64,000 nt of DNA from an uncultured Ectothiorhodospiraceae bacterium. GTDB lineage: Bacteria > Pseudomonadota > Gammaproteobacteria > Nevskiales > Oceanococcaceae. The position numbers and the translations under genes were made by a program. Under the pieces are notes generated by a model. It saw nothing but the letters and a program-made list of their open reading frames with translations, did no database searches and had not been told where the DNA came from. The DNA lies in assembly GCA_937141935.1 (NCBI GenBank), contig CAKZQS010000046.1, positions 62,001 to 126,000 of the forward strand. The letters are read 5' to 3'. Shown here one piece after another: positions 1 through 64,000 of the stretch (position 1 is the stretch's first letter; every line of letters begins with the position of its first letter).

Positions 1-303
1 TACGGCCTGCAGGTCGCGCGCCTGGCCGGCGTGCCGGACATGGTGATTCGCCGGGCGCGGCAGGTGCTGGCCACGCTGGAGGCCCAGGCCACCGGCGCGC
101 CGACACCGCAGCTGGACCTGTTTGCGCAAGGCCAACCCGCGCCCGCCGCCGCGCCGGACGACCCGCAGGCCGCCGCGCGCCAGAGCGCCGCGCTGACCCT
201 GCTGGACGAGCTGGAGGCGCTGGACCCGGATGCGCTGAGCCCGCGCGAGGCGCTGGAGCGCCTGTACGCCCTGCAGGCGCTCGCCGCGCCGCCGCGCGGT
301 TGA
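1..303 (+). CDS. mutS: DNA mismatch repair protein MutS, C-terminal end (5' partial)
   Basis: The reading frame is open from the first base and ends at TGA 301-303, so only the last 100 residues of the protein are present. It starts in the MutS family pattern YGLQVARLAGVPDMVIRRAR, which is the end of the ATPase domain where the helix-turn-helix dimerisation segment follows the ABC ATPase. A linker with QLDLF then leads to the C-terminal small domain, LDALDP-like followed by SPREALERLYALQAL, which in MutS proteins carries the tetramerisation element. MutS binds mismatches and starts methyl-directed repair with MutL. The C-terminal tail is intact, so the gene is cut only by the window edge. Confidence 0.95.
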   Translation, partial: YGLQVARLAGVPDMVIRRARQVLATLEAQATGAPTPQLDLFAQGQPAPAAAPDDPQAAARQSAALTLLDELEALDPDALSPREALERLYALQALAAPPRG

Positions 304-364
304 CGCCCATGCGCGGCCGCCGACAGACTTGCGCGCTGACCAGCTCCCGGGGGGTTTGCCGCGC

Positions 365-952
365 GTGCGCAAACTGAGTTTTGTCATCGCCCTGGCCATC
401 TATTGGCTGGGCCTGTCCGGCCACTACACCACCATGCTGCTCGGCCTCGGCCTGGCCAGCGTGCTGCTGGTCGTGTGGATCGCGCAGCGCATGGATCTGA
501 TCGACCTGGAAGGCCACCCGACGCAGCTGTCCTTGCGCATGCCGGGCTACTGGAGCTGGCTGAGCAAGGAGGTCATCGTCTCCTCGCTGGCGGTCTGCGG
601 GCGCGTGCTGCGCGGCGGCCACCGGCCGGCCGTGGGCCGCATCCCGATCTACACGCTGTCGCAGGTCGGCACGGCCACGCTGGCCAACTCGATCACGCTG
701 ACACCGGGCACGCTGGCGCTGCGCGTGGTCGACGACTGCGTCGAGGTGCACGCGCTGGATATCAGCGGGCTGGAGGATCTGCGCTCGGACCGCCTGCCGG
801 CGCGGGTGCGCCTGTTCGACCGCGCGCCGGAACTCGAGGCGATGCCGGAGCCCAACCCGCGGCCCGACGCCGCCGCCCAGGCTGGCCAGGCCGCGTCCGC
901 AGACGGTCAGCCCGGGGGCGCGGACAGACGGCCGGGAGACCGCGATGCTTGA
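365..952 (+). CDS. mrpE: Mrp-type cation/proton antiporter subunit E (MnhE/MrpE)
   Basis: First gene of the Mrp-like operon. MrpE subunits are small membrane proteins found in all Mrp antiporters, which exchange Na+ or K+ for H+ at the cytoplasmic membrane. The N-terminal 45 residues are two hydrophobic segments, followed by the MNHE-family core with SWLSKEVIVSSLAVCGRVLRG and the conserved TLANSITLTPGTLAL stretch. The last 40 residues are a low-complexity Ala/Pro/Gly/Asp tail. I chose GTG 365 (protein begins VRKLSFVIAL) because a G-rich ribosome-binding stretch lies just upstream and family members start at this point; an in-frame TTG at 329 is the alternative. It overlaps the next gene by 8 bases. 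Confidence 0.88.
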   Translation: MRKLSFVIALAIYWLGLSGHYTTMLLGLGLASVLLVVWIAQRMDLIDLEGHPTQLSLRMPGYWSWLSKEVIVSSLAVCGRVLRGGHRPAVGRIPIYTLSQVGTATLANSITLTPGTLALRVVDDCVEVHALDISGLEDLRSDRLPARVRLFDRAPELEAMPEPNPRPDAAAQAGQAASADGQPGGADRRPGDRDA

Positions 953-1238
953 AGGCGCCCTGCTTGGCCTGCTCAGCGCCACCGCGCTTGCCATCGTGCG
1001 CGTTTGGCGCGGGCCCACGATTTATGACCGCGTGCTGGCCACCAACAGCATCGGCACCAAGACCGTGCTGTTCATCGCCATCCTGTGCTTCGCCACCGGG
1101 CGGCCCGACTTCATTGACGTGGCGCTGGTCTACGCGCTGATCAACTTCATCGGCACCATCGCCGTGCTGAAGTATTTGCACTACCGCCACCTGGGCTATG
1201 GCCTGGTGCACGACGGTGGCGCCGAGGGCCAGCGATGA
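945..1238 (+). CDS. mrpF: Mrp-type antiporter subunit F (MnhF/MrpF)
   Basis: A 97-residue protein with three hydrophobic segments, the usual size for MrpF. The family pattern is visible as RVWRGPTIYDRVLATNSIG after the first membrane helix and ALVYALINFIGTIAVLKYL in the third. MrpF packs with subunits E and G in the antiporter complex. The gene sits between mrpE and mrpG with short overlaps (8 and 4 bases), so translation is probably coupled. Confidence 0.93.
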   Translation: MLEGALLGLLSATALAIVRVWRGPTIYDRVLATNSIGTKTVLFIAILCFATGRPDFIDVALVYALINFIGTIAVLKYLHYRHLGYGLVHDGGAEGQR

Positions 1239-1528
1239 CGCTGCTGGGCACCGGCCTGGTGCTGCTGGGGGTGCTGGTCAGCCTGATCGATGCGGTGGGC
1301 ATGCTGCGCTTTGAAAACGTCTACGTGCGCTCGCATGCGGCCAGCCTGACGGACACGCTGGGCGCCGGCCTGGTGGTGGTCGGCCTGCTGCTGCTGAGCC
1401 CCTCGCTGGTCGTGGCCTTCAAGCTCGCGCTGCTGCTGCTGTTTTTGATCTTCTCCTCGCCCACGGCCACCCATGCGCTGGCCCAGGCCGCGCTGCACGA
1501 GGGTGTGAAGACGGAGGCGGAGTCGTGA
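1235..1528 (+). CDS. mrpG: Mrp-type antiporter subunit G (MnhG/MrpG)
   Basis: A 97-residue three-helix membrane protein. The PhaG/MnhG/YufB family signature is clear: VGMLRFENVYVRSHAASLTD followed by TLGAGLVVVG. Homologues carry RFPD and RxHAAT at these places, so the Asn replacing Pro-Asp is a small deviation. ATG overlaps the mrpF stop by 4 bases, and the stop overlaps the GTG of the next gene. It forms the EFG module of the antiporter. Confidence 0.93.
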   Translation: MTLLGTGLVLLGVLVSLIDAVGMLRFENVYVRSHAASLTDTLGAGLVVVGLLLLSPSLVVAFKLALLLLFLIFSSPTATHALAQAALHEGVKTEAES

Positions 1529-2106
1529 GCATCGGCGCCACCACCGCGATGCTGCTGGGCCTGCTGGCGCTGCAGGTCGTCGTCGCCTTCGCCATCGTGC
1601 GCAGCCGCGATGTCTTCGCGGCCACGATGCTCTCGGGCACACTGTCGCTGCTGGCGGCCTCGCTGTTCATGGTGCTCGACGCGGCCGACGTGGCCTTCAC
1701 CGAAGCCGCCGTCGGCGCGGGCATCTCCACGGCACTGATTCTGGGCGCGCTGGCGCTGATGCGCTTTCGCACCCGCGGGCCGCGCCGGGCCAACCGCGGC
1801 CTGGCGCTGGCCGCCTGCGCCGCGCTGCTGCTGCTGTGGCTGAGTCTGATCCCGCAGATGCCGCGCATTGGCGATGCGCAAAGCCCGCTGCAGCAGCACC
1901 CGCTGACCGTCGAGTACATCGAGGGCACGCGCGAGAAGATCAAGATTCCGAACGCGGTGACGGGCGTACTGGGCAGCTACCGCGGCTTCGACACGCTGGG
2001 CGAGGCCTATGTGATTTTCGTGGCCGGCCTGGCGGTGTACCTGCTGCTGGGCAGCCGCCGGCCGCGCCGCGTGGACCCCGAGGAGGAGCGCTATGCGGAC
2101 CGGTAG
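1525..2106 (+). CDS. MbhD/MbhE-like subunit (DUF4040), the detached C-terminal part of MrpA
   Basis: A 193-residue membrane protein starting at GTG 1525 in a GTGA overlap with mrpG. The first 85 residues match the MbhD/DUF4040 fold: a hydrophobic helix pair with FTEAAVGAGISTALILGALA, where the acidic residue in the helix is the conserved feature. The second half carries the MbhE-like pattern SYRGFDTLGEAYVIFVAG. In classical Mrp systems these two modules are fused to the C-terminus of MrpA; here they stand alone, as in Mbh/Mbx-type complexes and in dispersed Mrp clusters. Its likely role is the proton/ion path at the junction with the antiporter-like subunits. Confidence 0.85.
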   Translation: MSIGATTAMLLGLLALQVVVAFAIVRSRDVFAATMLSGTLSLLAASLFMVLDAADVAFTEAAVGAGISTALILGALALMRFRTRGPRRANRGLALAACAALLLLWLSLIPQMPRIGDAQSPLQQHPLTVEYIEGTREKIKIPNAVTGVLGSYRGFDTLGEAYVIFVAGLAVYLLLGSRRPRRVDPEEERYADR

Positions 2107-2524
2107 CCCGGTCGTCGTGCGGGTTGTCACCAAGCAGCTCGTCCCGCCGATTCTGCTGTTTGCGCTCTACGTGCAGTTCCATGGCGACTACGGCCCGGGC
2201 GGCGGCTTTCAGGCCGGCGTCATCTTCGCCGCGGGCATCGTGCTCTACGCGATGGTCTTTGGCATCGAAACGGCCAAGGCCGTGCTGCCGCCCAGCGTGC
2301 TGCTGCGGCTGGCGCCGCTGGGCGTGCTGCTGTTCTCCGCGGTTGGCCTCTACGGGCTGGCCACCGGCTATCACTTCCTGGATTACGCCGCGCTGGACCC
2401 GGAGGACCCGGCCCATGGCCAGCACCTGGGCCTGCTGCTGATCGAGTTCGGCGTGGGCGTGACCGTGGCCGCGACGATGCTGCTCTTGTTCTACACCTTC
2501 ACCAGCCGGAGGCCGCCGCGATGA
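2093..2524 (+). CDS. mrpB: Mrp-type antiporter subunit B (MnhB/MrpB)
   Basis: A 143-residue protein with four predicted membrane helices. The MnhB signature is visible as LYVQFHGDYGPGGGFQAGVI (HGxxxPGGGFQxG). It starts with ATG 14 bases before the end of the preceding gene, with the codons for KQLVPPILLFAL close behind. Its stop overlaps the ATG of mrpC by 4 bases. Its place between the MbhD/E-like gene and subunit C is the usual Mrp order. Confidence 0.93.
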   Translation: MRTGSPVVVRVVTKQLVPPILLFALYVQFHGDYGPGGGFQAGVIFAAGIVLYAMVFGIETAKAVLPPSVLLRLAPLGVLLFSAVGLYGLATGYHFLDYAALDPEDPAHGQHLGLLLIEFGVGVTVAATMLLLFYTFTSRRPPR

Positions 2525-2877
2525 CCCTGTGGGCCTCGCAGCTCTTCTACGCGCTGGACGGGCTGCTGCTGGTGACCGGGCTCTACCTCGTCATCGCCCA
2601 GGACAACCTGGTCAAGAAGCTGCTGGGGCTGTCGCTGTTCCAGGTGGCGATCTTCGTGTTCTACCTGAGCCTGGGCAAGCTCTTCCCCGGCGGGGCGGCC
2701 GTTCTGCTGCCGGAGCAGTCGATCTATTCGCACCCGCTGCCGCATGTGCTGATCCTGACGGCGATCGTCGTGGGCATCGCCACCCTGGCCGTGGGCCTGG
2801 CGCTGGTGGTGCGCGTGCAGGAGGAACTGGGCAGCACCGAAGAGGATGAAGCCCGCCTGGAGGACCGGCGCCGATGA
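2521..2877 (+). CDS. mrpC: Mrp-type antiporter subunit C (NuoK-like)
   Basis: A 118-residue, three-helix protein homologous to NuoK of complex I. The NuoK-like third helix reads LILTAIVVGIATLAVGLAL. The first half has the NLVKKLLGLSLFQ pattern typical of MnhC. The C-terminal 15 residues are charged and cytoplasmic. ATGA overlaps join it to both neighbours. Confidence 0.93.
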   Translation: MTLWASQLFYALDGLLLVTGLYLVIAQDNLVKKLLGLSLFQVAIFVFYLSLGKLFPGGAAVLLPEQSIYSHPLPHVLILTAIVVGIATLAVGLALVVRVQEELGSTEEDEARLEDRRR

Positions 2878-4304
2878 GCGAGATCCTGCTGATCGCGCCC
2901 GTCCTGCTGCCGCTGCTGATCGCCCCGCTGGTCGTCATGCTGGGCAGCCAGCGGGCCGGCTGGCTGCTGGCCGTGCTGGCGGCACTGGTCGCCACGCTGG
3001 CCTCGGCTGCGTTGCTGCCGGCGCTGGGCGAGGGGCCGCGCAGCTATCACTTTGGCAACTGGCCGCCGCCCTTTGGCATCGAATATGTGCTGGACGGGCT
3101 GAACACGCCGCTGCTGCTGCTGACCAACGCCAGCGCCCTGCTCGCGCTGATTGCCGCCACGCCCGCCACGTTGGCCGGCCGCTTCGCCGGCCGCGAGCCG
3201 GTGTTTTATGCGCTGTTCCTGCTGTGCCTCTCCGGCCTGTCCGGGATTCTGGCCACCGGCGATGCCTTCAACGTCTTCGTCTTTCTCGAGATCTCCTCGC
3301 TGTGCACCTACGGCCTGGTCGCCGCGGGGCCGCGCCCGGGGTCGGCGCTGGCCGCCTTCCAGTACCTGATTCTGGGCACGCTGGGCGGCAGTTTTGTTTT
3401 GCTCGGCGTGGGCTTTTGGCTGCAGGCCACCGGCACGCTGAACATGGCCGACCTGGCGCAGCGGCTGCCGCAAAGCGAGTACGGCGAGGTGGCGCTGGCC
3501 GGCAGCGTGCTGCTGCTGCTGGGCTTTGCGCTCAAGTCGGCCAGCTTCCCGCTGCAGCAATGGCTGCCGGCGGTCTATGCCGCCGCGCCCTGGCCGGTCA
3601 CCGCCTTTTTGGCCGCCTGTGCCACCAAGGTCGCGATCTACGCCATGGTGCGCCTGGCGCTGGATGTCGCCGCGCTGGGCGAGGCCGCGCGCTGGCTGTT
3701 CGGGCTGATCGCGCTGGTGGGCATCGTCTGGGGCGCGCTGGCCGCGTGCGTGCAACGCGATCTGCGCCGCATGCTGGCCTGGTCCTCGGTGTCGCAGCTG
3801 GGCTACATCCTGTTCGCCTTTTCGCTGGGCACCGCGGCCGGCGTGACCGCGGCGATGATCCAGTTCTTCAGCCATGGCGCGATCAAGGGCGGGCTGTTCC
3901 TGGCCCTGGGCCCGGCCCGCAGCTTCGATGACCTGGCCGGGTTGCGCGAGCGCGAGCCCTGGCGCTGCGCGATGCTGACGCTGCTGACGATGGGCCTGCT
4001 GGGCGTGCCGCTCACCGCCGGCTTCGCCGCCAAATGGGCGCTGCTGTCGGCCGCCGCGCAGGCCGGGCACGGCATCGGCCTGGGCGTGGTGATTTTCAGT
4101 TCGCTGCTGGCGGTGGTTTATTGCCTGCGGCTGCTGGAGCCGGTGTGGCTGCGTGCGCCGCAACGCGACGCGCCGCAGCTGCCGCGCCACGCCATGCTGC
4201 TGCCGCCGGCGCTGGCCACGCTGGCCATGTTCGCGCTGGGCCTGACGCCCTGGGCGGCCAGCTTTGGCCGGCCCGCCGCGCAGGCCCTGGGTTGGGCGCC
4301 ATGA
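2874..4304 (+). CDS. mrpD: Mrp-type antiporter subunit D (NuoM/N-like proton-conducting subunit), copy 1
   Basis: A 476-residue protein of about 14 membrane helices of the proton-conducting transporter family. Key features are the broken-helix lysine at K221 in ALKSASFPLQQWLP, a second buried lysine at K252 in ACATKVAIYA, and the segment RDLRRMLAWSSVSQLGYILF. HGAIKGGLF lies in the second antiporter half. These are the residues that carry protons in complex I and Mrp. It is the first of three related but non-identical subunits in the operon, so it probably came from divergence rather than recent duplication. Start ATG 2874 overlaps mrpC by 4 bases. Confidence 0.92.
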   Translation: MSEILLIAPVLLPLLIAPLVVMLGSQRAGWLLAVLAALVATLASAALLPALGEGPRSYHFGNWPPPFGIEYVLDGLNTPLLLLTNASALLALIAATPATLAGRFAGREPVFYALFLLCLSGLSGILATGDAFNVFVFLEISSLCTYGLVAAGPRPGSALAAFQYLILGTLGGSFVLLGVGFWLQATGTLNMADLAQRLPQSEYGEVALAGSVLLLLGFALKSASFPLQQWLPAVYAAAPWPVTAFLAACATKVAIYAMVRLALDVAALGEAARWLFGLIALVGIVWGALAACVQRDLRRMLAWSSVSQLGYILFAFSLGTAAGVTAAMIQFFSHGAIKGGLFLALGPARSFDDLAGLREREPWRCAMLTLLTMGLLGVPLTAGFAAKWALLSAAAQAGHGIGLGVVIFSSLLAVVYCLRLLEPVWLRAPQRDAPQLPRHAMLLPPALATLAMFALGLTPWAASFGRPAAQALGWAP

Positions 4305-5770
4305 GCGCGCTGCTCTCCACCGTCCCGCCGCTGCTGTGGCCGGTGCTGGCGCCGGCGCTGCTGGCGCTGCTGATCATCCTGGCCCGCCCGGCGCCGAATG
4401 TGCGCGAGGGCCTGGCGCTGGCCGTGGGCCTGGCCAATGCGGCGCTGTGGCTGAGCTGGTGGCTGGGCGCGCCCCCGCCGCCGCTGCTGCTGCACGAGTT
4501 CCAGCCCGGGCTGAGCCTGTCGCTGTCGCTGGAGCCGCTGGGCCTGCTGTTCGGCACCGTGGCGGCCGTGCTGTGGCCGATTACCACGGTGTACGCGGCC
4601 GGCTACATGCGCGCCAATTCCGAAGAGCGGCAAAACGCCTTCTTTGCCGCCTTCGCCGCCTCCATCGCCGGCGCGCAACTGATCGCGCTGGCCGGCGATT
4701 TGCTGACGCTGTTCGTGGGCTACGAATGGCTGACGCTGGCCACCTGGCCGCTGGTCACGCACAAGCGCAACGCCGATGCGCTGCGCGGCGGCCGCATCTA
4801 CCTGGGCTTTTTGCTGGCCACCTCGCTGGGGCTGCTGCTGCCGGCCATCGTCATCACGGTGATGGTCGCGGGCAGCGCCGACTTCGTCGCCGGCGGCTTG
4901 CTGCGCGGCAGCGGGCTGTCGGCCACCGCGCTGACGCTGCTGTTTGCCGCCTATCTCTTCGGCATTGGCAAGGCGGCCCTGATGCCGGTGCACCGCTGGC
5001 TGCCGGCCGCGATGGTGGCGCCCACGCCGGTCAGCGCGCTGCTGCACGCCGTGGCCGTGGTCAAGGCCGGCGTATTCGTGGTGTTGAAGATCACGATCTA
5101 CGTCTTTGGCCCGGAGCTGCTCAGCCGCACCAACGCCGCGCAGCTGCTGCTGTGGGTGGCCAGCGCCAGCCTGGTGCTGGCCTCGGTGCAGGCCTGGCGT
5201 GCCGACCACCTCAAACAGCGGCTGGCCTATTCGACGATCAGCCAGCTGGCCTATGTCAGCCTGGCCGCCTGCCTGCTGGTACCCGGCGCGCTGCTGGGCG
5301 GCGCGCTGCAGATCCTGGCGCATGCCTTCGGCAAGATCACGCTGTTTTTCTGCGCCGGCGCGATCTACACCGCCGCGCACAAGCAGCAGGTCTCGCAGCT
5401 CGACGGCCTGGGCTGGGCCATGCCCTTCACCTTTGGCGCCTTCGCCGTCGCGTCGCTGTCGATCATTGGCCTGCCGCCGGGCGCGGGGGCCTGGGTCAAG
5501 TGGTACCTGGCGCTGGGCAGCATCGATGCCGGCCAGTGGGCGGTGCTGGGCGTGCTGGCGGCCAGCACCATGCTCAACATCGCCTACCTGCTGCCCATCC
5601 CGCTGCGCGGCTTTTTTGCCGTGCCGCGCCCAGCCAGCGTGACGCGGGCCGAGGCGCCCTGGGCCTTGCTGGCGCCCTTGTTGCTCACCGCGGCGCTGTC
5701 GGTGGTCTGGTTTTTTGCCCTCGGGCCGGTCATCGACCGCCTGCTGCTGATTGAGGGGGTGGGCCGATGA
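4301..5770 (+). CDS. NuoL/NuoM-like proton-conducting antiporter subunit, copy 2
   Basis: A 489-residue polytopic membrane protein. It shows the NuoM/MrpA-type core FGIGKAALMPVHRWLPAAM followed by VAPTPVSALLHAVAVVKAG, with the conserved Lys, the PTPVSALLHA loop and the second Lys. The gate glutamate is in GYEWLTLATWPLV. ATG 4301 was chosen because it overlaps the mrpD stop as ATGA and because the frame upstream of it lies inside mrpD. It most resembles the N-terminal antiporter domain of MrpA, so together with the separate MbhD/E-like gene it may stand in for a split MrpA. Confidence 0.9.
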   Translation: MSALLSTVPPLLWPVLAPALLALLIILARPAPNVREGLALAVGLANAALWLSWWLGAPPPPLLLHEFQPGLSLSLSLEPLGLLFGTVAAVLWPITTVYAAGYMRANSEERQNAFFAAFAASIAGAQLIALAGDLLTLFVGYEWLTLATWPLVTHKRNADALRGGRIYLGFLLATSLGLLLPAIVITVMVAGSADFVAGGLLRGSGLSATALTLLFAAYLFGIGKAALMPVHRWLPAAMVAPTPVSALLHAVAVVKAGVFVVLKITIYVFGPELLSRTNAAQLLLWVASASLVLASVQAWRADHLKQRLAYSTISQLAYVSLAACLLVPGALLGGALQILAHAFGKITLFFCAGAIYTAAHKQQVSQLDGLGWAMPFTFGAFAVASLSIIGLPPGAGAWVKWYLALGSIDAGQWAVLGVLAASTMLNIAYLLPIPLRGFFAVPRPASVTRAEAPWALLAPLLLTAALSVVWFFALGPVIDRLLLIEGVGR

Positions 5771-6030
5771 GCTCCGAAGCACCCAAGACCGCCGGACAGG
5801 AGGACGCGGCGCAGGAGCGCGGCGTGCGCCTGGCCATTCGCATCCTGCTGGCGCTGGGCCTGCTCAGCGTGCTGGCGGAGTTCGTGATCCACCGGCATAC
5901 CGAATTCGGCTTCTCCGCCCTGCCCGGCTTTTACGCGCTGGTGGGCTTTGCCGCCTATTGCGCCATCGTGCTGGGCGCCAAGGCCCTGCGGCCCTTGCTG
6001 AAGCGGCCCGAGGACTACTATGGCGACTGA
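5767..6030 (+). CDS. Small two-helix membrane protein of the Mrp-like operon
   Basis: An 87-residue protein. The first 20 residues are polar and Glu-rich. Two hydrophobic segments follow, LAIRILLALGLLSVLAEFVI and a second one around GFYALVGFAAYCAIVLGAKA, separated by a His/Glu-containing loop. The C-terminus, RPEDYYGD, is charged. ATG 5767 overlaps the previous stop and its end overlaps the next gene by 11 bases, so it is clearly a member of the operon. I do not recognise the family. Its position between two antiporter-like subunits suggests an accessory or assembly role. Confidence 0.75.
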   Translation: MSSEAPKTAGQEDAAQERGVRLAIRILLALGLLSVLAEFVIHRHTEFGFSALPGFYALVGFAAYCAIVLGAKALRPLLKRPEDYYGD

Positions 6031-7714
6031 GCTGTGGCTGCACCCGGCCAGCCTGCTATACCTGGCCGCGGCGCTGATCTGGCTGTTGCCCAAGGCCGGC
6101 GGGCGGGTGCTGGCGGTCGTGGCCCCACTGGGCGCACTGGCCGCGCTGTGGCTGCTGCCCGGCGGGTTGAGCCTGAGCTTTGCCGGGCTGGACTGGGAGT
6201 TCTGGCGCGCCGACCGCCTGGCCCGTCTCTTTGGCACCGTGTTCCTGCTCGCCGGCGCACTTGGGCTGCTCTACGCCTGGCCGGAAAACAACCGCCGCAT
6301 CTTCAGCGCGGGGCTGGCCTATGCCGGCTCGGCGGTGGGCGCCACGCTGGCCGGCGACCTGGCGACGCTGTTCCTGTACTGGGAGCTGACGGCACTGGCC
6401 TCGCTGCCGCTGCTGATCTACCGCCACCCGGATTACGGCCTGTCGCTTAACGCGCTGCTGCGCTATTTCGCGCTGCAGATCCTGTCCGGGCTGCTGCTGC
6501 TCTACGGCATCGTCGAGCGCGAGCTGGCCGGCCTGGGGCTGGGCTTTGACGCCATCGGGCTGGACAGCCCCGGCGGGCTGTGGATCCTGCTGGGCTTTGG
6601 CATCAAGGCGGCCTTCCCGCTGCTGCACAACTGGGTGCAGGACGCCTACCCCCGCGCCAGCCCGGCCGGCACGGTTTTGCTGTCGACCTTCACCACCAAG
6701 CTGGCGATCTATGTGCTGATCCGCGGCTTCGCCGGCACCGACATCCTGGTGCCCATTGGCGTGGTGATGACGCTGTTCCCGATCTTCTACGCGGTGCTGG
6801 AAAACGACCTGCGCCGCGTGCTGGCCTACAGCCTGAACAACCAGCTCGGCTTCATGGTCGTGGGTGTGGGCATCGGCACGCCGCTGGCGCTGGACGGTGC
6901 CGCGGCGCATGCCTTCTGCCACATCCTGTACAAGTCGCTGCTGTTCATGAGCATGGGCGCGGTGCTGTTCCGCACCGGCACCACCAAGGCCACCGAGCTG
7001 GGCGGGCTGTATCGCTCGATGCCGTGGACGGCGCGCTTCTGCATCGTCGGCTCGGCCTCGATTTCGGCCTTGCCGCTGCTGTCGGGCTTTGTCTCCAAGT
7101 CGATGATCATGGCCGCCGCCGTATACGAGGGCCAGGCCTGGGTCTGGGTAGCGCTGCTGATCGCCTCGGCCGGCGTGCTCGACCACTCGGGCATCAAGGT
7201 GCCCTTCTTCGCCTTCTTCGCCCACGACTCGGGCCGCCGCGTCGACGAGGCCCCGCGCTCGATGCTGCTGGCCATGGCCATCACCGCGGCCGGCTGCATC
7301 CTCATCGGCCTGGCGCCGGGGCTGCTGTATGCGCTGCTGCCGCTGGGCAGCGATTACCACCCCTACACGGCCGACCACGTCGTCACGCAGATGCAGCTGC
7401 TGCTGTTCGCCGGCCTGGCCTTTGTCTGGCTGTTCCGCAGCGGCCGCTACCCCGACGAGGTGCGGGCGGCAAACCTGGACTTCGACGTGACCTACCGCCG
7501 CTGGATTCCGCAAAGCGTACTGGCCGTCGAGGGCGGCCTGGCGCAGGCCGGCGGCCGGCTGGGCGCGCAGGCCGGGCGCCTGGCGCAGAGCCTGCTGGCG
7601 GGCTGGCGGCGCGTCGGCAGCGACACCGGCGCCCTCGGCGGCACGCCCGCCGTGGGCTGGATGACCGCCGTCTTTCTGCTACTCGCCGCCTTGGTCGGCG
7701 GCTGGCTGGTCTAA
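6020..7714 (+). CDS. MrpD/NuoM-like proton-conducting antiporter subunit, copy 3
   Basis: A 564-residue polytopic protein of the same transporter family. Visible features are FLYWELTALASLPLLIYR with the gate Glu, GFGIKAAFPLLHNWVQDAYP with the broken-helix Lys, TFTTKLAIYVLIRGFAG with the second Lys, and NDLRRVLAYSLNNQLGFMV. About 100 extra C-terminal residues include an amphipathic Ala/Gln/Gly-rich stretch and a final hydrophobic helix (VGWMTAVFLLLAALVGGWLV). That recalls the lateral helix and terminal anchor of NuoL, though no homology is claimed. It is the last gene of the operon. The start ATG overlaps the small-protein gene by 11 bases. Confidence 0.9.
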   Translation: MATELWLHPASLLYLAAALIWLLPKAGGRVLAVVAPLGALAALWLLPGGLSLSFAGLDWEFWRADRLARLFGTVFLLAGALGLLYAWPENNRRIFSAGLAYAGSAVGATLAGDLATLFLYWELTALASLPLLIYRHPDYGLSLNALLRYFALQILSGLLLLYGIVERELAGLGLGFDAIGLDSPGGLWILLGFGIKAAFPLLHNWVQDAYPRASPAGTVLLSTFTTKLAIYVLIRGFAGTDILVPIGVVMTLFPIFYAVLENDLRRVLAYSLNNQLGFMVVGVGIGTPLALDGAAAHAFCHILYKSLLFMSMGAVLFRTGTTKATELGGLYRSMPWTARFCIVGSASISALPLLSGFVSKSMIMAAAVYEGQAWVWVALLIASAGVLDHSGIKVPFFAFFAHDSGRRVDEAPRSMLLAMAITAAGCILIGLAPGLLYALLPLGSDYHPYTADHVVTQMQLLLFAGLAFVWLFRSGRYPDEVRAANLDFDVTYRRWIPQSVLAVEGGLAQAGGRLGAQAGRLAQSLLAGWRRVGSDTGALGGTPAVGWMTAVFLLLAALVGGWLV

Positions 7715-7883
7715 GGCCCCGGACGCACTGCGCGCCGGGCTTCACCGCCGGCGCCAGGTCCACGCCGGGTCCACGCAAGTTCGCCGAACCTTCGACGACG
7801 GGTCACCGGCGCCACCCTGGCGGCGCCGGCAACCTCGTCAGGTCAACGCAGTCTTCGCGCGAGCCGCTTAGGGCTCGGGCCGA
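7715..7883. other. Intergenic region between convergent genes, with two hairpins
   Basis: This gap separates the end of the Mrp-like operon from the convergent lipoprotein gene. It holds an 8-bp GC stem (CCGGCGCC 7806-7813 with GGCGCCGG 7822-7829) and a 6-bp stem (CGAGCC 7860-7865 with GGCTCG 7872-7877). Neither is followed by a T run on either strand, so they are at best weak bidirectional terminators. Confidence 0.35.
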
Positions 7884-9062
7884 TCAGGGCGCGAGCCACT
7901 CCGGCCGGGCCCGTGTCCAGCCCTGGGCGCGGCCCGCCTGCACATACCACCAGGCGCCGTGGCGGCCATCGGTCTCGCGTTGCACCACGACGGCACTGCC
8001 GGCCGGCAGCAGGTGCAAGGGCTCGTCGCCCGGCAGCGGGCGGCCCTGCAGCGTGAGCGCGGCCGGGCTTTGCAGCGACTGCGGCAAGGCCACCGGGGCC
8101 GGCGGCGGCGGCGGCGGCGCGGGTGCGTAGAGGTCGCGGGGCTCGCTGGCTTGCGGGGCCGTGGCGGCGCTTGCGGGGCCCGCCCCGGCAACGGCCAGCG
8201 GCGGCGGCTCGCTGGGGCCCAGCGCCATCGAAAACCCCTCCTGCGGCAGCAGCGGGGTCAGCAGCGCCATGCGCGCGCCATCGTGATAGCGCTGCGGGTC
8301 GGCGGGGTCGCCCCGGCTGCTGCGCATCTTGGGCTTCCAGGCCACCATGCCGTTCGCGAGGTCGACCACGGCCACCGTCTGCACGATGGTGTCCACGCCG
8401 GCGGTGGTGGCGATGTAGGCGCCGCCGGTGATCAACGCGCTCGCCAGCCCGGTCAGCAGGCCCGTGCCAAAGGATTTGGCGCCCGAGACGTCGATGCCGT
8501 AGCTGGCCGCCACCAACAGATAATCCGCCTGCACCTGCTCGCGCAAGAGCGCGACTTCGGTCGGGCTCAGGCTCAGGAGCCGCGGCGCGTCGGCGTCCAC
8601 GACGCCACCTTCGGACAGGGCCTGCAGCAGCCGGTTGGCCGCGCGCGCGGCGTCGGCCGACAGCGCCCGATCGCGCGCCAGCGGCAGGCGCTGGCCGAGA
8701 TCCGGCCCGCCCATCGTCTGCGCCACTTCGAGGTCGCGGCCGAGTTCGGGGCTCAGGGCGCCACATTCGAAGGGCCACAGGCTGTCCGCGATGGTGATGC
8801 CGTTGGCCTCGGCCTGCGTTTGCAGACGCAGCAGCGTATTGCTGCCGGCGATCTGGGTGGCGTCGCGCAGCATGTAGTCACGGCCGACCTCGTCGCGGAC
8901 CACGCAGGCATCGACCAGCGCGGCCACCGGCTGCGCCTGCAGCCGTTGGACCAGATCGCCCATGGCGGGGGTGGGTTTGGGGTGCAGCGCGCAGCCAGCA
9001 AGCAACAGCGCGGGCACAAGGGGGGCAAGGCGCCGCGCGTGGCGGGCCGAAACAGCGGTCAT
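7884..9062 (-). CDS. Predicted lipoprotein with C-terminal SH3-like segment
   Basis: A 392-residue protein with a lipoprotein signal: basic N-terminus, hydrophobic run and lipobox LLLAGC with Cys24, so it is probably anchored in the outer membrane facing the periplasm. The middle includes a Gly/Ala/Thr-rich stretch around KSFGTGLLTGLASALITGG. A proline-rich linker (APPPPPPPAP) leads to a compact C-terminal segment (GSAVVVQRETDGRHGAWWYV) that looks like a bacterial SH3 domain. A ribosome-binding site, GGAG, lies 8 bases before ATG. It is downstream of dnaQ in the same direction with a 60-base gap. The family is not recognised. A cell-wall or envelope-stress role is only a guess. Confidence 0.8.
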   Translation of the reverse strand: MTAVSARHARRLAPLVPALLLAGCALHPKPTPAMGDLVQRLQAQPVAALVDACVVRDEVGRDYMLRDATQIAGSNTLLRLQTQAEANGITIADSLWPFECGALSPELGRDLEVAQTMGGPDLGQRLPLARDRALSADAARAANRLLQALSEGGVVDADAPRLLSLSPTEVALLREQVQADYLLVAASYGIDVSGAKSFGTGLLTGLASALITGGAYIATTAGVDTIVQTVAVVDLANGMVAWKPKMRSSRGDPADPQRYHDGARMALLTPLLPQEGFSMALGPSEPPPLAVAGAGPASAATAPQASEPRDLYAPAPPPPPPAPVALPQSLQSPAALTLQGRPLPGDEPLHLLPAGSAVVVQRETDGRHGAWWYVQAGRAQGWTRARPEWLAP

Positions 9063-9122
9063 GGCAGGTTCTCCGGCGGCGGTTTGTGCTCCGGCGTGCG
9101 CCGCCGCAAGCGCCGCCGGTGT

Positions 9123-9854
9123 TCAGGCGGCGCGGTTCGGGTCCGCGTCCTCCTGCTGCGGCCACAGACATTCGCCCGCGGCACGCAATCGCTCAAGGAA
9201 GGCCGCGTGCGCCGCGGCCGCCTCGTCGCCGATTATCGCATGGGCGGGGCGCGCGCCGGCACGTTCGAGCACGCTGGCCACGCTGCGCTGCACGCCGGTG
9301 GCGTCGGTCAGCGTTGGCGCGGCGAGGTCGATTTCGTTCTGCCCCCCGGTCAGGCGCAGGTAGACCTCGGCCAGCAGCTCGGAGTCGAGCAGCGCGCCGT
9401 GCAGGTCGCGGCCGGAGTTGTCGACCTCGTAGCGCTTGCACAGCGCGTCGAGCGAGTTGCGCTGGCCGGGATGCTTGCCGCGGGCCAGCAGCAGCGAGTC
9501 GACAATGGGCCCGGCCGGGGGCCAGTCGGCGGCGCGCCCGATGCGGGCGAACTCGCTGGCCAGAAAGCCGCTGTCGAACTCGGCGTTGTGGATGACGATC
9601 TGCGCGTCGGCGACGAACTCCAGGAAGGCGTCGGCGATCTCGGCGAAGCGCGGCTGGCTGGCCAGCATCTCGTTGGACAGCCCGTGCACGGCCTCGGCGC
9701 CGGCACTGATGCGCCCCTGCGGGCGGATGTACTGGTGGTAGGTGCGCCCGGTCACGCGGCGGTCGTAGACCTCGACGCAGCCGATTTCGATGATCTCGTC
9801 GCTGGCGGCGTCCAGGCCGGTGGTTTCGGTGTCGAGCACGATCTCCCTAAGCAC
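9123..9854 (-). CDS. dnaQ: DNA polymerase III epsilon subunit (3'-5' proofreading exonuclease)
   Basis: A 243-residue DEDDh exonuclease. Exo I is LDTETTG with D8 and E10, Exo II is [13 protein letters not shown], and Exo III is [15 protein letters not shown] with the general-base His and the last metal-binding Asp. A C-terminal tail of about 50 residues follows, as expected for the part that binds the alpha subunit. I chose GTG at 9854 (complement of CAC 9852-9854), which gives [13 protein letters not shown] and overlaps the end of rnhA by 8 bases; upstream codons in this frame lie inside rnhA. The rnhA-dnaQ pairing is conserved in proteobacteria. Confidence 0.95.
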
Positions 9855-10290
9855 AGGCGCGCGCCTCCTGGGCCCCGCGGCGGGCCAGCTCGTCGGCGCG
9901 CTCGTTGCCGGCATCGCCGGCGTGCCCGCGCACCCACAGCCATTCGACCTCGTGGGCCGCGCAGGCCGCCTCCAACGCCTGCCACAGGTCCACATTCTTG
10001 ACCGGCTTGCCGGCCGCGGTGCGCCAGTTGCGGCGGCGCCAGTTCGGCAGCCAGCTGCTGATGCCCTGCTGCACGTAGGTGGAGTCGGTGTGCAGCCGCA
10101 CCTGGCAGCCGCCCTTCAGCGCATTCAGCGCCTCGATCGCGGCCTGCAGCTCCATGCGATTGTTCGTGGTCTGCGGCTCACCGCCCCAGATTTCGCGTTC
10201 GTGTTCGCCATGGCGCAGCACCGCGCCCCAGCCGCCGGGGCCGGGGTTGCCACTGCAGGCGCCGTCGGTCCAAATCTCGACCTGTTTCAT
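9847..10290 (-). CDS. rnhA: Ribonuclease HI
   Basis: A 147-residue RNase H with the family landmarks [19 protein letters not shown] (first catalytic Asp), [14 protein letters not shown] (Glu), [12 protein letters not shown] (second Asp) and [18 protein letters not shown] (active-site His and last Asp). It cleaves the RNA strand of RNA/DNA hybrids in R-loops and primers. The size matches the E. coli enzyme. It overlaps the methyltransferase gene upstream by 4 bases and dnaQ downstream by 8, so the three genes form one transcription unit. Confidence 0.97.
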
Positions 10291-11003
10291 GTTCGGGTGT
10301 CCGGAAAGGAAATGACGCGCGCGGCGCTGCGCGCCGGCGGCATGGCCACCTGGCCAAAGGCCGGCGCCGGCGCGCGCCAGCGGCTGCGCAAGGGGCGCAC
10401 CGGCAGGCGGCGCTTACGGGCGTGGATGTAATAGCCAGGTCGCAGCACCCCGCCCAGGCGCAGGCGCCGGGTCCACTCCGGTAGGGCCTGGCCGTAGCTG
10501 CCGGCCTCCTCGATGCGAAAATCGAGCAGGTTGAGCCAGTCGGCCAGGCGGTTGGCGCCCAGCAGGCGCATCGGCTGCGGCAGCCGCATCGGCCGCCAGG
10601 GGAGTCGCGAGCCCAGGCCCCAGATGCTCCAGGGCGCCACGTTCAGGATCAACAGCTGGCCGCGCCGGCTCAGCACGCGGTCGGCCTCGCGCAGCAGCTG
10701 GTGCGGCGAGGGCGCGAAGGCCAGGCTGTGGCGCAGGATCACCAAATCGGCGCTGGCGTCCAGCAGCGGCAGGTGGCGCAAATCGCTCAATGCGCCGCAG
10801 TGCAGGCCGGCCTCGTGGCCCACCGTTTCCACCCGCCAGCGCGGCGGGAAGATCGGCAGGTGCTCGCCCCAGCTGCCGATGGCCAGCGCGGAATGGCCGT
10901 AGAAGCGCGGCCACAGCCGGCCCAGCAATTCGCGCTCCCAACGCAGCAGCAGGCGGGCACGCGGGGTGCCGAGCCATTCGGTCAAAGAGAGCGGTGCCGC
11001 CAT
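10287..11003 (-). CDS. Class I SAM-dependent methyltransferase (type 11 fold)
   Basis: A 238-residue protein. The stretch [20 protein letters not shown] followed by [26 protein letters not shown] is the motif II-III region of type 11 methyltransferases. The glycine-rich motif I is weak, which is common in this subgroup. The C-terminus is basic ([15 protein letters not shown]). The gene heads the rnhA-dnaQ unit and diverges from gloB, an arrangement conserved in gammaproteobacteria; the substrate of this family is unknown to me. The ATG at 11003 leaves a 95-base divergent promoter region shared with gloB. Confidence 0.88.
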
Positions 11004-11098
11004 CGCTTTACACTACCGCGCAAACGCGCTTTGATGAACCCGGCGCGAACGCCGCCCCCCGTCGAGGGACTCGAGACACCCGCCAGCTACATTTTATC

Positions 11099-11866
11099 GT
11101 GCACCCCCTGGATCAGGTCCTGGCGCTGCCGGCCTTTCACGACAATTACATTTGGTGCTGGGCCGCGCAGGGCCAGCTGCACGTCGTCGACCCCGGCGAC
11201 GCCGCGCCCGTGCGCGCGCACCTGGAGGCCAGCGGCCTGTCGCTGGGCAGCATCCTGATCACGCACCACCACCCCGACCATGTGGGCGGCGTGGCCGCGC
11301 TGCGCAAGCTGGCCCCCGAGGCGCCGGTATACGGCCCGGCCGCCGGACCGTTCAGCGACCTCAGCCAGCCGCTGCGCGAGGGCGACCGCATCGAGACCGG
11401 CGGCGCGCAGTTCGAGATCCTGGCCACGCCGGGGCACACACTGGACCACATTTGTTATGTGCACCCCAACGCGCTGTTCTGCGGCGATACGCTGTTCGCC
11501 GCCGGCTGCGGGCGCCTGTTTGAGGGCGAGCCGGCGCAGATGCAGGCCTCGCTGGCCAAGCTCGCCGCCTTGCCCGACAGCACCCCGGTGTACTGCGCGC
11601 ATGAATACACGCTGGCCAACCTGCGCTTTGCCGAGGCCATGCACCCCGAGCACGCGCCCACGCGCGAGCGCCGCGTGCAGGTGCAGGCCCAGCGCGACAA
11701 GGGGGCGATCACCCTGCCCTCGTCCATAGGCCTGGAGCGCAAGACCAACCCCTTCCTGCGCGCCGGCGACCCGGCGCTGCAGCAGGCCCTGCGGGCCCAG
11801 GGCCACCGCGCCGATGATGCGCTGAGCGCCTTTACCAGCCTGCGCCAGGCCAAGGACCGGTTCTGA
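11099..11866 (+). CDS. gloB: Hydroxyacylglutathione hydrolase (glyoxalase II)
   Basis: A 255-residue metallo-beta-lactamase-fold enzyme that hydrolyses S-lactoylglutathione to lactate and glutathione, the second step of methylglyoxal detoxification. It begins at the family's usual LPAFHDNYIW pattern. Metal-binding motifs are THHHPDHVGG, ATPGHTLDHI, LFCGDTLFAAGCGRLFEG and YCAHEYTLANLRFA. The glutathione-binding C-terminus GLERKTNPFLR is present. GTG 11099 was chosen because the family starts only a few residues before this pattern; longer in-frame extensions run into the divergent gene. Confidence 0.94.
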   Translation: MHPLDQVLALPAFHDNYIWCWAAQGQLHVVDPGDAAPVRAHLEASGLSLGSILITHHHPDHVGGVAALRKLAPEAPVYGPAAGPFSDLSQPLREGDRIETGGAQFEILATPGHTLDHICYVHPNALFCGDTLFAAGCGRLFEGEPAQMQASLAKLAALPDSTPVYCAHEYTLANLRFAEAMHPEHAPTRERRVQVQAQRDKGAITLPSSIGLERKTNPFLRAGDPALQQALRAQGHRADDALSAFTSLRQAKDRF

Positions 11867-11886
11867 GCGTGCGGGGGGATACGGGG

Positions 11887-13350
11887 ATGGGAGCCCGCCA
11901 TCGCGCGAGGCGCGCGACACACGCCCTGGCTGCGCTGGCGCTGCTGGCCGCAGGCGCCCTGCTGCCGGCCACGCCCGCCTTCGCCAACGCCGCGGCGGCG
12001 CCGGCCGAGGCCGAGCTGTGGCCGCGGCTGGCGGCGCAGCAGAGCCTGGCCCACATCGAGCACCCGCGCATTGCGCTGTGGGAGCGGCGCTGGCGGGCCC
12101 AGGCGGCCCAGCTCCGGGTGATCTTCGAACAGGGCGGGCACTGGCTGTACCCGGTCATCGACGCCGTCGAGGCCCGGGGCCTGCCCGGCGAGCTGGCGCT
12201 GATCCCGGTCATCGAAAGCCGGCTGCTGACCCAGGCCGAGTCGCACAAGTCCGCCGTGGGGCTGTGGCAGATGCGCGCGCCGACCGCCACGGCCCTGGGC
12301 CTGCGCATCGACGACTGGGTGGACGAGCGCTGCGACCCGCTGAAGGCCACCACGGCCGCGCTGGACTACCTGCAGGCGCTGCACGACCGCTTTGGCAGCT
12401 GGCCGCTGACGCTGGCCGCCTACAACGCCGGCCAGGGCCGTGTGGCCCGCGCGATCCGCAGCGCGCGGCGCGGCGGCCGCCCGGAGGGCTATTGGGACCT
12501 GGACCTGCCCACCGAATCCGTCGACTACGTGCCGCGGCTGCTGGGCCTGGCGCGCGCGCTGCACGACGTCGAGGGGCTGCGCCTGCCCTGGGTGGACCCG
12601 CAACGCGCGCCGATCGTGCTGCCCACCGGCGGCGCGCGCGACGTCGAAACCCTGGCCGCGCTCAGCGGCGCCTCGATCGCCGAAATCTACGCCTACAACC
12701 CGCAGCTGCGACGCTGGGCCTTGCCGCCCGGCGGCCCCTGGCGCGTTCTGCTGCCGCAGCGGCGCGCGAATGTGGCGCCCACGCTGCGCATCGAGGCGGG
12801 CGCGGGCCTGCCGCACTGGCGGCGCATCGAAGTGCAGCCGGGCGACTCGCTGGGGCGCCTGGCGGCCGAGCACCAGACCCGGGTGCGCCTGATCCAGCGC
12901 GCCAATGGCTTGACGGGCGACCGCATCCGTATCGGCGAACCGCTGTGGGTCCCGGCGGGCCGGCTCAGCGTGCCCGACGCCACGCTGCAGGCCGTGGCCA
13001 GCCGTGGCCGGGTGACCGGCCAGCCCGGCGCGCTGCCGGGGCAGGAATGGGTCACGGTGGCGCCCGGCGACTCGCTGTGGCGGCTGTCGCGCGAATATGG
13101 CCAGTCGGTGGCGCAACTGCGGCGCTGGAATGCGATGGGCCGCGACGAGGACCTCTACCCCGGCCAGCGCCTGCGGGTGGCGCCGCCGCCGGGTCGGCGC
13201 CTGACGCTGCATCGCGTCGCCGCCGAGGACTCGCTGCCCGGCGTGGCCGAGCGCTACGGGGTCAGTGTCGGCGAGTTGCGGCGCTGGAACCGGCTGGGCA
13301 GCGGGCGCCTGCCGCTGCAGCGCGATCTGGTGGTTTTCGCCCCCGAATGA
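11887..13350 (+). CDS. mltD: Membrane-bound lytic murein transglycosylase D with three LysM domains
   Basis: A 487-residue secreted protein. After an N-terminal signal (hydrophobic run ALAALALLAAGALLPATPAF) comes an SLT domain at about residues 75-225. Its catalytic glutamate is E110 in IPVIESRLLTQAES, and it also has AVGLWQM and LAAYNAGQGRV. Three LysM repeats follow, starting near WRRIEVQPGDSLGRLA, WVTVAPGDSLWRLS and HRVAAEDSLPGVA. LysM domains bind peptidoglycan; the SLT domain cleaves glycan strands to 1,6-anhydromuramyl products. ATG 11887 has a G-rich Shine-Dalgarno stretch 8 bases upstream; GTG 11869 is an in-frame alternative. There is no lipobox, unlike E. coli MltD. It is immediately downstream of gloB. 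Confidence 0.93.
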   Translation: MGARHRARRATHALAALALLAAGALLPATPAFANAAAAPAEAELWPRLAAQQSLAHIEHPRIALWERRWRAQAAQLRVIFEQGGHWLYPVIDAVEARGLPGELALIPVIESRLLTQAESHKSAVGLWQMRAPTATALGLRIDDWVDERCDPLKATTAALDYLQALHDRFGSWPLTLAAYNAGQGRVARAIRSARRGGRPEGYWDLDLPTESVDYVPRLLGLARALHDVEGLRLPWVDPQRAPIVLPTGGARDVETLAALSGASIAEIYAYNPQLRRWALPPGGPWRVLLPQRRANVAPTLRIEAGAGLPHWRRIEVQPGDSLGRLAAEHQTRVRLIQRANGLTGDRIRIGEPLWVPAGRLSVPDATLQAVASRGRVTGQPGALPGQEWVTVAPGDSLWRLSREYGQSVAQLRRWNAMGRDEDLYPGQRLRVAPPPGRRLTLHRVAAEDSLPGVAERYGVSVGELRRWNRLGSGRLPLQRDLVVFAPE

Positions 13351-13359
13351 GGGCGCCGA

Positions 13360-13377
13360 TGTCGGTTTGCACCGACA
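13360..13377 (+). terminator. Hairpin after mltD
   Basis: A perfect 7-bp stem (TGTCGGT 13360-13366 with ACCGACA 13371-13377) with a TTGC tetraloop lies 10 bases after the mltD stop. There is no T run, so it could be a Rho-assisted end or an mRNA-stability hairpin. Confidence 0.45.
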
Positions 13378-13404
13378 CGCGCGAGCGCCGGCCTCCGCTA
13401 AGGT

Positions 13405-13410
13405 TATAAA
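13405..13410 (+). promoter_or_regulatory. Possible -10 element of the envelope operon
   Basis: TATAAA occurs in an otherwise GC-rich 131-base gap, 72 bases before the first ATG of the TPR/TolQ operon. No good -35 box is visible at 16-18 bases upstream, so the call rests on the -10 and on position alone. Confidence 0.3.
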
Positions 13411-13481
13411 CTTTCCGCCGGATCTGTGGTCCGGCTCCTGCACTGAACATTTCCCTCTCCAATGGAGCTGGTGGGTAGCTC

Positions 13482-14015
13482 ATGCTTTCAATTCTTCGCG
13501 TCCTTCTCCTGCTGGCCTTGCCGCTCACCGCGCAGGCCGCCGACGAGGACGAGCTGCTGCGTACGCTGCGCAGCACTGACCAGACCGTCCAGGATCTCAA
13601 GACCCGGGCGCTGAACCTCGTGAATGCCGTCGAGGAACACCGCGAGCGCTATCACTACCCGGACGAGCAGCGGGTCGAGGTCTATGTGACCAGCCCGGCG
13701 CGCCGCTTCACGCTCAAGGACATCGCCGTGTACAACGACGAGCAGCTGCTGGTGCGCCAGGAATTTGACGGTCGCGATGTGTACGCGATGCGCCTGGGCG
13801 GCCTGGCCCCGGTCTACCGTGGCAACGTGGCCGAGGGGCCCTTCACGCTGGATGTCGAGATCCGCGGCACCATCGACGGCGAAGCCGTCAGCCACCGCGG
13901 CGAGATGCGCCTGCGCAAGGATCGCCAACCCATGCGCCTGGAACTGCGCCTGCGCGACGTGCCCGGCCGGCCCGGCGTCGCCTTCGAGGCCCGCGAACAC
14001 GAGGTGCGTTCCTGA
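13482..14015 (+). CDS. Secreted conserved protein, first gene of the TPR/TolQ-like envelope operon
   Basis: A 177-residue protein with a clear Sec signal (MLSILRVLLLLALPLTAQA), cleaved around residue 19. The mature part begins with a helical, charged segment (ELLRTLRSTDQTVQDLKTRA) that could be a short coiled coil. It is followed by a beta-rich region with RVEVYVTSPARRFTLKDIAV and paired strands to the end. No catalytic motif is visible. Its stop overlaps the start of the next TPR gene by one base. Homologues occur at this same place in related gammaproteobacterial operons as far as I recall; its role is probably periplasmic support of the complex. Confidence 0.8.
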   Translation: MLSILRVLLLLALPLTAQAADEDELLRTLRSTDQTVQDLKTRALNLVNAVEEHRERYHYPDEQRVEVYVTSPARRFTLKDIAVYNDEQLLVRQEFDGRDVYAMRLGGLAPVYRGNVAEGPFTLDVEIRGTIDGEAVSHRGEMRLRKDRQPMRLELRLRDVPGRPGVAFEAREHEVRS

Positions 14016-15814
14016 TGCGCGGCCGGGGGAACGGGATCGGCCTGCGCGGCCTGGCGGTCGCGCTGCTGCTGGGCCACGGCGTCAGCGCCACCGCCGACTT
14101 CACGCCCGAGGCCGGCGGCTTTGATCGCAACCGGGCGCTGTATGAACACCACACCGGCGATCACCTCGCCGCCTCGCTGGCGCTGCTGCGCAGCCCGGAG
14201 GGCGACAAGCCGCATGCGCTGTTCACGACCCACGCGCTGCTCAACTACGGCCTGTACAACGCCGCCGAAGACCGTTTCCTGGGCCTGCTGGATGCCGGGC
14301 TGCTGACCCGGGCCGAGCGCGCCGAGCTGTACCTGAAGCTGGCGCGCTACGCCTACGAGCGCGGCTATGACGCCGCCGCGGACGCCACGCTGGCGGCCAT
14401 GGAAGAGGACCTGGGCAACTACGGCTATTACGAGCGCGAGCTGTTGGCCGCGCTGATCGCCGGCCGCTCCGGCCGCCTGCAGGAAAGCATCACCCGGCTG
14501 GACAACCGCCGCGTGGCCGGCCGCAGCAACTTCGGCAAGTTCAACCTGGCGATGGCGCTGTTTGCCGCCGGCGACATCCGCGAGGCGCGCATCAAGCTCG
14601 ACCAGATCGGCCGCGAGCTGGTCAACGACCCGCTGGAGCACGCGCTGCGCGACCGCGCCAACCTGACGCTGGCCTATGACTACCTGCGCGAGGCCGACGG
14701 CAGCGCCGCGCTGCCGGTGCTGCAGCGCATCCGGCTCGATGGCCCCTTCTCCGAGGAGGCGCTGCTGGCGCTGGGCTGGGCCGAACTCTCGGCCATCGCC
14801 CCGGACAGCATTCGCACGCGCTCGCAGGACACCGACGACACCATCGGCGGCGTGCTCGGCACGATCCTGCGCCCCGGCCGCGTCGACGAGGACCTGCGCC
14901 GCCGGCTGGGCATGCTGCGCGCACGCGAGCCCGGCGAGGAAACCGATCTGCGCTACCGCCGCGCGATCCGCGCCTGGCAGACGCTGGCCCAGCGCGACCT
15001 GCGCGAGACGCCGGTGCTCGAGGTCGAGGTCGCCCTGCCCTGGGCGCTGAAGGAACTCGGCGAGATCGACGCCGCGCGCAAGTACTACCACCTGGGCCTG
15101 AAGCGGCTGGAAGTGGCCGCCGGGCGGCTGGAGTCGGCGATGGAGGCCGTGCGCAGCGGGCGCATGTTCGAAACGCTGATCCGCGCGGATTCCCAGCAAT
15201 ACGCCGGCTGGGCCTGGCGGGCCACCGAGCTGGCCGATGCCGACGAGACCTGGTACCTGGCCCAGACGCTGGCCTCGACGCCCTTCCAGGAGGCGCTGAA
15301 GAACTACCGCGACCTGCGCCAGCTGCAGCGCCGCCTGCGCCAGAGCATTGGCGAGATGGAGCGCGGCGCGGCCGGCCTGCTGGCGGCCTCGAATGCCGAC
15401 AACCTGATCCGCAGCCAGCGCGGCGCGCAGCAGCAGGCCGTGTTCCCCGGCCTCAAGCCGCAGCTGAAGATGGCCACCGAGCTGGGCCGCTTCCCGCGCA
15501 ACGAAACGCTGGAGGGCCTGCTGAACTGGAGCTACCGCTTCAACCCCAAGCAGGCGCTGGACCTGACCCGCGGCCTGGCGCGCGCGCCCGAGGCGCTGAG
15601 CGCCAGTGCGCTGCCGCTGGTCGAGGAGGCCAATGCGCTGCTGGTCGACATCGAACAGGCCCTGCCGGAGCAGCGCGCGCTGCTGGAGTCGATCGCGATG
15701 GAAGACCTGAGCGCGCAGCGCGAGGCCATCCGCAAGTACCAGATCGAGGCCCGCTTCGCGCTGGCCCGGCTGTACGACGTGCATAACGAGGACACCGACG
15801 GAGACGCGCAATGA
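14015..15814 (+). CDS. Large periplasmic TPR-like protein of the envelope operon
   Basis: A 599-residue protein with a short signal-like N-terminus (LAVALLLGHGVSATA) and an almost wholly helical mature region. Repeated 30-40 residue helix pairs are visible, for example LYLKLARYAYERGYDAAADA, AMALFAAGDIREARIKLDQI and LPWALKELGEIDAARKYYHL, consistent with tetratricopeptide repeats. There is no enzymatic motif. TPR proteins of this type are partners in trans-envelope complexes. In the myxobacterial Agl/Glt system several large periplasmic TPR proteins fill this position. Start ATG 14015 overlaps the previous stop by one base. Confidence 0.85.
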   Translation: MRGRGNGIGLRGLAVALLLGHGVSATADFTPEAGGFDRNRALYEHHTGDHLAASLALLRSPEGDKPHALFTTHALLNYGLYNAAEDRFLGLLDAGLLTRAERAELYLKLARYAYERGYDAAADATLAAMEEDLGNYGYYERELLAALIAGRSGRLQESITRLDNRRVAGRSNFGKFNLAMALFAAGDIREARIKLDQIGRELVNDPLEHALRDRANLTLAYDYLREADGSAALPVLQRIRLDGPFSEEALLALGWAELSAIAPDSIRTRSQDTDDTIGGVLGTILRPGRVDEDLRRRLGMLRAREPGEETDLRYRRAIRAWQTLAQRDLRETPVLEVEVALPWALKELGEIDAARKYYHLGLKRLEVAAGRLESAMEAVRSGRMFETLIRADSQQYAGWAWRATELADADETWYLAQTLASTPFQEALKNYRDLRQLQRRLRQSIGEMERGAAGLLAASNADNLIRSQRGAQQQAVFPGLKPQLKMATELGRFPRNETLEGLLNWSYRFNPKQALDLTRGLARAPEALSASALPLVEEANALLVDIEQALPEQRALLESIAMEDLSAQREAIRKYQIEARFALARLYDVHNEDTDGDAQ

Positions 15815-18750
15815 CGCGCCCTGATCTCAGAGCCACCTGGCGCAACGCGCCGGTTGCGGCCTGCGCCCTGCTGCTGGCCGCCTGCGCGGCGCAGTACGAC
15901 GCCGCCGACCAGGAAAACCTGGACACGCTGCTGGCCGACGACACCCCCACGCTGGACGCGCTGCTGGAGCAGCAGGAGCAGGTGGTCTCGACGCGGGAAG
16001 AGGCGGCCACCGCCCTGCCCGAAATCGAGACCGAAACGCCCGAGCGCCCCGACGAGCTGGGCAGCCCGACGCTGCCGGCCGACCGCAACGTGGCCGAGGC
16101 CATCGAGCAATACCGCGCGATTCTGGAGCTGGCGCCGGACGACGAGCGCATGACCTTCGAGACGCGCCGCCGCCTGGCCGACCTGCAGGTCGAGGCCAGC
16201 GAGCTGGACCCGCGGCTGGAGCAGCAGGGCATCGTCAGCCAGTCCGAGGCCGTGGCGCTGTACAACGGCCTGCTCGACGCGCGCCCGAACGCCGCCAACA
16301 ACGACCGCATCCTGTATCAGCTCGCCCGGGCCTACCAGAACCTGGGGGAGATGGATAAGGCCATCGACACGCTGGCCGAGCTGACCCGCGACTTCCCCGG
16401 CTCGCGGCTGCAGACAGATGCCCGCTTCCGCCGCGCCGAGCTGCTGTTCCGCGGCGAGGCCTACCGCGAGGCCGGTGAGGAATACCGCCGCGTGATGGAG
16501 GCCAGCGACGGCGGCGGCTTCTACGAGCAGGCGCAGTACAAATACGGCTGGTCGCTGTACAAGCAGGACCGCTACGAGGAGTCGCTGGAGACCTTCGTGC
16601 TGATCCTCGACCGCGAGCTGCCGGTGGGCGCCGTGGAAAACCTCGAGGCCACGCTGGACGTGATCCCGCGGGCCCAGCGCGAGCTGGTGCGCGACGTGCT
16701 GCGGGTGGTCTCGCTGGCCTTCGTGCAGCTCGGCGGCGGCCCGGCCGTTACCGAGTTCCTGCAGGGCCGGCCGGAGCGCTCCTACGAGCCGGTGCTGTAC
16801 GCCAACCTGGCCGAGCTGTACATCGACAAGGAACGCGCCGTGGACGCGGCCGGGGCCTATTACGGCCTGTCCGCGCGCAGCCCCCGGCACCCGCTGGCGC
16901 CGATCTACGCCGCGCGCGTGGTCGACATCTACGACAAGGCCGGCTTCGACGCCCAGGTCATCGCCGCCAAGGAGCGCTATGTCGACAGCTACGCGCTGGG
17001 CAGCGACTTCTGGCAGGCCAACACCCGCGAGGGCTCGCCCGAGGCCTATGCCACGCTGGTCACGACGACCCGCGAGCTGGCCGAGCACTGGCATGCCAGC
17101 GCCCGCGCCAGCAGCGGCGCCGCCGCGCAGGCCGACCTGCGCCGCGCCGCGCCCTATTACGAGCGCTACGTGGTCGACTTCCCGGAAACGGAAGACCGCG
17201 TGGCCATGCGCTACAGCTGGGCCGATGTGCTGTTCAGCCTGGGCGAGCTGGAGCCGGCCGCCACGCAGTTCGCCATCATCGCCCGCGAGCACCGCGATCA
17301 CCCGCGCGCACCCGATGCGGCCTATGCGCTGGTGCTGGCCCGCCAGCAGTTGCTGGATGGCGCCACGCCGGAGACCCGCGCCGCACGCCTGCAGGATCTG
17401 ATCGCCGCCAGCCGCGCGCTGCAGCAGAACTACCCCAGCCACCCGCAGGTGGCCGCCGCGCTGACCCGCAGCGCCGAGGAACTGGCCGAGGCCGGATTCT
17501 CCGACCAGGCCCGCGGCATGGCCGAGGAAGTGCTGGCGCTGGAGCCGGCCGCTGCGCCGGAGCTGCGCCTGGCCAACTGGCGCATCGTGGCCTATGCGCA
17601 CTACGACGCCGAGCGCTACGCGCAGGCCGAGCAGGCCTTCGCCCAGTGGCTGACCGAGCTGCCGGCCGACTCCGCCGAGCGCCGCCCGCTGATGGAGGCG
17701 CAGGCCAACAGCATCTACCGCCAGGCCGTGGCCGCGCGCGATGCTGGCCGCCTGGCCGAGGCCGCCGCGCAGTTCCTGCGCGTGAAGACCGCCCTGCCCG
17801 GCAGCGAGCTGGCCGCCGACGCCGACTACGATGCCGCCTCGGCCTACCTGCAGGCCGAAGACTGGGCCTCGGCCATCGCGACGCTGCAGGCCTACCGCCA
17901 GGCCTGGCCGGAGCACCGCCTGCAGCTGGAGGCCACCCGCCGCCTGGCCGCCGCATACCTGGAGATCGGCGATGAAGTCGCCGCCGCGGGCGAGCTGGAG
18001 CGCCTGTCTCAGGCGCCGACGCTGGCCGCGCCGGTGCGCCGCGATGCGCTGTGGCAGGCCGCCGGGCTGTACGAGCGCAACAACGTCGCCGACGCGGCCC
18101 GTCGCGCCTATGGCCAGTACTTCACGCTGTACGGCGCGGCCACGCCCAAGCGCCAGGTGCAGGCGCTGGAGAAGCTGCTGGCGCTGGCGCCGGCCGGCAG
18201 CGAGGAGCGCTCGCGCTGGCTGCGCGAGGCCGTCACGCTGGCCAGTCGCCCGGGCGCGCAGGACGAAGGCCTGCGGGTCATCGCCGCCGAGGCCGCGCTG
18301 GAGCTGGCCGAAGGCCACCGCGCGGTGTTCGCCGCGCGCCGCCTGAGCCACCCGCTGGAGCGCAGCCTGACACCCAAGAAGGCCGCCATGGAGCAGGCGC
18401 TGGCCGCCTACCGCCAGGTCATCGACTTCGGCTACCTCGAAAGCACCACGCAATCGACCTTCCGCATCGGTGAGCTGTATTACGACCTGGCCCGCGCGCT
18501 GATGCAGCTGCCACCGCCGCCGGGGATATCCGACCCGCTGGAGGTCGAGCAGTACACGCTGCTGCTCGAGGAACAGGCCTTCCCGCTGGAAGAGCGCGCG
18601 GCCGAGGCCCACGAGGCCAACGCCCAGCGCCTGGGCGAAGGCATCAACAACGACTGGGTGCGCCGCAGCATGAGCCAGCTGGCCAAGATCCTGCCGGCCC
18701 GCTACGGCAAGACCGAGCTGGTCGAGGAGGTGATCGATGATCTGCGCTAA
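15811..18750 (+). CDS. Very large TPR lipoprotein of the envelope operon
   Basis: A 979-residue protein with a lipobox near the N-terminus (CALLLAACAAQ), so the mature protein is lipid-anchored. TPR-like units run through most of it, for example RILYQLARAYQNLGEMDKAI, RRAELLFRGEAYREAGEEYR and ELYIDKERAVDAAGAYYGLS. Ala/Glu-rich helical pairs continue to the C-terminus. It overlaps its upstream neighbour by 4 bases and the downstream lipoprotein by 14. Size and position recall the giant TPR protein GltI/AgmK of the myxobacterial gliding machine, but that is an analogy from context, not a sequence match I can prove. Confidence 0.85.
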   Translation: MTRPDLRATWRNAPVAACALLLAACAAQYDAADQENLDTLLADDTPTLDALLEQQEQVVSTREEAATALPEIETETPERPDELGSPTLPADRNVAEAIEQYRAILELAPDDERMTFETRRRLADLQVEASELDPRLEQQGIVSQSEAVALYNGLLDARPNAANNDRILYQLARAYQNLGEMDKAIDTLAELTRDFPGSRLQTDARFRRAELLFRGEAYREAGEEYRRVMEASDGGGFYEQAQYKYGWSLYKQDRYEESLETFVLILDRELPVGAVENLEATLDVIPRAQRELVRDVLRVVSLAFVQLGGGPAVTEFLQGRPERSYEPVLYANLAELYIDKERAVDAAGAYYGLSARSPRHPLAPIYAARVVDIYDKAGFDAQVIAAKERYVDSYALGSDFWQANTREGSPEAYATLVTTTRELAEHWHASARASSGAAAQADLRRAAPYYERYVVDFPETEDRVAMRYSWADVLFSLGELEPAATQFAIIAREHRDHPRAPDAAYALVLARQQLLDGATPETRAARLQDLIAASRALQQNYPSHPQVAAALTRSAEELAEAGFSDQARGMAEEVLALEPAAAPELRLANWRIVAYAHYDAERYAQAEQAFAQWLTELPADSAERRPLMEAQANSIYRQAVAARDAGRLAEAAAQFLRVKTALPGSELAADADYDAASAYLQAEDWASAIATLQAYRQAWPEHRLQLEATRRLAAAYLEIGDEVAAAGELERLSQAPTLAAPVRRDALWQAAGLYERNNVADAARRAYGQYFTLYGAATPKRQVQALEKLLALAPAGSEERSRWLREAVTLASRPGAQDEGLRVIAAEAALELAEGHRAVFAARRLSHPLERSLTPKKAAMEQALAAYRQVIDFGYLESTTQSTFRIGELYYDLARALMQLPPPPGISDPLEVEQYTLLLEEQAFPLEERAAEAHEANAQRLGEGINNDWVRRSMSQLAKILPARYGKTELVEEVIDDLR

Positions 18751-19339
18751 CTGGACCCGCCCCGCCACCACCGCCGCGGCCGCTGCGCTGCTGGCGCTGA
18801 CGCTGGCCGGCTGCGCCAGCGGCGGCGGCTCGGGCGCCGGCCCCGCGCCGGTCGACAGCGACCAAGCCACCCTGCATACGGAGGCCGTGGCCGCCGTGGC
18901 CGGCGGCAATGCCCAGCGCGCCGAGGTGCTGTTCCGGCAGCTGACCGACCAGTACCCGCGCTATGCCACGCCCTGGCTGAACCTGGCGCTGCTGCGCTAC
19001 CGCCGCGGCGATCTGCGCACCGCGCAGCAGGCCCTGGACGAGGCGCTGCAACGCGACAGCAACATGGCTCCGGCATGGAACCTGCAGGGCGTACTGGCCC
19101 GCGAAGCCGAAGACATCGATGCCGCCGAATCGCACTACCGCCAGGCTATCGCCGTCGACGCCGGCTACGCGCCCGCCTGGCTCAACCTGGGCATCCTGCA
19201 GGAGATCTGGCAGGGCCAGCTCAGCGCCGCCCTGGCCTCCTACCGCCGCTACCAGGAACTCGCCGAGCCCGGCGCGGTCGATCCGCGGGTGGCCGGCTGG
19301 ATCGCCGACCTGCAGCGTCGCCTCGACCGCGGGGCCTGA
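18737..19339 (+). CDS. Small TPR lipoprotein (GltE/AglT-like position)
   Basis: A 200-residue lipoprotein: hydrophobic signal LLALTLAGC with the lipidated Cys followed by a Gly/Ser-rich linker. It then has at least three TPR units, visible as AVAAVAGGNAQRAEVLFRQL, PWLNLALLRYRRGDLRTAQQ and APAWLNLGILQEIWQGQLSA. The motif P-W-L-N-L-A-x-L, repeated as P-A-W-L-N-L-G-x-L, is diagnostic for TPR helix A. It is probably an outer-membrane lipoprotein that helps assemble the larger TPR proteins. It overlaps the upstream gene by 14 bases and is 3 bases from the next. Confidence 0.87.
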   Translation: MICANWTRPATTAAAAALLALTLAGCASGGGSGAGPAPVDSDQATLHTEAVAAVAGGNAQRAEVLFRQLTDQYPRYATPWLNLALLRYRRGDLRTAQQALDEALQRDSNMAPAWNLQGVLAREAEDIDAAESHYRQAIAVDAGYAPAWLNLGILQEIWQGQLSAALASYRRYQELAEPGAVDPRVAGWIADLQRRLDRGA

Positions 19340-19342
19340 CCG

Positions 19343-19639
19343 ATGACCGGAACACCGATGTACCGCAGCCTGCTCACTTTTGTTGCCGCCCTGCCGCTGT
19401 CGCTGGCGGCGCAACAACCCCCCGCCGAGGTCACGTTGGAGGGCGCCACGATCGTTGGCGACCGCGAACTGCCCATCGGCCTGTATATTTCGCCCTGGCG
19501 CAGTGCCAACCCCGAGGCGGAATTCGCCCGCCCGGCGCGGCAGCTTGATGTCCGCCCCGAGCTGCTGGACCCCGAAGTCTTCGCCCGCCAGATCGAGTAC
19601 CACGACGCGCTCGACGCCGCCACGCGATCGTCGAACTGA
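19343..19639 (+). CDS. Small secreted hypothetical protein of the envelope operon
   Basis: A 98-residue protein with a signal sequence (MYRSLLTFVAALPLSLAA). The mature 75 residues contain the pattern PAEVTLEGATIVGDRELPIG and then YISPWRS. The latter part is acidic and polar. ATG 19343 is taken as start; ATG 19358, just before the signal, is an equally good alternative with CCGGA upstream. Tight spacing to both neighbours shows that it belongs to the operon. The family is not recognised. Confidence 0.7.
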   Translation: MTGTPMYRSLLTFVAALPLSLAAQQPPAEVTLEGATIVGDRELPIGLYISPWRSANPEAEFARPARQLDVRPELLDPEVFARQIEYHDALDAATRSSN

Positions 19640-19659
19640 CACCGTAGAGAGATCCCTCC

Positions 19660-20295
19660 ATGGACCTGATTGAAACAGCCGTTCGCTTCTTCCAGAACGG
19701 TGGGGTGTTCATGTACCCCATCGTCGTCATCTTCGTGCTGGGCCTGGCCGTCAGCATCGAGCGCATCGCTTTCTTGCGCCGCACCCACGCGCGCAACCAC
19801 GCGCTGTGGAACGAGGTGGTCAACGACATTGCCAGCGGCAACACGCAGGCCGCCCGGGCGCATGTCGAGCAGTCGCAGGCGCCGCTGGCGCCGGTGCTGA
19901 GCTTTGGCCTGGAGCGCTCCGGCGCGGCCGCCAGCCGGCAGGACGTCGAGCTGGCGATGGAAGAGGCGCTGATGGAAGTGATGCCGCGGCTGGAGCGGCG
20001 CACGCCCTTCATCTTCGTGTTCGCCAACGTGGCCACGCTGCTCGGCCTGCTGGGCACCATCATCGGCCTGATTCAGGGCTTTACCGCGGTGGCCAACGTC
20101 AACCCGGCGGAAAAGGCCAACCTGCTGTCGACCTCGATCTCGGTGGCCATGAACACCACGGCCTTCGGCCTGATGTGCGCGATTCCGCTGCTGCTGATCC
20201 ACGCCTGGCTGCAGGCACGCACCACCGAAGTGGTAGATGCGCTGGAGATGACCACGGTCAAGTTTCTGAACCTGATCGCCCGCGACGCGCGCTAA
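19660..20295 (+). CDS. MotA/TolQ/ExbB-family proton channel (AglR-like)
   Basis: A 211-residue inner-membrane protein with three helices. The family core is visible as VATLLGLLGTIIGLIQGFTA and SISVAMNTTAFGLMCAIPLL, helices that line the proton path with the conserved Thr. TolQ/ExbB forms a pentamer around a dimer of TolR/ExbD and turns the proton-motive force into mechanical work. The GAGAGA stretch before the ATG is a good ribosome-binding site. It is followed by two TolR-like genes and a TonB-like gene, so the operon encodes a complete energised trans-envelope unit. Confidence 0.93.
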   Translation: MDLIETAVRFFQNGGVFMYPIVVIFVLGLAVSIERIAFLRRTHARNHALWNEVVNDIASGNTQAARAHVEQSQAPLAPVLSFGLERSGAAASRQDVELAMEEALMEVMPRLERRTPFIFVFANVATLLGLLGTIIGLIQGFTAVANVNPAEKANLLSTSISVAMNTTAFGLMCAIPLLLIHAWLQARTTEVVDALEMTTVKFLNLIARDAR

Positions 20296-20322
20296 GCCCG
20301 CGCCGCCCTTCAGATCCGACCC

Positions 20323-20835
20323 ATGCTGCATCGCAGGCACCGCCACCGCGCCGACGCCGAGCCGGGCGAGCTGAACATCACGGCCTTCATGAACCTGATG
20401 GTCATCCTCGTCCCCTTCCTGCTGATCACGGCGGTCTTCTCGCGCCTGGCCATTCTCGAAGTGGCCCTGCCCGCGCCGGAGAACACGCCGCAGGAACAGC
20501 CCGAGGACGAGCCGCTGCCGCCGCCACGCATCTTCGTGCGCGCCGACGGGCTGACGCTGGTCACCCCGCAGGGCAGCGAAGTCGGCTTCCCGCGCAGCGC
20601 CGACGGCTATGAGCTGGCCGGGCTGACCTCGGCGCTGGAGCTGGTCAAGCGCGAGGACCTGGACAAGGACGCCGCCGTGGTCATGCTCGAGCCCGATACC
20701 GACTACGACACGCTGATCCAGGTGATGGACGCCGTGCGCGTGACCCGGGTCGATGACCCGGAGGGCGCAACCGTCGAGGTGCCGCTGTTCCCGCAGATTT
20801 CGCTGGGCGAGATCCCGGCCGGAGCCACGCCGTGA
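20323..20835 (+). CDS. ExbD/TolR-family protein lacking the membrane aspartate
   Basis: A 170-residue protein with a basic cytoplasmic N-terminus, one membrane helix (residues about 20-45) and a periplasmic domain. The family pattern is NxxxLxDxxxxLL-type; here it reads LNITAFMNLMVILVPFLL, so the normally essential proton-carrying Asp is Asn at residue 24 (AAC 20392-20394). The periplasmic part has a Pro/Glu-rich linker and a mixed alpha/beta domain with DYDTLIQVMDAVR, typical of ExbD. It probably acts as the non-protonating half of a heterodimer with the next gene product. Confidence 0.88.
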   Translation: MLHRRHRHRADAEPGELNITAFMNLMVILVPFLLITAVFSRLAILEVALPAPENTPQEQPEDEPLPPPRIFVRADGLTLVTPQGSEVGFPRSADGYELAGLTSALELVKREDLDKDAAVVMLEPDTDYDTLIQVMDAVRVTRVDDPEGATVEVPLFPQISLGEIPAGATP

Positions 20836-21362
20836 TCGAGGCCCAGCAAAGCCGCCGCGCGCAGCGCATGCAGCGCCGGGCCAAGCGCAGCCGCCGCCCC
20901 GGCTCGCTGAACCTCGTGTCGCTGATGGACATCTTCACCATCCTGGTCTTCTTCCTGCTGGTGCAGTCCTCGGCCGTGGAGGTGTTGCCCAACACCGATG
21001 CGCTGGTGCTGCCCGAGTCGGTGGCCGAGCAGCGCGCCCGCGAAACCGTGCTGGTGATGGTGACCAACGAGGACATCCTGGTGAATGGGCGGGCGGTGAT
21101 GAAGACGGCCGAGGCGCTGGACAGCGACCAGGCCGAGCTGGCCCCGCTGCGCGAGGCGCTGGCCGCCACGGCCGCGCGCATCACGCCCGACGCCGAGGCG
21201 CTGGAGGCCAACGACCGTGGCGAGATCACGGTGATGGCCGACAAGGGCCTGCCCTTCGCGCTGATCCGCCGCATCATGCAAAGCTCGGTGGCCGCCAACT
21301 ACGGCAAGGTCAGCTTCGCCGTGCTCAGCCGTGAGCAAAGCAACGTGCAGCTCGGTTCATGA
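20832..21362 (+). CDS. ExbD/TolR-family protein with intact membrane aspartate
   Basis: A 176-residue protein starting at GTG 20832 in a GTGA overlap with the previous gene. It has a strongly basic N-terminus (RRAKRSRRPG), then one membrane helix with SLNLVSLMDIFTILVFFLLV, in which D33 is the conserved proton-carrying residue. The periplasmic domain ends in a helix-strand unit, PFALIRRIMQSSVAANYGKVSFAVLS, with the usual ExbD pattern. Together with the TolQ-like protein it should form the energised stator. Confidence 0.92.
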   Translation: MIEAQQSRRAQRMQRRAKRSRRPGSLNLVSLMDIFTILVFFLLVQSSAVEVLPNTDALVLPESVAEQRARETVLVMVTNEDILVNGRAVMKTAEALDSDQAELAPLREALAATAARITPDAEALEANDRGEITVMADKGLPFALIRRIMQSSVAANYGKVSFAVLSREQSNVQLGS

Positions 21363-22402
21363 GTGTCGCGATGCAAAACCTCGACACCTGGGCCGGCTTC
21401 GACCAGGACGACGCGCGTTTTCGCCGCATCCTGGGCTGGGTAGCCCTGCCCTTCCTGCTGCTCGGCATCCTGATTCCGCTGTGGGAGCTGGCCGGCTTGC
21501 AGGAAGGCGGCGGCGAACCCGTCAGCGAGCGCTTTGCCGCGCTGCTGCTGGAGCAGGCCGCCCAGCAGGCCGAAGAGCCCGAGCCGCAGGCCGTGGAATT
21601 GCCCGAGCCCGACCCGGAGCCCGAGGTCGAGCAAAGCACCGACCCCGAGCCCGAACCAGAGCCGCAGGAGGCGACGACGCCCGACCCGCAGCCCGAGCCC
21701 GAGCCCGAAACGCAGCCTACGCAACGCCCGCAGCCGACCCAGGCGCCCACCCCGCCGCCGGTCGGTCGCAGCGTGCAGGCGCGGCAGAAGGTGCAGCAGC
21801 AGCTCTCCGGCGCGCTGCAGGCCCTGCAAAGCCTGCAGTCCGAGCCCGTGGTCAGCGCCAACCAGAACCGCCCGCTGCGCCAGGCCCAGCGCCCGGCCAG
21901 CAGCGAGCCCACCGACAGCAGCAACGTTGTCGCCGGCGCCTTTGCCGGCAACAGCGGTGCGCGCGTGGGCGACATCGAGCGTCAGCGCAACTCCAGCACC
22001 GCGCTGGGTGAGCGCCGCCGCGCCGAGGGCGGCCAGCGCCAGATCTCGGCCAGCGGGGGCGGCATCGGCGCCGCGCGCGACCGCGCCGGCTACGGCGGCG
22101 ACCAGCGCAACATGGGCCGCTCGCTGGAGGAAATCCAGCTCGTGATGGACCGCAACAAGGGCGGCCTGTACGCCATCTACAACCGTGCGCTGCGCCGCAA
22201 CCCCGCCCTGGCCGGCAAGCTGGTGCTGAAGATGACGATCGCCCCGAGCGGCGCCATCACCGACGTCAGCATCGTCTCCTCCGAACTGGCCGACGACGAC
22301 CTCGAGCGCAAGGTGCTGGCCCGGGTGCGCCTGATCAACTTCGGCGCCAAAGACGTCGAAACCATCACGATCAACTATCCGATCTACTTCGCGCCGTCTT
22401 AA
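21359..22402 (+). CDS. TonB-like protein with AgmX/PglI C-terminal domain
   Basis: A 347-residue protein. After a short cytoplasmic segment comes one membrane helix (ILGWVALPFLLLGILIPLWE). A long Pro/Glu-rich periplasmic linker with many EPEP/DPEPEPE units follows, about residues 65-140, then a Ser/Gly/Arg-rich stretch. The C-terminal 95 residues (SLEEIQLVMDRNKGGLYAIY, then LVLKMTIAPSGAITDVSIVS) are the AgmX/PglI-type TonB-like domain that myxobacterial gliding proteins carry. By analogy with TonB it would span the periplasm and pass force from the TolQ/R unit to outer-membrane partners. It is the last gene of the operon. Confidence 0.88.
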   Translation: MSVAMQNLDTWAGFDQDDARFRRILGWVALPFLLLGILIPLWELAGLQEGGGEPVSERFAALLLEQAAQQAEEPEPQAVELPEPDPEPEVEQSTDPEPEPEPQEATTPDPQPEPEPETQPTQRPQPTQAPTPPPVGRSVQARQKVQQQLSGALQALQSLQSEPVVSANQNRPLRQAQRPASSEPTDSSNVVAGAFAGNSGARVGDIERQRNSSTALGERRRAEGGQRQISASGGGIGAARDRAGYGGDQRNMGRSLEEIQLVMDRNKGGLYAIYNRALRRNPALAGKLVLKMTIAPSGAITDVSIVSSELADDDLERKVLARVRLINFGAKDVETITINYPIYFAPS

Positions 22403-22423
22403 ATTGCATAGCGAGAGCGCTGA

Positions 22424-22445
22424 GCGCCGCTGGCGCCGGCTTTTT
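22424..22445 (+). terminator. Candidate intrinsic terminator of the envelope operon
   Basis: A short GC stem (GCGCC 22424-22428 with GGCGC 22432-22436) is followed, after CGGC, by TTTTT at 22441-22445, 22 bases past the stop of the TonB-like gene. The stem is short and there is a small gap before the T run, so confidence is moderate. Confidence 0.45.
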
Positions 22446-22471
22446 GGGTGAATCGCGGCCGCTGCTAAGAT
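22444..22471 (+). promoter_or_regulatory. Possible sigma-70-like promoter for the orphan lipoprotein
   Basis: TTGGGT (22444-22449) and TAAGAT (22466-22471) are 16 bases apart, upstream of the GTG at 22534. It overlaps the T run of the candidate terminator. Each box matches the consensus at only about half to two thirds of positions. Confidence 0.3.
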
Positions 22472-22533
22472 GCCAGCAACGGCGCCCACGGCGGATGGAT
22501 GCGCCGGCTATACATAAAAACCCTGGAGAAGCC

Positions 22534-24249
22534 GTGCGCCCTGTTTCCCTCGACCTGCGAGTGTTGCTTGCACTCGCCCTGCCGCTCGTCACGGCCGGCT
22601 GCCTGCCGGGCGATGCCGATGAGCCGGCCGACATCACGGCGGCGCCGGCGAAAACCTGGACCTTTGCCGCGGAGGACATGGCCGTGCTCAAGCACGGCGG
22701 TGGTCTCGGCGCCGGGGCGGATGACCCAGCCGCCCCGGTTATCGATCGCTTTCCCCCGCAGGTGAGCATCGCAGCCGGCCAGGACCTCCGACTGCCGCTC
22801 GGATTTACCGAGCCGGTCCGTGTGCGGGCGCTGAGGGTGGCCGTCGAAGGCCAGGACGGACATACGGAGCTGCGCTGGGAGACACCCCGGGCGCGCTTTG
22901 GTGTCCCCTTGTGGTTAGAGGCACCGATTTCCCGGCCAGGCGAAACGGGCTGTTTCAAGGTACAGATCGAAGATGCGCAGGGCCGGCTATCTGGACCGGC
23001 CCGCAGCTGTCTTTCCACGGCCACCCCGGACTCGCCACAAATGACGGTTGCACTCATCAGCGCGGACGGCGCGCCCCTGGCAGACCTGCCCGTGCTGTTT
23101 CACGATCGCTTCGGTAGAAACCTGCTCGCAAGCGTCCGGACCGACATTTATGGACTGGCGACCTTTGATACGAGGGGCAGGGATCGTGTCAGCTACAGCG
23201 TCTCCTGGGAGTCGACGTCCCGGTCCGGTCGCCTGCGCTATCGCACGCTAGAAACCGTCGTGGACACGGTGGCCGAATACCAAGACTTTTTCACAAGGCC
23301 GGTACGGCTACGCGAGTGTGCAGAGCCCATCACGGTGTCCTTGCGCGTTGAGGATCTGCCGCCCGAGGCGGCATTCGTCCATGTGTCCCCTTGGAACGTC
23401 CACATGGGTGTCCCCGAAGGACAGAGCTATACCGGGGCAGATTGGGAGGTCTGTAACCCGATGCGACCGCAGCCCTTGCTGGCAACGGTGCACGCGAACC
23501 CAAACAGCGAACTCCTTGCCTACACAGTATGGCCGGCCGCCCCGACAGAGTCCGGCTCGTACACGATTCGCGCAAACCGTACGCCCAAGACGATTTCCAG
23601 CGAAGTTGTCGCGTCATCCTTGCAGCCCTCCGACTCCGCTTCATTCGGTGTCCACGCGATACGCGGCGCGTTTGAGATAGGGATCAGCACTCCATTGGCC
23701 AACAGGCAGGACGCGGCCGGAGACCAATATGCGCTTGCGAGCTCCTACCCCGCCGATCGCTACCAGATGTTCACGAGCTATTCGGACGGCGTCCATAACT
23801 GGAGCCGTCGCGAAGCTACCGCAGCCCTGCCCGAGCATTGGACCGGGACACTTCCGGAGTCCCGATTTCTCTTCCTGCACACAGAGGCTCGACGCGCAGA
23901 ATGGAGCCTGGACGCGCGTGAAGATTTGGATGTCGTCTCCTTGGGCGTGACAACGACCCTCGCCGACGGGGTGTTCGCTGGCTGGAGCGTGCGGATGCCT
24001 GCGGGCACGACAACCTTCGAACTTCCGGATGTAGGCTCGGAGTTTCCCGAGTGGGCAGGCGCCGACCTGCTGGACCGCGATGATGTTTATGCCGGGATGA
24101 GCGCGGTGGACTATGGGCCGTATTCGGATATCGATGCGCTGAGGCGTGCGATGCGGCGTGCCGGCGGTCGGTACCCGCTGACGCTGCAAGAAAGCCTCGT
24201 GCAGAGGGTTAGCCAAGTCGTGGTGAGAGATGCCCCTTCGTCACCCTGA
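22534..24249 (+). CDS. Orphan lipoprotein of unknown function, lower GC than its neighbours
   Basis: A 571-residue predicted lipoprotein. I chose GTG 22534 because a GGAG box lies 5 bases upstream and the protein then starts directly with a lipoprotein signal (hydrophobic LLALALPLVTAGC). Upstream in-frame codons lie in the terminator region. The mature part looks beta-rich with paired strands. A region near residues 170-240 (APLADLPVLFHDRFGRNLLA, then DIYGLATFDTRGRD) resembles Ig-like or carboxypeptidase-regulatory folds. No catalytic motif was found. Codon use is less GC-biased than in all neighbours (many codons ending in A or T), and I recognise no family, both signs of recent acquisition. 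The end overlaps rarA by 20 bases. Confidence 0.72.
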   Translation: MRPVSLDLRVLLALALPLVTAGCLPGDADEPADITAAPAKTWTFAAEDMAVLKHGGGLGAGADDPAAPVIDRFPPQVSIAAGQDLRLPLGFTEPVRVRALRVAVEGQDGHTELRWETPRARFGVPLWLEAPISRPGETGCFKVQIEDAQGRLSGPARSCLSTATPDSPQMTVALISADGAPLADLPVLFHDRFGRNLLASVRTDIYGLATFDTRGRDRVSYSVSWESTSRSGRLRYRTLETVVDTVAEYQDFFTRPVRLRECAEPITVSLRVEDLPPEAAFVHVSPWNVHMGVPEGQSYTGADWEVCNPMRPQPLLATVHANPNSELLAYTVWPAAPTESGSYTIRANRTPKTISSEVVASSLQPSDSASFGVHAIRGAFEIGISTPLANRQDAAGDQYALASSYPADRYQMFTSYSDGVHNWSRREATAALPEHWTGTLPESRFLFLHTEARRAEWSLDAREDLDVVSLGVTTTLADGVFAGWSVRMPAGTTTFELPDVGSEFPEWAGADLLDRDDVYAGMSAVDYGPYSDIDALRRAMRRAGGRYPLTLQESLVQRVSQVVVRDAPSSP

Positions 24250-25582
24250 CCCCGACCTCTTCGCCGCCGCCGGAGCGCAGGATGCCGCCAGCCGGGCGCC
24301 GCTGGCCGAGCGTATGCGCCCGCGCAGGCTGGACGAGGTCATTGGCCAGGATCATGTGCTGGGGCCGGGCACGCTGCTGCACGAAATGGTGGCGCGCAAG
24401 GCGCTGCGCTCGCTGATCCTGTGGGGCCCGCCGGGCTGCGGCAAAACCACCATCGCGCGGCTGCTGGCCGATGCCTGCGACATGGAGATGGTGGCGGTGT
24501 CGGCGGTGCTGGGCGGGGTCAAGGACATCCGCCAGGCCATCGAGCAGGCCCAGGCCTACTGGAACGAGCGGCGGCGCGGCACGGTGCTGTTCGTCGACGA
24601 GATTCACCGCTTCAACAAGGCCCAGCAGGACGCCCTGCTGCCGCATGTTGAACAGGGCACGGTCACCTTGATTGGGGCCACGACCGAAAACCCTTCGTTT
24701 GAAGTCATTGCGCCGCTGCTGTCTCGCTCCCGCGTAGTGGTGCTCAACGCGCTGGATGCGCAGGCGCTGGATACCCTGCTGACGCAGGCGCTGAGCGACG
24801 CCGAGCGCGGCCTGGCCGGCCACACGCTCGACGACGAGGCCCGGCGCGCGCTGATCCGGGCCGCCGATGCCGATGCCCGCCGGCTGCTGGGCACGCTGGA
24901 GGTGGCGGCGGACCTGGCCGGCCACGCGGCGCCGATCACGCTCGCCCACATCGAGCAGGCCGTGCAGAGCCCCTGGATCGGCTACGACCGCGACGGCGAG
25001 GCGCATTACAACATCGCCTCGGCGCTGATCAAAAGCCTGCGCGACAGCGACGCGGACGCGGCGCTGTACTGGTGCATGCGCATGCTCGAAGGCGGCGAGG
25101 ACCCGATGTTCATCGCGAGAAGGCTGGTGATTCTGGCCGCCGAGGACATCGGCACCGCCGACCCGCAGGCGCTGCTGGTCGCCAACAACGTCAAGGAGGC
25201 GGTGCAGTTCGTCGGCATGCCGGAGGCGCGCATCCCGCTGGCGATGGCCTGCACCTACCTGGCTGCCGCGCCCAAATCCAATGCCAGCTACGCGGCGATG
25301 AAGGCCGCGCTGGCCGACGTGCGCGAGCACGGCGCCCTGCCCGTGCCGATGGTGCTGCGCAATGCGCCCACCGGGCTGATGAAGGACTTGGGCTACGGCC
25401 GCGACTACGCCTATGCGCACAACGACGCCGAAGGCGCCAAGAACCAGGCGCACCGCCCCGAGCCGCTGGAGGGACGGGTGTACTTCGAGCCCAGCGAGCA
25501 TGGCGCCGAAGCTGGCATGGCGGCACGGATACGGCGGGGGCGCCCCACATCGGACCCGCGGCGGCCGCGCGACTCCGACTGA
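24230..25582 (+). CDS. rarA: Replication-associated recombination protein A (RarA/MgsA AAA+ ATPase)
   Basis: A 450-residue AAA+ protein of the RarA/WRNIP1 family, which acts at stalled replication forks and works with clamp-loader-like remodelling. The N-terminus ends in [19 protein letters not shown]. Walker A is GPPGCGKT at residues 66-73, Walker B is [16 protein letters not shown], and sensor 1 is [16 protein letters not shown]. The C-terminal MgsA-like tetramerisation part has [19 protein letters not shown] and [13 protein letters not shown]. Normally this gene follows lolA in gammaproteobacteria; here an orphan lipoprotein takes that place and overlaps the start by 20 bases. Confidence 0.96.
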
Positions 25583-25885
25583 GCCGCCGCGCCGGCCCGC
25601 CAACCCGCACCTGGCCGCGCCGGCTCGCGGTTCCGCGGCCCTGCCACGCGAGCCACCCCGCCTTGGCGGGGCAAGGCCCAGCCGGTTGCCGCGCACCCCA
25701 GCGGCCTCCCCCATAGGCCTTCCCCATTCGCCTTCCCCGCGGCAAGGCTCCAAGCACCCCGGAGTGTGATCCGTCGGTGTCGGTGCAAAGCCTGTGGGGC
25801 CCGCCACGACCCGAACATTCTCGCGGGATGCGTTGTGGTCCTCCCCCGCTTGCGGCAACCTGATTCATCGACCGAGGAGAACACC
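25583..25885 (+). other. 303-base intergenic region with a terminator-like hairpin
   Basis: The left part carries a strong GC hairpin (see the entry at 25656). The right part holds a stretch GGTGCAAAGCC...GCCCGCCACG that faintly recalls a cobalamin-riboswitch core but lacks the downstream B12 box. GAGGAG lies directly before the ATG of the next gene. No open frame with coding character was found. Confidence 0.5.
25656..25671 (+). terminator. Hairpin downstream of rarA
   Basis: A perfect 7-bp stem (CCCCGCC with GGCGGGG) has a TT loop, 73 bases after the rarA stop. No T run follows, so it is a terminator only if Rho or a weak intrinsic mechanism helps. Confidence 0.4.
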
Positions 25886-27523
25886 ATGCACCCTTTCCTG
25901 CGCCCTCTGGGTGGCCTGCTGCTGTGCGGCCTTCTGGGCCCGGCCGCCGCCTACGATCAGAACGAGCCGCAGCGCTTCGCCAAAACCAACGAGCGCGCCA
26001 GCGAATACAACACGCCCGAGTTCCGCGTGCTGATGCAACAGGTGACCCTGGAAGAAGACCTGCGTTTGGCGCAGATCAAGCTCACGGACCCGGAGCGCAA
26101 TTCCAACGGCAGCCTCTGTCAACAGCATCGCGATGGCTGTCTGGGCGATCCGCGCTTCTACCACTGGGGTGAGGACGGCACGGGGATCCGCCAGGAAGTG
26201 GTGTTCACCGCGCGCAATGGGGCGACGATTTCCGGGCATGTCTGGGCGACGGTGGAGGGCCCGGCCCGCCGCCCGGGCATTCTGATCAACAGTGGCTCGG
26301 TTCAGGCCCCCGAGGAGCTGTGGGGCTGGGCCGGCGGCGTGCTGGCGCGCAACGGCTACGTCGTAATGACCTGGGACCCGCAGGGCCAGGGCTATTCCGA
26401 CACCTTTGGCGCCTGCACCGATGATTTCCCGGATCTGGGCGATTGCCCGGACCGCGCCGACGGGGTGCCCGCGCAAAGCAACGATGTGCAGCCCTTCTAC
26501 CTGGGCAGCCAGGATGCGCTGGATTTTTTCCTGTCCAGCCCGGACACGCCCTACCTGCCCCGCGACAGCCGCAACGGCGCGAACCGCGCGGGCAAGCAGC
26601 AGCGGCGCGTGGCGGAGGGTTTCAATACGCCCTGGAACCCGCTTTGGGAGATGCTCGACGCCAGCCGCCTGGGCGTCGCCGGGAACTCCAAGGGCGCGGG
26701 CTCGGCCACCCAACTCGCCATGGCGGATACCCGCATCGATGCGGTGGTCGGCTGGGACAACCTGGGCGGCGCCACCGATTCCGCCGCCTTCGTCCCCGGG
26801 CTGGTCCCCCGCGTGCCGGGCCTGGGCATCTCCAACGACTATGGCCTGGATGTGGTGCCGCATACCTCCAAGCCCGACCCCGAATCCAAGCTGAGCGGTT
26901 TTCGCAGCCATGTGGAGCAGGGGGTGGACAGCGCGCAAATCAACATCCGCGGCGGCACCCATTTCGAGAGCGCCTACATCCCCAACCCCAAGTTCGGGGC
27001 CACGCTCTACGGCCTGGATCTCACGGCCTGGTACACCGTGGCCTGGTTCGACAAATACCTGAAAGCGGATCGCACGGCCGATGATCGGCTGCTGAGCGAC
27101 CGCTGGCGCTGCGACCCCCGATCCGCACGGATCGAAGAGGCCCTGCTGCACGCGCCGGGCGGTGTGGGCGACCCCAACCTGATTTCCATCGACCTGGACT
27201 CGCGAATCGCGATCACGACCTTCGCGGGTGAGGCCTTCGTTTGTGAGGACTGGCGCGGCGGCTGCGACGGCCGCTTGCGTGCCGATGGCCTGCCCCACCC
27301 CTACAGCTACCTGGACGACGCCTTTGGCACGCAGACCACCGCGGCCAGCGCCTTTGAAGGCTGCCCCAACAACGCCAGCGCCCGGGACAGCGCCACTGCC
27401 ACCCGCGCAGGCGCGGGGCCGGTGGGGTGGGCGACGCTCGCCGTGCTGGGGCTGTTGACGGGGCTTGGTATGGGTCGGAGCCTGGCGAGCCGGCGCCGCG
27501 TCAGCACGCAAGGAGCGGCCTAA
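25886..27523 (+). CDS. Secreted alpha/beta-hydrolase-fold protein with C-terminal membrane anchor
   Basis: A 545-residue protein. The signal peptide is LRPLGGLLLCGLLGPAAA. The central part shows an alpha/beta-hydrolase pattern: strand PGILINSGSVQAPEE, then GYVVMTWDPQGQGYSD, then the nucleophile elbow GVAGNSKGAGSATQLA, where G-N-S-K-G has Ser in the usual place. A candidate late His is in IRGGTHFESAYIP. The last 45 residues contain a hydrophobic helix (VGWATLAVLGLLTGLGMG) followed by ASRRR, a sorting-type or simple C-terminal anchor. A GAGGAGAACACC ribosome-binding stretch fixes ATG 25886. The substrate is unknown; an esterase, lipase or peptidase-like activity is possible. Confidence 0.8.
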   Translation: MHPFLRPLGGLLLCGLLGPAAAYDQNEPQRFAKTNERASEYNTPEFRVLMQQVTLEEDLRLAQIKLTDPERNSNGSLCQQHRDGCLGDPRFYHWGEDGTGIRQEVVFTARNGATISGHVWATVEGPARRPGILINSGSVQAPEELWGWAGGVLARNGYVVMTWDPQGQGYSDTFGACTDDFPDLGDCPDRADGVPAQSNDVQPFYLGSQDALDFFLSSPDTPYLPRDSRNGANRAGKQQRRVAEGFNTPWNPLWEMLDASRLGVAGNSKGAGSATQLAMADTRIDAVVGWDNLGGATDSAAFVPGLVPRVPGLGISNDYGLDVVPHTSKPDPESKLSGFRSHVEQGVDSAQINIRGGTHFESAYIPNPKFGATLYGLDLTAWYTVAWFDKYLKADRTADDRLLSDRWRCDPRSARIEEALLHAPGGVGDPNLISIDLDSRIAITTFAGEAFVCEDWRGGCDGRLRADGLPHPYSYLDDAFGTQTTAASAFEGCPNNASARDSATATRAGAGPVGWATLAVLGLLTGLGMGRSLASRRRVSTQGAA

Positions 27524-27550
27524 GCCCCCGGCCGGCGCCAGGAACCGGAT

Positions 27551-29392
27551 TCAGCGGCCGCCAAGGTTCCAGGTATTCGGCCCCAGCCGCACATCGTCGT
27601 ATTGCGGGCGCAGCGTGCGGACATCGGCCGCGTCCAGCGCCGCCGCCAGGCTTTGCGCCGTGCAGGCCTGCCCGCGTTGCAGCGGCCCCAGCCAGTACCA
27701 AGCCTCGCCATCCTGCGTGTCGGCGGCATAGGCGTGGCATTCGTCGGCCCAGGCCGCGATATATAGCCATTCGACATCGTCGTCGCGGTCCAGGTCGATG
27801 GCCACGAAGGCACAGAGCGCATCGGCGGCGAAGCAGCCGCGGCCATGTCGGCGCGGCTGCGCCATGGGTTCGGCCAGCGCCAGCACCGCGGGCGGCACCG
27901 TAACCTGCGCCGGCAGGCGCCGGATCTGCCCGGACGCCAGCGCGTCGCTCAGGCGCAGGCTGCGCTGCTCCGGGCGGGCGGCGTCGCCGGCCAGGGCATT
28001 GGCGATGGCCTGCTGCCGGTCCGCGTCCTCGCGCACGGCCGGCGCCGCGGCCAGGGCCTGCAGCGCATCCAGGCCGGGCTTGCCCAGGCGGTAGCGCAGG
28101 TAGCGCAGGTCGCCGTCATCCCAGGGCGCGGCGCCGCCGGCCAGGCGCTCGCGCAGGTCCGTGGCGGCGATCTGGCGCAGGTCCAGCAGCGGCGACTGCG
28201 TCAGCAGCAACAGCCCGCCCAGCGCCAGCAACGCCGCGCGATTGAAATCCGCCAGCCGCGCCAGCTGCCCGTCGCGTCGCCACAGCCCGCCGAGCGCCAT
28301 CAGCGCATAGGCCAGGCCGAAGGCCAGCGCGGCGAACACCACCAGCGCGCCATACAGCCGGTCCAGCGTCCAGCCGTACTGCCCCACACGCAGCGCCAGC
28401 GCATAGGCGGCCAGGCCGGCGAAGAGCGGCAGAGTCAGCAGCGCGGCGCAGCTGAGCAGGTGCCACAGCCGGCCATCGACTCCGGGCGCGATGCCACGCT
28501 GCCAGCTGGCGTTGAGCAGCGCGACCTGTACGGCCACCATCGTCAGCAGCAGGCCGGCACCGTGGCCGGCCTCCCACAACCGGGCGGCATCGCCCACCAG
28601 CAGGGCCAGCGCGAAGCTCAGCAATAGCAGGTTGAAGGGCAACAGCAGCAGGCGCGCCAGATCGGGCACCAGCCGCGCCGCGGCGCGCGTGGCGCCCGGC
28701 TGGCCACGGCCAATGGTCAGGCCCAGGCCCAGCAACAAACCGAGCAAGGGGAACACCACCACGTCCTCATCGAGCAACTCGGCGAGGGCGGCAAAACCAA
28801 TCAACTTGAACAGCGCCGCCGCCAGCCACAGCAGCAGCCAGGCCAGCAGCGTGAAGACCAGCGCGGTCGCCACCACCAGCACGTTGTTCCACAGCCGCTG
28901 GTACAGCAGCGCATAGGACCAGCGCGGCGCGGGCCGCCCCAGCCCCTGCAGATAGGGCAGCAGCAGCACCAGCGCCAACGTCAGGCACAGCACATAGGGC
29001 CCGTAATGTCCGCCCAGATACAGGCCGCGATCGGGCAGATAAGCCGCGCCGGTGTGCCAGCCAAGGCCCGCGAGCAACAGGGCCAGCGCGGCACCGGCCA
29101 CCCAGGCGGCCGGCGGCGTCGGGCTGCGCAGCAGCAGCGCCATGGCCAGCGGGGCGCCGATGGCCATGCTGATCCAGGCCGTGCGCAAGGCCGGCGCCGC
29201 AAACCAGGCGGCCTGCGCATCGATGGCCCGCCAGGCGACCAGCAGCGCCAGGCTGGCGGCAACAGCCAGGGCCTGCACCAGGCGCCGTTCACGGGGCGCC
29301 AGCGGGCCCGGTTCCGCCGCGGCGGCGGCTTCCGGCGCCGGGGCCATGGCCGGGTCGCGGGCGGAGCGGGGCGGGGTGTCCTGACTGTTCAT
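27551..29392 (-). CDS. DUF4153-type polytopic membrane protein
   Basis: A 613-residue protein. An Ala/Pro-rich cytoplasmic N-terminus is followed by about a dozen hydrophobic helices in residues 40-405. The DUF4153 character shows in LYQRLWNNVLVVATALVFTL and DEDVVVFPLLGLLLGLGLTI. The C-terminal 200 residues are soluble, with a region (DLRYLRYRLGKPGLDALQAL) and a beta-rich end. No transport or catalytic motif is recognised. It is convergent with the hydrolase gene and divergent from the GNAT gene, so it is probably transcribed alone. Confidence 0.85.
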   Translation of the reverse strand: MNSQDTPPRSARDPAMAPAPEAAAAAEPGPLAPRERRLVQALAVAASLALLVAWRAIDAQAAWFAAPALRTAWISMAIGAPLAMALLLRSPTPPAAWVAGAALALLLAGLGWHTGAAYLPDRGLYLGGHYGPYVLCLTLALVLLLPYLQGLGRPAPRWSYALLYQRLWNNVLVVATALVFTLLAWLLLWLAAALFKLIGFAALAELLDEDVVVFPLLGLLLGLGLTIGRGQPGATRAAARLVPDLARLLLLPFNLLLLSFALALLVGDAARLWEAGHGAGLLLTMVAVQVALLNASWQRGIAPGVDGRLWHLLSCAALLTLPLFAGLAAYALALRVGQYGWTLDRLYGALVVFAALAFGLAYALMALGGLWRRDGQLARLADFNRAALLALGGLLLLTQSPLLDLRQIAATDLRERLAGGAAPWDDGDLRYLRYRLGKPGLDALQALAAAPAVREDADRQQAIANALAGDAARPEQRSLRLSDALASGQIRRLPAQVTVPPAVLALAEPMAQPRRHGRGCFAADALCAFVAIDLDRDDDVEWLYIAAWADECHAYAADTQDGEAWYWLGPLQRGQACTAQSLAAALDAADVRTLRPQYDDVRLGPNTWNLGGR

Positions 29393-29465
29393 GGGCGCAT
29401 CATGCCGCAGCCCGCGTGCGCGCTCGGACCCGCCGCCCAGCGCGCGGCGCCGCTACAGTGCGCGC

Positions 29466-29993
29466 ATGCTTAGCTACCCGCTCCCGCACACCGCAAGGCT
29501 TAGGCTCCGCCCGGTGGCATCCGCCGACGCGGCGGCGATGCTGCGCGTCTACGGCGACGCGGCGGTCATGCGCTATGTAGCCGACGGCAAGCCGCGCGAT
29601 GCCGCCGCCATTGCCGGCTGGCAGCGCAACATCGCACGCAGTTACCGCGAGCGCGGCTACGGCCTGGCGGCACTGTGTCGGGCGTCGCTTGCCGAACCCA
29701 TCGGCTTTGCCGGCCTCACCCACCCCGGCGGGCAGTCCGAGGCCGAGCTGAAGTACGCGCTGGCCCCGCCCTATTGGGGCCAGGGCTACGCCAGCGAAGC
29801 GGCCGCCGCCCTGCTGGACTTCGGCCTGCGCACCGTGGGCCTAGCGCGCATCATCGCCACCGTCGACACGGTGCATACGGCCTCGGTGCGGGTGCTCGAC
29901 AAGATCGGCATGCGGCGCGTCGAGGAACGCGTCGATGCCGAGGGCTACGCCGAATACCTTTACGAGCGACGCGCCCTCGCGGATTCGCCCTAG
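29466..29993 (+). CDS. GNAT-family N-acetyltransferase (RimJ/RimL-like)
   Basis: A 175-residue protein. TARLRLRPVASADAAAML is the RimJ/RimL-type N-terminus. The acetyl-CoA-binding part is ELKYALAPPYWGQGYASEAA with the Q/R-x-x-G-x-A-like loop as WGQGYASEA. It is followed by ARIIATVDTVHTASVRVLDK and IGMRRVE, typical of this group, which acetylates amino groups of proteins or small molecules. ATG 29466 matches the family start. The stop codon TAG (29991-29993) lies inside the left end of the inverted-repeat element at 29989-30149, so the original C-terminus may have been different. Confidence 0.92.
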   Translation: MLSYPLPHTARLRLRPVASADAAAMLRVYGDAAVMRYVADGKPRDAAAIAGWQRNIARSYRERGYGLAALCRASLAEPIGFAGLTHPGGQSEAELKYALAPPYWGQGYASEAAAALLDFGLRTVGLARIIATVDTVHTASVRVLDKIGMRRVEERVDAEGYAEYLYERRALADSP

Positions 29994-30149
29994 GGAAGCG
30001 CTGAACAAGTCCGTCCAGGACTTGTCAGCGCGCGTCGAGTGCGGCACACCCCGCACTCGCCTCACGCGAATCAATGGCTTACGCAATTGCTCCGCGGCGG
30101 GCCATCCATGGCCCGCACGGCAACGCTGATAAATCAGCATTTCCCTAGG
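29989..30149. mobile_element. Small inverted-repeat element (MITE/REP-like) with four hairpins
   Basis: The 161-base element starts with CCTAGGGAAGCGCTGA and ends with the reverse complement of CCTAGGGAAATGCTGA, a 16-bp terminal inverted repeat with two mismatches. Inside are four stem-loops: 29999-30030 (arms CGCTGAACAAGTCC and GGACTTGT-CAGCG), 30036-30059 (arms CGAGTGCGG and CCGCACTCG), 30097-30116 (arms GCGGGCCAT and ATGGCCCGC with a CC loop), and 30125-30138 (GCTGAT/ATCAGC). No coding sequence is evident. The TAG stop codons of the flanking convergent genes (29991-29993 on plus, 30145-30147 on minus) lie in its two CCTAGG ends. It is too short to encode a transposase and would need one in trans. 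Confidence 0.75.
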
Positions 30150-31281
30150 CCGCGCTGCCCGCCTGCATCGCCGGCGCCGGCTCGCCCGGCGCCGACCAGC
30201 GGTTGGCGCGGCGGAAGGTGCCCAGGTCGTTAAAGCGCACGCCCATCTCCCGCATCACCTTGTGGGCCCGCGGCGCGACCATCTGGCGCAGGTAGAAGGG
30301 CTGGCCCACGACGAAGTGGTGGATGGCGTGCGTGCTGCCGAAGTTGAAGCAGAACAGCTGGAAGGGCGCCAGCCACCAGCGGTTGAGCACCTGGCACTGC
30401 TGCACGATGTTGCCGTCCTCGACATCGCCGTAGTAGTGCATGTTCGAGCTGATGAAGTGCAGGCAGAAGGTGCGCAAAAAGCTCGGCAGCATCCACACCA
30501 CCGCCAGGAAGTTCAGCGTTTCCACCACGCCGCCCCAGAAGCCGGTCGGGGCCACGGTGTAGCCCAGGGCGCCGGCGGTCAGGGCATAGGCATGAAAGCC
30601 CAGCCAGCCGTGCCAGGCCAGGTAGTACAGATTGCCCAGCGGCAGGTAGCTGCGGCGCTGCTCCAGCTTCATGCGGTGGATCTCGGCGTCGTCGGCCGGG
30701 TTCTGCGAGCGGATGTAGGCGCGCACCATCTTGTAGGTGGACACCGGGCGCAGAAAGATCGCCAGCATGTTGTCGCCGGTCATCAGCAGGCGGCGCAGGC
30801 CCCAGGGCTCGCCGTTGGTGATGCCACGCTCTTCCAGGTCCGACTCGGTGCCGGAGTGCTTGTGGTGGTGGAAGTGCAGCTTGCGGCGCACCAGCGGGTT
30901 GATCGTGCTCGGCCGCGCCAGCCAGCCCAGCAGCAGCATGAAGCTGTTCACCTTGGGCTGCTTGCGGAAATACTGGTAGTGGATCAGGTCGTGTTCCAGC
31001 TCATGGATCAGGCTGGCGAAGAAGGCCACCAGCGGCACGCACAGCCACCAGGCAATGGCGTCGTAGGCATAGGCCACCGCGGCGCCGAGCATGCCCGCCA
31101 CCGAAACCGCCATGATCGTGGCGCCGATGGCGTTCTGGTATTGCAAAATGGGGTGGCGCTGGCGCATCTCATCGCCGGCGGCAATGATTTCGGCCTTGAT
31201 GCGGGCGGTTTTCTCGGCGTCGCTCAGCGTCGCCGGGTCGGGGGCATTCTGGGTCATGGCAGGGTTTTGCGGATCAGGCAT
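30145..31281 (-). CDS. Membrane fatty acid desaturase
   Basis: A membrane di-iron desaturase (378 residues from ATG at 31281). The three histidine boxes are visible: HELEHDLIH, HFHHHKHSGTES and, near the C-terminus, STHAIHHFV. Four hydrophobic segments flank the first two boxes, as in this family, which inserts a double bond or hydroxyl group into acyl chains at the cytoplasmic side of the membrane. ATG 31257 (MTQNAPDPATL) is an alternative start. Neither has a strong ribosome-binding site. It diverges from an AraC-type regulator. The TAG stop lies in the right end of the inverted-repeat element. Confidence 0.93.
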   Translation of the reverse strand: MPDPQNPAMTQNAPDPATLSDAEKTARIKAEIIAAGDEMRQRHPILQYQNAIGATIMAVSVAGMLGAAVAYAYDAIAWWLCVPLVAFFASLIHELEHDLIHYQYFRKQPKVNSFMLLLGWLARPSTINPLVRRKLHFHHHKHSGTESDLEERGITNGEPWGLRRLLMTGDNMLAIFLRPVSTYKMVRAYIRSQNPADDAEIHRMKLEQRRSYLPLGNLYYLAWHGWLGFHAYALTAGALGYTVAPTGFWGGVVETLNFLAVVWMLPSFLRTFCLHFISSNMHYYGDVEDGNIVQQCQVLNRWWLAPFQLFCFNFGSTHAIHHFVVGQPFYLRQMVAPRAHKVMREMGVRFNDLGTFRRANRWSAPGEPAPAMQAGSAA

Positions 31282-31415
31282 GTGAACGACTGTAGACTGC
31301 AAAGCGCCGTGTCTCTCGACCCAATGCGCCAAGCTGCCGACCCGATACGCCAATCGCCACTGGCCGCCCCCCAGCCCGCGCCGGCGGGCCGTCCCAGCCC
31401 CACCGCTTACGCCCC

Positions 31416-32456
31416 GTGAGCAGCGACGCGACCTCGCTGTCGAGCTGGAGCCGGGCCATCCACAAGGCCCTGCGCCGCCGCGGCCACGATGCCGACGCGC
31501 TGCTGCGCCAGGCGGGGCTGGCGCCCGAGCGCTTGCGCGACCCGCAGGCCCGCTACCCGCTCAGCGGCACCACCCGGCTCTGGGAGCTGGCGGTCGAGGC
31601 CACCGGCGACGAGGCCTTTGGCCTGGAGGTGGCCGGCCACGTCGACCAGACCACTTTCCACGCGCTGGGCTTTTCCTTGCTGGCCAGCGCCACGCTGGAC
31701 GACGCGCTGCAGCGCTTGCTGCGCTATTTCCGCATCGTCACCGACGCCGGCAGCATGGACTTCGGCCGCGTGGAGCACGGCCCCCAGGCCGGGAACTATC
31801 GCTTTGCGCTGCAGCCGCTGCCCGGCCCGGTGCAGCCGGCGGACCAGGCGCTGGACGCCTTCATGGCCATCGTCCATCGGCTCTGCCGCGGCCTTTACGG
31901 CGCGGAGTTTCGCGCACGCCGCGTGTGCCTGGCGCGCCCGGCGCCCCCGGCCGACTGCCGCCCGCGCTATGCGCAGGTCTTCAAGCGCGAGGTGGAATTC
32001 GCGGCGCCCGAGACGGCGCTGTACCTCGATGCCGCCCAGCTGCGCGCGCCGCTGGCCACGGCCAACCCCGAACTGGCCCGGCATAACGAGGACATCCTGG
32101 CGCGCATGCTGGCGCAGGTGGACCGCAGCCACATCCTGCCGCGGGTCCGGGCCCACCTGCTTGAGCGCCTGCCGCAGGGCGAACCCGGCCAGCAGGCTGT
32201 CGCCGATGCCCTGCACATGAGCCTGCGCAACCTGCAGCGGCGCCTGGCCGACGAGGGCACGACCTTTCGCGAGCTGCTGGGCACGCTGCGCCACGAGCTC
32301 GCCCTGCGCTACATCGCCGACCCGGCGCTGAGCCTGAACGAGATCAGCTACCTGCTGGGCTTTGCCGACAGCTCCAGCTTTGGCCGCGCCTTCAAGCGCT
32401 GGACCGGGCGCACGCCGCAGGACTATCGCGAGCAACCCCCAAGCCACGGCGGCTAA
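31416..32456 (+). CDS. AraC-family transcriptional regulator (arabinose-binding-domain type)
   Basis: A 346-residue regulator. The N-terminal two thirds is the alpha/beta domain found in OruR/ArgR-like AraC proteins ([20 protein letters not shown], then [20 protein letters not shown]). The C-terminal DNA-binding domain has two helix-turn-helices with [17 protein letters not shown] and the signature [20 protein letters not shown], ending in [17 protein letters not shown]. The start is GTG 31416. Divergent from the desaturase gene with a short intergenic region, it most likely controls that gene in response to a fatty-acid-like signal; this is inference from arrangement. Confidence 0.92.
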
Positions 32457-32490
32457 AAAACGCGCACGCCCTTGGCGCTTCCCGCGTGCG
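32455..32490 (-). terminator. Intrinsic terminator-like structure on the minus strand
   Basis: Arms CGCACGC (32463-32469) and GCGTGCG (32484-32490) form a 7-bp stem. Read on the minus strand, it is followed after 2 bases by a run of six T (complement of AAAAAA 32455-32460). It directly follows the AraC gene, whose stop codon sits at the edge of the A run. It would stop transcription coming from the right, but no minus-strand gene is known there. Confidence 0.4.
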
Positions 32491-32653
32491 AAGCATGACC
32501 CGCCGCGGAGTCACGGCCAAGCCGCCGTTCCGCCGAAGCTCCGCGCGGGACGTGCCGCACCGAGCCTGCGCCGAGCCCTCCAGGACGGACTTCCCGGCGC
32601 TACCCCCAATCACGGCGCTATGCTGCGCGGGCACCCCAATGCCCGCCCGCCCG

Positions 32654-33019
32654 ATGGCCGAATTCCCCGCCCCCACCGACCCGGCACCGATCAGCTGGGA
32701 GGACTTCAGCAAGGTCGACATCCGCGTCGGCACCATCACCGCCGTCGAGCCCTTCCCCGAGGCGCGCCAGCCCGCCTACAAGCTGACCGTGGACTTCGGG
32801 CCCGAGCTGGGCACGCGACACTCCAGCGCGCAGATCACGACGCTGTACACGCCGGAGGCGCTGCTGGGCCGGCAGGTGCTGGGGGTGGTCAACTTCCCGC
32901 CCAAGCGCATCGGGCCCTTCGTGTCCGAATGCCTGATCACCGGGCTGTATCGCGAGGACGGCGCCGTGGTGCTGGCCGGCGTCGACAGCCCCGTGCCTAA
33001 CGGCGCGAAGCTGGCCTGA
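32654..33019 (+). CDS. csaA: CsaA-like tRNA-binding protein
   Basis: A 121-residue protein consisting of one OB-fold tRNA-binding domain as in CsaA and the C-termini of methionyl-tRNA synthetases. The start of the domain is [19 protein letters not shown], the centre is [20 protein letters not shown], and the end has [18 protein letters not shown] with the F-P-K-x-I-x-x-x-x-S-E motif. CsaA dimers bind tRNA and have been linked to protein export in Bacillus. ATG 32654 fits the family start; ATG 32639 is possible. Confidence 0.92.
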
Positions 33020-33029
33020 GGACACGCCG

Positions 33030-33986
33030 ATGCTGCCGGATCTGTTGCTGGTGGCCGCCGGGCTTGCGGCCCTGACGGCGGGCGGCGAGGCCTTGATCCG
33101 CGGCGCGCTGGCGCTGGCGGCGCGCTGGGGGCTGAGCCCGCTGCTCTGCGGCCTGCTGATCGTGGGCTTTGGCACTTCGGCGCCGGAGCTGGCCGTGTCG
33201 CTGGATGCCGCCCTGCGCGACCAGCCGGACATTGCGCTGGGCAACGTGGTGGGCAGCAACATCGGCAATATCGGCCTGATCCTGGCGCTGTGCGCGCTGA
33301 TCTCGCCGCTGGCCGTGGCCCCGCAGGCCCTGCGCCGCGACGGACGGGTGATGCTCGGCGGCGCGGCGCTGCTGTTCGCGCTGGCCGCCGATGGCCAGCT
33401 CGGGCGCCTGGATGCGGCCCTGCTGCTGGGCACGCTGATCACCTACCTCGTCTGGGCCTATCTGGCCGAGCGCCGCCAGCCCGATGCCGAAGGCGCGCGC
33501 CTGGAGCAGGAGGCCGGCGCCGTGCACGCCCGGCCCGCCGGCCTGGGCCTAGCGCTGCTGGCCACCATGGGCGGGTTGGGCCTGCTGATCGTCGGCTCGC
33601 GCCTGCTGCTGGCCGGGGCCGTCGACATCGCCACCGCGCTGGGTTTGCCGGAGTCGGTGATCGGCCTGACGCTGGTGGCCGTGGGCACCTCGCTGCCCGA
33701 GCTGTCGGTCTCGCTGATGGCCGCGCTGCGCCGGCAGGCCGATGTGGCCGTGGGCAACGTGCTGGGCAGCAACATCTTCAACGCCCTGGGCATCCTGGGC
33801 GTATCCGCGGCGATCCAGCCCCTGCCGGTGGCCGCGCGCATCGGCAGCGTGGATCTGTACGTGATGCTCGGGGCCAGCGCGCTGCTGCTGGTCCTGCTGA
33901 CCACCGGGCGGCGCCTGGCCCGCGGCGAGGGCGCGCTGCTGCTGGCAGGCTATGCGCTCTACCTGGGGCTGAGCCTGGTGGCCTAG
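33030..33986 (+). CDS. Calcium/sodium antiporter of the CaCA family (YrbG-like)
   Basis: A 318-residue membrane protein of about 10 helices built from two inverted repeats. Each repeat has the ion-binding signature: FGTSAPELAVSLDAAL with GNVVGSNIGN in the first half, and VGTSLPELSVSLMAAL with GNVLGSNIFN in the second. The Glu in each GTSxPEL binds cations. It exchanges Ca2+ and Na+ (or K+) across the cytoplasmic membrane. It follows the csaA gene by 10 bases with a GAGGA ribosome-binding site and may share its transcript. Confidence 0.93.
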   Translation: MLPDLLLVAAGLAALTAGGEALIRGALALAARWGLSPLLCGLLIVGFGTSAPELAVSLDAALRDQPDIALGNVVGSNIGNIGLILALCALISPLAVAPQALRRDGRVMLGGAALLFALAADGQLGRLDAALLLGTLITYLVWAYLAERRQPDAEGARLEQEAGAVHARPAGLGLALLATMGGLGLLIVGSRLLLAGAVDIATALGLPESVIGLTLVAVGTSLPELSVSLMAALRRQADVAVGNVLGSNIFNALGILGVSAAIQPLPVAARIGSVDLYVMLGASALLLVLLTTGRRLARGEGALLLAGYALYLGLSLVA

Positions 33987-34015
33987 GTCGCCGGCCGGCC
34001 GTCGCGAGGAGCACC

Positions 34016-34834
34016 ATGTCGGTCGTCGATGTCTGGATACAGCACCCCACGGCGCGCTTTGCCGCGCAGCCCTTCTTCGCCTCGCTGCTGCGCTGGACGG
34101 GCCGCGAGACGCTGAGCGAGCTGCCGCTGGAGCACACGCTCGAGGCCATGGATGCCGCCGGCGTCGATCAGGCGCTGCTGGCCGCCTGGCACGGGCCGCA
34201 GGGCGCGCTGATCAGCAATGACGAGGTGGCCGCCTGCATGGCCGCGGCGCCGGGGCGGCTGTACGGCCTGGCCGGCGTGGACCTGACGCGGCCGCTGCAC
34301 GCCGTGCGCGAGTTGCGCCGCCGCGTGCGCGAGCAGCACTTCAAGGGGCTGCGCATCGTGCCCTGGTTGTGGGGGCTGCCGCCGGACGACCGCCGCTACT
34401 ACCCGCTGTACGCCGAGTGCTGCGAGCTGGATGTGCCCTTCTGCACGCAGGTGGGGCATACCGGCCCGCTGCTCAGCTCCGAGCCCGGGCGGCCGATTCC
34501 CTACCTGGAGCATGTGGCGCTGGAGTTCCCCGAGCTGCGCATCGTCGCCGGCCACGTCGGCGCCCCGTGGACGGCCGAGGCCATCTCCCTGGCGCACAAA
34601 TTCCCCAACGTCTACCTCGACAGCTCCGCCTACAAGCTCAGCCGGCTGCCCGCCGACTTCGCCGCCTACCTCCAGGCCAGTGGCGCGAAGAAGGTGCTGT
34701 TCGGCAGCAACTACCCGATGCTGACCCCGGGCGCCTGCCTGGAGGGGCTGGACGCGCTCGCACTCGATGCGTCGGCGCGCGCGCGTTTTCTGGCAGACAA
34801 CGCCCGCAGCGTGTTCCGCCTGCCCGCACCCTAG
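34016..34834 (+). CDS. Amidohydrolase-family (TIM-barrel) protein
   Basis: A 272-residue protein of the amidohydrolase 2 superfamily. Visible pieces are the C-terminal halves of the barrel: GHVGAPWTAEAISLAHKFPN, VYLDSSAYKLSRLPADFAAY and KVLFGSNYPMLTP. The N-terminal metal motif, usually DxHxH, reads VDVWIQHP here, so one His is replaced by Trp. A GxNYP in place of the usual GSDYP removes the last metal ligand. Related proteins have lost or changed the metal site, so the activity is uncertain. GAGGAG before ATG 34016 fixes the start. Confidence 0.85.
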   Translation: MSVVDVWIQHPTARFAAQPFFASLLRWTGRETLSELPLEHTLEAMDAAGVDQALLAAWHGPQGALISNDEVAACMAAAPGRLYGLAGVDLTRPLHAVRELRRRVREQHFKGLRIVPWLWGLPPDDRRYYPLYAECCELDVPFCTQVGHTGPLLSSEPGRPIPYLEHVALEFPELRIVAGHVGAPWTAEAISLAHKFPNVYLDSSAYKLSRLPADFAAYLQASGAKKVLFGSNYPMLTPGACLEGLDALALDASARARFLADNARSVFRLPAP

Positions 34835-34897
34835 CCGGACTTGCCCACCTCGCGGCCGGGCGCGATGATCGGCCTCCCACAACCCAGGGAGAGAGCG

Positions 34898-35263
34898 ATG
34901 AGCAAGCCTGCCGAATACATCGACGGTTTCGTGGCCGCCGTGCCTGCCGCCCAGCAGGCGGCCTACATCGAACACGCGCGCCGCGCGGCCGAGGTCTTTC
35001 GCGAGTACGGCGCGCTGGAACTGACCGAGTGCTGGGGCGACGACGTGCCGGATGGCGAAGTCACCTCCTTTCCGATGGCGGTGAAGAAGCAGCCCGACGA
35101 GGTCGTCGTGCTCTCCTGGATCCGCTGGCCCTCCAAGGCCGTGCGCGACGCCGCAATGCCCACGCTGATGGAAGACCCGCGGCTCGACCCGCAGCAAAAC
35201 CCCATGCCCTTCGACGGCAAGCGGATGATTTTCGGCGGGTTTGCCGTGGTGCTGGCGGAGTAA
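34898..35263 (+). CDS. DUF1428-family protein (YbaA-like)
   Basis: A 121-residue protein that matches the DUF1428 family over its full length: EYIDGFVAAVPAAQQAAYIE at the N-terminus, ELTECWGDDVPDGEVTSFPM in the centre and KRMIFGGFAVVLAE at the end. These small cytosolic proteins have a ferredoxin-like dimeric alpha/beta-barrel fold and no known function. ATG 34898 has an AGGGAGAGAG Shine-Dalgarno stretch. Confidence 0.93.
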   Translation: MSKPAEYIDGFVAAVPAAQQAAYIEHARRAAEVFREYGALELTECWGDDVPDGEVTSFPMAVKKQPDEVVVLSWIRWPSKAVRDAAMPTLMEDPRLDPQQNPMPFDGKRMIFGGFAVVLAE

Positions 35264-35314
35264 GTGCGGGGGCGCGCCGATACACCACGACATGTCGGCC
35301 CGCAAACTGCGCCC

Positions 35315-36127
35315 ATGCGACGCCGCCGCGGCCACAGAGCCCGGCTGCTGGCACTGCTCTGCGGTCTTGGGCTCCTGATGCCGTCAGCTCAAGCGCTGGC
35401 AGGCGACCCGGCGCCACGCACGACGCCTGCCAGCAGTGCCACCCTCCCCGTGGTCCTGCTGCACGGCCTGGCGCGCAGCGCCCGCTCCATGGCCGGCCTG
35501 GCCGAGCACCTGGAGGCGGCGGGCTATGCGGTGTGCAACATCGGCTACCCCTCGCGCGAGGCGCCCATCGCCACGCTGGTCGAGGCGCATCTGCGGCCGG
35601 CCTTGCGGGCCTGCCCGGGCGTCTGGCAGGGCGCGCACTATGTCACCCATTCGATGGGCGGCATCCTGCTGCGGGCGCTGGCGCAGAGCGAGGAGGCGCC
35701 GCGTATCCACCGGGTGGTGATGCTGGCGCCGCCCAACCAGGGTAGCGAGGTGGTCGATGCCATCGGTGACTGGCCGGCCTTCGGCTGGTGGAATGGGCCG
35801 GCGGGGCGCGAACTCGGCACCGGTGCGCACAGCCTGCCCCAGCGGCTGGGCCCCGTGCCCTTCGAGCTGGGCGTCATCGCCGCCACGCGCTCCTACAACC
35901 CACTGCTGTCGGCGCTGATCCCCGGCGACGACGATGGCAAGGTGGCCGTCGCCAGTACCCGCGTGGCCGGCATGACCGATCACGCCACGGTCGCCGCTTC
36001 GCATACCTTCGTGATGAACCACGCCCGGGCCCGTGAGCTGACCCTGCGCTTTTTGCGCGAGGGGCGCTTCGACGCTGCCGGCAACGCCAGCGCGGCCGCC
36101 GATGCCGGCGCCGATCCGCTAGATTGA
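35315..36127 (+). CDS. Secreted alpha/beta-hydrolase (lipase-like)
   Basis: A 270-residue protein starting with a signal sequence (LLALLCGLGLLMPSAQALA). The hydrolase core is VVLLHGLARSARSMAGLAEH with the oxyanion loop HG. The elbow is HSMGGILL with the nucleophile Ser in HSMGG. VMLAPPNQGSEVVDAIGDWP is the usual loop after the following strand. A likely acid is in PGDDDGKV and a late His in SHTFVMNH. It acts outside the cytoplasm on an ester or lipid; the substrate is unknown. ATG 35315 was chosen over GTG 35264, since the signal begins only there. Confidence 0.9.
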   Translation: MRRRRGHRARLLALLCGLGLLMPSAQALAGDPAPRTTPASSATLPVVLLHGLARSARSMAGLAEHLEAAGYAVCNIGYPSREAPIATLVEAHLRPALRACPGVWQGAHYVTHSMGGILLRALAQSEEAPRIHRVVMLAPPNQGSEVVDAIGDWPAFGWWNGPAGRELGTGAHSLPQRLGPVPFELGVIAATRSYNPLLSALIPGDDDGKVAVASTRVAGMTDHATVAASHTFVMNHARARELTLRFLREGRFDAAGNASAAADAGADPLD

Positions 36128-36154
36128 TCGGCAGGCGCACCGGGGAGAAAAACG

Positions 36155-36502
36155 ATGGCCAGCCCACAGATCGACTATGTCGAATTCGCCAGCACCGACC
36201 TGGCGGCCAGCAAGCAGTTCTTCAGCACCGTGTTTGGCTGGCGCTTTACCGACTATGGCCCGCAGTACAGCGCCTTCGCGCGCGCCGAAGCCGGCCTCGA
36301 TGGCGGCTTCTACCCCGCGGAGTCGGTGCAGGCCGGCGGCCCGCTGGTCGTGCTGCGCAGCGCTGCACTGGAGCAGACTCAGGCGGCGATCGAGGCCGCC
36401 GGCGGCGTGATCGTCGAGCCGATCTTCGCGTTTCCGGGCGGGCGCCGTTTTCACTTTCGCGAACCGGGCGGCAACGTGCTGGCGGTGTGGAGCGATAGCT
36501 GA
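36155..36502 (+). CDS. VOC-family (glyoxalase/bleomycin-resistance-like) protein
   Basis: A 115-residue protein of the vicinal-oxygen-chelate fold: IDYVEFASTDLAASKQFFST, FGWRFTDYGPQY, GGFYPAESVQAGGPLVVL and the C-terminal FHFREPGGNVLAVWSD. The last pattern contains the conserved Glu-Pro-Gly-Gly-Asn. Such proteins act on diverse small molecules with a metal at the dimer interface. GGGGAG before ATG is the ribosome-binding site. Its stop overlaps the next ATG by one base. Confidence 0.92.
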   Translation: MASPQIDYVEFASTDLAASKQFFSTVFGWRFTDYGPQYSAFARAEAGLDGGFYPAESVQAGGPLVVLRSAALEQTQAAIEAAGGVIVEPIFAFPGGRRFHFREPGGNVLAVWSDS

Positions 36503-36765
36503 TGCGCGTTGCGGGCACGCTGCTTGCGCTGTTCGCGCTGTGCGTGTGGGCGACGGACCTCAGCGCGCCCGGCGCCGTACGAGGCATGCTCGCCCCATTG
36601 GCGGCGGGGTTGGTGTTAATAGCTCTGCTTTTGTGGCTGGTGCTCTGGGCAGCCCGCCGCGGCCATGACCTCGGCGCGGGAAGCGGACGCGACGGCGCGT
36701 CGGGAACCGTTGCCGATGCGATCATCGGCCATGACGGCGGTGGCGGCGGCGGCGATGCCGGCTAG
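36502..36765 (+). CDS. Small membrane protein with Gly/Asp-rich tail
   Basis: An 87-residue protein with two hydrophobic stretches (LLALFALCVWATDLSAPGAV and LAAGLVLIALLLWLVLWAAR). A Gly/Asp-rich tail follows (AGSGRDGASGTVADAI, then GGGGGGDAG). The start ATG overlaps the VOC stop by one base. No family is recognised. The end overlaps the next gene by 11 bases. The gene is real if the overlap chain is taken as evidence; function unknown. Confidence 0.6.
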   Translation: MRVAGTLLALFALCVWATDLSAPGAVRGMLAPLAAGLVLIALLLWLVLWAARRGHDLGAGSGRDGASGTVADAIIGHDGGGGGGDAG

Positions 36766-37234
36766 CGAGAGCCTGTACCGCCCGCGCCGCATCCAGCCGG
36801 CGACGCCCGCCTGGGACGACGACGGCCTGAAGTTGTACACCGTCAGTGCCAGCGGGCAGCCCGTGGCCGAGGCGCCCTACCGCGCCGAGCTGGCAAGGCA
36901 GAAAGCGGCGCTGGGCCTGGATTGGGCGCGCACGGCGGCCTTCGCGATCTTCCATGCCGGCGCCACCCAGGCCTACCTGGTGTTGTGCTGGTGGGGTCAG
37001 GACAACGAGCTCCGCCAGCACGTACTGGCGCAGGAGGATGGCCGCTGGGTGCACGACCCCCGGCGCTATTCCGTCTGCGTTTGGGACCTGGAAATCCTCT
37101 GGGCCGAGCGCGGCTATTTTCTTGAGCACCTGTACCGCGAGCGCCCCAGCCTGCGGGCTTATCGCCGGTGTCAGCACCGCAGCGAGCCGGCGGCCGGTGC
37201 GGCGCGGTCGCACCGAGCGCGAGAGCCCGGCTAA
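36755..37234 (+). CDS. Conserved cytosolic protein of unknown function
   Basis: A 159-residue protein. The core region has GLKLYTVSASGQPVAEAPYR, FAIFHAGATQAYLVLCWWGQ and EDGRWVHDPRRYSVCVWDLE, followed by LEILWAERGYFLEHLY. The density of aromatic and His residues suggests a small folded domain, perhaps with a ligand or cofactor, but no motif identifies it. I chose ATG 36755, preceded by a GGCGGTGGCGG stretch and close to the start of the conserved part; ATG 36665 would overlap the previous gene by 101 bases. It ends shortly before the CHASE2 gene. Confidence 0.75.
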   Translation: MPASESLYRPRRIQPATPAWDDDGLKLYTVSASGQPVAEAPYRAELARQKAALGLDWARTAAFAIFHAGATQAYLVLCWWGQDNELRQHVLAQEDGRWVHDPRRYSVCVWDLEILWAERGYFLEHLYRERPSLRAYRRCQHRSEPAAGAARSHRAREPG

Positions 37235-37287
37235 ACTGGCTGCTGCCGGGAATTCGGGGAACAACGACAGGTGCGCTCAGGCCGCGA

Positions 37288-40029
37288 ATGCGCGGCAGTC
37301 CCACTGCGGCTGCCCATACCGACGAGCCTCGGCGCCGCCAGCGGCGCAGGCGCAGTGCGTTGCTAGGTCGTCGCACAACCGCCGGCCTGGGTTTGCTGGG
37401 CGCGGCGCTGCTGCTTGCGCTCTTGTTGACGGCGGCCCACGGCCAGCGGCTGCTGGCCCTGCCCAATGCCTGGCTACTGGAACAGCTGCAAAGCCTGGGG
37501 GGAACCCCGGCGCGGCAACACCCGGTGGCCGTGGTCAAGCTGCCGCCGCTTGCGGTGCTGCGCGATGAGGTGCGCTGGCAGGCCCTGGTCGATGCGCTGC
37601 AGGCGCAGGGCGCGCGCCGCATCGTGCTGACGGCGCTGCCGGCGCAGCCCGCCGTGCTGGCCGCGCTCGCCCGGGAGCCGACCCTGCTCTTCGCCGTCAA
37701 CACCGAGGCGCAATACGCGGCGCTGCTCGCCGCCGGTGTGGGCGCCGGCCAGATCGTCAGCAACCGCACCCCGGAGAGCACCGGCGCCTATGTGCGCAGC
37801 CAGCGCGGCCGCCCGCCACGCGCGGCGATGCCCCCCACGCTGGAGCGCAGGCTGGCGGGCGATTACGCCCCCGACATCGCCCTGCCCCGCAGCGGCGCGT
37901 TCCCGATCCGCTACGGACGTCGCGCGGCGGGCATCGCCCTGCTTCGCGGCAGCCGCGTGCTCGCTGGCGACGCCGCACCGGTCGCCGGCCGCATCGTACT
38001 GGTCGGCCGCGACCTGCTGCCGGATGAGCCCGGCTACTACGTCTCCCCCGACCCCGAACGACCGCGGCCGCTGGTCGAAATCCAGGCGCATGTCGTCGAT
38101 GCGCTGCTCAACGAGCGGGTGCTGCGCCCGCTGGGCGGCCTGCCCACAATGCTGCTGCTGGTCGCCGTGTGCTTGCTGACGCTGTGGCTGTTCCCGCGAC
38201 TGGGCGTGCTCTTTGCCAGCGCCGCCACCGCGGCGCACATGCTGCTGTGGGTGTTGCTGGCCACGCTGCTGATCTTCGCCGCCGGGCTATGGCTGCCCCT
38301 GGTGGAAATCCTGCTCGCCCAGGCCACGATGCTCGCTCTGGTTGTCAGCGCCATCGTCCGCCGGGAAGAGCGCACGCTGGGCGAAATCCTGCACGACCTG
38401 GGTACGCGGCTGGAGTCGCGCCTGCGCCCCACGCTGAGCCGCAGCGAACAGGAGCGCTGGAGCGCCATCAGTTCGCTGACCCGCCAGCTGCTGACGCTGA
38501 ACCGGCAAATGTTCCTGGTGCCCGTCTCCGCCAGCCACCTGCGCGCGGTGCACGCGGACAACTGCCGTTTTGAGCAGATCGTCGAGCCACGACGCGACTA
38601 CCGGCGTGCGCCTTATAGCGAGGCGCTGGAGGTGGGCGGCCTGTACGCGGTGCAACGCGAATTCCTGCCGCGCGAGCCGGATGATGTGCAGTATCTGCTG
38701 CCGCTGGAGTTTGCCGGCCAGTTGCGCGGCTACTGGATGTTCAGCGTGCCGGAATCGGTGGCGGCGCAAACCACGCTGCTGGCCACCACCGCCGAGGAAC
38801 TGGCCCGCCGGCTCAGCGAATACCTCTATCACGCCGCGCCGGCACCGCCGCGCGGTCTGGGCCCCTGGCTGGCCCGCCTGTTCGACCCGCGCTCGACGCG
38901 GGCGATCTACCAGCGGCTGCGCGAATCGCTGCTGAGCATGGACCAGCGCATGCAGCTGCGCGACCGGGCCAGCGCCAGCCTGATGTCCGCCTATTGGGTT
39001 TTTGATGGCTTCGGCCACCTGCAACTGCTCAATCGCGCCGCCGAGAGCCTGGCCCGCAAGCAGGAGATCCCGGCCTTTGAGCTCGACGCGCACGGCCTGC
39101 TGCAGCGCCTGCTGGGCGGCCGCATGGAACTGGCGCGCCAGGTGCTGGACCGAGCGCTGATCGAGCAAACCGCCTCGGTGCTGCCGCTGGCACCGCCGGG
39201 CGAGGTCGGCCTGCATGTCTTGCACGTGACGCCACTGGCCGGCGGCGCGGAGCGCGAGGATCGTGCCGAGCAGGCGGTGCTCGGCGGGCTGCTGGTCGAA
39301 GTCATCGACCATGGCGACTCCTGGCGCCTGTGGCAACGCAATGCCGAGCTGCTGTCCAGCCTGGCCCAGAACGTCGCCCGCCACGGCGAGCGGGTGCTGG
39401 CCCAGGCGCAGGCCCTGCCGCAGGACGACGGCAGCCGCGAGGATCTGCAGATCCTGCTGCCCGAGCTGCGCGAACTGGCGCTGGCCCTGAAAAACGAAAG
39501 CGCCGTGGGCGAATGGAGCGGCGGCCGGCTGGCACCGCTGGATCTTGGCGCCCTGCTGCGCGAGGTGGCCACCGAGCGCCGCCACCGGCTGCGCCGCCGG
39601 GCGCTCACCCTGCTGCTGCCGCGCTTCGCCGAGCCGGTCTTCGTCCTGGCGGAGCCGGCGCTGCTGACCGAAGGTCTGGGCCTGCTGCTGGATCTGTTGA
39701 TCGACGATGCCCAGGACGACTCGACGATCCGCGTCGCCCCCTATTGCCGGCTGCGCGAACAGGGCATGGCGCTGGGGCTGTGCCTGGATGACGAGGGCGT
39801 GGGCATGGACCCCGAGCGCCTGCAGGAGGCCCTGCAGGGCGTGCTGCACGCCGGGGATGATGCCGCCTTGGCCCGCCTGCACACACTGCGCCGCCAGCTG
39901 GAGCGCGCCGAGGCCGAGCTCGAGGCCGAAGCGGCGCTGGGCCTGGGGCTGCGCTTCGACCTCAGCCTGCGCCTGATGACCACCCGCCTGCTCGAAGCGC
40001 GCTTCGAGTCCTGGCCGGAGCCCGACTAG
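37288..40029 (+). CDS. CHASE2-domain membrane sensor with degenerate histidine-kinase-like C-terminus
   Basis: A 913-residue protein, first gene of the polymer operon. A basic N-terminus and one membrane helix (about residues 32-50) lead to an extracytoplasmic CHASE2-type domain (about 50-280) with RIVLVGRDLLPDEPGYYVSP and PLVEIQAHVVDALLNERVL. Three hydrophobic helices follow, to about residue 375. The cytoplasmic part has a helical linker, a GAF/PAS-like region near 565 (YWVFDGFGHLQLLNRAAESL) and a C-terminal HATPase-like domain. That domain has a G1-type box LDDEGVGMDPERL near 832 and an N-box position at about 800 where Asn is replaced (LLLDLLIDDAQDD). I see no H-box with phosphorylatable His, so autokinase activity is doubtful. 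ATG 37288 follows the previous gene by 53 bases. It ends 3 bases before the next ATG. Confidence 0.82.
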   Translation: MRGSPTAAAHTDEPRRRQRRRRSALLGRRTTAGLGLLGAALLLALLLTAAHGQRLLALPNAWLLEQLQSLGGTPARQHPVAVVKLPPLAVLRDEVRWQALVDALQAQGARRIVLTALPAQPAVLAALAREPTLLFAVNTEAQYAALLAAGVGAGQIVSNRTPESTGAYVRSQRGRPPRAAMPPTLERRLAGDYAPDIALPRSGAFPIRYGRRAAGIALLRGSRVLAGDAAPVAGRIVLVGRDLLPDEPGYYVSPDPERPRPLVEIQAHVVDALLNERVLRPLGGLPTMLLLVAVCLLTLWLFPRLGVLFASAATAAHMLLWVLLATLLIFAAGLWLPLVEILLAQATMLALVVSAIVRREERTLGEILHDLGTRLESRLRPTLSRSEQERWSAISSLTRQLLTLNRQMFLVPVSASHLRAVHADNCRFEQIVEPRRDYRRAPYSEALEVGGLYAVQREFLPREPDDVQYLLPLEFAGQLRGYWMFSVPESVAAQTTLLATTAEELARRLSEYLYHAAPAPPRGLGPWLARLFDPRSTRAIYQRLRESLLSMDQRMQLRDRASASLMSAYWVFDGFGHLQLLNRAAESLARKQEIPAFELDAHGLLQRLLGGRMELARQVLDRALIEQTASVLPLAPPGEVGLHVLHVTPLAGGAEREDRAEQAVLGGLLVEVIDHGDSWRLWQRNAELLSSLAQNVARHGERVLAQAQALPQDDGSREDLQILLPELRELALALKNESAVGEWSGGRLAPLDLGALLREVATERRHRLRRRALTLLLPRFAEPVFVLAEPALLTEGLGLLLDLLIDDAQDDSTIRVAPYCRLREQGMALGLCLDDEGVGMDPERLQEALQGVLHAGDDAALARLHTLRRQLERAEAELEAEAALGLGLRFDLSLRLMTTRLLEARFESWPEPD

Positions 40030-40032
40030 CTC

Positions 40033-43000
40033 ATGGAAGGGCTGCTGCTGCCGATCTTCCCCGACGGCAGCCTGGCCAGCTCGGTGGTGACGACCGTCTG
40101 GGTGGGCGTGTTCATCGTCGTCTTCTTCAACCTGCGCCTGGGCTGGGTGATGTCCGGCCTGGTGGTGCCGGGTTATCTGGCGCCCATCGTGCTGCTCAAG
40201 CCCTGGAGCGCCGCGGTCATCGTCTTCGAGGCGGCCGTCACCTACCTGATCGTCTATCTGGCCTCGGAGAAGCTCTCGCGGACGGGGCTGTGGTCCAGCT
40301 TTTTTGGCCGCGACCGCTTCTTTGCGCTGATCCTGACCGCCGTCGGCGTGCGCGTGCTCTTCGATGGCTTTCTGCTGCCCGGCCTGGTGGCCTGGCTGGA
40401 AACGCAGGGCGCCGGCGACATCGCCTGGCGCAACGACCTGCAATCCTTCGGCCTGGTGATCCTGGCGCTGATCGCCAACATGTTCTGGAAGCCCGGGCTG
40501 TGGCGCGGCTTGCGGGCGCTGGCGGTGATCCTGGGCCTGACCGTGCTGATCACGCGTTACGTGCTGATGGAGTACACCAACTTCGCCCTCAGCAACATCG
40601 GCTACATGTATGAGGACGTGGCGCAGTCGCTGCTGGCCAGCCCCAAGTCCTACATCATCCTGCTCACCGCGGCCTTCATCGCCTCGCGCATGAACCTGCG
40701 CTATGGCTGGGATTTCAACGGCATACTGCTGCCCTCGCTGTTGGCGCTGCAGTGGTACCAGCCCAGCAAGATCGCCTTCACGCTGGTCGAGGCCGCCGTC
40801 ATCGTCACGCTGGCCCGCCTGCTGCTGCGCAGCCCCTGGCTGGCCAATGCCAACATCGAGGGCTCGCGCAAGCTGCTGTTGCTGTTCAACATCAGTTTCG
40901 CCTATCGCTTCGTGCTGGCCTGGGTGCTGGCGCTGTTCGCGCCCGAGTACAAGATCAGCGACGCCTACGGCTATGGCTACTTGCTGGCCACGCTGATCGC
41001 CCTGCGCATCTTCGACAAGGGCAAGCCGCTGACCATCGTCGGCAGCACCCTGCAGGCTTCGCTGGCCGCGGTGCTGCTGGCCAGCGTCATCGGCTTTGGC
41101 CTGCAGTTTGGCGGCCCACTGACGCAGACGGCCACCCTGGCGGCCCGGCCGCTCAGCCCGCGGCTCGCCGCCGACCCCGGCCCGCTGGACGAGAGGCTGC
41201 GTGCCGACAAGCCACAGCTCTACGCCATCCGCAGCCAGCGCCGCCTGAGCCTGCCCGGGGTCAGCGAGCAGCGCGCCTTTCGCGAGGCCATCGGCCTGCT
41301 GGACGGGCCCGATGCGCTCGACCCCGGCACCTTGCAGGCCGCCAGCCTGATGGCTGCACGTGCCGGCTACGAGCTGTTGGTGGTGGACGGGCGCTGGCTG
41401 TACCTGCGCGAGATCGAGCCCGCGCGCGGCTGGGGCATCTTCGTCATCGATACGCAGGCGCCCAGCCCGCTGGCCCTGGTCTGGCCGACCGGCGCCGACC
41501 ATCGCGAGGGCCTGGACCTGGCGCTGGCCAGCCTGAAACTGCTGCCGGCGCGATACTTCGCCTATGCCACGGCGCCTTCGCGGCTGAACCCGGACGGCAG
41601 CGCCAGCGCGCTGCAGCAGCCGGCCGCCCTGCTCAACATTTTCCAGGACAGCGTGGCCAGTGGTGAGTTGCTGCAGGTGCGGGTGCTGGATGCCACGCTG
41701 CAGGCCCGCCTGCAGCGCGAGCGCGGCGTGGGCAGCGAGGACCGCAACCCGCCGAGCAGCCTGTGGGTGGATGGCCACCTGCCAGCCGCCCTGCCGCTGC
41801 GTCGGTTGCAGCAGGTGCTGCCGGGGCTGCAGACCTACTGGGATGCGCCGCCCTACGCCAACCCCCAGCGCGGCCAGGCGCGCGACGGCTTTGCCGAGCT
41901 GCTGCTCAGCCGCGCCGCCTTCCGCCGCTTCCTCGGTGCCAGCATCGGCGGCGGCGAGGTGGCGGCGCTGAGCACGGCGCAACGGGTCGAGGGTTTCCTG
42001 GCGCAGTGGCTGTTCGCGCCCGAAGAGCGCTTCGCGGCGCGCGGCAGCGGCAACTACAGCGCACCCAGTCTGGAGGAACTGCTCTATGCCGAAGAGGAGC
42101 TGCTGCGGCCGCTGCTGGAGCTGGCGCCCAGCGCGCAGGCGCGGGAATCCGAGGCGCTGGACCGGCTGGACGCCGTGGCCCAGTCGCTGGGCTACCGCAT
42201 CACGCGGCTGCAGCAGGTGGCCAGCGGCGAGCATTACCTGATTCTGTCGGAGCCCCCGGGCAGCCGCCGCCACTGGGGCCTGCTGAGCCTGCGCACCGGC
42301 CCGGCCAGCGACGTGCTGCTGCAGGTGCCGCGGCCGCTCTCGGAGGCGGGCAGCGCCGAGTTCGCGATCAGCCTGTTTGAAGACATGCAGGCCCGGGGCC
42401 TGTTCGTCAGTACCGCGCACCCGCGCGCCGCCGTCGACGGCAGCGCCGACCCCATGCTGCCGGCCGGCCGGCAGTCGCTGTTCAACCTGAGCGCGGAGAC
42501 CTTCCTGCGCACGCGGGCCGATCGCCCCGCCCTGTTGCTGCACGTGCGTGGCAAGGGCGTCGCGCCCGAGCTCTACGAGGATCTGGGCGGCGCGCCCAGC
42601 GAGGCCCTGGTGGTCGCCGACCGGCAACCCCCGGGCCCGCTCGCGCGAGCGGTCCACGCGGCGCTGGATGATTATGGGATCGAGCACGTCGACGCCTACA
42701 GCGCCGCGGATGCGGCCAGCCTGGGGGTCGACTCCAGCCTCCAGGCGCGGGTGGCGCAGCCCTTCCCGCAGGCGGAGTTCGTGGCGCTGCGCCTGTCGCC
42801 ATCCACGCGCGCCGCCTTCCGCCGCTCGACCAGCAACCGGGTGGAGCTGATGCACTTCCAGGCGCTGGACATCCCGTCGCAGGACATCCCGCTGCGCGAC
42901 TACCTGGCCGGCCGTGGCTTGCGCGGGGGCGCGCCGGTGCCCCCCGAACTGGCCGGGGCGCTGGCCGACTACCAGCTGCGGCCGGATATCGTGGCGCTGG

Positions 43001-43230
43001 AGCGCGCGCGGCGCGCCGTGCCGGGCTATCGTTTCCTGCGTATCGCCGACCCGCGCAGCGTGCAAACCTTCCTCGTTGTGCAGGGCCCGGAGGGGCGTTT
43101 GGGCGGCGTGTGGAACCTGAACCCGCTGCGCCAGCGCGGCGGCGAGATCGTATCCCTGAGCGCGCTCGATGCCCCGCGGATCGAGCGCTTCACGGATCGG
43201 GGGGAGCCGTGGCTACGATTCGACCCGTAG
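40033..43230 (+). CDS. pgsC: PgsC/CapC-like polymer-synthesis membrane protein with duplicated core and large extracytoplasmic region
   Basis: A 1065-residue protein. Residues 1-360 hold about ten membrane helices with two PgsC/CapC-like units: NLRLGWVMSGLVVPGYLAPI at 33 and NLRYGWDFNGILLPSLLALQ at 221, each followed by a helix with VFEAAVTYLIV or LVEAAVIVTLA. PgsC of Bacillus is about 150 residues and is the partner of the PgsB ligase in poly-gamma-glutamate synthesis, so this is a two-unit version. Residues 365-1065 are soluble, probably periplasmic, with Arg/Leu-rich alpha/beta regions and no catalytic motif that I recognise. The next gene starts inside its 3' end with a 22-base overlap. 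Confidence 0.86.
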   Translation: MEGLLLPIFPDGSLASSVVTTVWVGVFIVVFFNLRLGWVMSGLVVPGYLAPIVLLKPWSAAVIVFEAAVTYLIVYLASEKLSRTGLWSSFFGRDRFFALILTAVGVRVLFDGFLLPGLVAWLETQGAGDIAWRNDLQSFGLVILALIANMFWKPGLWRGLRALAVILGLTVLITRYVLMEYTNFALSNIGYMYEDVAQSLLASPKSYIILLTAAFIASRMNLRYGWDFNGILLPSLLALQWYQPSKIAFTLVEAAVIVTLARLLLRSPWLANANIEGSRKLLLLFNISFAYRFVLAWVLALFAPEYKISDAYGYGYLLATLIALRIFDKGKPLTIVGSTLQASLAAVLLASVIGFGLQFGGPLTQTATLAARPLSPRLAADPGPLDERLRADKPQLYAIRSQRRLSLPGVSEQRAFREAIGLLDGPDALDPGTLQAASLMAARAGYELLVVDGRWLYLREIEPARGWGIFVIDTQAPSPLALVWPTGADHREGLDLALASLKLLPARYFAYATAPSRLNPDGSASALQQPAALLNIFQDSVASGELLQVRVLDATLQARLQRERGVGSEDRNPPSSLWVDGHLPAALPLRRLQQVLPGLQTYWDAPPYANPQRGQARDGFAELLLSRAAFRRFLGASIGGGEVAALSTAQRVEGFLAQWLFAPEERFAARGSGNYSAPSLEELLYAEEELLRPLLELAPSAQARESEALDRLDAVAQSLGYRITRLQQVASGEHYLILSEPPGSRRHWGLLSLRTGPASDVLLQVPRPLSEAGSAEFAISLFEDMQARGLFVSTAHPRAAVDGSADPMLPAGRQSLFNLSAETFLRTRADRPALLLHVRGKGVAPELYEDLGGAPSEALVVADRQPPGPLARAVHAALDDYGIEHVDAYSAADAASLGVDSSLQARVAQPFPQAEFVALRLSPSTRAAFRRSTSNRVELMHFQALDIPSQDIPLRDYLAGRGLRGGAPVPPELAGALADYQLRPDIVALERARRAVPGYRFLRIADPRSVQTFLVVQGPEGRLGGVWNLNPLRQRGGEIVSLSALDAPRIERFTDRGEPWLRFDP

Positions 43231-45692
43231 ACCGCAAGCCGCGGGTGCAGCGCGCGGCGCTGCTGGCGGCTCTGCTGCTGCTTGGCCTGGCGCTGATCTA
43301 TGGGCCGCGCCTGCTCGATATCGTCACGCAGCGGCTGCAGACCACCGAGCCGAACACCCGCAGCCTGCTCAGCTACCGCCTGGACGGCGAACGCTGGACC
43401 ACCTTCGACGTCGACCCGCCAGACGGCCAGGTCCGCCTGCGCAGCAGCGCGCTGCTGCCAGCGGCGGCGATCGAGGCCGAGCCGGGCACCCTGGACCTGC
43501 GCTACGCCCTGGAGTACGAGATTCTCGACGCGCTGGGCCGGGTGCTCGCGGGCCAGCCGGCCTACTTCGAAGCCAGCCTGCCGCTGCAGCAGGGCGCCGG
43601 GGGCCAGCCCGAGGCACGGCTGCGGGTGCCGGGCGCCGAGCCGCGCGTCGCCGCCTCCTCGCAGGCGCTGGTGCTGGACCTGCGGCCCTGGCCGCAGGCC
43701 GACCAGATTCGCCTGCGGCTGCGCGAGGCCGCCGCGCCCCTGAGCGGCGTGGTTGTCGGCGTGTACGTGCACGAGCGCATTGGCCCGCGTGCGGCGCTGC
43801 GCGAGTGGCTGCGGCGCAGCTTCGGCCAGCGCGAGCAGCTTGCCGACCCGCTGGTGTACCCACCCGGCCTGCTCGACCGCGAGGACCGCGTGCGGCTGAT
43901 CGCCAACGACTGGCGTGCCGTGGGCCCGCTGGGCGTCGAGGGACGCGACTATGCGGTCGAGCGCATCCTGTACGACCGCGATGCCGTGGCCTGGCAGCCA
44001 CCGATCCTGCCCGCAGGCCTGTTTCTGGATGCCACGCGCGCCGCCGTGCTGCCGGTCGGCCCGGGCCCGCAACGGCGGCAGCTGCACCTGGTGGCCGCCG
44101 ATGGTGCGACCGGCGGCGAGGCCACCCTGTTCTTCAGCTGGCGCGGCGCGCAGCCCTGGCAGCAGGACACGGAGACACTGCGCGTCGCGCTGCCGGCGAT
44201 CCTCGAGCGCGAGCTGCGGCCGGGCTGGTTTCTGGCCCGCGCCGATCGCCCGCTCACGCTGCGCAGCTACGACCTCAACGGGCTGGAGATCACGCCGGAG
44301 AAACGCTACAGCCGGCTCTACCGCCTGGGGCCCGGGCAGGCGCTTGACTACCCGCTGCGCCACCACGCCGGCGACCCGGCGCCGCTGCGCATCGACCTGC
44401 GCCGCAGCCTGACCGAGCGAGCCGCCGGCATCGACGTCAAACTGGACGTGCGCTACGAACTCTACGACGAGGCCGAGCGCCTGCTCGACGCCGGCACATT
44501 GCCCGGCCGGGCGCCCCCGATCGACCCCTACGACTATCCCAACGACAACCCGATCGGCCACTACGTGTCCATGCCGGCGCAGCACTATCTGCTGGCCGAC
44601 CCGCGGGTGCGGCGCCTGCGCCTGCTGGCGGACGGCGAGCGCCTGGCCGGCGTTTTCACCCGGCCGGCGGGCCTGCGCCACCGGACCCGCGTCCCGCAGG
44701 ACTACCAGCCCTGGCTCGACCCCAGCGACGAGGGCGGGCAGAACATCTGGTTCGGGCTGAGCCCGGAGCACCCGGCGGACCTGCGCCGCGCGCCGGGTGT
44801 CTCCAAGCTGCTGCGCGTGCAGGCCGCGCCGCCTGAGCGCGACCCGCTGCTGGCGGAGGGGAGTTACCAGTGGGCCTCCATCGAGCCCGCGGGCGATTGG
44901 AGCGGGCGCTGGCTCTTCGAGCCCCGCGATCCGGCGCAACCCACGCGGCCCCAGGCGCGCGCCAGCGTATTCAGCCCGCTCGCCGTCGGCACGCCGCTGC
45001 GCCCGCAACTGGTCAGCCCGGCCGCCGGCGGGCTGGTCCGTGCGCAGGTCTACGCCGAAGCCAGCCAGGCCGGGCTGCTGCAAATCCAGGTCAACGGCCA
45101 GAGCCTGCCGCCGCGGCCGTTGGCCGTCGGCGCGCAGCTCCACCCGCTGCCGCCGTTGCCGCCGGGGCCGCAGGCCCTGACGCTGCAGGCGCCGCCGGGC
45201 CGCTACTGGCTGAACCAGTGGCAGGATGCGCCGGGCAGCCTGCTGCGGCGGCTGGTGGCGCGCCTGCCGGCCGATACCGGCGGCGCCGCGGGGCTGCGTT
45301 ATCTGCTGCCGCGACCGCAGGAGGCGCAGACGCTTTCGGGCCGCCTGTACCGCCGGCCGAACAGCCCGCCCGTGCGCCTGAGCGTTCGCGTCGAACCCGC
45401 CACGCGGCCGCGTAACCAGCCGCTGCCCAGCTGGACCGTGGCCGACCGCGAGTTCCACTTTCCCAGCCCGCCCGCTGACCGCGTTCACGTGCCCGGGCAC
45501 AATCCTGCCGAGATGGCCGCGGGGGAGGCCTTCTTCATTCCCCTGGGGCCCGACCTGGAGACCGACATGCTCGCCATCGAGATCCGCCTGCACGGAGCGC
45601 CCGAAGCCCTGCTGGGCCTGAGCCGGCTGGAGGCCGGCCTGGCCGAAGAGCTTCGGACCCGCCGCGACCGCCCCGATGATGCGCCGCGCTAG
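43209..45692 (+). CDS. Single-pass periplasmic protein of the polymer operon
   Basis: An 827-residue protein starting at GTG 43209, preceded by GGGGGAG 4 bases upstream and overlapping the PgsC-like gene by 22 bases. The N-terminal 12 residues are polar and basic. One membrane helix (AALLAALLLLGLALIYGP) follows, and all the rest looks periplasmic. It is beta-rich with several Arg/Leu strand patterns (RVRRLRLLADGERLAGVFTR) and one region IDPYDYPNDNPIGHYVSMPA. No known domain is recognised. It is likely a scaffold, or a periplasmic partner that links the inner-membrane synthase to the outer-membrane protein encoded two genes downstream. Confidence 0.82.
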   Translation: MATIRPVDRKPRVQRAALLAALLLLGLALIYGPRLLDIVTQRLQTTEPNTRSLLSYRLDGERWTTFDVDPPDGQVRLRSSALLPAAAIEAEPGTLDLRYALEYEILDALGRVLAGQPAYFEASLPLQQGAGGQPEARLRVPGAEPRVAASSQALVLDLRPWPQADQIRLRLREAAAPLSGVVVGVYVHERIGPRAALREWLRRSFGQREQLADPLVYPPGLLDREDRVRLIANDWRAVGPLGVEGRDYAVERILYDRDAVAWQPPILPAGLFLDATRAAVLPVGPGPQRRQLHLVAADGATGGEATLFFSWRGAQPWQQDTETLRVALPAILERELRPGWFLARADRPLTLRSYDLNGLEITPEKRYSRLYRLGPGQALDYPLRHHAGDPAPLRIDLRRSLTERAAGIDVKLDVRYELYDEAERLLDAGTLPGRAPPIDPYDYPNDNPIGHYVSMPAQHYLLADPRVRRLRLLADGERLAGVFTRPAGLRHRTRVPQDYQPWLDPSDEGGQNIWFGLSPEHPADLRRAPGVSKLLRVQAAPPERDPLLAEGSYQWASIEPAGDWSGRWLFEPRDPAQPTRPQARASVFSPLAVGTPLRPQLVSPAAGGLVRAQVYAEASQAGLLQIQVNGQSLPPRPLAVGAQLHPLPPLPPGPQALTLQAPPGRYWLNQWQDAPGSLLRRLVARLPADTGGAAGLRYLLPRPQEAQTLSGRLYRRPNSPPVRLSVRVEPATRPRNQPLPSWTVADREFHFPSPPADRVHVPGHNPAEMAAGEAFFIPLGPDLETDMLAIEIRLHGAPEALLGLSRLEAGLAEELRTRRDRPDDAPR

Positions 45693-46587
45693 TGGCGCCG
45701 CGGCCCGACGGGGGCGCGAGGTGGCCGTGCTCGGCCTCGCCGGTGGCCTGTTGCTGGCCCCCGTGCTGAAGGCCGCGCCCTGCCCCGAGGCCGACCTGGA
45801 AACGCTGTGGCGCGCATCCAAGGTGGCGCAGCACCGTGCGCCGGAGCCGGCCGAGGTCGCCCGCTCGCAGGCGCTGTTTGAGCGGGAGTTCGCCAGTGTC
45901 GCGCTGCCTACCGCGCAGGAGTGGGCCGAGGCGGGCTTCACCCTGCTGTCGGGCTGTGCCGACGGCCACCACCTGCGCGTGCTGCGCGACGCGCAGGACG
46001 CGGGCCAGGGCTTTTATGTCTTCAACCCCACGCCGCGGCGCAATGTCGTGATCCAGGCCCCGCATCGGGATTCCGACCTGCGCAGCGGCGAGATCGCCCT
46101 GCGCCTGTTCGTCGAGGGCGGCCTGCGCGCCGGCGCCTGGAATACCGTGCATCGGCGCGGGCCCGAGCGGCAGAGCCTGGACACCGACCTCGCCCACGTG
46201 CAGCGCAGCCATTTCCAGGCGCTGACGGCGGCGCTGGCCCGCGAGGCCCCGGAGGCGCGACTGCTGCAGCTGCATGGCTACGCCCAGCAGCGGCGGCGCA
46301 GCGCGGCCGGCCGCGCCTCGCAGCTGATCCTGTCGGCGGGCCGGCGCGAAGTCAGCGCCGCGGCCGCCGACCTGCACGCCTGCCTGGTGCGGCGTTTCGG
46401 CACCCAGGCGCTGCTCTACCCCACCCAGGTGCAGGAGCTGGGCGGCACGACCAATGCGCAGAGCCGGCTGCTCCAGGCCCAAGGCCACGGCGGCTTTTTG
46501 CACCTGGAGTTGTCGCGGCCGCTGCGCGAGGAGCTGGTGGAGTCCCCGCCGCGCCGTCGCCATCTGCTCGAGTGCCTGGATGGCTGA
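45676..46587 (+). CDS. Secreted putative zinc hydrolase, possible polymer depolymerase
   Basis: A 303-residue protein with a signal sequence (VAVLGLAGGLLLAPVLKA). A metal-site-like pattern is visible: APHRDSDLRSGEIALRLF with H130 and E139, then H200 in LQLHGYAQ. A candidate catalytic acid, E278, is in FLHLELSRPLR. This H...E...H plus late Glu layout resembles the zinc carboxypeptidase-type and phage PghP-type poly-gamma-glutamate hydrolases, though overall similarity is low. Its place between synthase and exporter genes fits trimming or release of the polymer. It overlaps the upstream gene by 17 bases and the downstream one by 8. Confidence 0.75.
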   Translation: MMRRASGAAARRGREVAVLGLAGGLLLAPVLKAAPCPEADLETLWRASKVAQHRAPEPAEVARSQALFEREFASVALPTAQEWAEAGFTLLSGCADGHHLRVLRDAQDAGQGFYVFNPTPRRNVVIQAPHRDSDLRSGEIALRLFVEGGLRAGAWNTVHRRGPERQSLDTDLAHVQRSHFQALTAALAREAPEARLLQLHGYAQQRRRSAAGRASQLILSAGRREVSAAAADLHACLVRRFGTQALLYPTQVQELGGTTNAQSRLLQAQGHGGFLHLELSRPLREELVESPPRRRHLLECLDG

Positions 46588-49500
46588 GGCCACGCGTCCG
46601 AGCGGCGGCCGCCGGGCCGCCGGGCAGCGGGTCCGGCGGCTGGCCGGGCTGCTGACCCGGCTGCTGGCGCTCTCCGCCTGTGGCCTGGCCCATGGCGCCA
46701 ACCCCTGGACCCGGGTGGCGCTGGACGATGCCTACCTCGAGCCCTACCCCGAGCCCTGGATCTGGGAAGACGCGCGGGCACAGCCCTGGCTGCTGGGCCC
46801 CTTGCACGATGAGTCGGGCCAGCTGCGCGGGCAGCGCCTGCAACTGCCGGCTGGCGCGTGGCTGCGCGTCCACGCGCCGGAGGGCGGCTGTGGCCTGCCC
46901 TTGCGCGTGCTGCGCGGCGGCGTCGAGGGTCTGTGGGTCGAACAGCGTGGTCGCTGCAGCGACCATGGCCAGGCGCTGCTGTTTGACGACCCGGTGCATG
47001 CGCTGCGCGAGCTGCGCCTGAGGCACCGCGACGGCGCCTGGCCGCGGGACTGGCGGGTCGAAGTCGGCCACGCGCTTGGCCGCGGCAATGCGGCGCCGGC
47101 CCGGCAGGCGCTGCCGGCACAGGGCGAGCGCGTCCACCTGCGTCACCCCGGGGGCCGGCATGAATGGCCCCTGCGCCTGGGTCCGGCGCACCAGGGTGAA
47201 CTCCAGGTACGGGGTCCGGCGCGCCTGGAGCTGCAAAACCGCGCGCTGGTGGCCTCGGAGATTTCCGACTGGACACTGCAGGTCGAACGCCTTGCGGACA
47301 GCCGCGAAGGGCGGCGCTACGAGCAGCGCAGCCTGCGCCTGAGCGCCGGCGCCGCCCGACAGCGGCGCTATTCGGTGGACGGGCAGTGGCAACCGCTGTC
47401 CTCGGCCGCCGTGCGCTGGCTGGACGTGCCGCCCGGTGAGCACCGGCTGCGCTTCGCCAGCAGCCGCGACAGCCTGCTGCAGATCTATGCCTTGCAACCT
47501 TCGGACTGGTTGCTGCCGGGGTTCAACGCCCCCGAGCCCGCGCCGGCCGCGCTGCTGGGCCCGGTGCGCCAGGGCCGCGCGCCGCTGGCCGCGGCGCACC
47601 TGGCTCGCGTCGGCCGCGCGCTGGATCTGTTGGACGACGGCCACAGCCTGGCCGCCGCGCAGGTGCTGGCGGCGCCCATCAGCGAAGCCGCCGCCTCGGC
47701 CTCCCATGCCCTGGCCCGGCAGATCGATGCCCGCCACGCCTACTGGACGGCGCTGCACCCGCGAATGCGCAGCGGCGGCCGCGAGAACTACGCCCTGACC
47801 GGCCTGCTGCCTCGACCGACGCGCTGGGAGCACCGCCGCCGCGACGCCACGCACCCGGTGCAGTTGCGGGCCTGGGCAGACAGCCTGCCGGAGTTGCTGA
47901 TGAGCCGACCGGTGCCGCTGTGCGGCGGCAATGTGCGCTGCGCGGACGGCGGCACCCCGGGCCATGGCGCCCTGATCTGGAACCTGCCGCCACAAAGCCG
48001 CCCCGGTCGCATCGAACTGCTGGCCGATCTGCCCGACGAGGGTCCCGAGCCTCTGCACTTCTGGCTGCAGCAGGGCGAGGAGCCGCCGCGCCTGCTCCGT
48101 CTCGAGCGGCCCGCGCGCGCCGACTGGTCGCATCAGCAGCCGCTGCTGGGCATCCTGCATGCGGCCTGGGACGACGCCCACCAGGGCGCGAGCCGGCCCG
48201 TCCGGCCCGATCCGCGGCCACCGCTGCGGCCGCTGGCCCGCATCGAACTGCCGCTGCGCGCGCAGGGCGATACCTTGCGCCTGTGGAGCGTCCAGCCCGG
48301 CAGCCGGTCGATCGGCTGGGCCCTGCGCTACCGCGCCGAGCGCGACTTCCGGCTGGCCCCGCAAGATCTGCGTGCGCGCATCGCCGCACGCGGTGGTGGG
48401 CTGGACCTGCTGCTCGCCACGCCGCCCCGCGCCGCCAGCGCCGGGACGGCCACCGGCGAGGCCCGGCCCCGCGCCGAAGACGCCGACCTGTATCAGCACC
48501 TGGCGCCGCTGCGCCGGCGCATCCAGGCACGAGCCGCGGCCTGGCAAGCGGCCGTAGGCCCCGCGCCGACTGGCGGTCGCGCGGGCGACCCGGCCCAGGC
48601 CCGCGCGGCGCTGGATCGCGGCGACGCGCTTGGCGCCCTGGAGCGCCTGGGGGATGCCTGGGCCTACCCTGATCGCGCGACGCGCCTGCAGGCCGCGCGG
48701 CTGCGCGACGCCGCGCTGCAGGCCGCCGGTGAGCCGGCGCTGCGCCGGCATTTCCTGCAGGCGCTGACTGTGCACGGCGATGCGCCGGCGGCGGCCTGGG
48801 CGACGCAGACGCTCGAGGCGCTGTATCGGCAAAGCGGCAACGCCATCGCGTTGCAGCGCCTGCAGGCCCATCGCCTGCTGCACCGGCCCGGCGCCCAGGC
48901 GCGCCACGCCGCCGCACTCGCGGACGCGCTTGCGCTGGGCGGCGCGATGGAGGACGCCACACTCTTGCGCCTCAGCGCCGGCCTGCCTGCGCGACCTCCC
49001 ACGCAGGCCGTGGGCGGCTGGCAGGCGCGGCTCGCGCTGGCCACGGCGCACGCCGGCGTCATCGACGCACGGGCCGACAGCAGTGACGCGCTGACCCGCG
49101 GCCTGCGTGCACTGCCCGAGCAGGCGGTCGTGCTCCAGGTCGAGGGGCCGCAGCAGCTGCGCCTCGAGCTGCGCGCGCTGGCCTTCGACGCGGCCCGCAG
49201 CCCGGCCACGATGCTGCACATGGCGCGCAACGGCGAGCCCTACCGTCTGCCTCTGGCGGAGCGTCCGCTCAGCACCGGGCTGCGGCCGGAGAACGCGCCG
49301 GGACGCCTGGCCGTTGCGACCCACAGCGACCTGTCCTTGGGCCCGGGCCGGCACAGCCTGACCCTGCGGCCCGAGTCGGGCGAAGTCTATGTCCGCCCGC
49401 TGCTGTGGCAGGGCGATGCCCCGGCGCCGCCGCTGCAAAACCCACCGGCGCGCCGCGGCGGCACGGGAGCCAGGGCGCGCCTGGTCGCGGCCGTTCAGGA

Positions 49501-51368
49501 TTTCGCGGCCGAGCCCGCCCTGGACGCGGCCATCCGTGCCGAGTTGGCCTATGCGGATCTCGCCAGCACCGGTGACAGCGAGGAGCCCGGCCGCTGGATG
49601 CAACTCGTGCGCGAAGCCACCCGGTGGCGCGGGGTGGACCTGGTTGAGGCCAGCGCCGGGCTCCGCCGGGAGCGCGTTTCCGGGCCCAGCTCGCCGCTGC
49701 AACGGGTGCGCCACGCACTGCTCGGTGCCACGCCGGAGGGCGCGGAGCTGCTGGCGCCGGGCGAACGGCTCTGGCTGGCCCCGCGCCTGTTGCAGCCGCA
49801 AACGCTGAGCGTGCACCTGCGTCTGCGTGACCTGCCCTACAACGTCCCGGTTCCGGCGAGCGCCACGCTGCGCGTCAACGGCGAGCCGATGCGGCGCTTC
49901 GCCGTGGGCGCGGCGCCGCACAGCGAACGCATTGCGCTGTTGCCGGGCGAGCACCGCATCAGCCTGCACTTCGACGAGGCCTACGCGCAGCAGCTGCTCG
50001 AGGTGCGGGTCGACAGCCCTGTGCCCTGGCGCCAGGAGCCCGGCCTGGACCTGCGCCACTGGCACTGGGCGACCGCGGCCGAGCCCATCCTGCTGACCCT
50101 GGAGGGGCCGGCGCTGCTGCGCATCCAGCGGCAGGGCGCGAGCCAGCCCGAGCTGCGGCATTACGCGGCCGGCCGCCAGCAACTGCAGCTGCAACCCGCC
50201 CCCGGCGCCCGTCGCAGCGCCTACCGCATCGAAGGTCTGGAGCTGCGCGCCGTGCCCCGGCCCTGGGCGCCGCCACGACGACCGCCCGATCCGCCGGCCT
50301 ATCCCGACTGGGACAGCCTGCGGCTTGCACAGGCACCCGCCGTGCCGCTGCAGCGCCCGCCCGTCCCGGACAGCGCGGGGGGCACCTGGACGCTGGACCT
50401 GCGTGGGGTGGACCGCCAGCTGGGCGCCGACGAGCCCTCCGACAGCGCCCAGCCGAATCGCTTTGTCGAGGCGGCGCTGCGCTACCGCCGGCTGCGCGTG
50501 CGCGATCGCGTCTGGCTGCGCGCCGACCTGCTGCACCGGCAGCAGGAGCTCGGCGAACCGACCTGGGGCCTGGGGCTGCGCGGCGAATGGCACCCGGACG
50601 ACAGCCCCTGGTCGAGCCGCCTGCGCCTGAACGGGCTGTGGCAGCAGCAGCCGCTCAGCGCCGCCTGGCTGGGCGAGGCGGTCTTTGACCAGGACTACCG
50701 CTGGGACTTCGCCCGTCGCCAGGACCTGCGCTGGCGCGGCAGCCTGTTCGGTCGCCGCGTGCGTGCGCCCGAGCCGGCGCGGCCGCTACAGACCGTCGAT
50801 GCCGATGTCTACACGCCCTACAAGGAAGACCACCGCTATGGCTGGCGCAGCGAGCTGCAATACGTCCATGCGCCCTGGCGGGACACCCGCTGGCGCGCCA
50901 CCCTGGGTGCGAACAGCAATGAGAAGCTGGACGTGGACCATGGTCGCGCCGGGCTGAGCTGGGATCAGTTGCTGGGCCCCGTGGCCGCGCGCCTCGACGC
51001 GCGCTACCGGCTGTACCTGGCCGACGACGACCGCCGCAAGCGCAGTGAGCGCACCAACTTCGGCCTGGAGCTGGACTGGCAGCTCTGGCTGCAGCGGCGC
51101 CAGCGCCTGAGCCTGCGCGTGGATGGCGACTACGAGCTCGAGCGCGGCCGCTGGTCCTGGCAGCTCGGCCTGCGCTGGGACTGGCACGACGGCCGCCGCC
51201 TGCGCGACTACCCACCGGGCAGCCCCCGATTCGCCGAACTGCGCCGCCTGCACGCGGCGGGCCGGCTCGCCCCCGGCGCGCTGCGGCACGGCCACGAGGT
51301 GGCTGACGATGGCGCCAGCCATGGCGCCGGCGATGACCAGCGCGACGGGGATGACCAGGGCGACGGCC

Positions 51369-51376
<8 letters not shown>
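46580..51376 (+). CDS. Giant outer-membrane protein: periplasmic beta/TPR-like region plus C-terminal beta-barrel
   Basis: A 1598-residue protein with a signal sequence (LLTRLLALSACGLAHG). The long middle (residues about 45-1290) is Arg/Leu-rich and beta-rich, with a helical TPR-like part near residues 665-800 (RAALDRGDALGALERLGDAW). The C-terminal 280 residues carry alternating amphipathic strands, for example WLRADLLHRQQELGEPTWGL, RTNFGLELDWQLWLQ and WQLGLRWDW, as in outer-membrane barrels. The TPR-then-barrel layout recalls PgaA and BcsC, exporters of other polymers. After the last strand comes a 50-residue tail rich in Asp and His, which is unusual since barrels normally end with an aromatic residue. 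It overlaps its neighbours by 8 bases on both sides. Confidence 0.83.
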
Positions 51377-55487
<4,111 letters not shown>

Positions 55488-55502
55488 GCCGCCACCGCTG
55501 GC

Positions 55503-55853
55503 TCAGCGCGCGCCCTTCGCCGCCTGCCAGCGCTGCGCCCACGCCGCCAGCGGCTGGTAGATCTGCAGCAGCTCAGCCGCCAAAGGCGTCAGCGTGTAAC
55601 CGCCGGCCGGGTCCCGCACCACCAGGCCCTCCTCGCCGAGCCGTTTCAGGCGGCGGTTCAGCACCGTGGGCGACACGCCGCCGCAGGCCTGCTGCAGCGC
55701 CCGGAAGGTCAGCGGCGCGCCGCGCAGCTCCCAGATGATGCGCATGGTCCACTTGCTGCTGAGCAGCTCGACGATTTCGGCCAGGGCCGGGCGGGTCGGC
55801 GCCGGCGTGGTCCCCGGCTTGGGCAGGTCTGCGGACGACGAGGGCATGGGCAC
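55503..55853 (-). CDS. HxlR-family transcriptional regulator
   Basis: A 116-residue winged-helix protein with the HxlR family pattern: EIVELLSSKWTMRIIWELRG, RFxxL-like TFRALQQACGGVSPTVLNRR, then LKRLGEEGLVVRD and YTLTPLAAELL. The usual N-terminal CPV motif is absent, since the first 25 residues are Pro/Ala/Ser-rich. It is divergent from the AhpD-like gene with a 65-base intergenic region full of GTAGC/GCTAC inverted repeats that are its likely operator. Confidence 0.92.
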   Translation of the reverse strand: MPMPSSSADLPKPGTTPAPTRPALAEIVELLSSKWTMRIIWELRGAPLTFRALQQACGGVSPTVLNRRLKRLGEEGLVVRDPAGGYTLTPLAAELLQIYQPLAAWAQRWQAAKGAR

Positions 55854-55860
55854 TCCGGTT

Positions 55861-55907
55861 GCGCTACCGATAGTGTAGCGCTACATTGCCGCTACGTTTT
55901 GTGTAGC
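55861..55907. promoter_or_regulatory. Operator region with nested GCTAC/GTAGC palindromes
   Basis: Three overlapping inverted repeats fill the short divergent region: GCGCTAC 55861-55867 with GTAGCGC 55875-55881; a perfect 12-bp palindrome TGTAGCGCTACA at 55874-55885; and GCTAC 55891-55895 with GTAGC 55903-55907. Such dyads are typical for HxlR-type winged-helix dimers. Confidence 0.7.
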
Positions 55908-55918
55908 ACTGAGCCAAC

Positions 55919-56470
55919 ATGACCACCGCAGCCTCCCCCCGCATCGCCCCCCTCGAGCCGCCTTACGCGCCCGGCATCGAGGCCGACTTCGCGCGCGTGA
56001 TGCCGCCCGGCATGCCGCCGCTGACGCTGTTTCGCACCGTGGGCCGCAACCCCCGCGTGCTGTCCCGCATGGTCCGTGGCGGCCTGCTGGACCCCGGCAG
56101 CATCGGCCTGGGTGAACGCGAGCTGATCATCCTGCGCGCCTGCGCCCGCTGCGGGGCCGAGTACGAATGGGGCGTGCACGTGGCCGGCTTTGCCGCCAAG
56201 GCGGGCTTTACGCCCGCGCAGATTGCAGCGACGCGCGCGGCGGACATCGACGCCGAGCTGTGGGATGCGCGCCAGCGGCTGCTGCTGGCCACCGTCGACG
56301 CCCTGCACGAGAGGGCGACCTTGAGCGATGCCGAATGGCAGGCGCTGGGCGCCGAATTCGATGCGGCGCAATGCATCGAAATCCTGATGCTCGCCGGGCT
56401 GTATCACGCCGTCAGCCTTGTCGTGAACGCGCTGGCGCTGGAGCCAGAACCCTTCGCGGCGCGCTTCTAG
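55919..56470 (+). CDS. Carboxymuconolactone-decarboxylase/AhpD-like protein
   Basis: A 183-residue protein. It has the AhpD-like C-x-x-C-x(3) motif as CARCGAEYEWGVHVAGFAAK, with ERELIILRACARCGAEYE leading into it and the His in GVHV. It is helical throughout. Members are thiol-dependent peroxidase partners or ring-opening decarboxylases. The preceding HxlR regulator is of the redox/electrophile-sensing type, so a detoxification role is likely. Start ATG 55919 lies 12 bases past the last operator half-site. Confidence 0.88.
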   Translation: MTTAASPRIAPLEPPYAPGIEADFARVMPPGMPPLTLFRTVGRNPRVLSRMVRGGLLDPGSIGLGERELIILRACARCGAEYEWGVHVAGFAAKAGFTPAQIAATRAADIDAELWDARQRLLLATVDALHERATLSDAEWQALGAEFDAAQCIEILMLAGLYHAVSLVVNALALEPEPFAARF

Positions 56471-57165
56471 CTCCTAGGGGCCACCGCCGGGTCGATACCC
56501 AGCGCCGGGTCGATACCCAACGCCGGCGCCGTCATGTCGACAAAGGCGCGGATCAGCACGGCGGCCTCGGCGTCTTCGACCTGCGTGCTCAGGCCGGCCA
56601 GGGCGTCCACCAGCACCATCAGCAGCAGCGCGCGGGCCTGCAATGTGTCGGCGGGCAACTCGGGGTGGCGGGCGCGCAGCAGCGCGGTGGCCAGCTCGGC
56701 ATTGCGCCGGCTGTCCTCGAGATCCAGCGCGGCGAGTTCGGGGTCGGCGGTCATCGCCGCGCGCAGGTGGGCGCGAAAGGGCTGCGAGCGCTGCAGCGCG
56801 CAATAGGCGCTGATGGCCTCGCGGTAGGTCTCGGCCTCGCTGGCGCCGGGCCGCGGCGTCATGGCCTCCGCCAGCAGGCGGGCATTGTCCTCGAAGCTTG
56901 CGCGGGCCAGACGCACGAGGATCGCGCGCTTGTTCGGGAAGTAGCGGTACAGCGCCGGCTTGGAGACACCGGCCCGGCGCGCCAGCTCGGCCATGGAGAA
57001 GCCATCGGTGCCCTGCTCGCCGACCAGCTCGGCCGCCGCGCCCAGAATCGCATCCAGGCTGCGCTTGGCGCGCACCTGCTCGGGTTCCCGGCGCAGGGCG
57101 CGCGGGTCGGCGGCGGCCGTGGGGGCTGCGGCGGCGGGGCGTGTCGGGGCTCGGGAGGGGGCCAT
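56467..57165 (-). CDS. TetR-family transcriptional regulator
   Basis: A 232-residue regulator. The N-terminal helix-turn-helix is visible as ILGAAAELVGEQGTDGFSMA followed by ELARRAGVSKPALYRYFPNK and RAILVRL. The C-terminal ligand domain is helical and Ala/Leu-rich. The last 20 residues contain a duplicated hexapeptide (ALGIDPALGIDPA). It is divergent from the FMO operon and separated from it by 86 bases that hold a strong operator palindrome. It likely represses that operon until a ligand, perhaps a ketone or lipid substrate, is bound. It is convergent with and overlaps the AhpD-like gene end by 4 bases. Confidence 0.93.
   Translation of the reverse strand: MAPSRAPTRPAAAAPTAAADPRALRREPEQVRAKRSLDAILGAAAELVGEQGTDGFSMAELARRAGVSKPALYRYFPNKRAILVRLARASFEDNARLLAEAMTPRPGASEAETYREAISAYCALQRSQPFRAHLRAAMTADPELAALDLEDSRRNAELATALLRARHPELPADTLQARALLLMVLVDALAGLSTQVEDAEAAVLIRAFVDMTAPALGIDPALGIDPAVAPRS
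56486..56521. repeat. 18-bp tandem duplication in the tetR 3' end
   Basis: GCCGGGTCGATACCCAGC (56486-56503) is repeated at 56504-56521 with one mismatch. It encodes the doubled ALGIDP at the end of the TetR protein and keeps the frame. Confidence 0.85.
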
Positions 57166-57182
57166 GGTTTGACACTATACGA

Positions 57183-57214
57183 AACGTGACCAACAATCAC
57201 GTTCGCAAACGTGA
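57183..57214. promoter_or_regulatory. Operator for the TetR regulator
   Basis: Three half-sites form two dyads: AACGTGA 57183-57189 with TCACGTT 57197-57203 (7-base spacer), and the same TCACGTT with AACGTGA 57208-57214 (4-base spacer, an 18-bp near-perfect palindrome). The region lies between the divergent tetR and FMO genes, as expected for an autoregulated TetR system. Confidence 0.75.
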
Positions 57215-57251
57215 CCGTTAGTCCATTTCAGCCTGCGAGCCGAGTCTGCCC

Positions 57252-58649
57252 ATGAATGCTCCGACCCCGACACCGACTCCAGCCCCCGCCCCGGCGGCTG
57301 CCAACAGCGAAATTCTCGATGTGGCCGTCATCGGCGCCGGCCCGGCCGGCCTGCTGCTGGCCCGCCGCCTCGCGGCGAGCGATGCGCGCTTTGCCGTGCT
57401 GGAGCGCAATGCCGATGTGGGCGGCATCTGGGATATCGACGCGCCCGGCTCGCCGATGTATGAGTCGGCGCACTTCATCTCCTCGCGCACGCTGTCGGGC
57501 TTTCCCGGCTTCCCGATGCCGGAGCACTACCCCGACTACCCCAATCACAAGCAGCTCCTGGCCTATATCCGCAGCTTTGCCGAGGCTTTCGACTTGCGCC
57601 GGCACATCCGCTTTGGCGCGCAGGTGGAATCGGCCCGCTGCGACGCGGCCGGCGTGTGGTCGCTGCAACTGGCCGGCGGCACGACGGTGCGCGCGCGTTA
57701 CCTGGTCTGCGCCAACGGCGTGACCTGGGAGCCCAACCGGGTCGAGTGGCCGGGCATGGCCGGGTTCACAGGCGAGATCCGCCACTCCGTGACCTACCGC
57801 TCGCCCAAGGAATTCGAGGGCAAACGCGTGCTGGTGATCGGCTGCGGCAACAGCGGCGTGGACATCGCCTGCGATGCGGCCTTCGCCGCCGAGCAGGCCT
57901 TTCTGAGCACGCGCCGCGGTTACCACTTCGTGCCCAAGCATGTGATGGGCCTGCCCACGGATGTGTTTGCCGAAAACGGGCCCAAACTGCCCTTCAAGGT
58001 GCAGCAGGTGGTGATGGGTGCGCTGCTGCGCTTCATCAACGGCAAGCCGCAGCGCTATGGCCTGCCGGAGCCGGACCACCGCCTGTTCGAATCGCACCCG
58101 CTGATGAACACGCAGATCCTGCACTACCTCGGCCATGGCGACTGCATCGCCAAACCCGGCGTCGAGCGCTTCGAGGGCCCGGAGGTCGTGTTCACCGACG
58201 GCAGCCGCGAGACGGTGGACCTGGTCATCACCGCCACCGGCTACCAGCACGCCAGCCCCTTCCTGCCGGGCGATGCCTGGGAGGACCGCGGCGGCCGCCC
58301 GGACCTGTACCTGCGCCTGTTCTCCAAGCGCTATGACAACCTGGCCGTGCTGGGCTTCGTCGAGTTCGCCTCGGCCGCCTACAGCCACTTCGACGCGATG
58401 GCCGAGCTGATCGTGGCCGACGCCAGCGCCGCCCCGGACGGCGCCCTGCGCCGCCAGCTCGGCGCGCTCAAGCAGCAGCCCGAGCCGGACTTGAAGGCCG
58501 GCCACCGCTACATCGCCACCGCGCGCCACGCCAACTACGTGGACGTGGATCGCTACCGCAAGACGCTGGCCGCGGTGAAGCGCCGCCTGGGCCTGAGCGA
58601 GTCCGCGCCGCCCACGCCCGAGGCCAAGCCCGCGGCGCAGGCGGCATGA
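57252..58649 (+). CDS. Flavin-containing monooxygenase-like FAD/NADPH-dependent oxidoreductase
   Basis: A 465-residue flavoprotein. FAD-binding G-x-G-x-x-G is at residues 28-33 (VIGAGPAGLLLARRL). The FMO signature FxGxxxHxxxY is FTGEIRHSVTY near 172. NADPH-binding is VLVIGCGNSGVDIACDA near 193. LVITATGYQ fits the ATG-x-Y motif of the family. Such enzymes insert oxygen at sulfur, nitrogen or carbonyl (Baeyer-Villiger) centres. It is the first gene of a three-gene operon with an SDR and an epimerase-like dehydrogenase; the SDR starts by an ATGA overlap. Confidence 0.93.
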   Translation: MNAPTPTPTPAPAPAAANSEILDVAVIGAGPAGLLLARRLAASDARFAVLERNADVGGIWDIDAPGSPMYESAHFISSRTLSGFPGFPMPEHYPDYPNHKQLLAYIRSFAEAFDLRRHIRFGAQVESARCDAAGVWSLQLAGGTTVRARYLVCANGVTWEPNRVEWPGMAGFTGEIRHSVTYRSPKEFEGKRVLVIGCGNSGVDIACDAAFAAEQAFLSTRRGYHFVPKHVMGLPTDVFAENGPKLPFKVQQVVMGALLRFINGKPQRYGLPEPDHRLFESHPLMNTQILHYLGHGDCIAKPGVERFEGPEVVFTDGSRETVDLVITATGYQHASPFLPGDAWEDRGGRPDLYLRLFSKRYDNLAVLGFVEFASAAYSHFDAMAELIVADASAAPDGALRRQLGALKQQPEPDLKAGHRYIATARHANYVDVDRYRKTLAAVKRRLGLSESAPPTPEAKPAAQAA

Positions 58650-59479
58650 GCGCCGGCGTGTCGCGCACGGCCATCGTCTACGGCGCCAGCGGCGGCATCG
58701 GCCCTGCGGTGCTGCGCCGACTGGACCGCCGTGGCTATCGCCTGCTGCTGGTGGACCCCGACGCAGCCGCGGCGCAGGCCCTGGCCACGCAGGTCGCGCA
58801 TGCCGAGGTCTGGACGGCCGACTTCACGGACCGCGCTGCCCTGGCGGCGCTATGCGAGCGCGTCGTCTCCTACCCCGACCCGATCCGCGTCGCCGTGGTC
58901 AACGCCGGCACGGTGCGTACCGGCAGCTTGCTCGACAGCAGCACCGAAGACATCGACCTGCAGCTGGAGCTGAACCTGCGCGCCGCGGTGCACCTGATCC
59001 GTGCCAGCGCCGCGCACATGCGCCGCGCGGGCGGCGGCCACATCCTGGCCACGGTGTCGATGGGCGGCCTGGTGGCGCTGAAGGGCGCCGCCACCTACGC
59101 GGCCAGCAAGTTCGGGCTGCGCGGGCTGCTGGCCAGCCTGGCGGGCGAGCTGGCGCCGCTGGGCATCCGCGTCTCCGGTATCTACCCGCCGGGCGTGGAC
59201 ACCGCGATGCTGCGCTACGAGGCCCGGGAGGGCGGCAGCGCGCTGAACTTCGTGGGCACGCCGGTCACGCCCGAGGACGTGGCCGACGCCTTCGAGCGCG
59301 CGCTGGATCGCGGCGCGCTGGAGGTTTTTGTCGCCCGCGGCGATGGGCTCAGTGGCCGGCTTCTGAATGCCGCGCCCGGCCTGCTGCGCCGGCTGAGCCC
59401 GCTGCTGGAGCGCATCGGCGAGCGCGGCCGCCAACGCTATCTGGCCCGGGTGGGGGCCAAGCCCGAGGCCACGCCATGA
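58646..59479 (+). CDS. Short-chain dehydrogenase/reductase (SDR)
   Basis: A 277-residue SDR. The cofactor loop is VYGASGGIGPAVLRRL (in place of TGxxxGIG). VVNAGTVRTG fits the NNAG position and TYAASKFGLRG is the catalytic YxxxK. A Ser donor is in ATVSMGG. After the Rossmann core it has a Gly/Leu-rich C-terminus. It oxidises or reduces a hydroxyl/keto group with NAD(P)H, presumably on a substrate shared with the neighbouring FMO. It ends in an ATGA overlap with the next gene. Confidence 0.93.
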   Translation: MSAGVSRTAIVYGASGGIGPAVLRRLDRRGYRLLLVDPDAAAAQALATQVAHAEVWTADFTDRAALAALCERVVSYPDPIRVAVVNAGTVRTGSLLDSSTEDIDLQLELNLRAAVHLIRASAAHMRRAGGGHILATVSMGGLVALKGAATYAASKFGLRGLLASLAGELAPLGIRVSGIYPPGVDTAMLRYEAREGGSALNFVGTPVTPEDVADAFERALDRGALEVFVARGDGLSGRLLNAAPGLLRRLSPLLERIGERGRQRYLARVGAKPEATP

Positions 59480-60471
59480 AGGCCCTGGTCACCGGCGCCA
59501 CCGGCTTTCTGGGCAGCAACCTGGTGCACGAGCTGCAGGCCCAGGGCTGGGAGGTGCGCGCCTCCGGCATGTACGGCTCGGAGACCCGTTATCTGGACGC
59601 CCTGCCGGTTGAGGTCGAGCTGGCCGACATCACCCAGCCGGCGGACTGCGCACGCATCGTCGCCGGCTGCGATGTGGTGTTTCATGTGGCCGGCGACACC
59701 AGCTTCTGGCGCCGCCACTACGCCCGCCAGCGGCGCATCAACGTCGAGGGCACCGCGCATATCGCCCAGGCCTGCATCGACGCCGGCGTGCGCCGGCTGG
59801 TGCATACCAGCACCGCCGACCTGCTCGGCTACCACCCCGACGCTAGCCCGGTGGACGAGCGCGGCGGCTCGGCCCACTTCGAGGGCCTGGGCTACAACTA
59901 CGGCGAAACCAAGCGCGCCGCCGAAGAGCACCTGCGCGGCCTGGACCCCGAAGCGCTGGAGGTCGTCTATGTCTACCCCGGCTTCATGATCGGCCCCTTC
60001 GATCACACGCTGCAGATCGGCCGCGTGTTCTTCGACCTGGCCCGCGGCGCCGTGCCCGCCGCGCCGCCCGGCGCCAGCAGCTTCTGCCATGTGCGCGAGG
60101 TCGCGCGGGCGCATGTCGCCGCCGCCACACGCGGCCGCGCCGGCGAGGGCTACCTGTGCGCCGGCATGCCGCACAGCAACCTGAGCTATGCCGAGCTGTT
60201 CCGGCGCATGGCGCAGGCCATCCAGGCCCGCCCGCCGCGACTCACGGCGCCACGCTCGCTGTTCGTCGCGTACGGCCAGCTCTGCGAACTGCTCGCCGCA
60301 GTGACCGGCCGCCCCCCGGAGATGAACCCCGGCCAGGCGCGTTATATGTCGCTGCCGCAGGCCGCCGACAGCAGCAAGGCCATCCGCGAGCTCGGCTACA
60401 CCGTGCCCCCCGTCGAGCAATGCATTGCCGATGCGCTCACTTGGTACCGCGCGCAGGGCTACGAAATCTGA
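59476..60471 (+). CDS. NAD-dependent epimerase/dehydratase-family protein (extended SDR)
   Basis: A 331-residue extended SDR. The NAD loop is VTGATGFLGSNLVHEL, the Asp at the end of strand 2 region is in ELADITQPADC, VFHVAGDTSFWRR follows, and the catalytic tyrosine and lysine are in YNYGETKRAAEEHL. It resembles 3beta-hydroxysteroid-dehydrogenase-like or dihydroflavonol-reductase-like members. Together with the FMO and SDR it may process a ketone, terpenoid or steroid-like substrate; this is inference. ATG 59476 overlaps the SDR stop by 4 bases. Confidence 0.92.
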   Translation: MKALVTGATGFLGSNLVHELQAQGWEVRASGMYGSETRYLDALPVEVELADITQPADCARIVAGCDVVFHVAGDTSFWRRHYARQRRINVEGTAHIAQACIDAGVRRLVHTSTADLLGYHPDASPVDERGGSAHFEGLGYNYGETKRAAEEHLRGLDPEALEVVYVYPGFMIGPFDHTLQIGRVFFDLARGAVPAAPPGASSFCHVREVARAHVAAATRGRAGEGYLCAGMPHSNLSYAELFRRMAQAIQARPPRLTAPRSLFVAYGQLCELLAAVTGRPPEMNPGQARYMSLPQAADSSKAIRELGYTVPPVEQCIADALTWYRAQGYEI

Positions 60472-60489
60472 ACCGCACCGCCCGCGGCG

Positions 60490-60572
60490 GGGTGCGCGGC
60501 AAGCAGGCGGGGGCGCGCGGCAAGCGGGCCTGGGTGCGCGGCCTGCGGGCGTGGGCGCGCGCCGTCGGGCGC
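60490..60572. repeat. 21-bp tandem repeat, four imperfect units
   Basis: Units begin at 60490, 60511, 60532 and 60553 (the last is 20 bases). Each starts with GGGTGCGCGG or GGGCGCGCGG; the first three differ from each other at a few positions and the last is the most diverged. It lies in the gap after the epimerase gene. No function is evident. It could be a slippage product or contribute to an mRNA end. Confidence 0.8.
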
Positions 60573-60661
60573 AAACCCTTGCCGCCACTGGCCCTGGCCC
60601 TGCGCCGGCGGCCAGGGTGGTTTAATGCGCGCGCCAGAGAACCACAACGCCTGTAAATGCC

Positions 60662-62113
60662 GTGCTGAAGACCATATTTGCGCGCGCCCTGCCGCGCCGC
60701 CACGCCCCCCTATGCCTTCCCGCCGCCGCCGGCATGCCGCGGCTGGCCGCGGGCCGCGCCGCGAACCCGGCCCCGCTGCGTGGTGCGCTGGCCCTGCTGG
60801 CCGGCGCGCTGCTGGCCGGCTGCAGTGACGGCGACATCCTCAGCGGCAACGGCGAAGGCACGCGCTCGCAGGCCCAGCCCCGCGTCGTGGTCGCCATCGT
60901 CGACTCCTCGCTGAACCCCTACCACGACTATTTCTACGCCGGCAGCCCGATCTATGCCGACGCGGCGCCGGCCAGCATCACGCCGGCCGTGCTCGACGAG
61001 CTGGGTGTGGCCGCGCAGGACCGCGTGCGGCTGACCCGCAGCGGCGACATCGCCGCCGACGTGGCCGCCGATGCCGAATTCTGGGATGGCGTGGAGCACG
61101 GCCGGCCCTATTGGTTCGAGGGCAGCAACATCGTGGCCGTGTCCTTCTGCGAGGAGGGCTTTCGCCCGCTGGAGCCGCATCCGGACAAGAACCCGCACGG
61201 CACCGGCGTCAGCGCCGCAATGCTCAAGGCCCACCCCGAGGCCGTGCTGCTCTTTGTCGAGTCCTGCGCGCAGCCCGACCCGATCGAGCTGACTTATGTG
61301 CTCGAACACCCGGCCGTCGACATCTTCAGCCACAGCTACAACCTGGGCCTGCCCCTCACCGAGGTCGGCGCCTACCGCGGCGTGGTGGAGCTGGGCAAGC
61401 TGATCTTCCAGGCCGCCGGCAATTACCTGGTGCCGGTGTCCTACCAGGGCGGCCCGGGCAGCTGGTGGACCATCGGCGTGGGTGGCATCGAGGACGAGGC
61501 CAATGGCCAGGCCAGTACCGGCGCGCTGCTGCCCGACTTCGTGGCCGGCTTCAGCGACACGCTGCCCTTTTGCAGCTATTGCGAATCCGAGCTGCTCAGC
61601 ATTGGCGGCACCAGCCTGTCGACCCCGCAGGCCGCGGGCCTGACCGCGCGGATCCTGCTCGAGGCCCGCCGCCAACATGGCCACCGCGGCGGCATCCAGC
61701 TCGCCGCCGACGGTCGGCCGGCGCTGGTGCTGACCGACGCCGGGCCGATCACCAACTGGGATCTGCGCCGCGCGCTCGAAGAGGCCGCCTATGTGGACTA
61801 CGGCCCCGAGGACTACAACGCCCCAGAGCCCGTGCTCGACCTGCCGCCCATCGGCGCCCTGCCCTACAACCCGCTGGCGCCCTGGCTGCAGCTGGCCTGG
61901 GGCGACTTGAGCACCGACCCGGACAAGGGCGTGGCGCAGGAGACGCTGGCCCACCTGGGCCTGGGCACGCCCAGCCGCAGCAAGCCGCAGGCCTATTGCG
62001 ATTACATGGCCGCGCAAATGCGCCGCCGCCAGGCCTATGGCGACCTGCGCGGTCAGGCCACCGGCGAGGTGGTGCCCTCGCCCAACCCCTACCGCTTTTG
62101 CGACGCGGGCTGA
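60662..62113 (+). CDS. Subtilisin-like (S8 family) serine protease, predicted lipoprotein
   Basis: A 483-residue protein. It carries a subtilisin triad: D81 in VVVAIVDSSLN, H179 in NPHGTGVSAAM and S318 in GGTSLSTPQAAG (GTSMATP-like). The oxyanion Asn is in QAAGNYLVPV. A lipobox LLAGC follows the hydrophobic run LALLAGALLAG, so the enzyme is probably anchored to a membrane and faces the periplasm. The start is uncertain: GTG 60662 gives a long N-terminus; ATG 60734 would start a shorter signal. Neither has a good ribosome-binding site. There is no propeptide that I can define. It stands alone and converges on the DUF1552 gene. Confidence 0.86.
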   Translation: MLKTIFARALPRRHAPLCLPAAAGMPRLAAGRAANPAPLRGALALLAGALLAGCSDGDILSGNGEGTRSQAQPRVVVAIVDSSLNPYHDYFYAGSPIYADAAPASITPAVLDELGVAAQDRVRLTRSGDIAADVAADAEFWDGVEHGRPYWFEGSNIVAVSFCEEGFRPLEPHPDKNPHGTGVSAAMLKAHPEAVLLFVESCAQPDPIELTYVLEHPAVDIFSHSYNLGLPLTEVGAYRGVVELGKLIFQAAGNYLVPVSYQGGPGSWWTIGVGGIEDEANGQASTGALLPDFVAGFSDTLPFCSYCESELLSIGGTSLSTPQAAGLTARILLEARRQHGHRGGIQLAADGRPALVLTDAGPITNWDLRRALEEAAYVDYGPEDYNAPEPVLDLPPIGALPYNPLAPWLQLAWGDLSTDPDKGVAQETLAHLGLGTPSRSKPQAYCDYMAAQMRRRQAYGDLRGQATGEVVPSPNPYRFCDAG

Positions 62114-62146
62114 AGGCGCGAAGCCGGCACCGCACGGCCCCCTGGC

Positions 62147-63361
62147 TCAGCCCAGCAGCACGCCCGGGATTTCGCGACCGTAGGGCAGCGTGACGCCGCA
62201 GGCCAGGCCGGCGGTGTGCAGCAGGTCGTGCTGGTCGTAGCCGTTGGCGGGCGTGCCCTGCCCGCGGCGCAGGCGCCCCCCGCCGCCGGCCAGCATGAAG
62301 GGCACATCGCTGTTGCCGTGCAGGTCCGCGTGGCCCATGTCGGTGGTTTCCAGCACCACGGTCGAATCCAGAATCCCGGCATCGCGCAGGCCGGCGATCA
62401 GGTAGGCCGACAGGCTGCCCAGGTGGCGGCGCATCTCGGTGTAATAGGGATAGTCCGGCAGGCCGTTGCTGCCGCCGTGGTGTGACTGGTGGTAGATGCC
62501 CTGGTAGCTCAGCTCGGGCACGCGGAACTCGGCCTGGTGGTTGCCAAAGCCAATCGACACCGAGCTGGTCAGGTTGCAGCGCAGCGCGGCCACGGCGATG
62601 TCGGCCTGCAGCCGGGCCTGCCGGCTGAAGGTCTCGTGCGTCAGCGGGAACTCCTCGTCGTCCGGCAGGCCGGCGCAGCTGGAGCCGCCGGCCATGTCGT
62701 CGAGCCGGCGCTGAGTCGCGGCGATGGCATCCAGGTGCTCGTCCATGCGCTGCACCTCATAGCCGGCCAGCTTTTGCCGAATCGACTGCACGGCCGCGGC
62801 GTGCGCATCAAGGATCGGCGTCTTTTCGCTGCCCGGCCCGGTGTTTCCGAACAGCAGCCGGAAGGCGTTGAAGGGGTTGTCCTCGAAGGGCACGTCGGTG
62901 TTGCCGACCTTGGTCAGATAGCCCTGGCCATTGCTGTGCACGCCCAGGTTCACATAGGTGAAGGGCAAGTCCGGGCCCAGCGCCTTACCCATGGCCACGT
63001 CGTAGCTGTCGCCGTTCCAGCCGGCCTTGAGCAGCAGCGGCAGGCGCCCGTGCCCGGCGGCGTTGTGGCCCATGTTGAGCAGGAAGTTGCACTCGGTCTT
63101 GACCGGCTCGTAGCCCTGCGACATCGGCCCCAGCTGCATCTGCGCGCCCTGGCCAGACGGCGCCCAGAAGTCGTGGATGCCGCCGCCGGGCACATAGATC
63201 GCCACCGTGCGCGTGGGCATCAGGCCCTGCGCCTCGGCGCTGCGGGCATAGAGCAGCCCGGTCAGTAGCGGGCTGCTGCGCAGCAGTGCGGTGGAGATGC
63301 CCGACCCGGCCACGGTGGCCAGGAAGTGGCGGCGGGAGACGATGGGGTTGTGCCGGCTCAT
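62147..63361 (-). CDS. DUF1552-family exported protein (Tat signal)
   Basis: A 404-residue protein with a twin-arginine-like signal SRRHFLATVAGSG at residues 9-21, so it may be exported folded with a cofactor. The body shows the DUF1552 pattern: RTVAIYVPGGGIHDFWAPSG, FLLNMGHNAAGHGRLPLLLK, VSIGFGNHQAEFRVPELSYQ and VLETTDMGHADLHGNSDVPF, followed by GYDQHDLL. DUF1552 proteins are usually encoded beside DUF1592/1588/1585 cytochrome-like proteins, as here. ATG at 63361 overlaps the upstream gene stop by 4 bases. Function unknown. Confidence 0.9.
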   Translation of the reverse strand: MSRHNPIVSRRHFLATVAGSGISTALLRSSPLLTGLLYARSAEAQGLMPTRTVAIYVPGGGIHDFWAPSGQGAQMQLGPMSQGYEPVKTECNFLLNMGHNAAGHGRLPLLLKAGWNGDSYDVAMGKALGPDLPFTYVNLGVHSNGQGYLTKVGNTDVPFEDNPFNAFRLLFGNTGPGSEKTPILDAHAAAVQSIRQKLAGYEVQRMDEHLDAIAATQRRLDDMAGGSSCAGLPDDEEFPLTHETFSRQARLQADIAVAALRCNLTSSVSIGFGNHQAEFRVPELSYQGIYHQSHHGGSNGLPDYPYYTEMRRHLGSLSAYLIAGLRDAGILDSTVVLETTDMGHADLHGNSDVPFMLAGGGGRLRRGQGTPANGYDQHDLLHTAGLACGVTLPYGREIPGVLLG

Positions 63362-64000
63362 TGCGCGCCCTCCCGGGACCAGGCCTTGCGGTAGCGCACC
63401 GCATCCAGCAGCGCGAAACGCTCGAGCATCGCGCGTGGGCTGTCGTTCATCAGGCTGTCGCGCAGCGCCTCGATCTCGCAGGCATAGCCCGCGCGCTCCA
63501 GCTCGCTGAGCTGCGCCCCTTCCGGGTTGTCGCCATCGATCTCGTCGTGGCCCACCCCGGTGACGTAGCGGAACATCTGCTTGGGCAGGCAGGCCTGCGC
63601 CGACTCCAGGTTGGCGAGCACGCCGCCCAGTTCCTTCGCGCCGGTGAAGCTGAGCATCTGGTCGATGTCGCTGTAGCGCAGCGGCGCATAGAGCTCGCCG
63701 GAGGCATCGATCGGGTTGCCGTTCAGGTCGCGCTCGCGCACGCGGCCCACGGTGTCGAAGTCCTCCATGCCAAAGCCCAGCGGGTTGATGTACTGCAGGT
63801 GGCAGTTGGTGCAGGGCGCGTCCTCGGTCAGCCGGTGGTATTTCATCCGGTTGGTGGTCTCCGGGTCCTGCAGGAACTCGGACATCTCGGCCAGCTTCTG
63901 CTCGCGGGCCTCGAAGGTGCCCGCCGGCGGGTCGGGCTGGTCCTGGCACAGCAGGCGCCGGCGGACCCGCACCGAGCGCAGGATCGGCGAGGACTCGACG
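63358..64000 (-). CDS. DUF1588/DUF1585 (DUF1592-type) cytochrome-like protein, 3' part only
   Basis: The frame is open to the right edge of the window, so at least 213 C-terminal residues of a larger protein are present. Visible is the DUF1588 part with a CxxCH haem-binding motif in APCTNCHLQYINPLGFGMED, followed by DFDTVGRVRERDLNGNPIDA. The DUF1585-like C-terminus follows, with FRYVTGVGHDEIDGDN. Full-length members carry several DUF15xx modules and a cytochrome-c domain and are predicted periplasmic. The gene precedes and overlaps DUF1552 by 4 bases. Confidence 0.9.
   Translation of the reverse strand, partial: VESSPILRSVRVRRRLLCQDQPDPPAGTFEAREQKLAEMSEFLQDPETTNRMKYHRLTEDAPCTNCHLQYINPLGFGMEDFDTVGRVRERDLNGNPIDASGELYAPLRYSDIDQMLSFTGAKELGGVLANLESAQACLPKQMFRYVTGVGHDEIDGDNPEGAQLSELERAGYACEIEALRDSLMNDSPRAMLERFALLDAVRYRKAWSREGAQ

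What the first reader, a model, noticed from the sequence alone, without database searches (positions are those of the whole stretch)
37288..55487. 18-kb operon for an undescribed Gram-negative poly-gamma-glutamate-like polymer system
Seen: six large genes on one strand; the first gap is 3 bases and all later genes overlap (22, 17, 8 and 8 bases). They encode a CHASE2 sensor, a PgsC-like membrane protein, a single-pass periplasmic protein, a secreted metal-hydrolase-like protein, a beta-barrel outer-membrane protein and a PgsB-like ligase. Known: PgsB and PgsC form the ligase core of poly-gamma-glutamate synthesis in Bacillus, Fusobacterium and Francisella. Inference: the whole set is one trans-envelope machine making, trimming and exporting an amide-linked acidic polymer, with dedicated parts in both membranes. 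The proteins are several times larger than their Bacillus counterparts.
Basis: partly seen in the sequence, partly recalled or inferred. Interest (0 to 1): 0.85.

Follow-up and report, generated by a model that had tools for sequence, protein, structure and literature searches.

The report
Gram-negative polyglutamate-type synthesis and export operon
Six tightly packed genes appear to encode one machine that spans both membranes of Gram-negative bacteria and makes, trims and exports a polyglutamate-like polymer, a job so far studied mainly with a few small proteins in Gram-positive bacteria.

Summary
In detail: six large + strand genes at 37288-55487. Gene 6 is a PgsB-type ligase inside a 1372-residue protein; gene 2 has two PgsC-like units. 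Gene 4, without a Pfam family, folds like poly-gamma-glutamate hydrolases (Z 11.9-12.7) and keeps five active-site residues in 45 of 45 aligned members. Gene 5 ends in a predicted 14-strand barrel behind helical repeats, resembling PelB and BcsC. Unexpectedly, the periplasmic part of gene 2 is two relatives of the gene-4 hydrolase that lost the zinc histidines and catalytic Glu. Of 369 class genomes, the long ligase is in 6, gene 3 in the same 6 plus one marginal fragment, gene 4 in the same 6 plus 6 others. Of 54 named loci with enough upstream DNA, 41 hold genes 3, 4 and 5. Best reading: a trans-envelope synthase-exporter of a gamma-glutamyl polymer, a diderm variant of PgsBC without PgsA, with the parts list of Bcs/Pel/Alg secretion. 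Polymer identity and export are inferred, not shown.

The parts
37288..40029 (+). p1: CHASE2 membrane sensor with PAS/GAF-like middle and, in part of the family, an ATPase end without the phospho-accepting histidine domain
   Evidence: Pfam CHASE2 29 bits (cut-off 26.3); hydropathy peaks at residues 32-58 and 284-357; HATPase_c found in 8 of 16 aligned members, HisKA in 2, the two being L092 and L109, ordinary hybrid kinases by their sequence; two members (L016, L018) end before that domain; directly upstream of p2 in the window and 13 other loci
40033..43230 (+). p2: duplicated PgsC/CapC-like membrane part fused to tandem p4-like pseudo-hydrolase domains (1065 aa)
40102..40509 (+). p2 first CapC/PgsC unit (residues 24-159)
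   Evidence: PF14102
40672..41037 (+). p2 second CapC/PgsC unit (about residues 214-335)
   Evidence: two PF14102 stretches in p2 (only the best one is located there); hhalign of the two halves, probability 69.6%, E 4.2e-5, 23% identity
41236..41700 (+). p2 pseudo-hydrolase domain A (about residues 402-556), related to p4
   Evidence: hhalign 96.8%, E 2e-10; residues compared
42025..42864 (+). p2 pseudo-hydrolase domain B (about residues 665-944), related to p4; zinc histidines and catalytic Glu lost
   Evidence: hhalign 97.8%, E 8.9e-13; p4 profile hits here in a genome search at E 9.5e-13; residues
43209..45692 (+). p3: one N-terminal membrane anchor and a large presumably periplasmic part; no known family
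   Evidence: single hydropathy peak 18-36; no Pfam family at its cut-off for the window member; among 24 members only single-member hits, some to Ig-like or beta-sandwich domains
45676..46587 (+). p4: presumably secreted zinc hydrolase of poly-gamma-glutamate-hydrolase/N-formylglutamate-amidohydrolase fold; putative zinc site H130, D134, H200; base E278; anchor R284
   Evidence: AlphaFold2 pLDDT 90.6; VIA Z 14.2 2odf, 12.7 YndL+PGA, 11.9 PghP; residues invariant in 45 of 45 aligned members and paired with PghP H40, E45, H103, E165, R171; N-terminal hydrophobic segment 16-34
46580..51376 (+). p5: periplasmic repeat and beta-sandwich domains plus C-terminal outer-membrane barrel (1598 aa)
48590..48976 (+). 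p5 alpha-solenoid, TPR-like (p5 residues about 671-799)
   Evidence: 8 helices in the model, model residues 17-145; only weak TPR hits in single members
50384..51184 (+). p5 14-strand beta-barrel (p5 residues about 1269-1535)
   Evidence: 14 strands, 22 of 27 ten-residue blocks at pLDDT 85 or more; VIA CymA Z 19.9, OmpG up to 19.1, PelB 15.4, BcsC 14.9
51369..55487 (+). p6: enlarged PgsB-type amide ligase with N-terminal HEAT-like solenoid and C-terminal extension (1372 aa)
52170..52478 (+). p6 HEAT-like repeats (about residues 268-370)
   Evidence: profile match to designed alphaRep chains (HEAT-like by general knowledge), best E 7.5e-11
53370..53441 (+). p6 membrane segment just before the ligase (residues 668-691)
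   Evidence: hydropathy; short PgsBs also begin with a hydrophobic stretch before the P-loop
53463..54428 (+). p6 PgsB ligase core, P-loop GTRGKS at residues 710-715
   Evidence: TIGR04012 2.3e-57 over residues 699-1020; motifs shared with five short PgsBs

Best explanation
A trans-envelope synthase-exporter for a gamma-glutamyl (polyglutamate-type) polymer in diderm bacteria. Steps supported by homology or predicted structure: an ATP-dependent PgsB-type ligase (p6) and a PgsC-type membrane partner with two PgsC units (p2); a zinc hydrolase of the PghP/FGase fold with a hydrophobic leader (p4); a barrel protein with periplasmic repeats (p5); a membrane-anchored protein (p3); a CHASE2 sensor (p1). 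Inferred steps: p6+p2 polymerise glutamate and pass the chain through the inner membrane; the two dead hydrolase domains of p2 hold and guide the chain in the periplasm; p3 and the helical/beta-sandwich part of p5 bridge to the outer membrane; the chain leaves through the p5 barrel; p4 trims or clears mislocalised chains; p1 senses an envelope signal and gates synthesis.
For: PgsC and PgsB profile matches (11 of 11 aligned p2 proteins match CapC). Ligase motifs shared with five short PgsBs. p4 fold nearest to FGase and gamma-PGA hydrolases, above classical carboxypeptidases, with PghP's zinc ligands, base and substrate arginine paired one to one (residue roles from PMC6506827, passages read). 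p2 pseudo-hydrolase tandem, whose second domain lost the zinc histidines and the base but has R or K at the substrate-arginine position in 8 of 11, as a binding-only domain would. p5 barrel with PelB and BcsC among its matches; one p5 carries an OmpA wall-binding domain. Synteny and co-occurrence: p1-p6 in order in G145, G388 and G160 by tblastn; p3+p4+p5 in 41 of 54 named loci; p3 in all six genomes with the long p6 among 369. Five short-PgsB loci of the class lack p1, p3, p4 and p5. The titles of all 80 named loci kept name groups that are diderm by general knowledge.
Against: No chemistry, expression or export data exist. p6 and p2 fall below the PgsB and PgsC equivalog cut-offs, so substrate identity is not assured. 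No PgsA/CapA anywhere in the genome. Sequence-level kinship of p4 with PghP is weak (hhalign probability 4.5%, E 0.009). The p5 model has low overall confidence (pTM 0.49). No p5 barrel in 9 of 54 loci, 5 of them Erythrobacteraceae. p4 is missing in 6 of 54, and p4 relatives also occur in six class genomes without the long ligase. One locus (L071) shows none of the partners.
Confidence: 0.74

Rival explanations
1. Same machine, different product: the ligase joins another amino acid, or glutamate onto another acceptor (a lipid, peptide or glycan), and the parts export a conjugate rather than a homopolymer.
For: p6 and p2 score below the PgsB/PgsC equivalog cut-offs; PgsB is a Mur-ligase-like enzyme by general knowledge, a fold used for many amide bonds; large extra domains in p6; no PgsA.
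Against: The neighbouring hydrolase keeps the gamma-PGA hydrolase active-site pattern including the substrate arginine, and among its nearest folds are gamma-PGA hydrolases and an N-formylglutamate amidohydrolase.
Confidence: 0.17
2. The polymer stays in the periplasm or on the inner membrane as an osmotic or structural gel; the barrel p5 is an anchor or porin and not an exporter.
For: Several hosts (Halomonas, Vreelandella, Marinobacter; titles) are salt-dwellers by general knowledge; Erythrobacteraceae keep ligase, channel and hydrolase without p5 beside them; the barrel's best match is CymA, a cyclodextrin porin by general knowledge.
Against: In loci with an intact p5 the gene mostly lies between p4 and p6 with gaps or overlaps of a few dozen bases or less; it has the repeat-plus-barrel order of PelB/BcsC; the p5-less Erythrobacteraceae group with p5-bearing alphaproteobacteria, as expected of a later loss (midpoint root).
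Confidence: 0.06
3. A surface-sensing or envelope-stress regulatory operon with a diverged, non-polymerising ligase.
For: The CHASE2 gene leads the operon and stands directly before p2 in the 13 other loci where this could be read.
Against: P-loop and other ligase motifs are invariant across eight long ligases and shared with short PgsBs; a hydrolase and a barrel would be unexplained; p1 is poorly conserved in sequence.
Confidence: 0.03

Closest known systems
Bacillus PgsBCA(E) / CapBCA(DE) poly-gamma-glutamate synthase
   Same: PgsB-type ligase with a membrane segment before the P-loop and a PgsC-type membrane partner
   Different: p6 is about three times longer with a HEAT-like solenoid and C-terminal part; p2 has two PgsC units plus two pseudo-hydrolase domains; no PgsA/CapA in the genome; extra p1, p3, p4, p5
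Short PgsB-PgsC loci of the same class (L113-L117)
   Same: 28-31% identical ligase core; PgsC-like gene detected next door in two of five by the p2 profile
   Different: 400-412 aa ligases; no p1, p3, p4 or p5 within the 20 kb read
PghP/YndL (PghL) gamma-PGA hydrolases of Bacillus and its phages (PF05908; M86 in MEROPS per PMC6506827)
   Same: fold (Z 11.9-12.7) and paired zinc ligands, base and arginine
   Different: p4 does not match PF05908, has D for the zinc-binding E, an extra N-terminal part and a hydrophobic leader
N-formylglutamate amidohydrolase and the related Atu2144 (2q7s, 2odf)
   Same: closest folds, Z 12.6 and 14.2
   Different: no Pfam match of p4 to this or another enzyme family; 13-14% identity in the aligned part
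PelB, BcsC, AlgK-AlgE, PgaA polysaccharide export
   Same: periplasmic helical repeats plus outer-membrane barrel; PelB Z 15.4, BcsC Z 14.9; a periplasmic hydrolase or lyase in the same operons is recalled, not tested
   Different: 14 strands here; beta-sandwich domains between repeats and barrel; the inner-membrane machine is an amide ligase, not a glycosyltransferase

Membership tests
PgsB poly-gamma-glutamate synthase (TIGR04012) | score above the equivalog cut-off (222.7 bits) | tested here: not met
   194.5 bits, E 2.3e-57; 198.1 bits in the genome search
PgsB poly-gamma-glutamate synthase (TIGR04012) | ligase motifs shared with short PgsBs and membrane segment before the P-loop | tested here: met
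   GTRGK, AKT, ECMAL, TN...DH, N.R.DR..RS in 6 of 6 rows; hydropathy 668-691
PgsB poly-gamma-glutamate synthase (TIGR04012) | makes gamma-linked polyglutamate | not testable with these tools
   needs biochemistry
PgsC/CapC (PF14102, TIGR04011) | Pfam CapC domain above its cut-off | tested here: met
   134.1 bits versus 27, two stretches; 11 of 11 aligned members match
PgsC/CapC (PF14102, TIGR04011) | score above the PgsC equivalog cut-off (96.45 bits) | tested here: not met
   65.8 bits
PgsBCA synthase system | PgsA/CapA subunit present | tested here: not met
   no PF09587 match in the window's genome (98.29% complete), while 7 of 14 control genomes ring
Gamma-PGA hydrolase PghP (PF05908) | match to the family profile | tested here: not met
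   no match for p4 or in 45 aligned members; none in the window's genome
Gamma-PGA hydrolase PghP (PF05908) | zinc ligands, catalytic Glu and substrate Arg of PghP | tested here: met
   H130, D134, H200, E278, R284 pair with H40, E45, H103, E165, R171, invariant in 45 of 45; the alignment is weak in statistics, and D replaces E
Gamma-PGA hydrolase PghP (PF05908) | overall fold | tested here: met
   Z 12.7 to 5onj, 11.9 to 3a9l and 21dc
Polysaccharide exporters with TPR and barrel (PelB, BcsC) | C-terminal outer-membrane beta-barrel | tested here: met
   14 strands at high local confidence, Z 14.9-19.9 to CymA, OmpG, PelB and BcsC
Polysaccharide exporters with TPR and barrel (PelB, BcsC) | TPR repeats by profile | tested here: inconclusive
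   helical solenoid in the model; only single weak TPR hits among 27 members
CHASE2 sensor histidine kinases | CHASE2 domain | tested here: met
   29 bits versus cut-off 26.3; 5 of 16 aligned members at E 0.01 or better
CHASE2 sensor histidine kinases | phospho-accepting HisKA domain | tested here: not met
   no HisKA match in p1; 2 of 16 members match and these are hybrid kinases L092 and L109
CHASE2 sensor histidine kinases | HATPase_c domain | tested here: inconclusive
   8 of 16 aligned members match, the window's p1 does not at E 1

The most novel reading that the evidence does not exclude
The PgsC-type channel subunit has captured two copies of the system's own polymer-cutting enzyme, stripped of zinc histidines and catalytic Glu but often keeping the substrate arginine, and uses them as a polymer-gripping conduit in the periplasm; with p3 and the p5 barrel this makes a polyamide secretion machine with the same logic as cellulose, alginate and Pel secretion, evolved from unrelated synthase parts and spread through many diderm phyla.
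Probability: 0.5. Interest if true: 0.87.

Novelty: new variant of a known kind. Interest (0 to 1): 0.76.

Why it matters
How a polyanionic polyamide crosses two membranes has no described machine in the paper listings seen here (open-licence papers only), though PgsB/PgsC genes were known from many bacteria (PMC4497714, PMC5542703). This operon supplies a full parts list with a testable order, in named and culturable hosts such as Marinobacter, Halomonas and Methylovulum. It would show the same solution (synthase, scaffold, trimming hydrolase, barrel) reached for an amide polymer as for sugar polymers. The dead-hydrolase tandem offers a concrete idea of how a nascent chain is held, and p4 is a candidate new gamma-PGA-degrading enzyme.

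Tried and rejected
Rejected: that the reading frames are GC-driven artefacts (homology and GC3). Rejected: that the neighbours are chance (short-PgsB controls; genome-wide overlap). Considered and not kept: p1 as a standard histidine kinase (no HisKA). The two p1 members with HisKA, L092 and L109, are ordinary hybrid kinases picked up by the iterative search and remain in the p1 count.

Led nowhere: plasmid search with p6 gave 7 records, each covering 15-23% of p6; profile search of p4 against PDB sequences gave three unrelated weak hits and PHROGs one weak hit; no solved PgsB or PgsC chain matched (one search gave only designed repeat proteins). The single PghP sequence aligned too weakly alone and a nine-sequence profile was made. 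The left flank is not collinear in the three nearest genomes, so the insertion site was not defined. The only paper hit for PgsB plus Gammaproteobacteria uses PGSB as a strain name. One search listed 5 of 1,011 papers, none with the enzyme's name, and says nothing; one search listed 10 of 38.

Dropped or limited rows: one search used 54 of 80 named loci, those with at least 8.3 kb upstream of p6; flanks of 10 kb cut p2 and mostly exclude p1, so the p1 and p2 counts there (15 and 47 of 54) are lower bounds. Only the best 80 of 335 loci were seen. The profiles used for counting were built partly from the same loci. The p4 alignment took members of 270-330 aa only, 45 rows with the window; 4 of these were left out of the folding alignment (41 rows). 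The p2 alignment has 11 rows. The p5 alignment output was cut at 90000 characters. The p5-less label includes loci too short to show p5. Short-PgsB control: five loci, the p2 profile rings in two.
Full report
Observation. The window holds six adjacent + strand genes with one 3-base gap and overlaps of 22, 17, 8 and 8 bases, exactly as reported. All have third-position GC of 0.88-0.92, and all have homologues in the same order elsewhere. I call them p1 to p6.

Ligase and channel. p6 matches the PgsB family over residues 699-1020 (E 2.3e-57, below the equivalog cut-off), and p2 matches CapC (E 4.1e-39, above cut-off, two stretches) and PgsC (below cut-off). Seven full-length p6 relatives align along nearly the whole length at 36-42% identity to the window protein, with the P-loop block GGWGTRGKSG and other blocks (KTTG, ECM.L, TN..PDHE, NNR.DR..RS) invariant in the eight rows. 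Five short PgsBs of the same class are 28-31% identical in the core and share the motifs. The part of p6 before the ligase contains HEAT-like repeats. The two PgsC units of p2 are alike when compared with each other (hhalign probability 69.6%, E 4.2e-5).

Hydrolase. Among 45 aligned p4 members, no Pfam family matched more than one member, best E 0.01. The predicted structure is confident (pLDDT 90.6). The best structural matches are Atu2144 (2odf, Z 14.2), YndL bound to gamma-PGA (5onj, 12.7), an N-formylglutamate amidohydrolase (2q7s, 12.6) and two phage gamma-PGA hydrolases (21dc and 3a9l, 11.9), followed by aminopeptidases and carboxypeptidases near 10. The PghL paper (PMC6506827, passages read) reports zinc ligands His41, Glu46 and His102, gives Glu165 as equivalent to the catalytic Glu270 of carboxypeptidase A, shows Arg171 anchoring the substrate, names the PghP equivalents His40, Glu45, His103 and Glu165, and lists 2odf and 2q7s as the next folds after PghP. 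A profile alignment of p4 with nine PghPs pairs p4 H130, D134, H200, E278 and R284 with PghP H40, E45, H103, E165 and R171. The statistic is weak (E 0.009, probability 4.5%; other operon proteins gave 0.32-0.81), but all five p4 residues are invariant in 45 of 45, the PghP residues in the nine PghPs, and the spacing from E to R is six in both.

Dead hydrolases in p2. The p4 profile, searched against whole genomes, also hit inside the p2 frame in five of the six genomes with the operon, at E 9.5e-13 in the window genome. hhalign finds two p4-like domains in p2 (about residues 402-556 and 665-944; E 2e-10 and 8.9e-13), while p4 against p1, p3, p5 and p6 stays under 1% probability. The two domains are also alike to each other (E 9e-15). 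In domain B of 11 rows (window included), H200 is R in 11, E278 is R, W or M in 11, and H130 is R or A in 10 with one gap. Not all is lost: D134 is E or D in 9 of 11, and R284 is R in 7 and K in 1. Domain A shows R at H200 in 6 of 11, E at D134 in 6 of 11, and at H130 mixed residues with one H (in the short alphaproteobacterial proteins the alignment there is poor). So p2 is a PgsC-type membrane protein with a tandem of hydrolase-like domains lacking zinc histidines and the catalytic base, while the acid and the substrate arginine are often kept in domain B. I read them as polymer-binding guides; that role is inference.

Barrel and periplasm. The last 944 residues of p5 were folded (pLDDT 76.7, pTM 0.49, so domain placement is not reliable). 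The model shows eight helices, beta-sandwich domains and a 14-strand barrel with high local confidence. Structural matches for the barrel: CymA Z 19.9, OmpG up to 19.1, PelB 15.4 with 17% identity, BcsC 14.9; Foldseek also lists the BcsB crown at low TM-score, which may concern the beta-sandwiches. One p5 carries an OmpA domain (2.7e-20) and one a weak LysM hit (0.024), as expected of a periplasmic, wall-touching part. p3 has one membrane segment and no family; hhalign suggests a shared beta module with p5 (78%).

Conservation. tblastn found p1-p6 in the same order in G145, G388 and G160, and p2, p4, p5, p6 in G226, where profiles add p1 and p3; G381 has p1-p4 on one contig and p5-p6 on another. 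One pattern scan of the genomes of 84,980 species gave 335 relatives of p6, of which the best 80 were kept. Of 54 of these with at least 8.3 kb upstream, p3 occurs in 51, p4 in 48, p2 in 47 (mostly cut), the p5 barrel in 45, and p3, p4 and p5 together in 41. p1 lies directly before p2 in the window and in 13 other loci where the start of p2 lies in the DNA read (L108, with a short p2 ORF, was not judged). Exceptions: in some loci the genes lie in another order or strand (L053, L055, L062, L088, L091); Erythrobacteraceae have a short p3, p4 directly before or overlapping p6, and no p5 there, and group in the p6 tree with p5-bearing alphaproteobacteria. L036 and L073 lack p4, L071 shows none of the partners, and L084 only p5. 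In the same 369 genomes of the class, full-length p6 is in six, p3 in those six plus one marginal fragment (G146, E 2.9e-4), and p4 in those six plus six others, one strong (G279, 1.5e-58). By my own arithmetic, six p6 genomes falling within seven p3 genomes by chance is about 2e-12, ignoring that the six span only four families.

Control. Five short-PgsB loci from the same class, read over 20 kb, hold no p1, p3, p4 or p5 by the same profiles. The window genome has no CapA/PgsA and no PF05908 hydrolase.

Taxonomy. It is the only one of 85 genomes of its order with a p6 match, and the same-genus genome G065 has none, which suggests horizontal gain or widespread loss. The titles of all 80 loci kept name groups that are diderm by general knowledge; the other 255 loci were not seen.

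Mechanism and novelty. The best reading is an inner-membrane ligase-channel, periplasmic guide domains and scaffold, a trimming hydrolase and an outer-membrane barrel, led by a CHASE2 sensor that lacks the phospho-accepting domain of kinases though half of its aligned relatives keep an ATPase domain. PgsB/PgsC pairs in 250 species (PMC4497714) and PGA capsule loci in most phyla (PMC5542703) are in print (passages read), and polyglutamate production by Fusobacterium nucleatum is in the reference list of PMC4497714. The paper searches (listings only, apart from the papers named here and PMC8401041) showed no description of this enlarged system; the library holds only open-licence papers. I therefore rate it a new variant of a known kind.

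Noticed in passing
L137 11074-12075 (-); L125 3-881 (-); L139 8762-9835 (-); L138 8941-10263; L140 9563-10639: Stand-alone p4-like proteins, some with lipoprotein-like N-termini, in genomes without the long ligase (E 2.3e-60 to 4.9e-14): the hydrolase family is wider than this operon.
   Followed up: partly
L034 and L073: Vreelandella massiliensis carries two p6 loci on two contigs; L073 lacks p4 and L034 has a short p3 ORF.
   Followed up: no
L066: The p6 of Marinobacter daqiaonensis groups inside Halomonadaceae with short branches, which suggests recent transfer.
   Followed up: no
L059 5392-5778: A small response-regulator-like ORF (read from its sequence, no profile run) lies between p1 and p2 in Alteripontixanthobacter, so p1 may signal to a receiver there.
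   Followed up: no
L054, L065, L070, L076: In these Methylococcaceae/Crenothrix loci the ORF before p6 is only 716-736 aa and starts 3.2-3.4 kb after p4, so p5 seems split into two ORFs.
   Followed up: no
L087 4171-10005; L037 4389-9749: One p5 has an OmpA domain (2.7e-20) and one a weak LysM hit (0.024); from the inserts in the alignment I place them in L087 and L037.
   Followed up: partly
window 43209-45692 and 46580-51376: p3 and p5 seem to share a beta-sandwich module (hhalign 78%, E 1.8e-5).
   Followed up: no
window 38287-43065 (-) and 46352-50593 (-): Very long antisense ORFs (1592 and 1413 aa) that I take as shadows of the high-GC coding frames.
   Followed up: no
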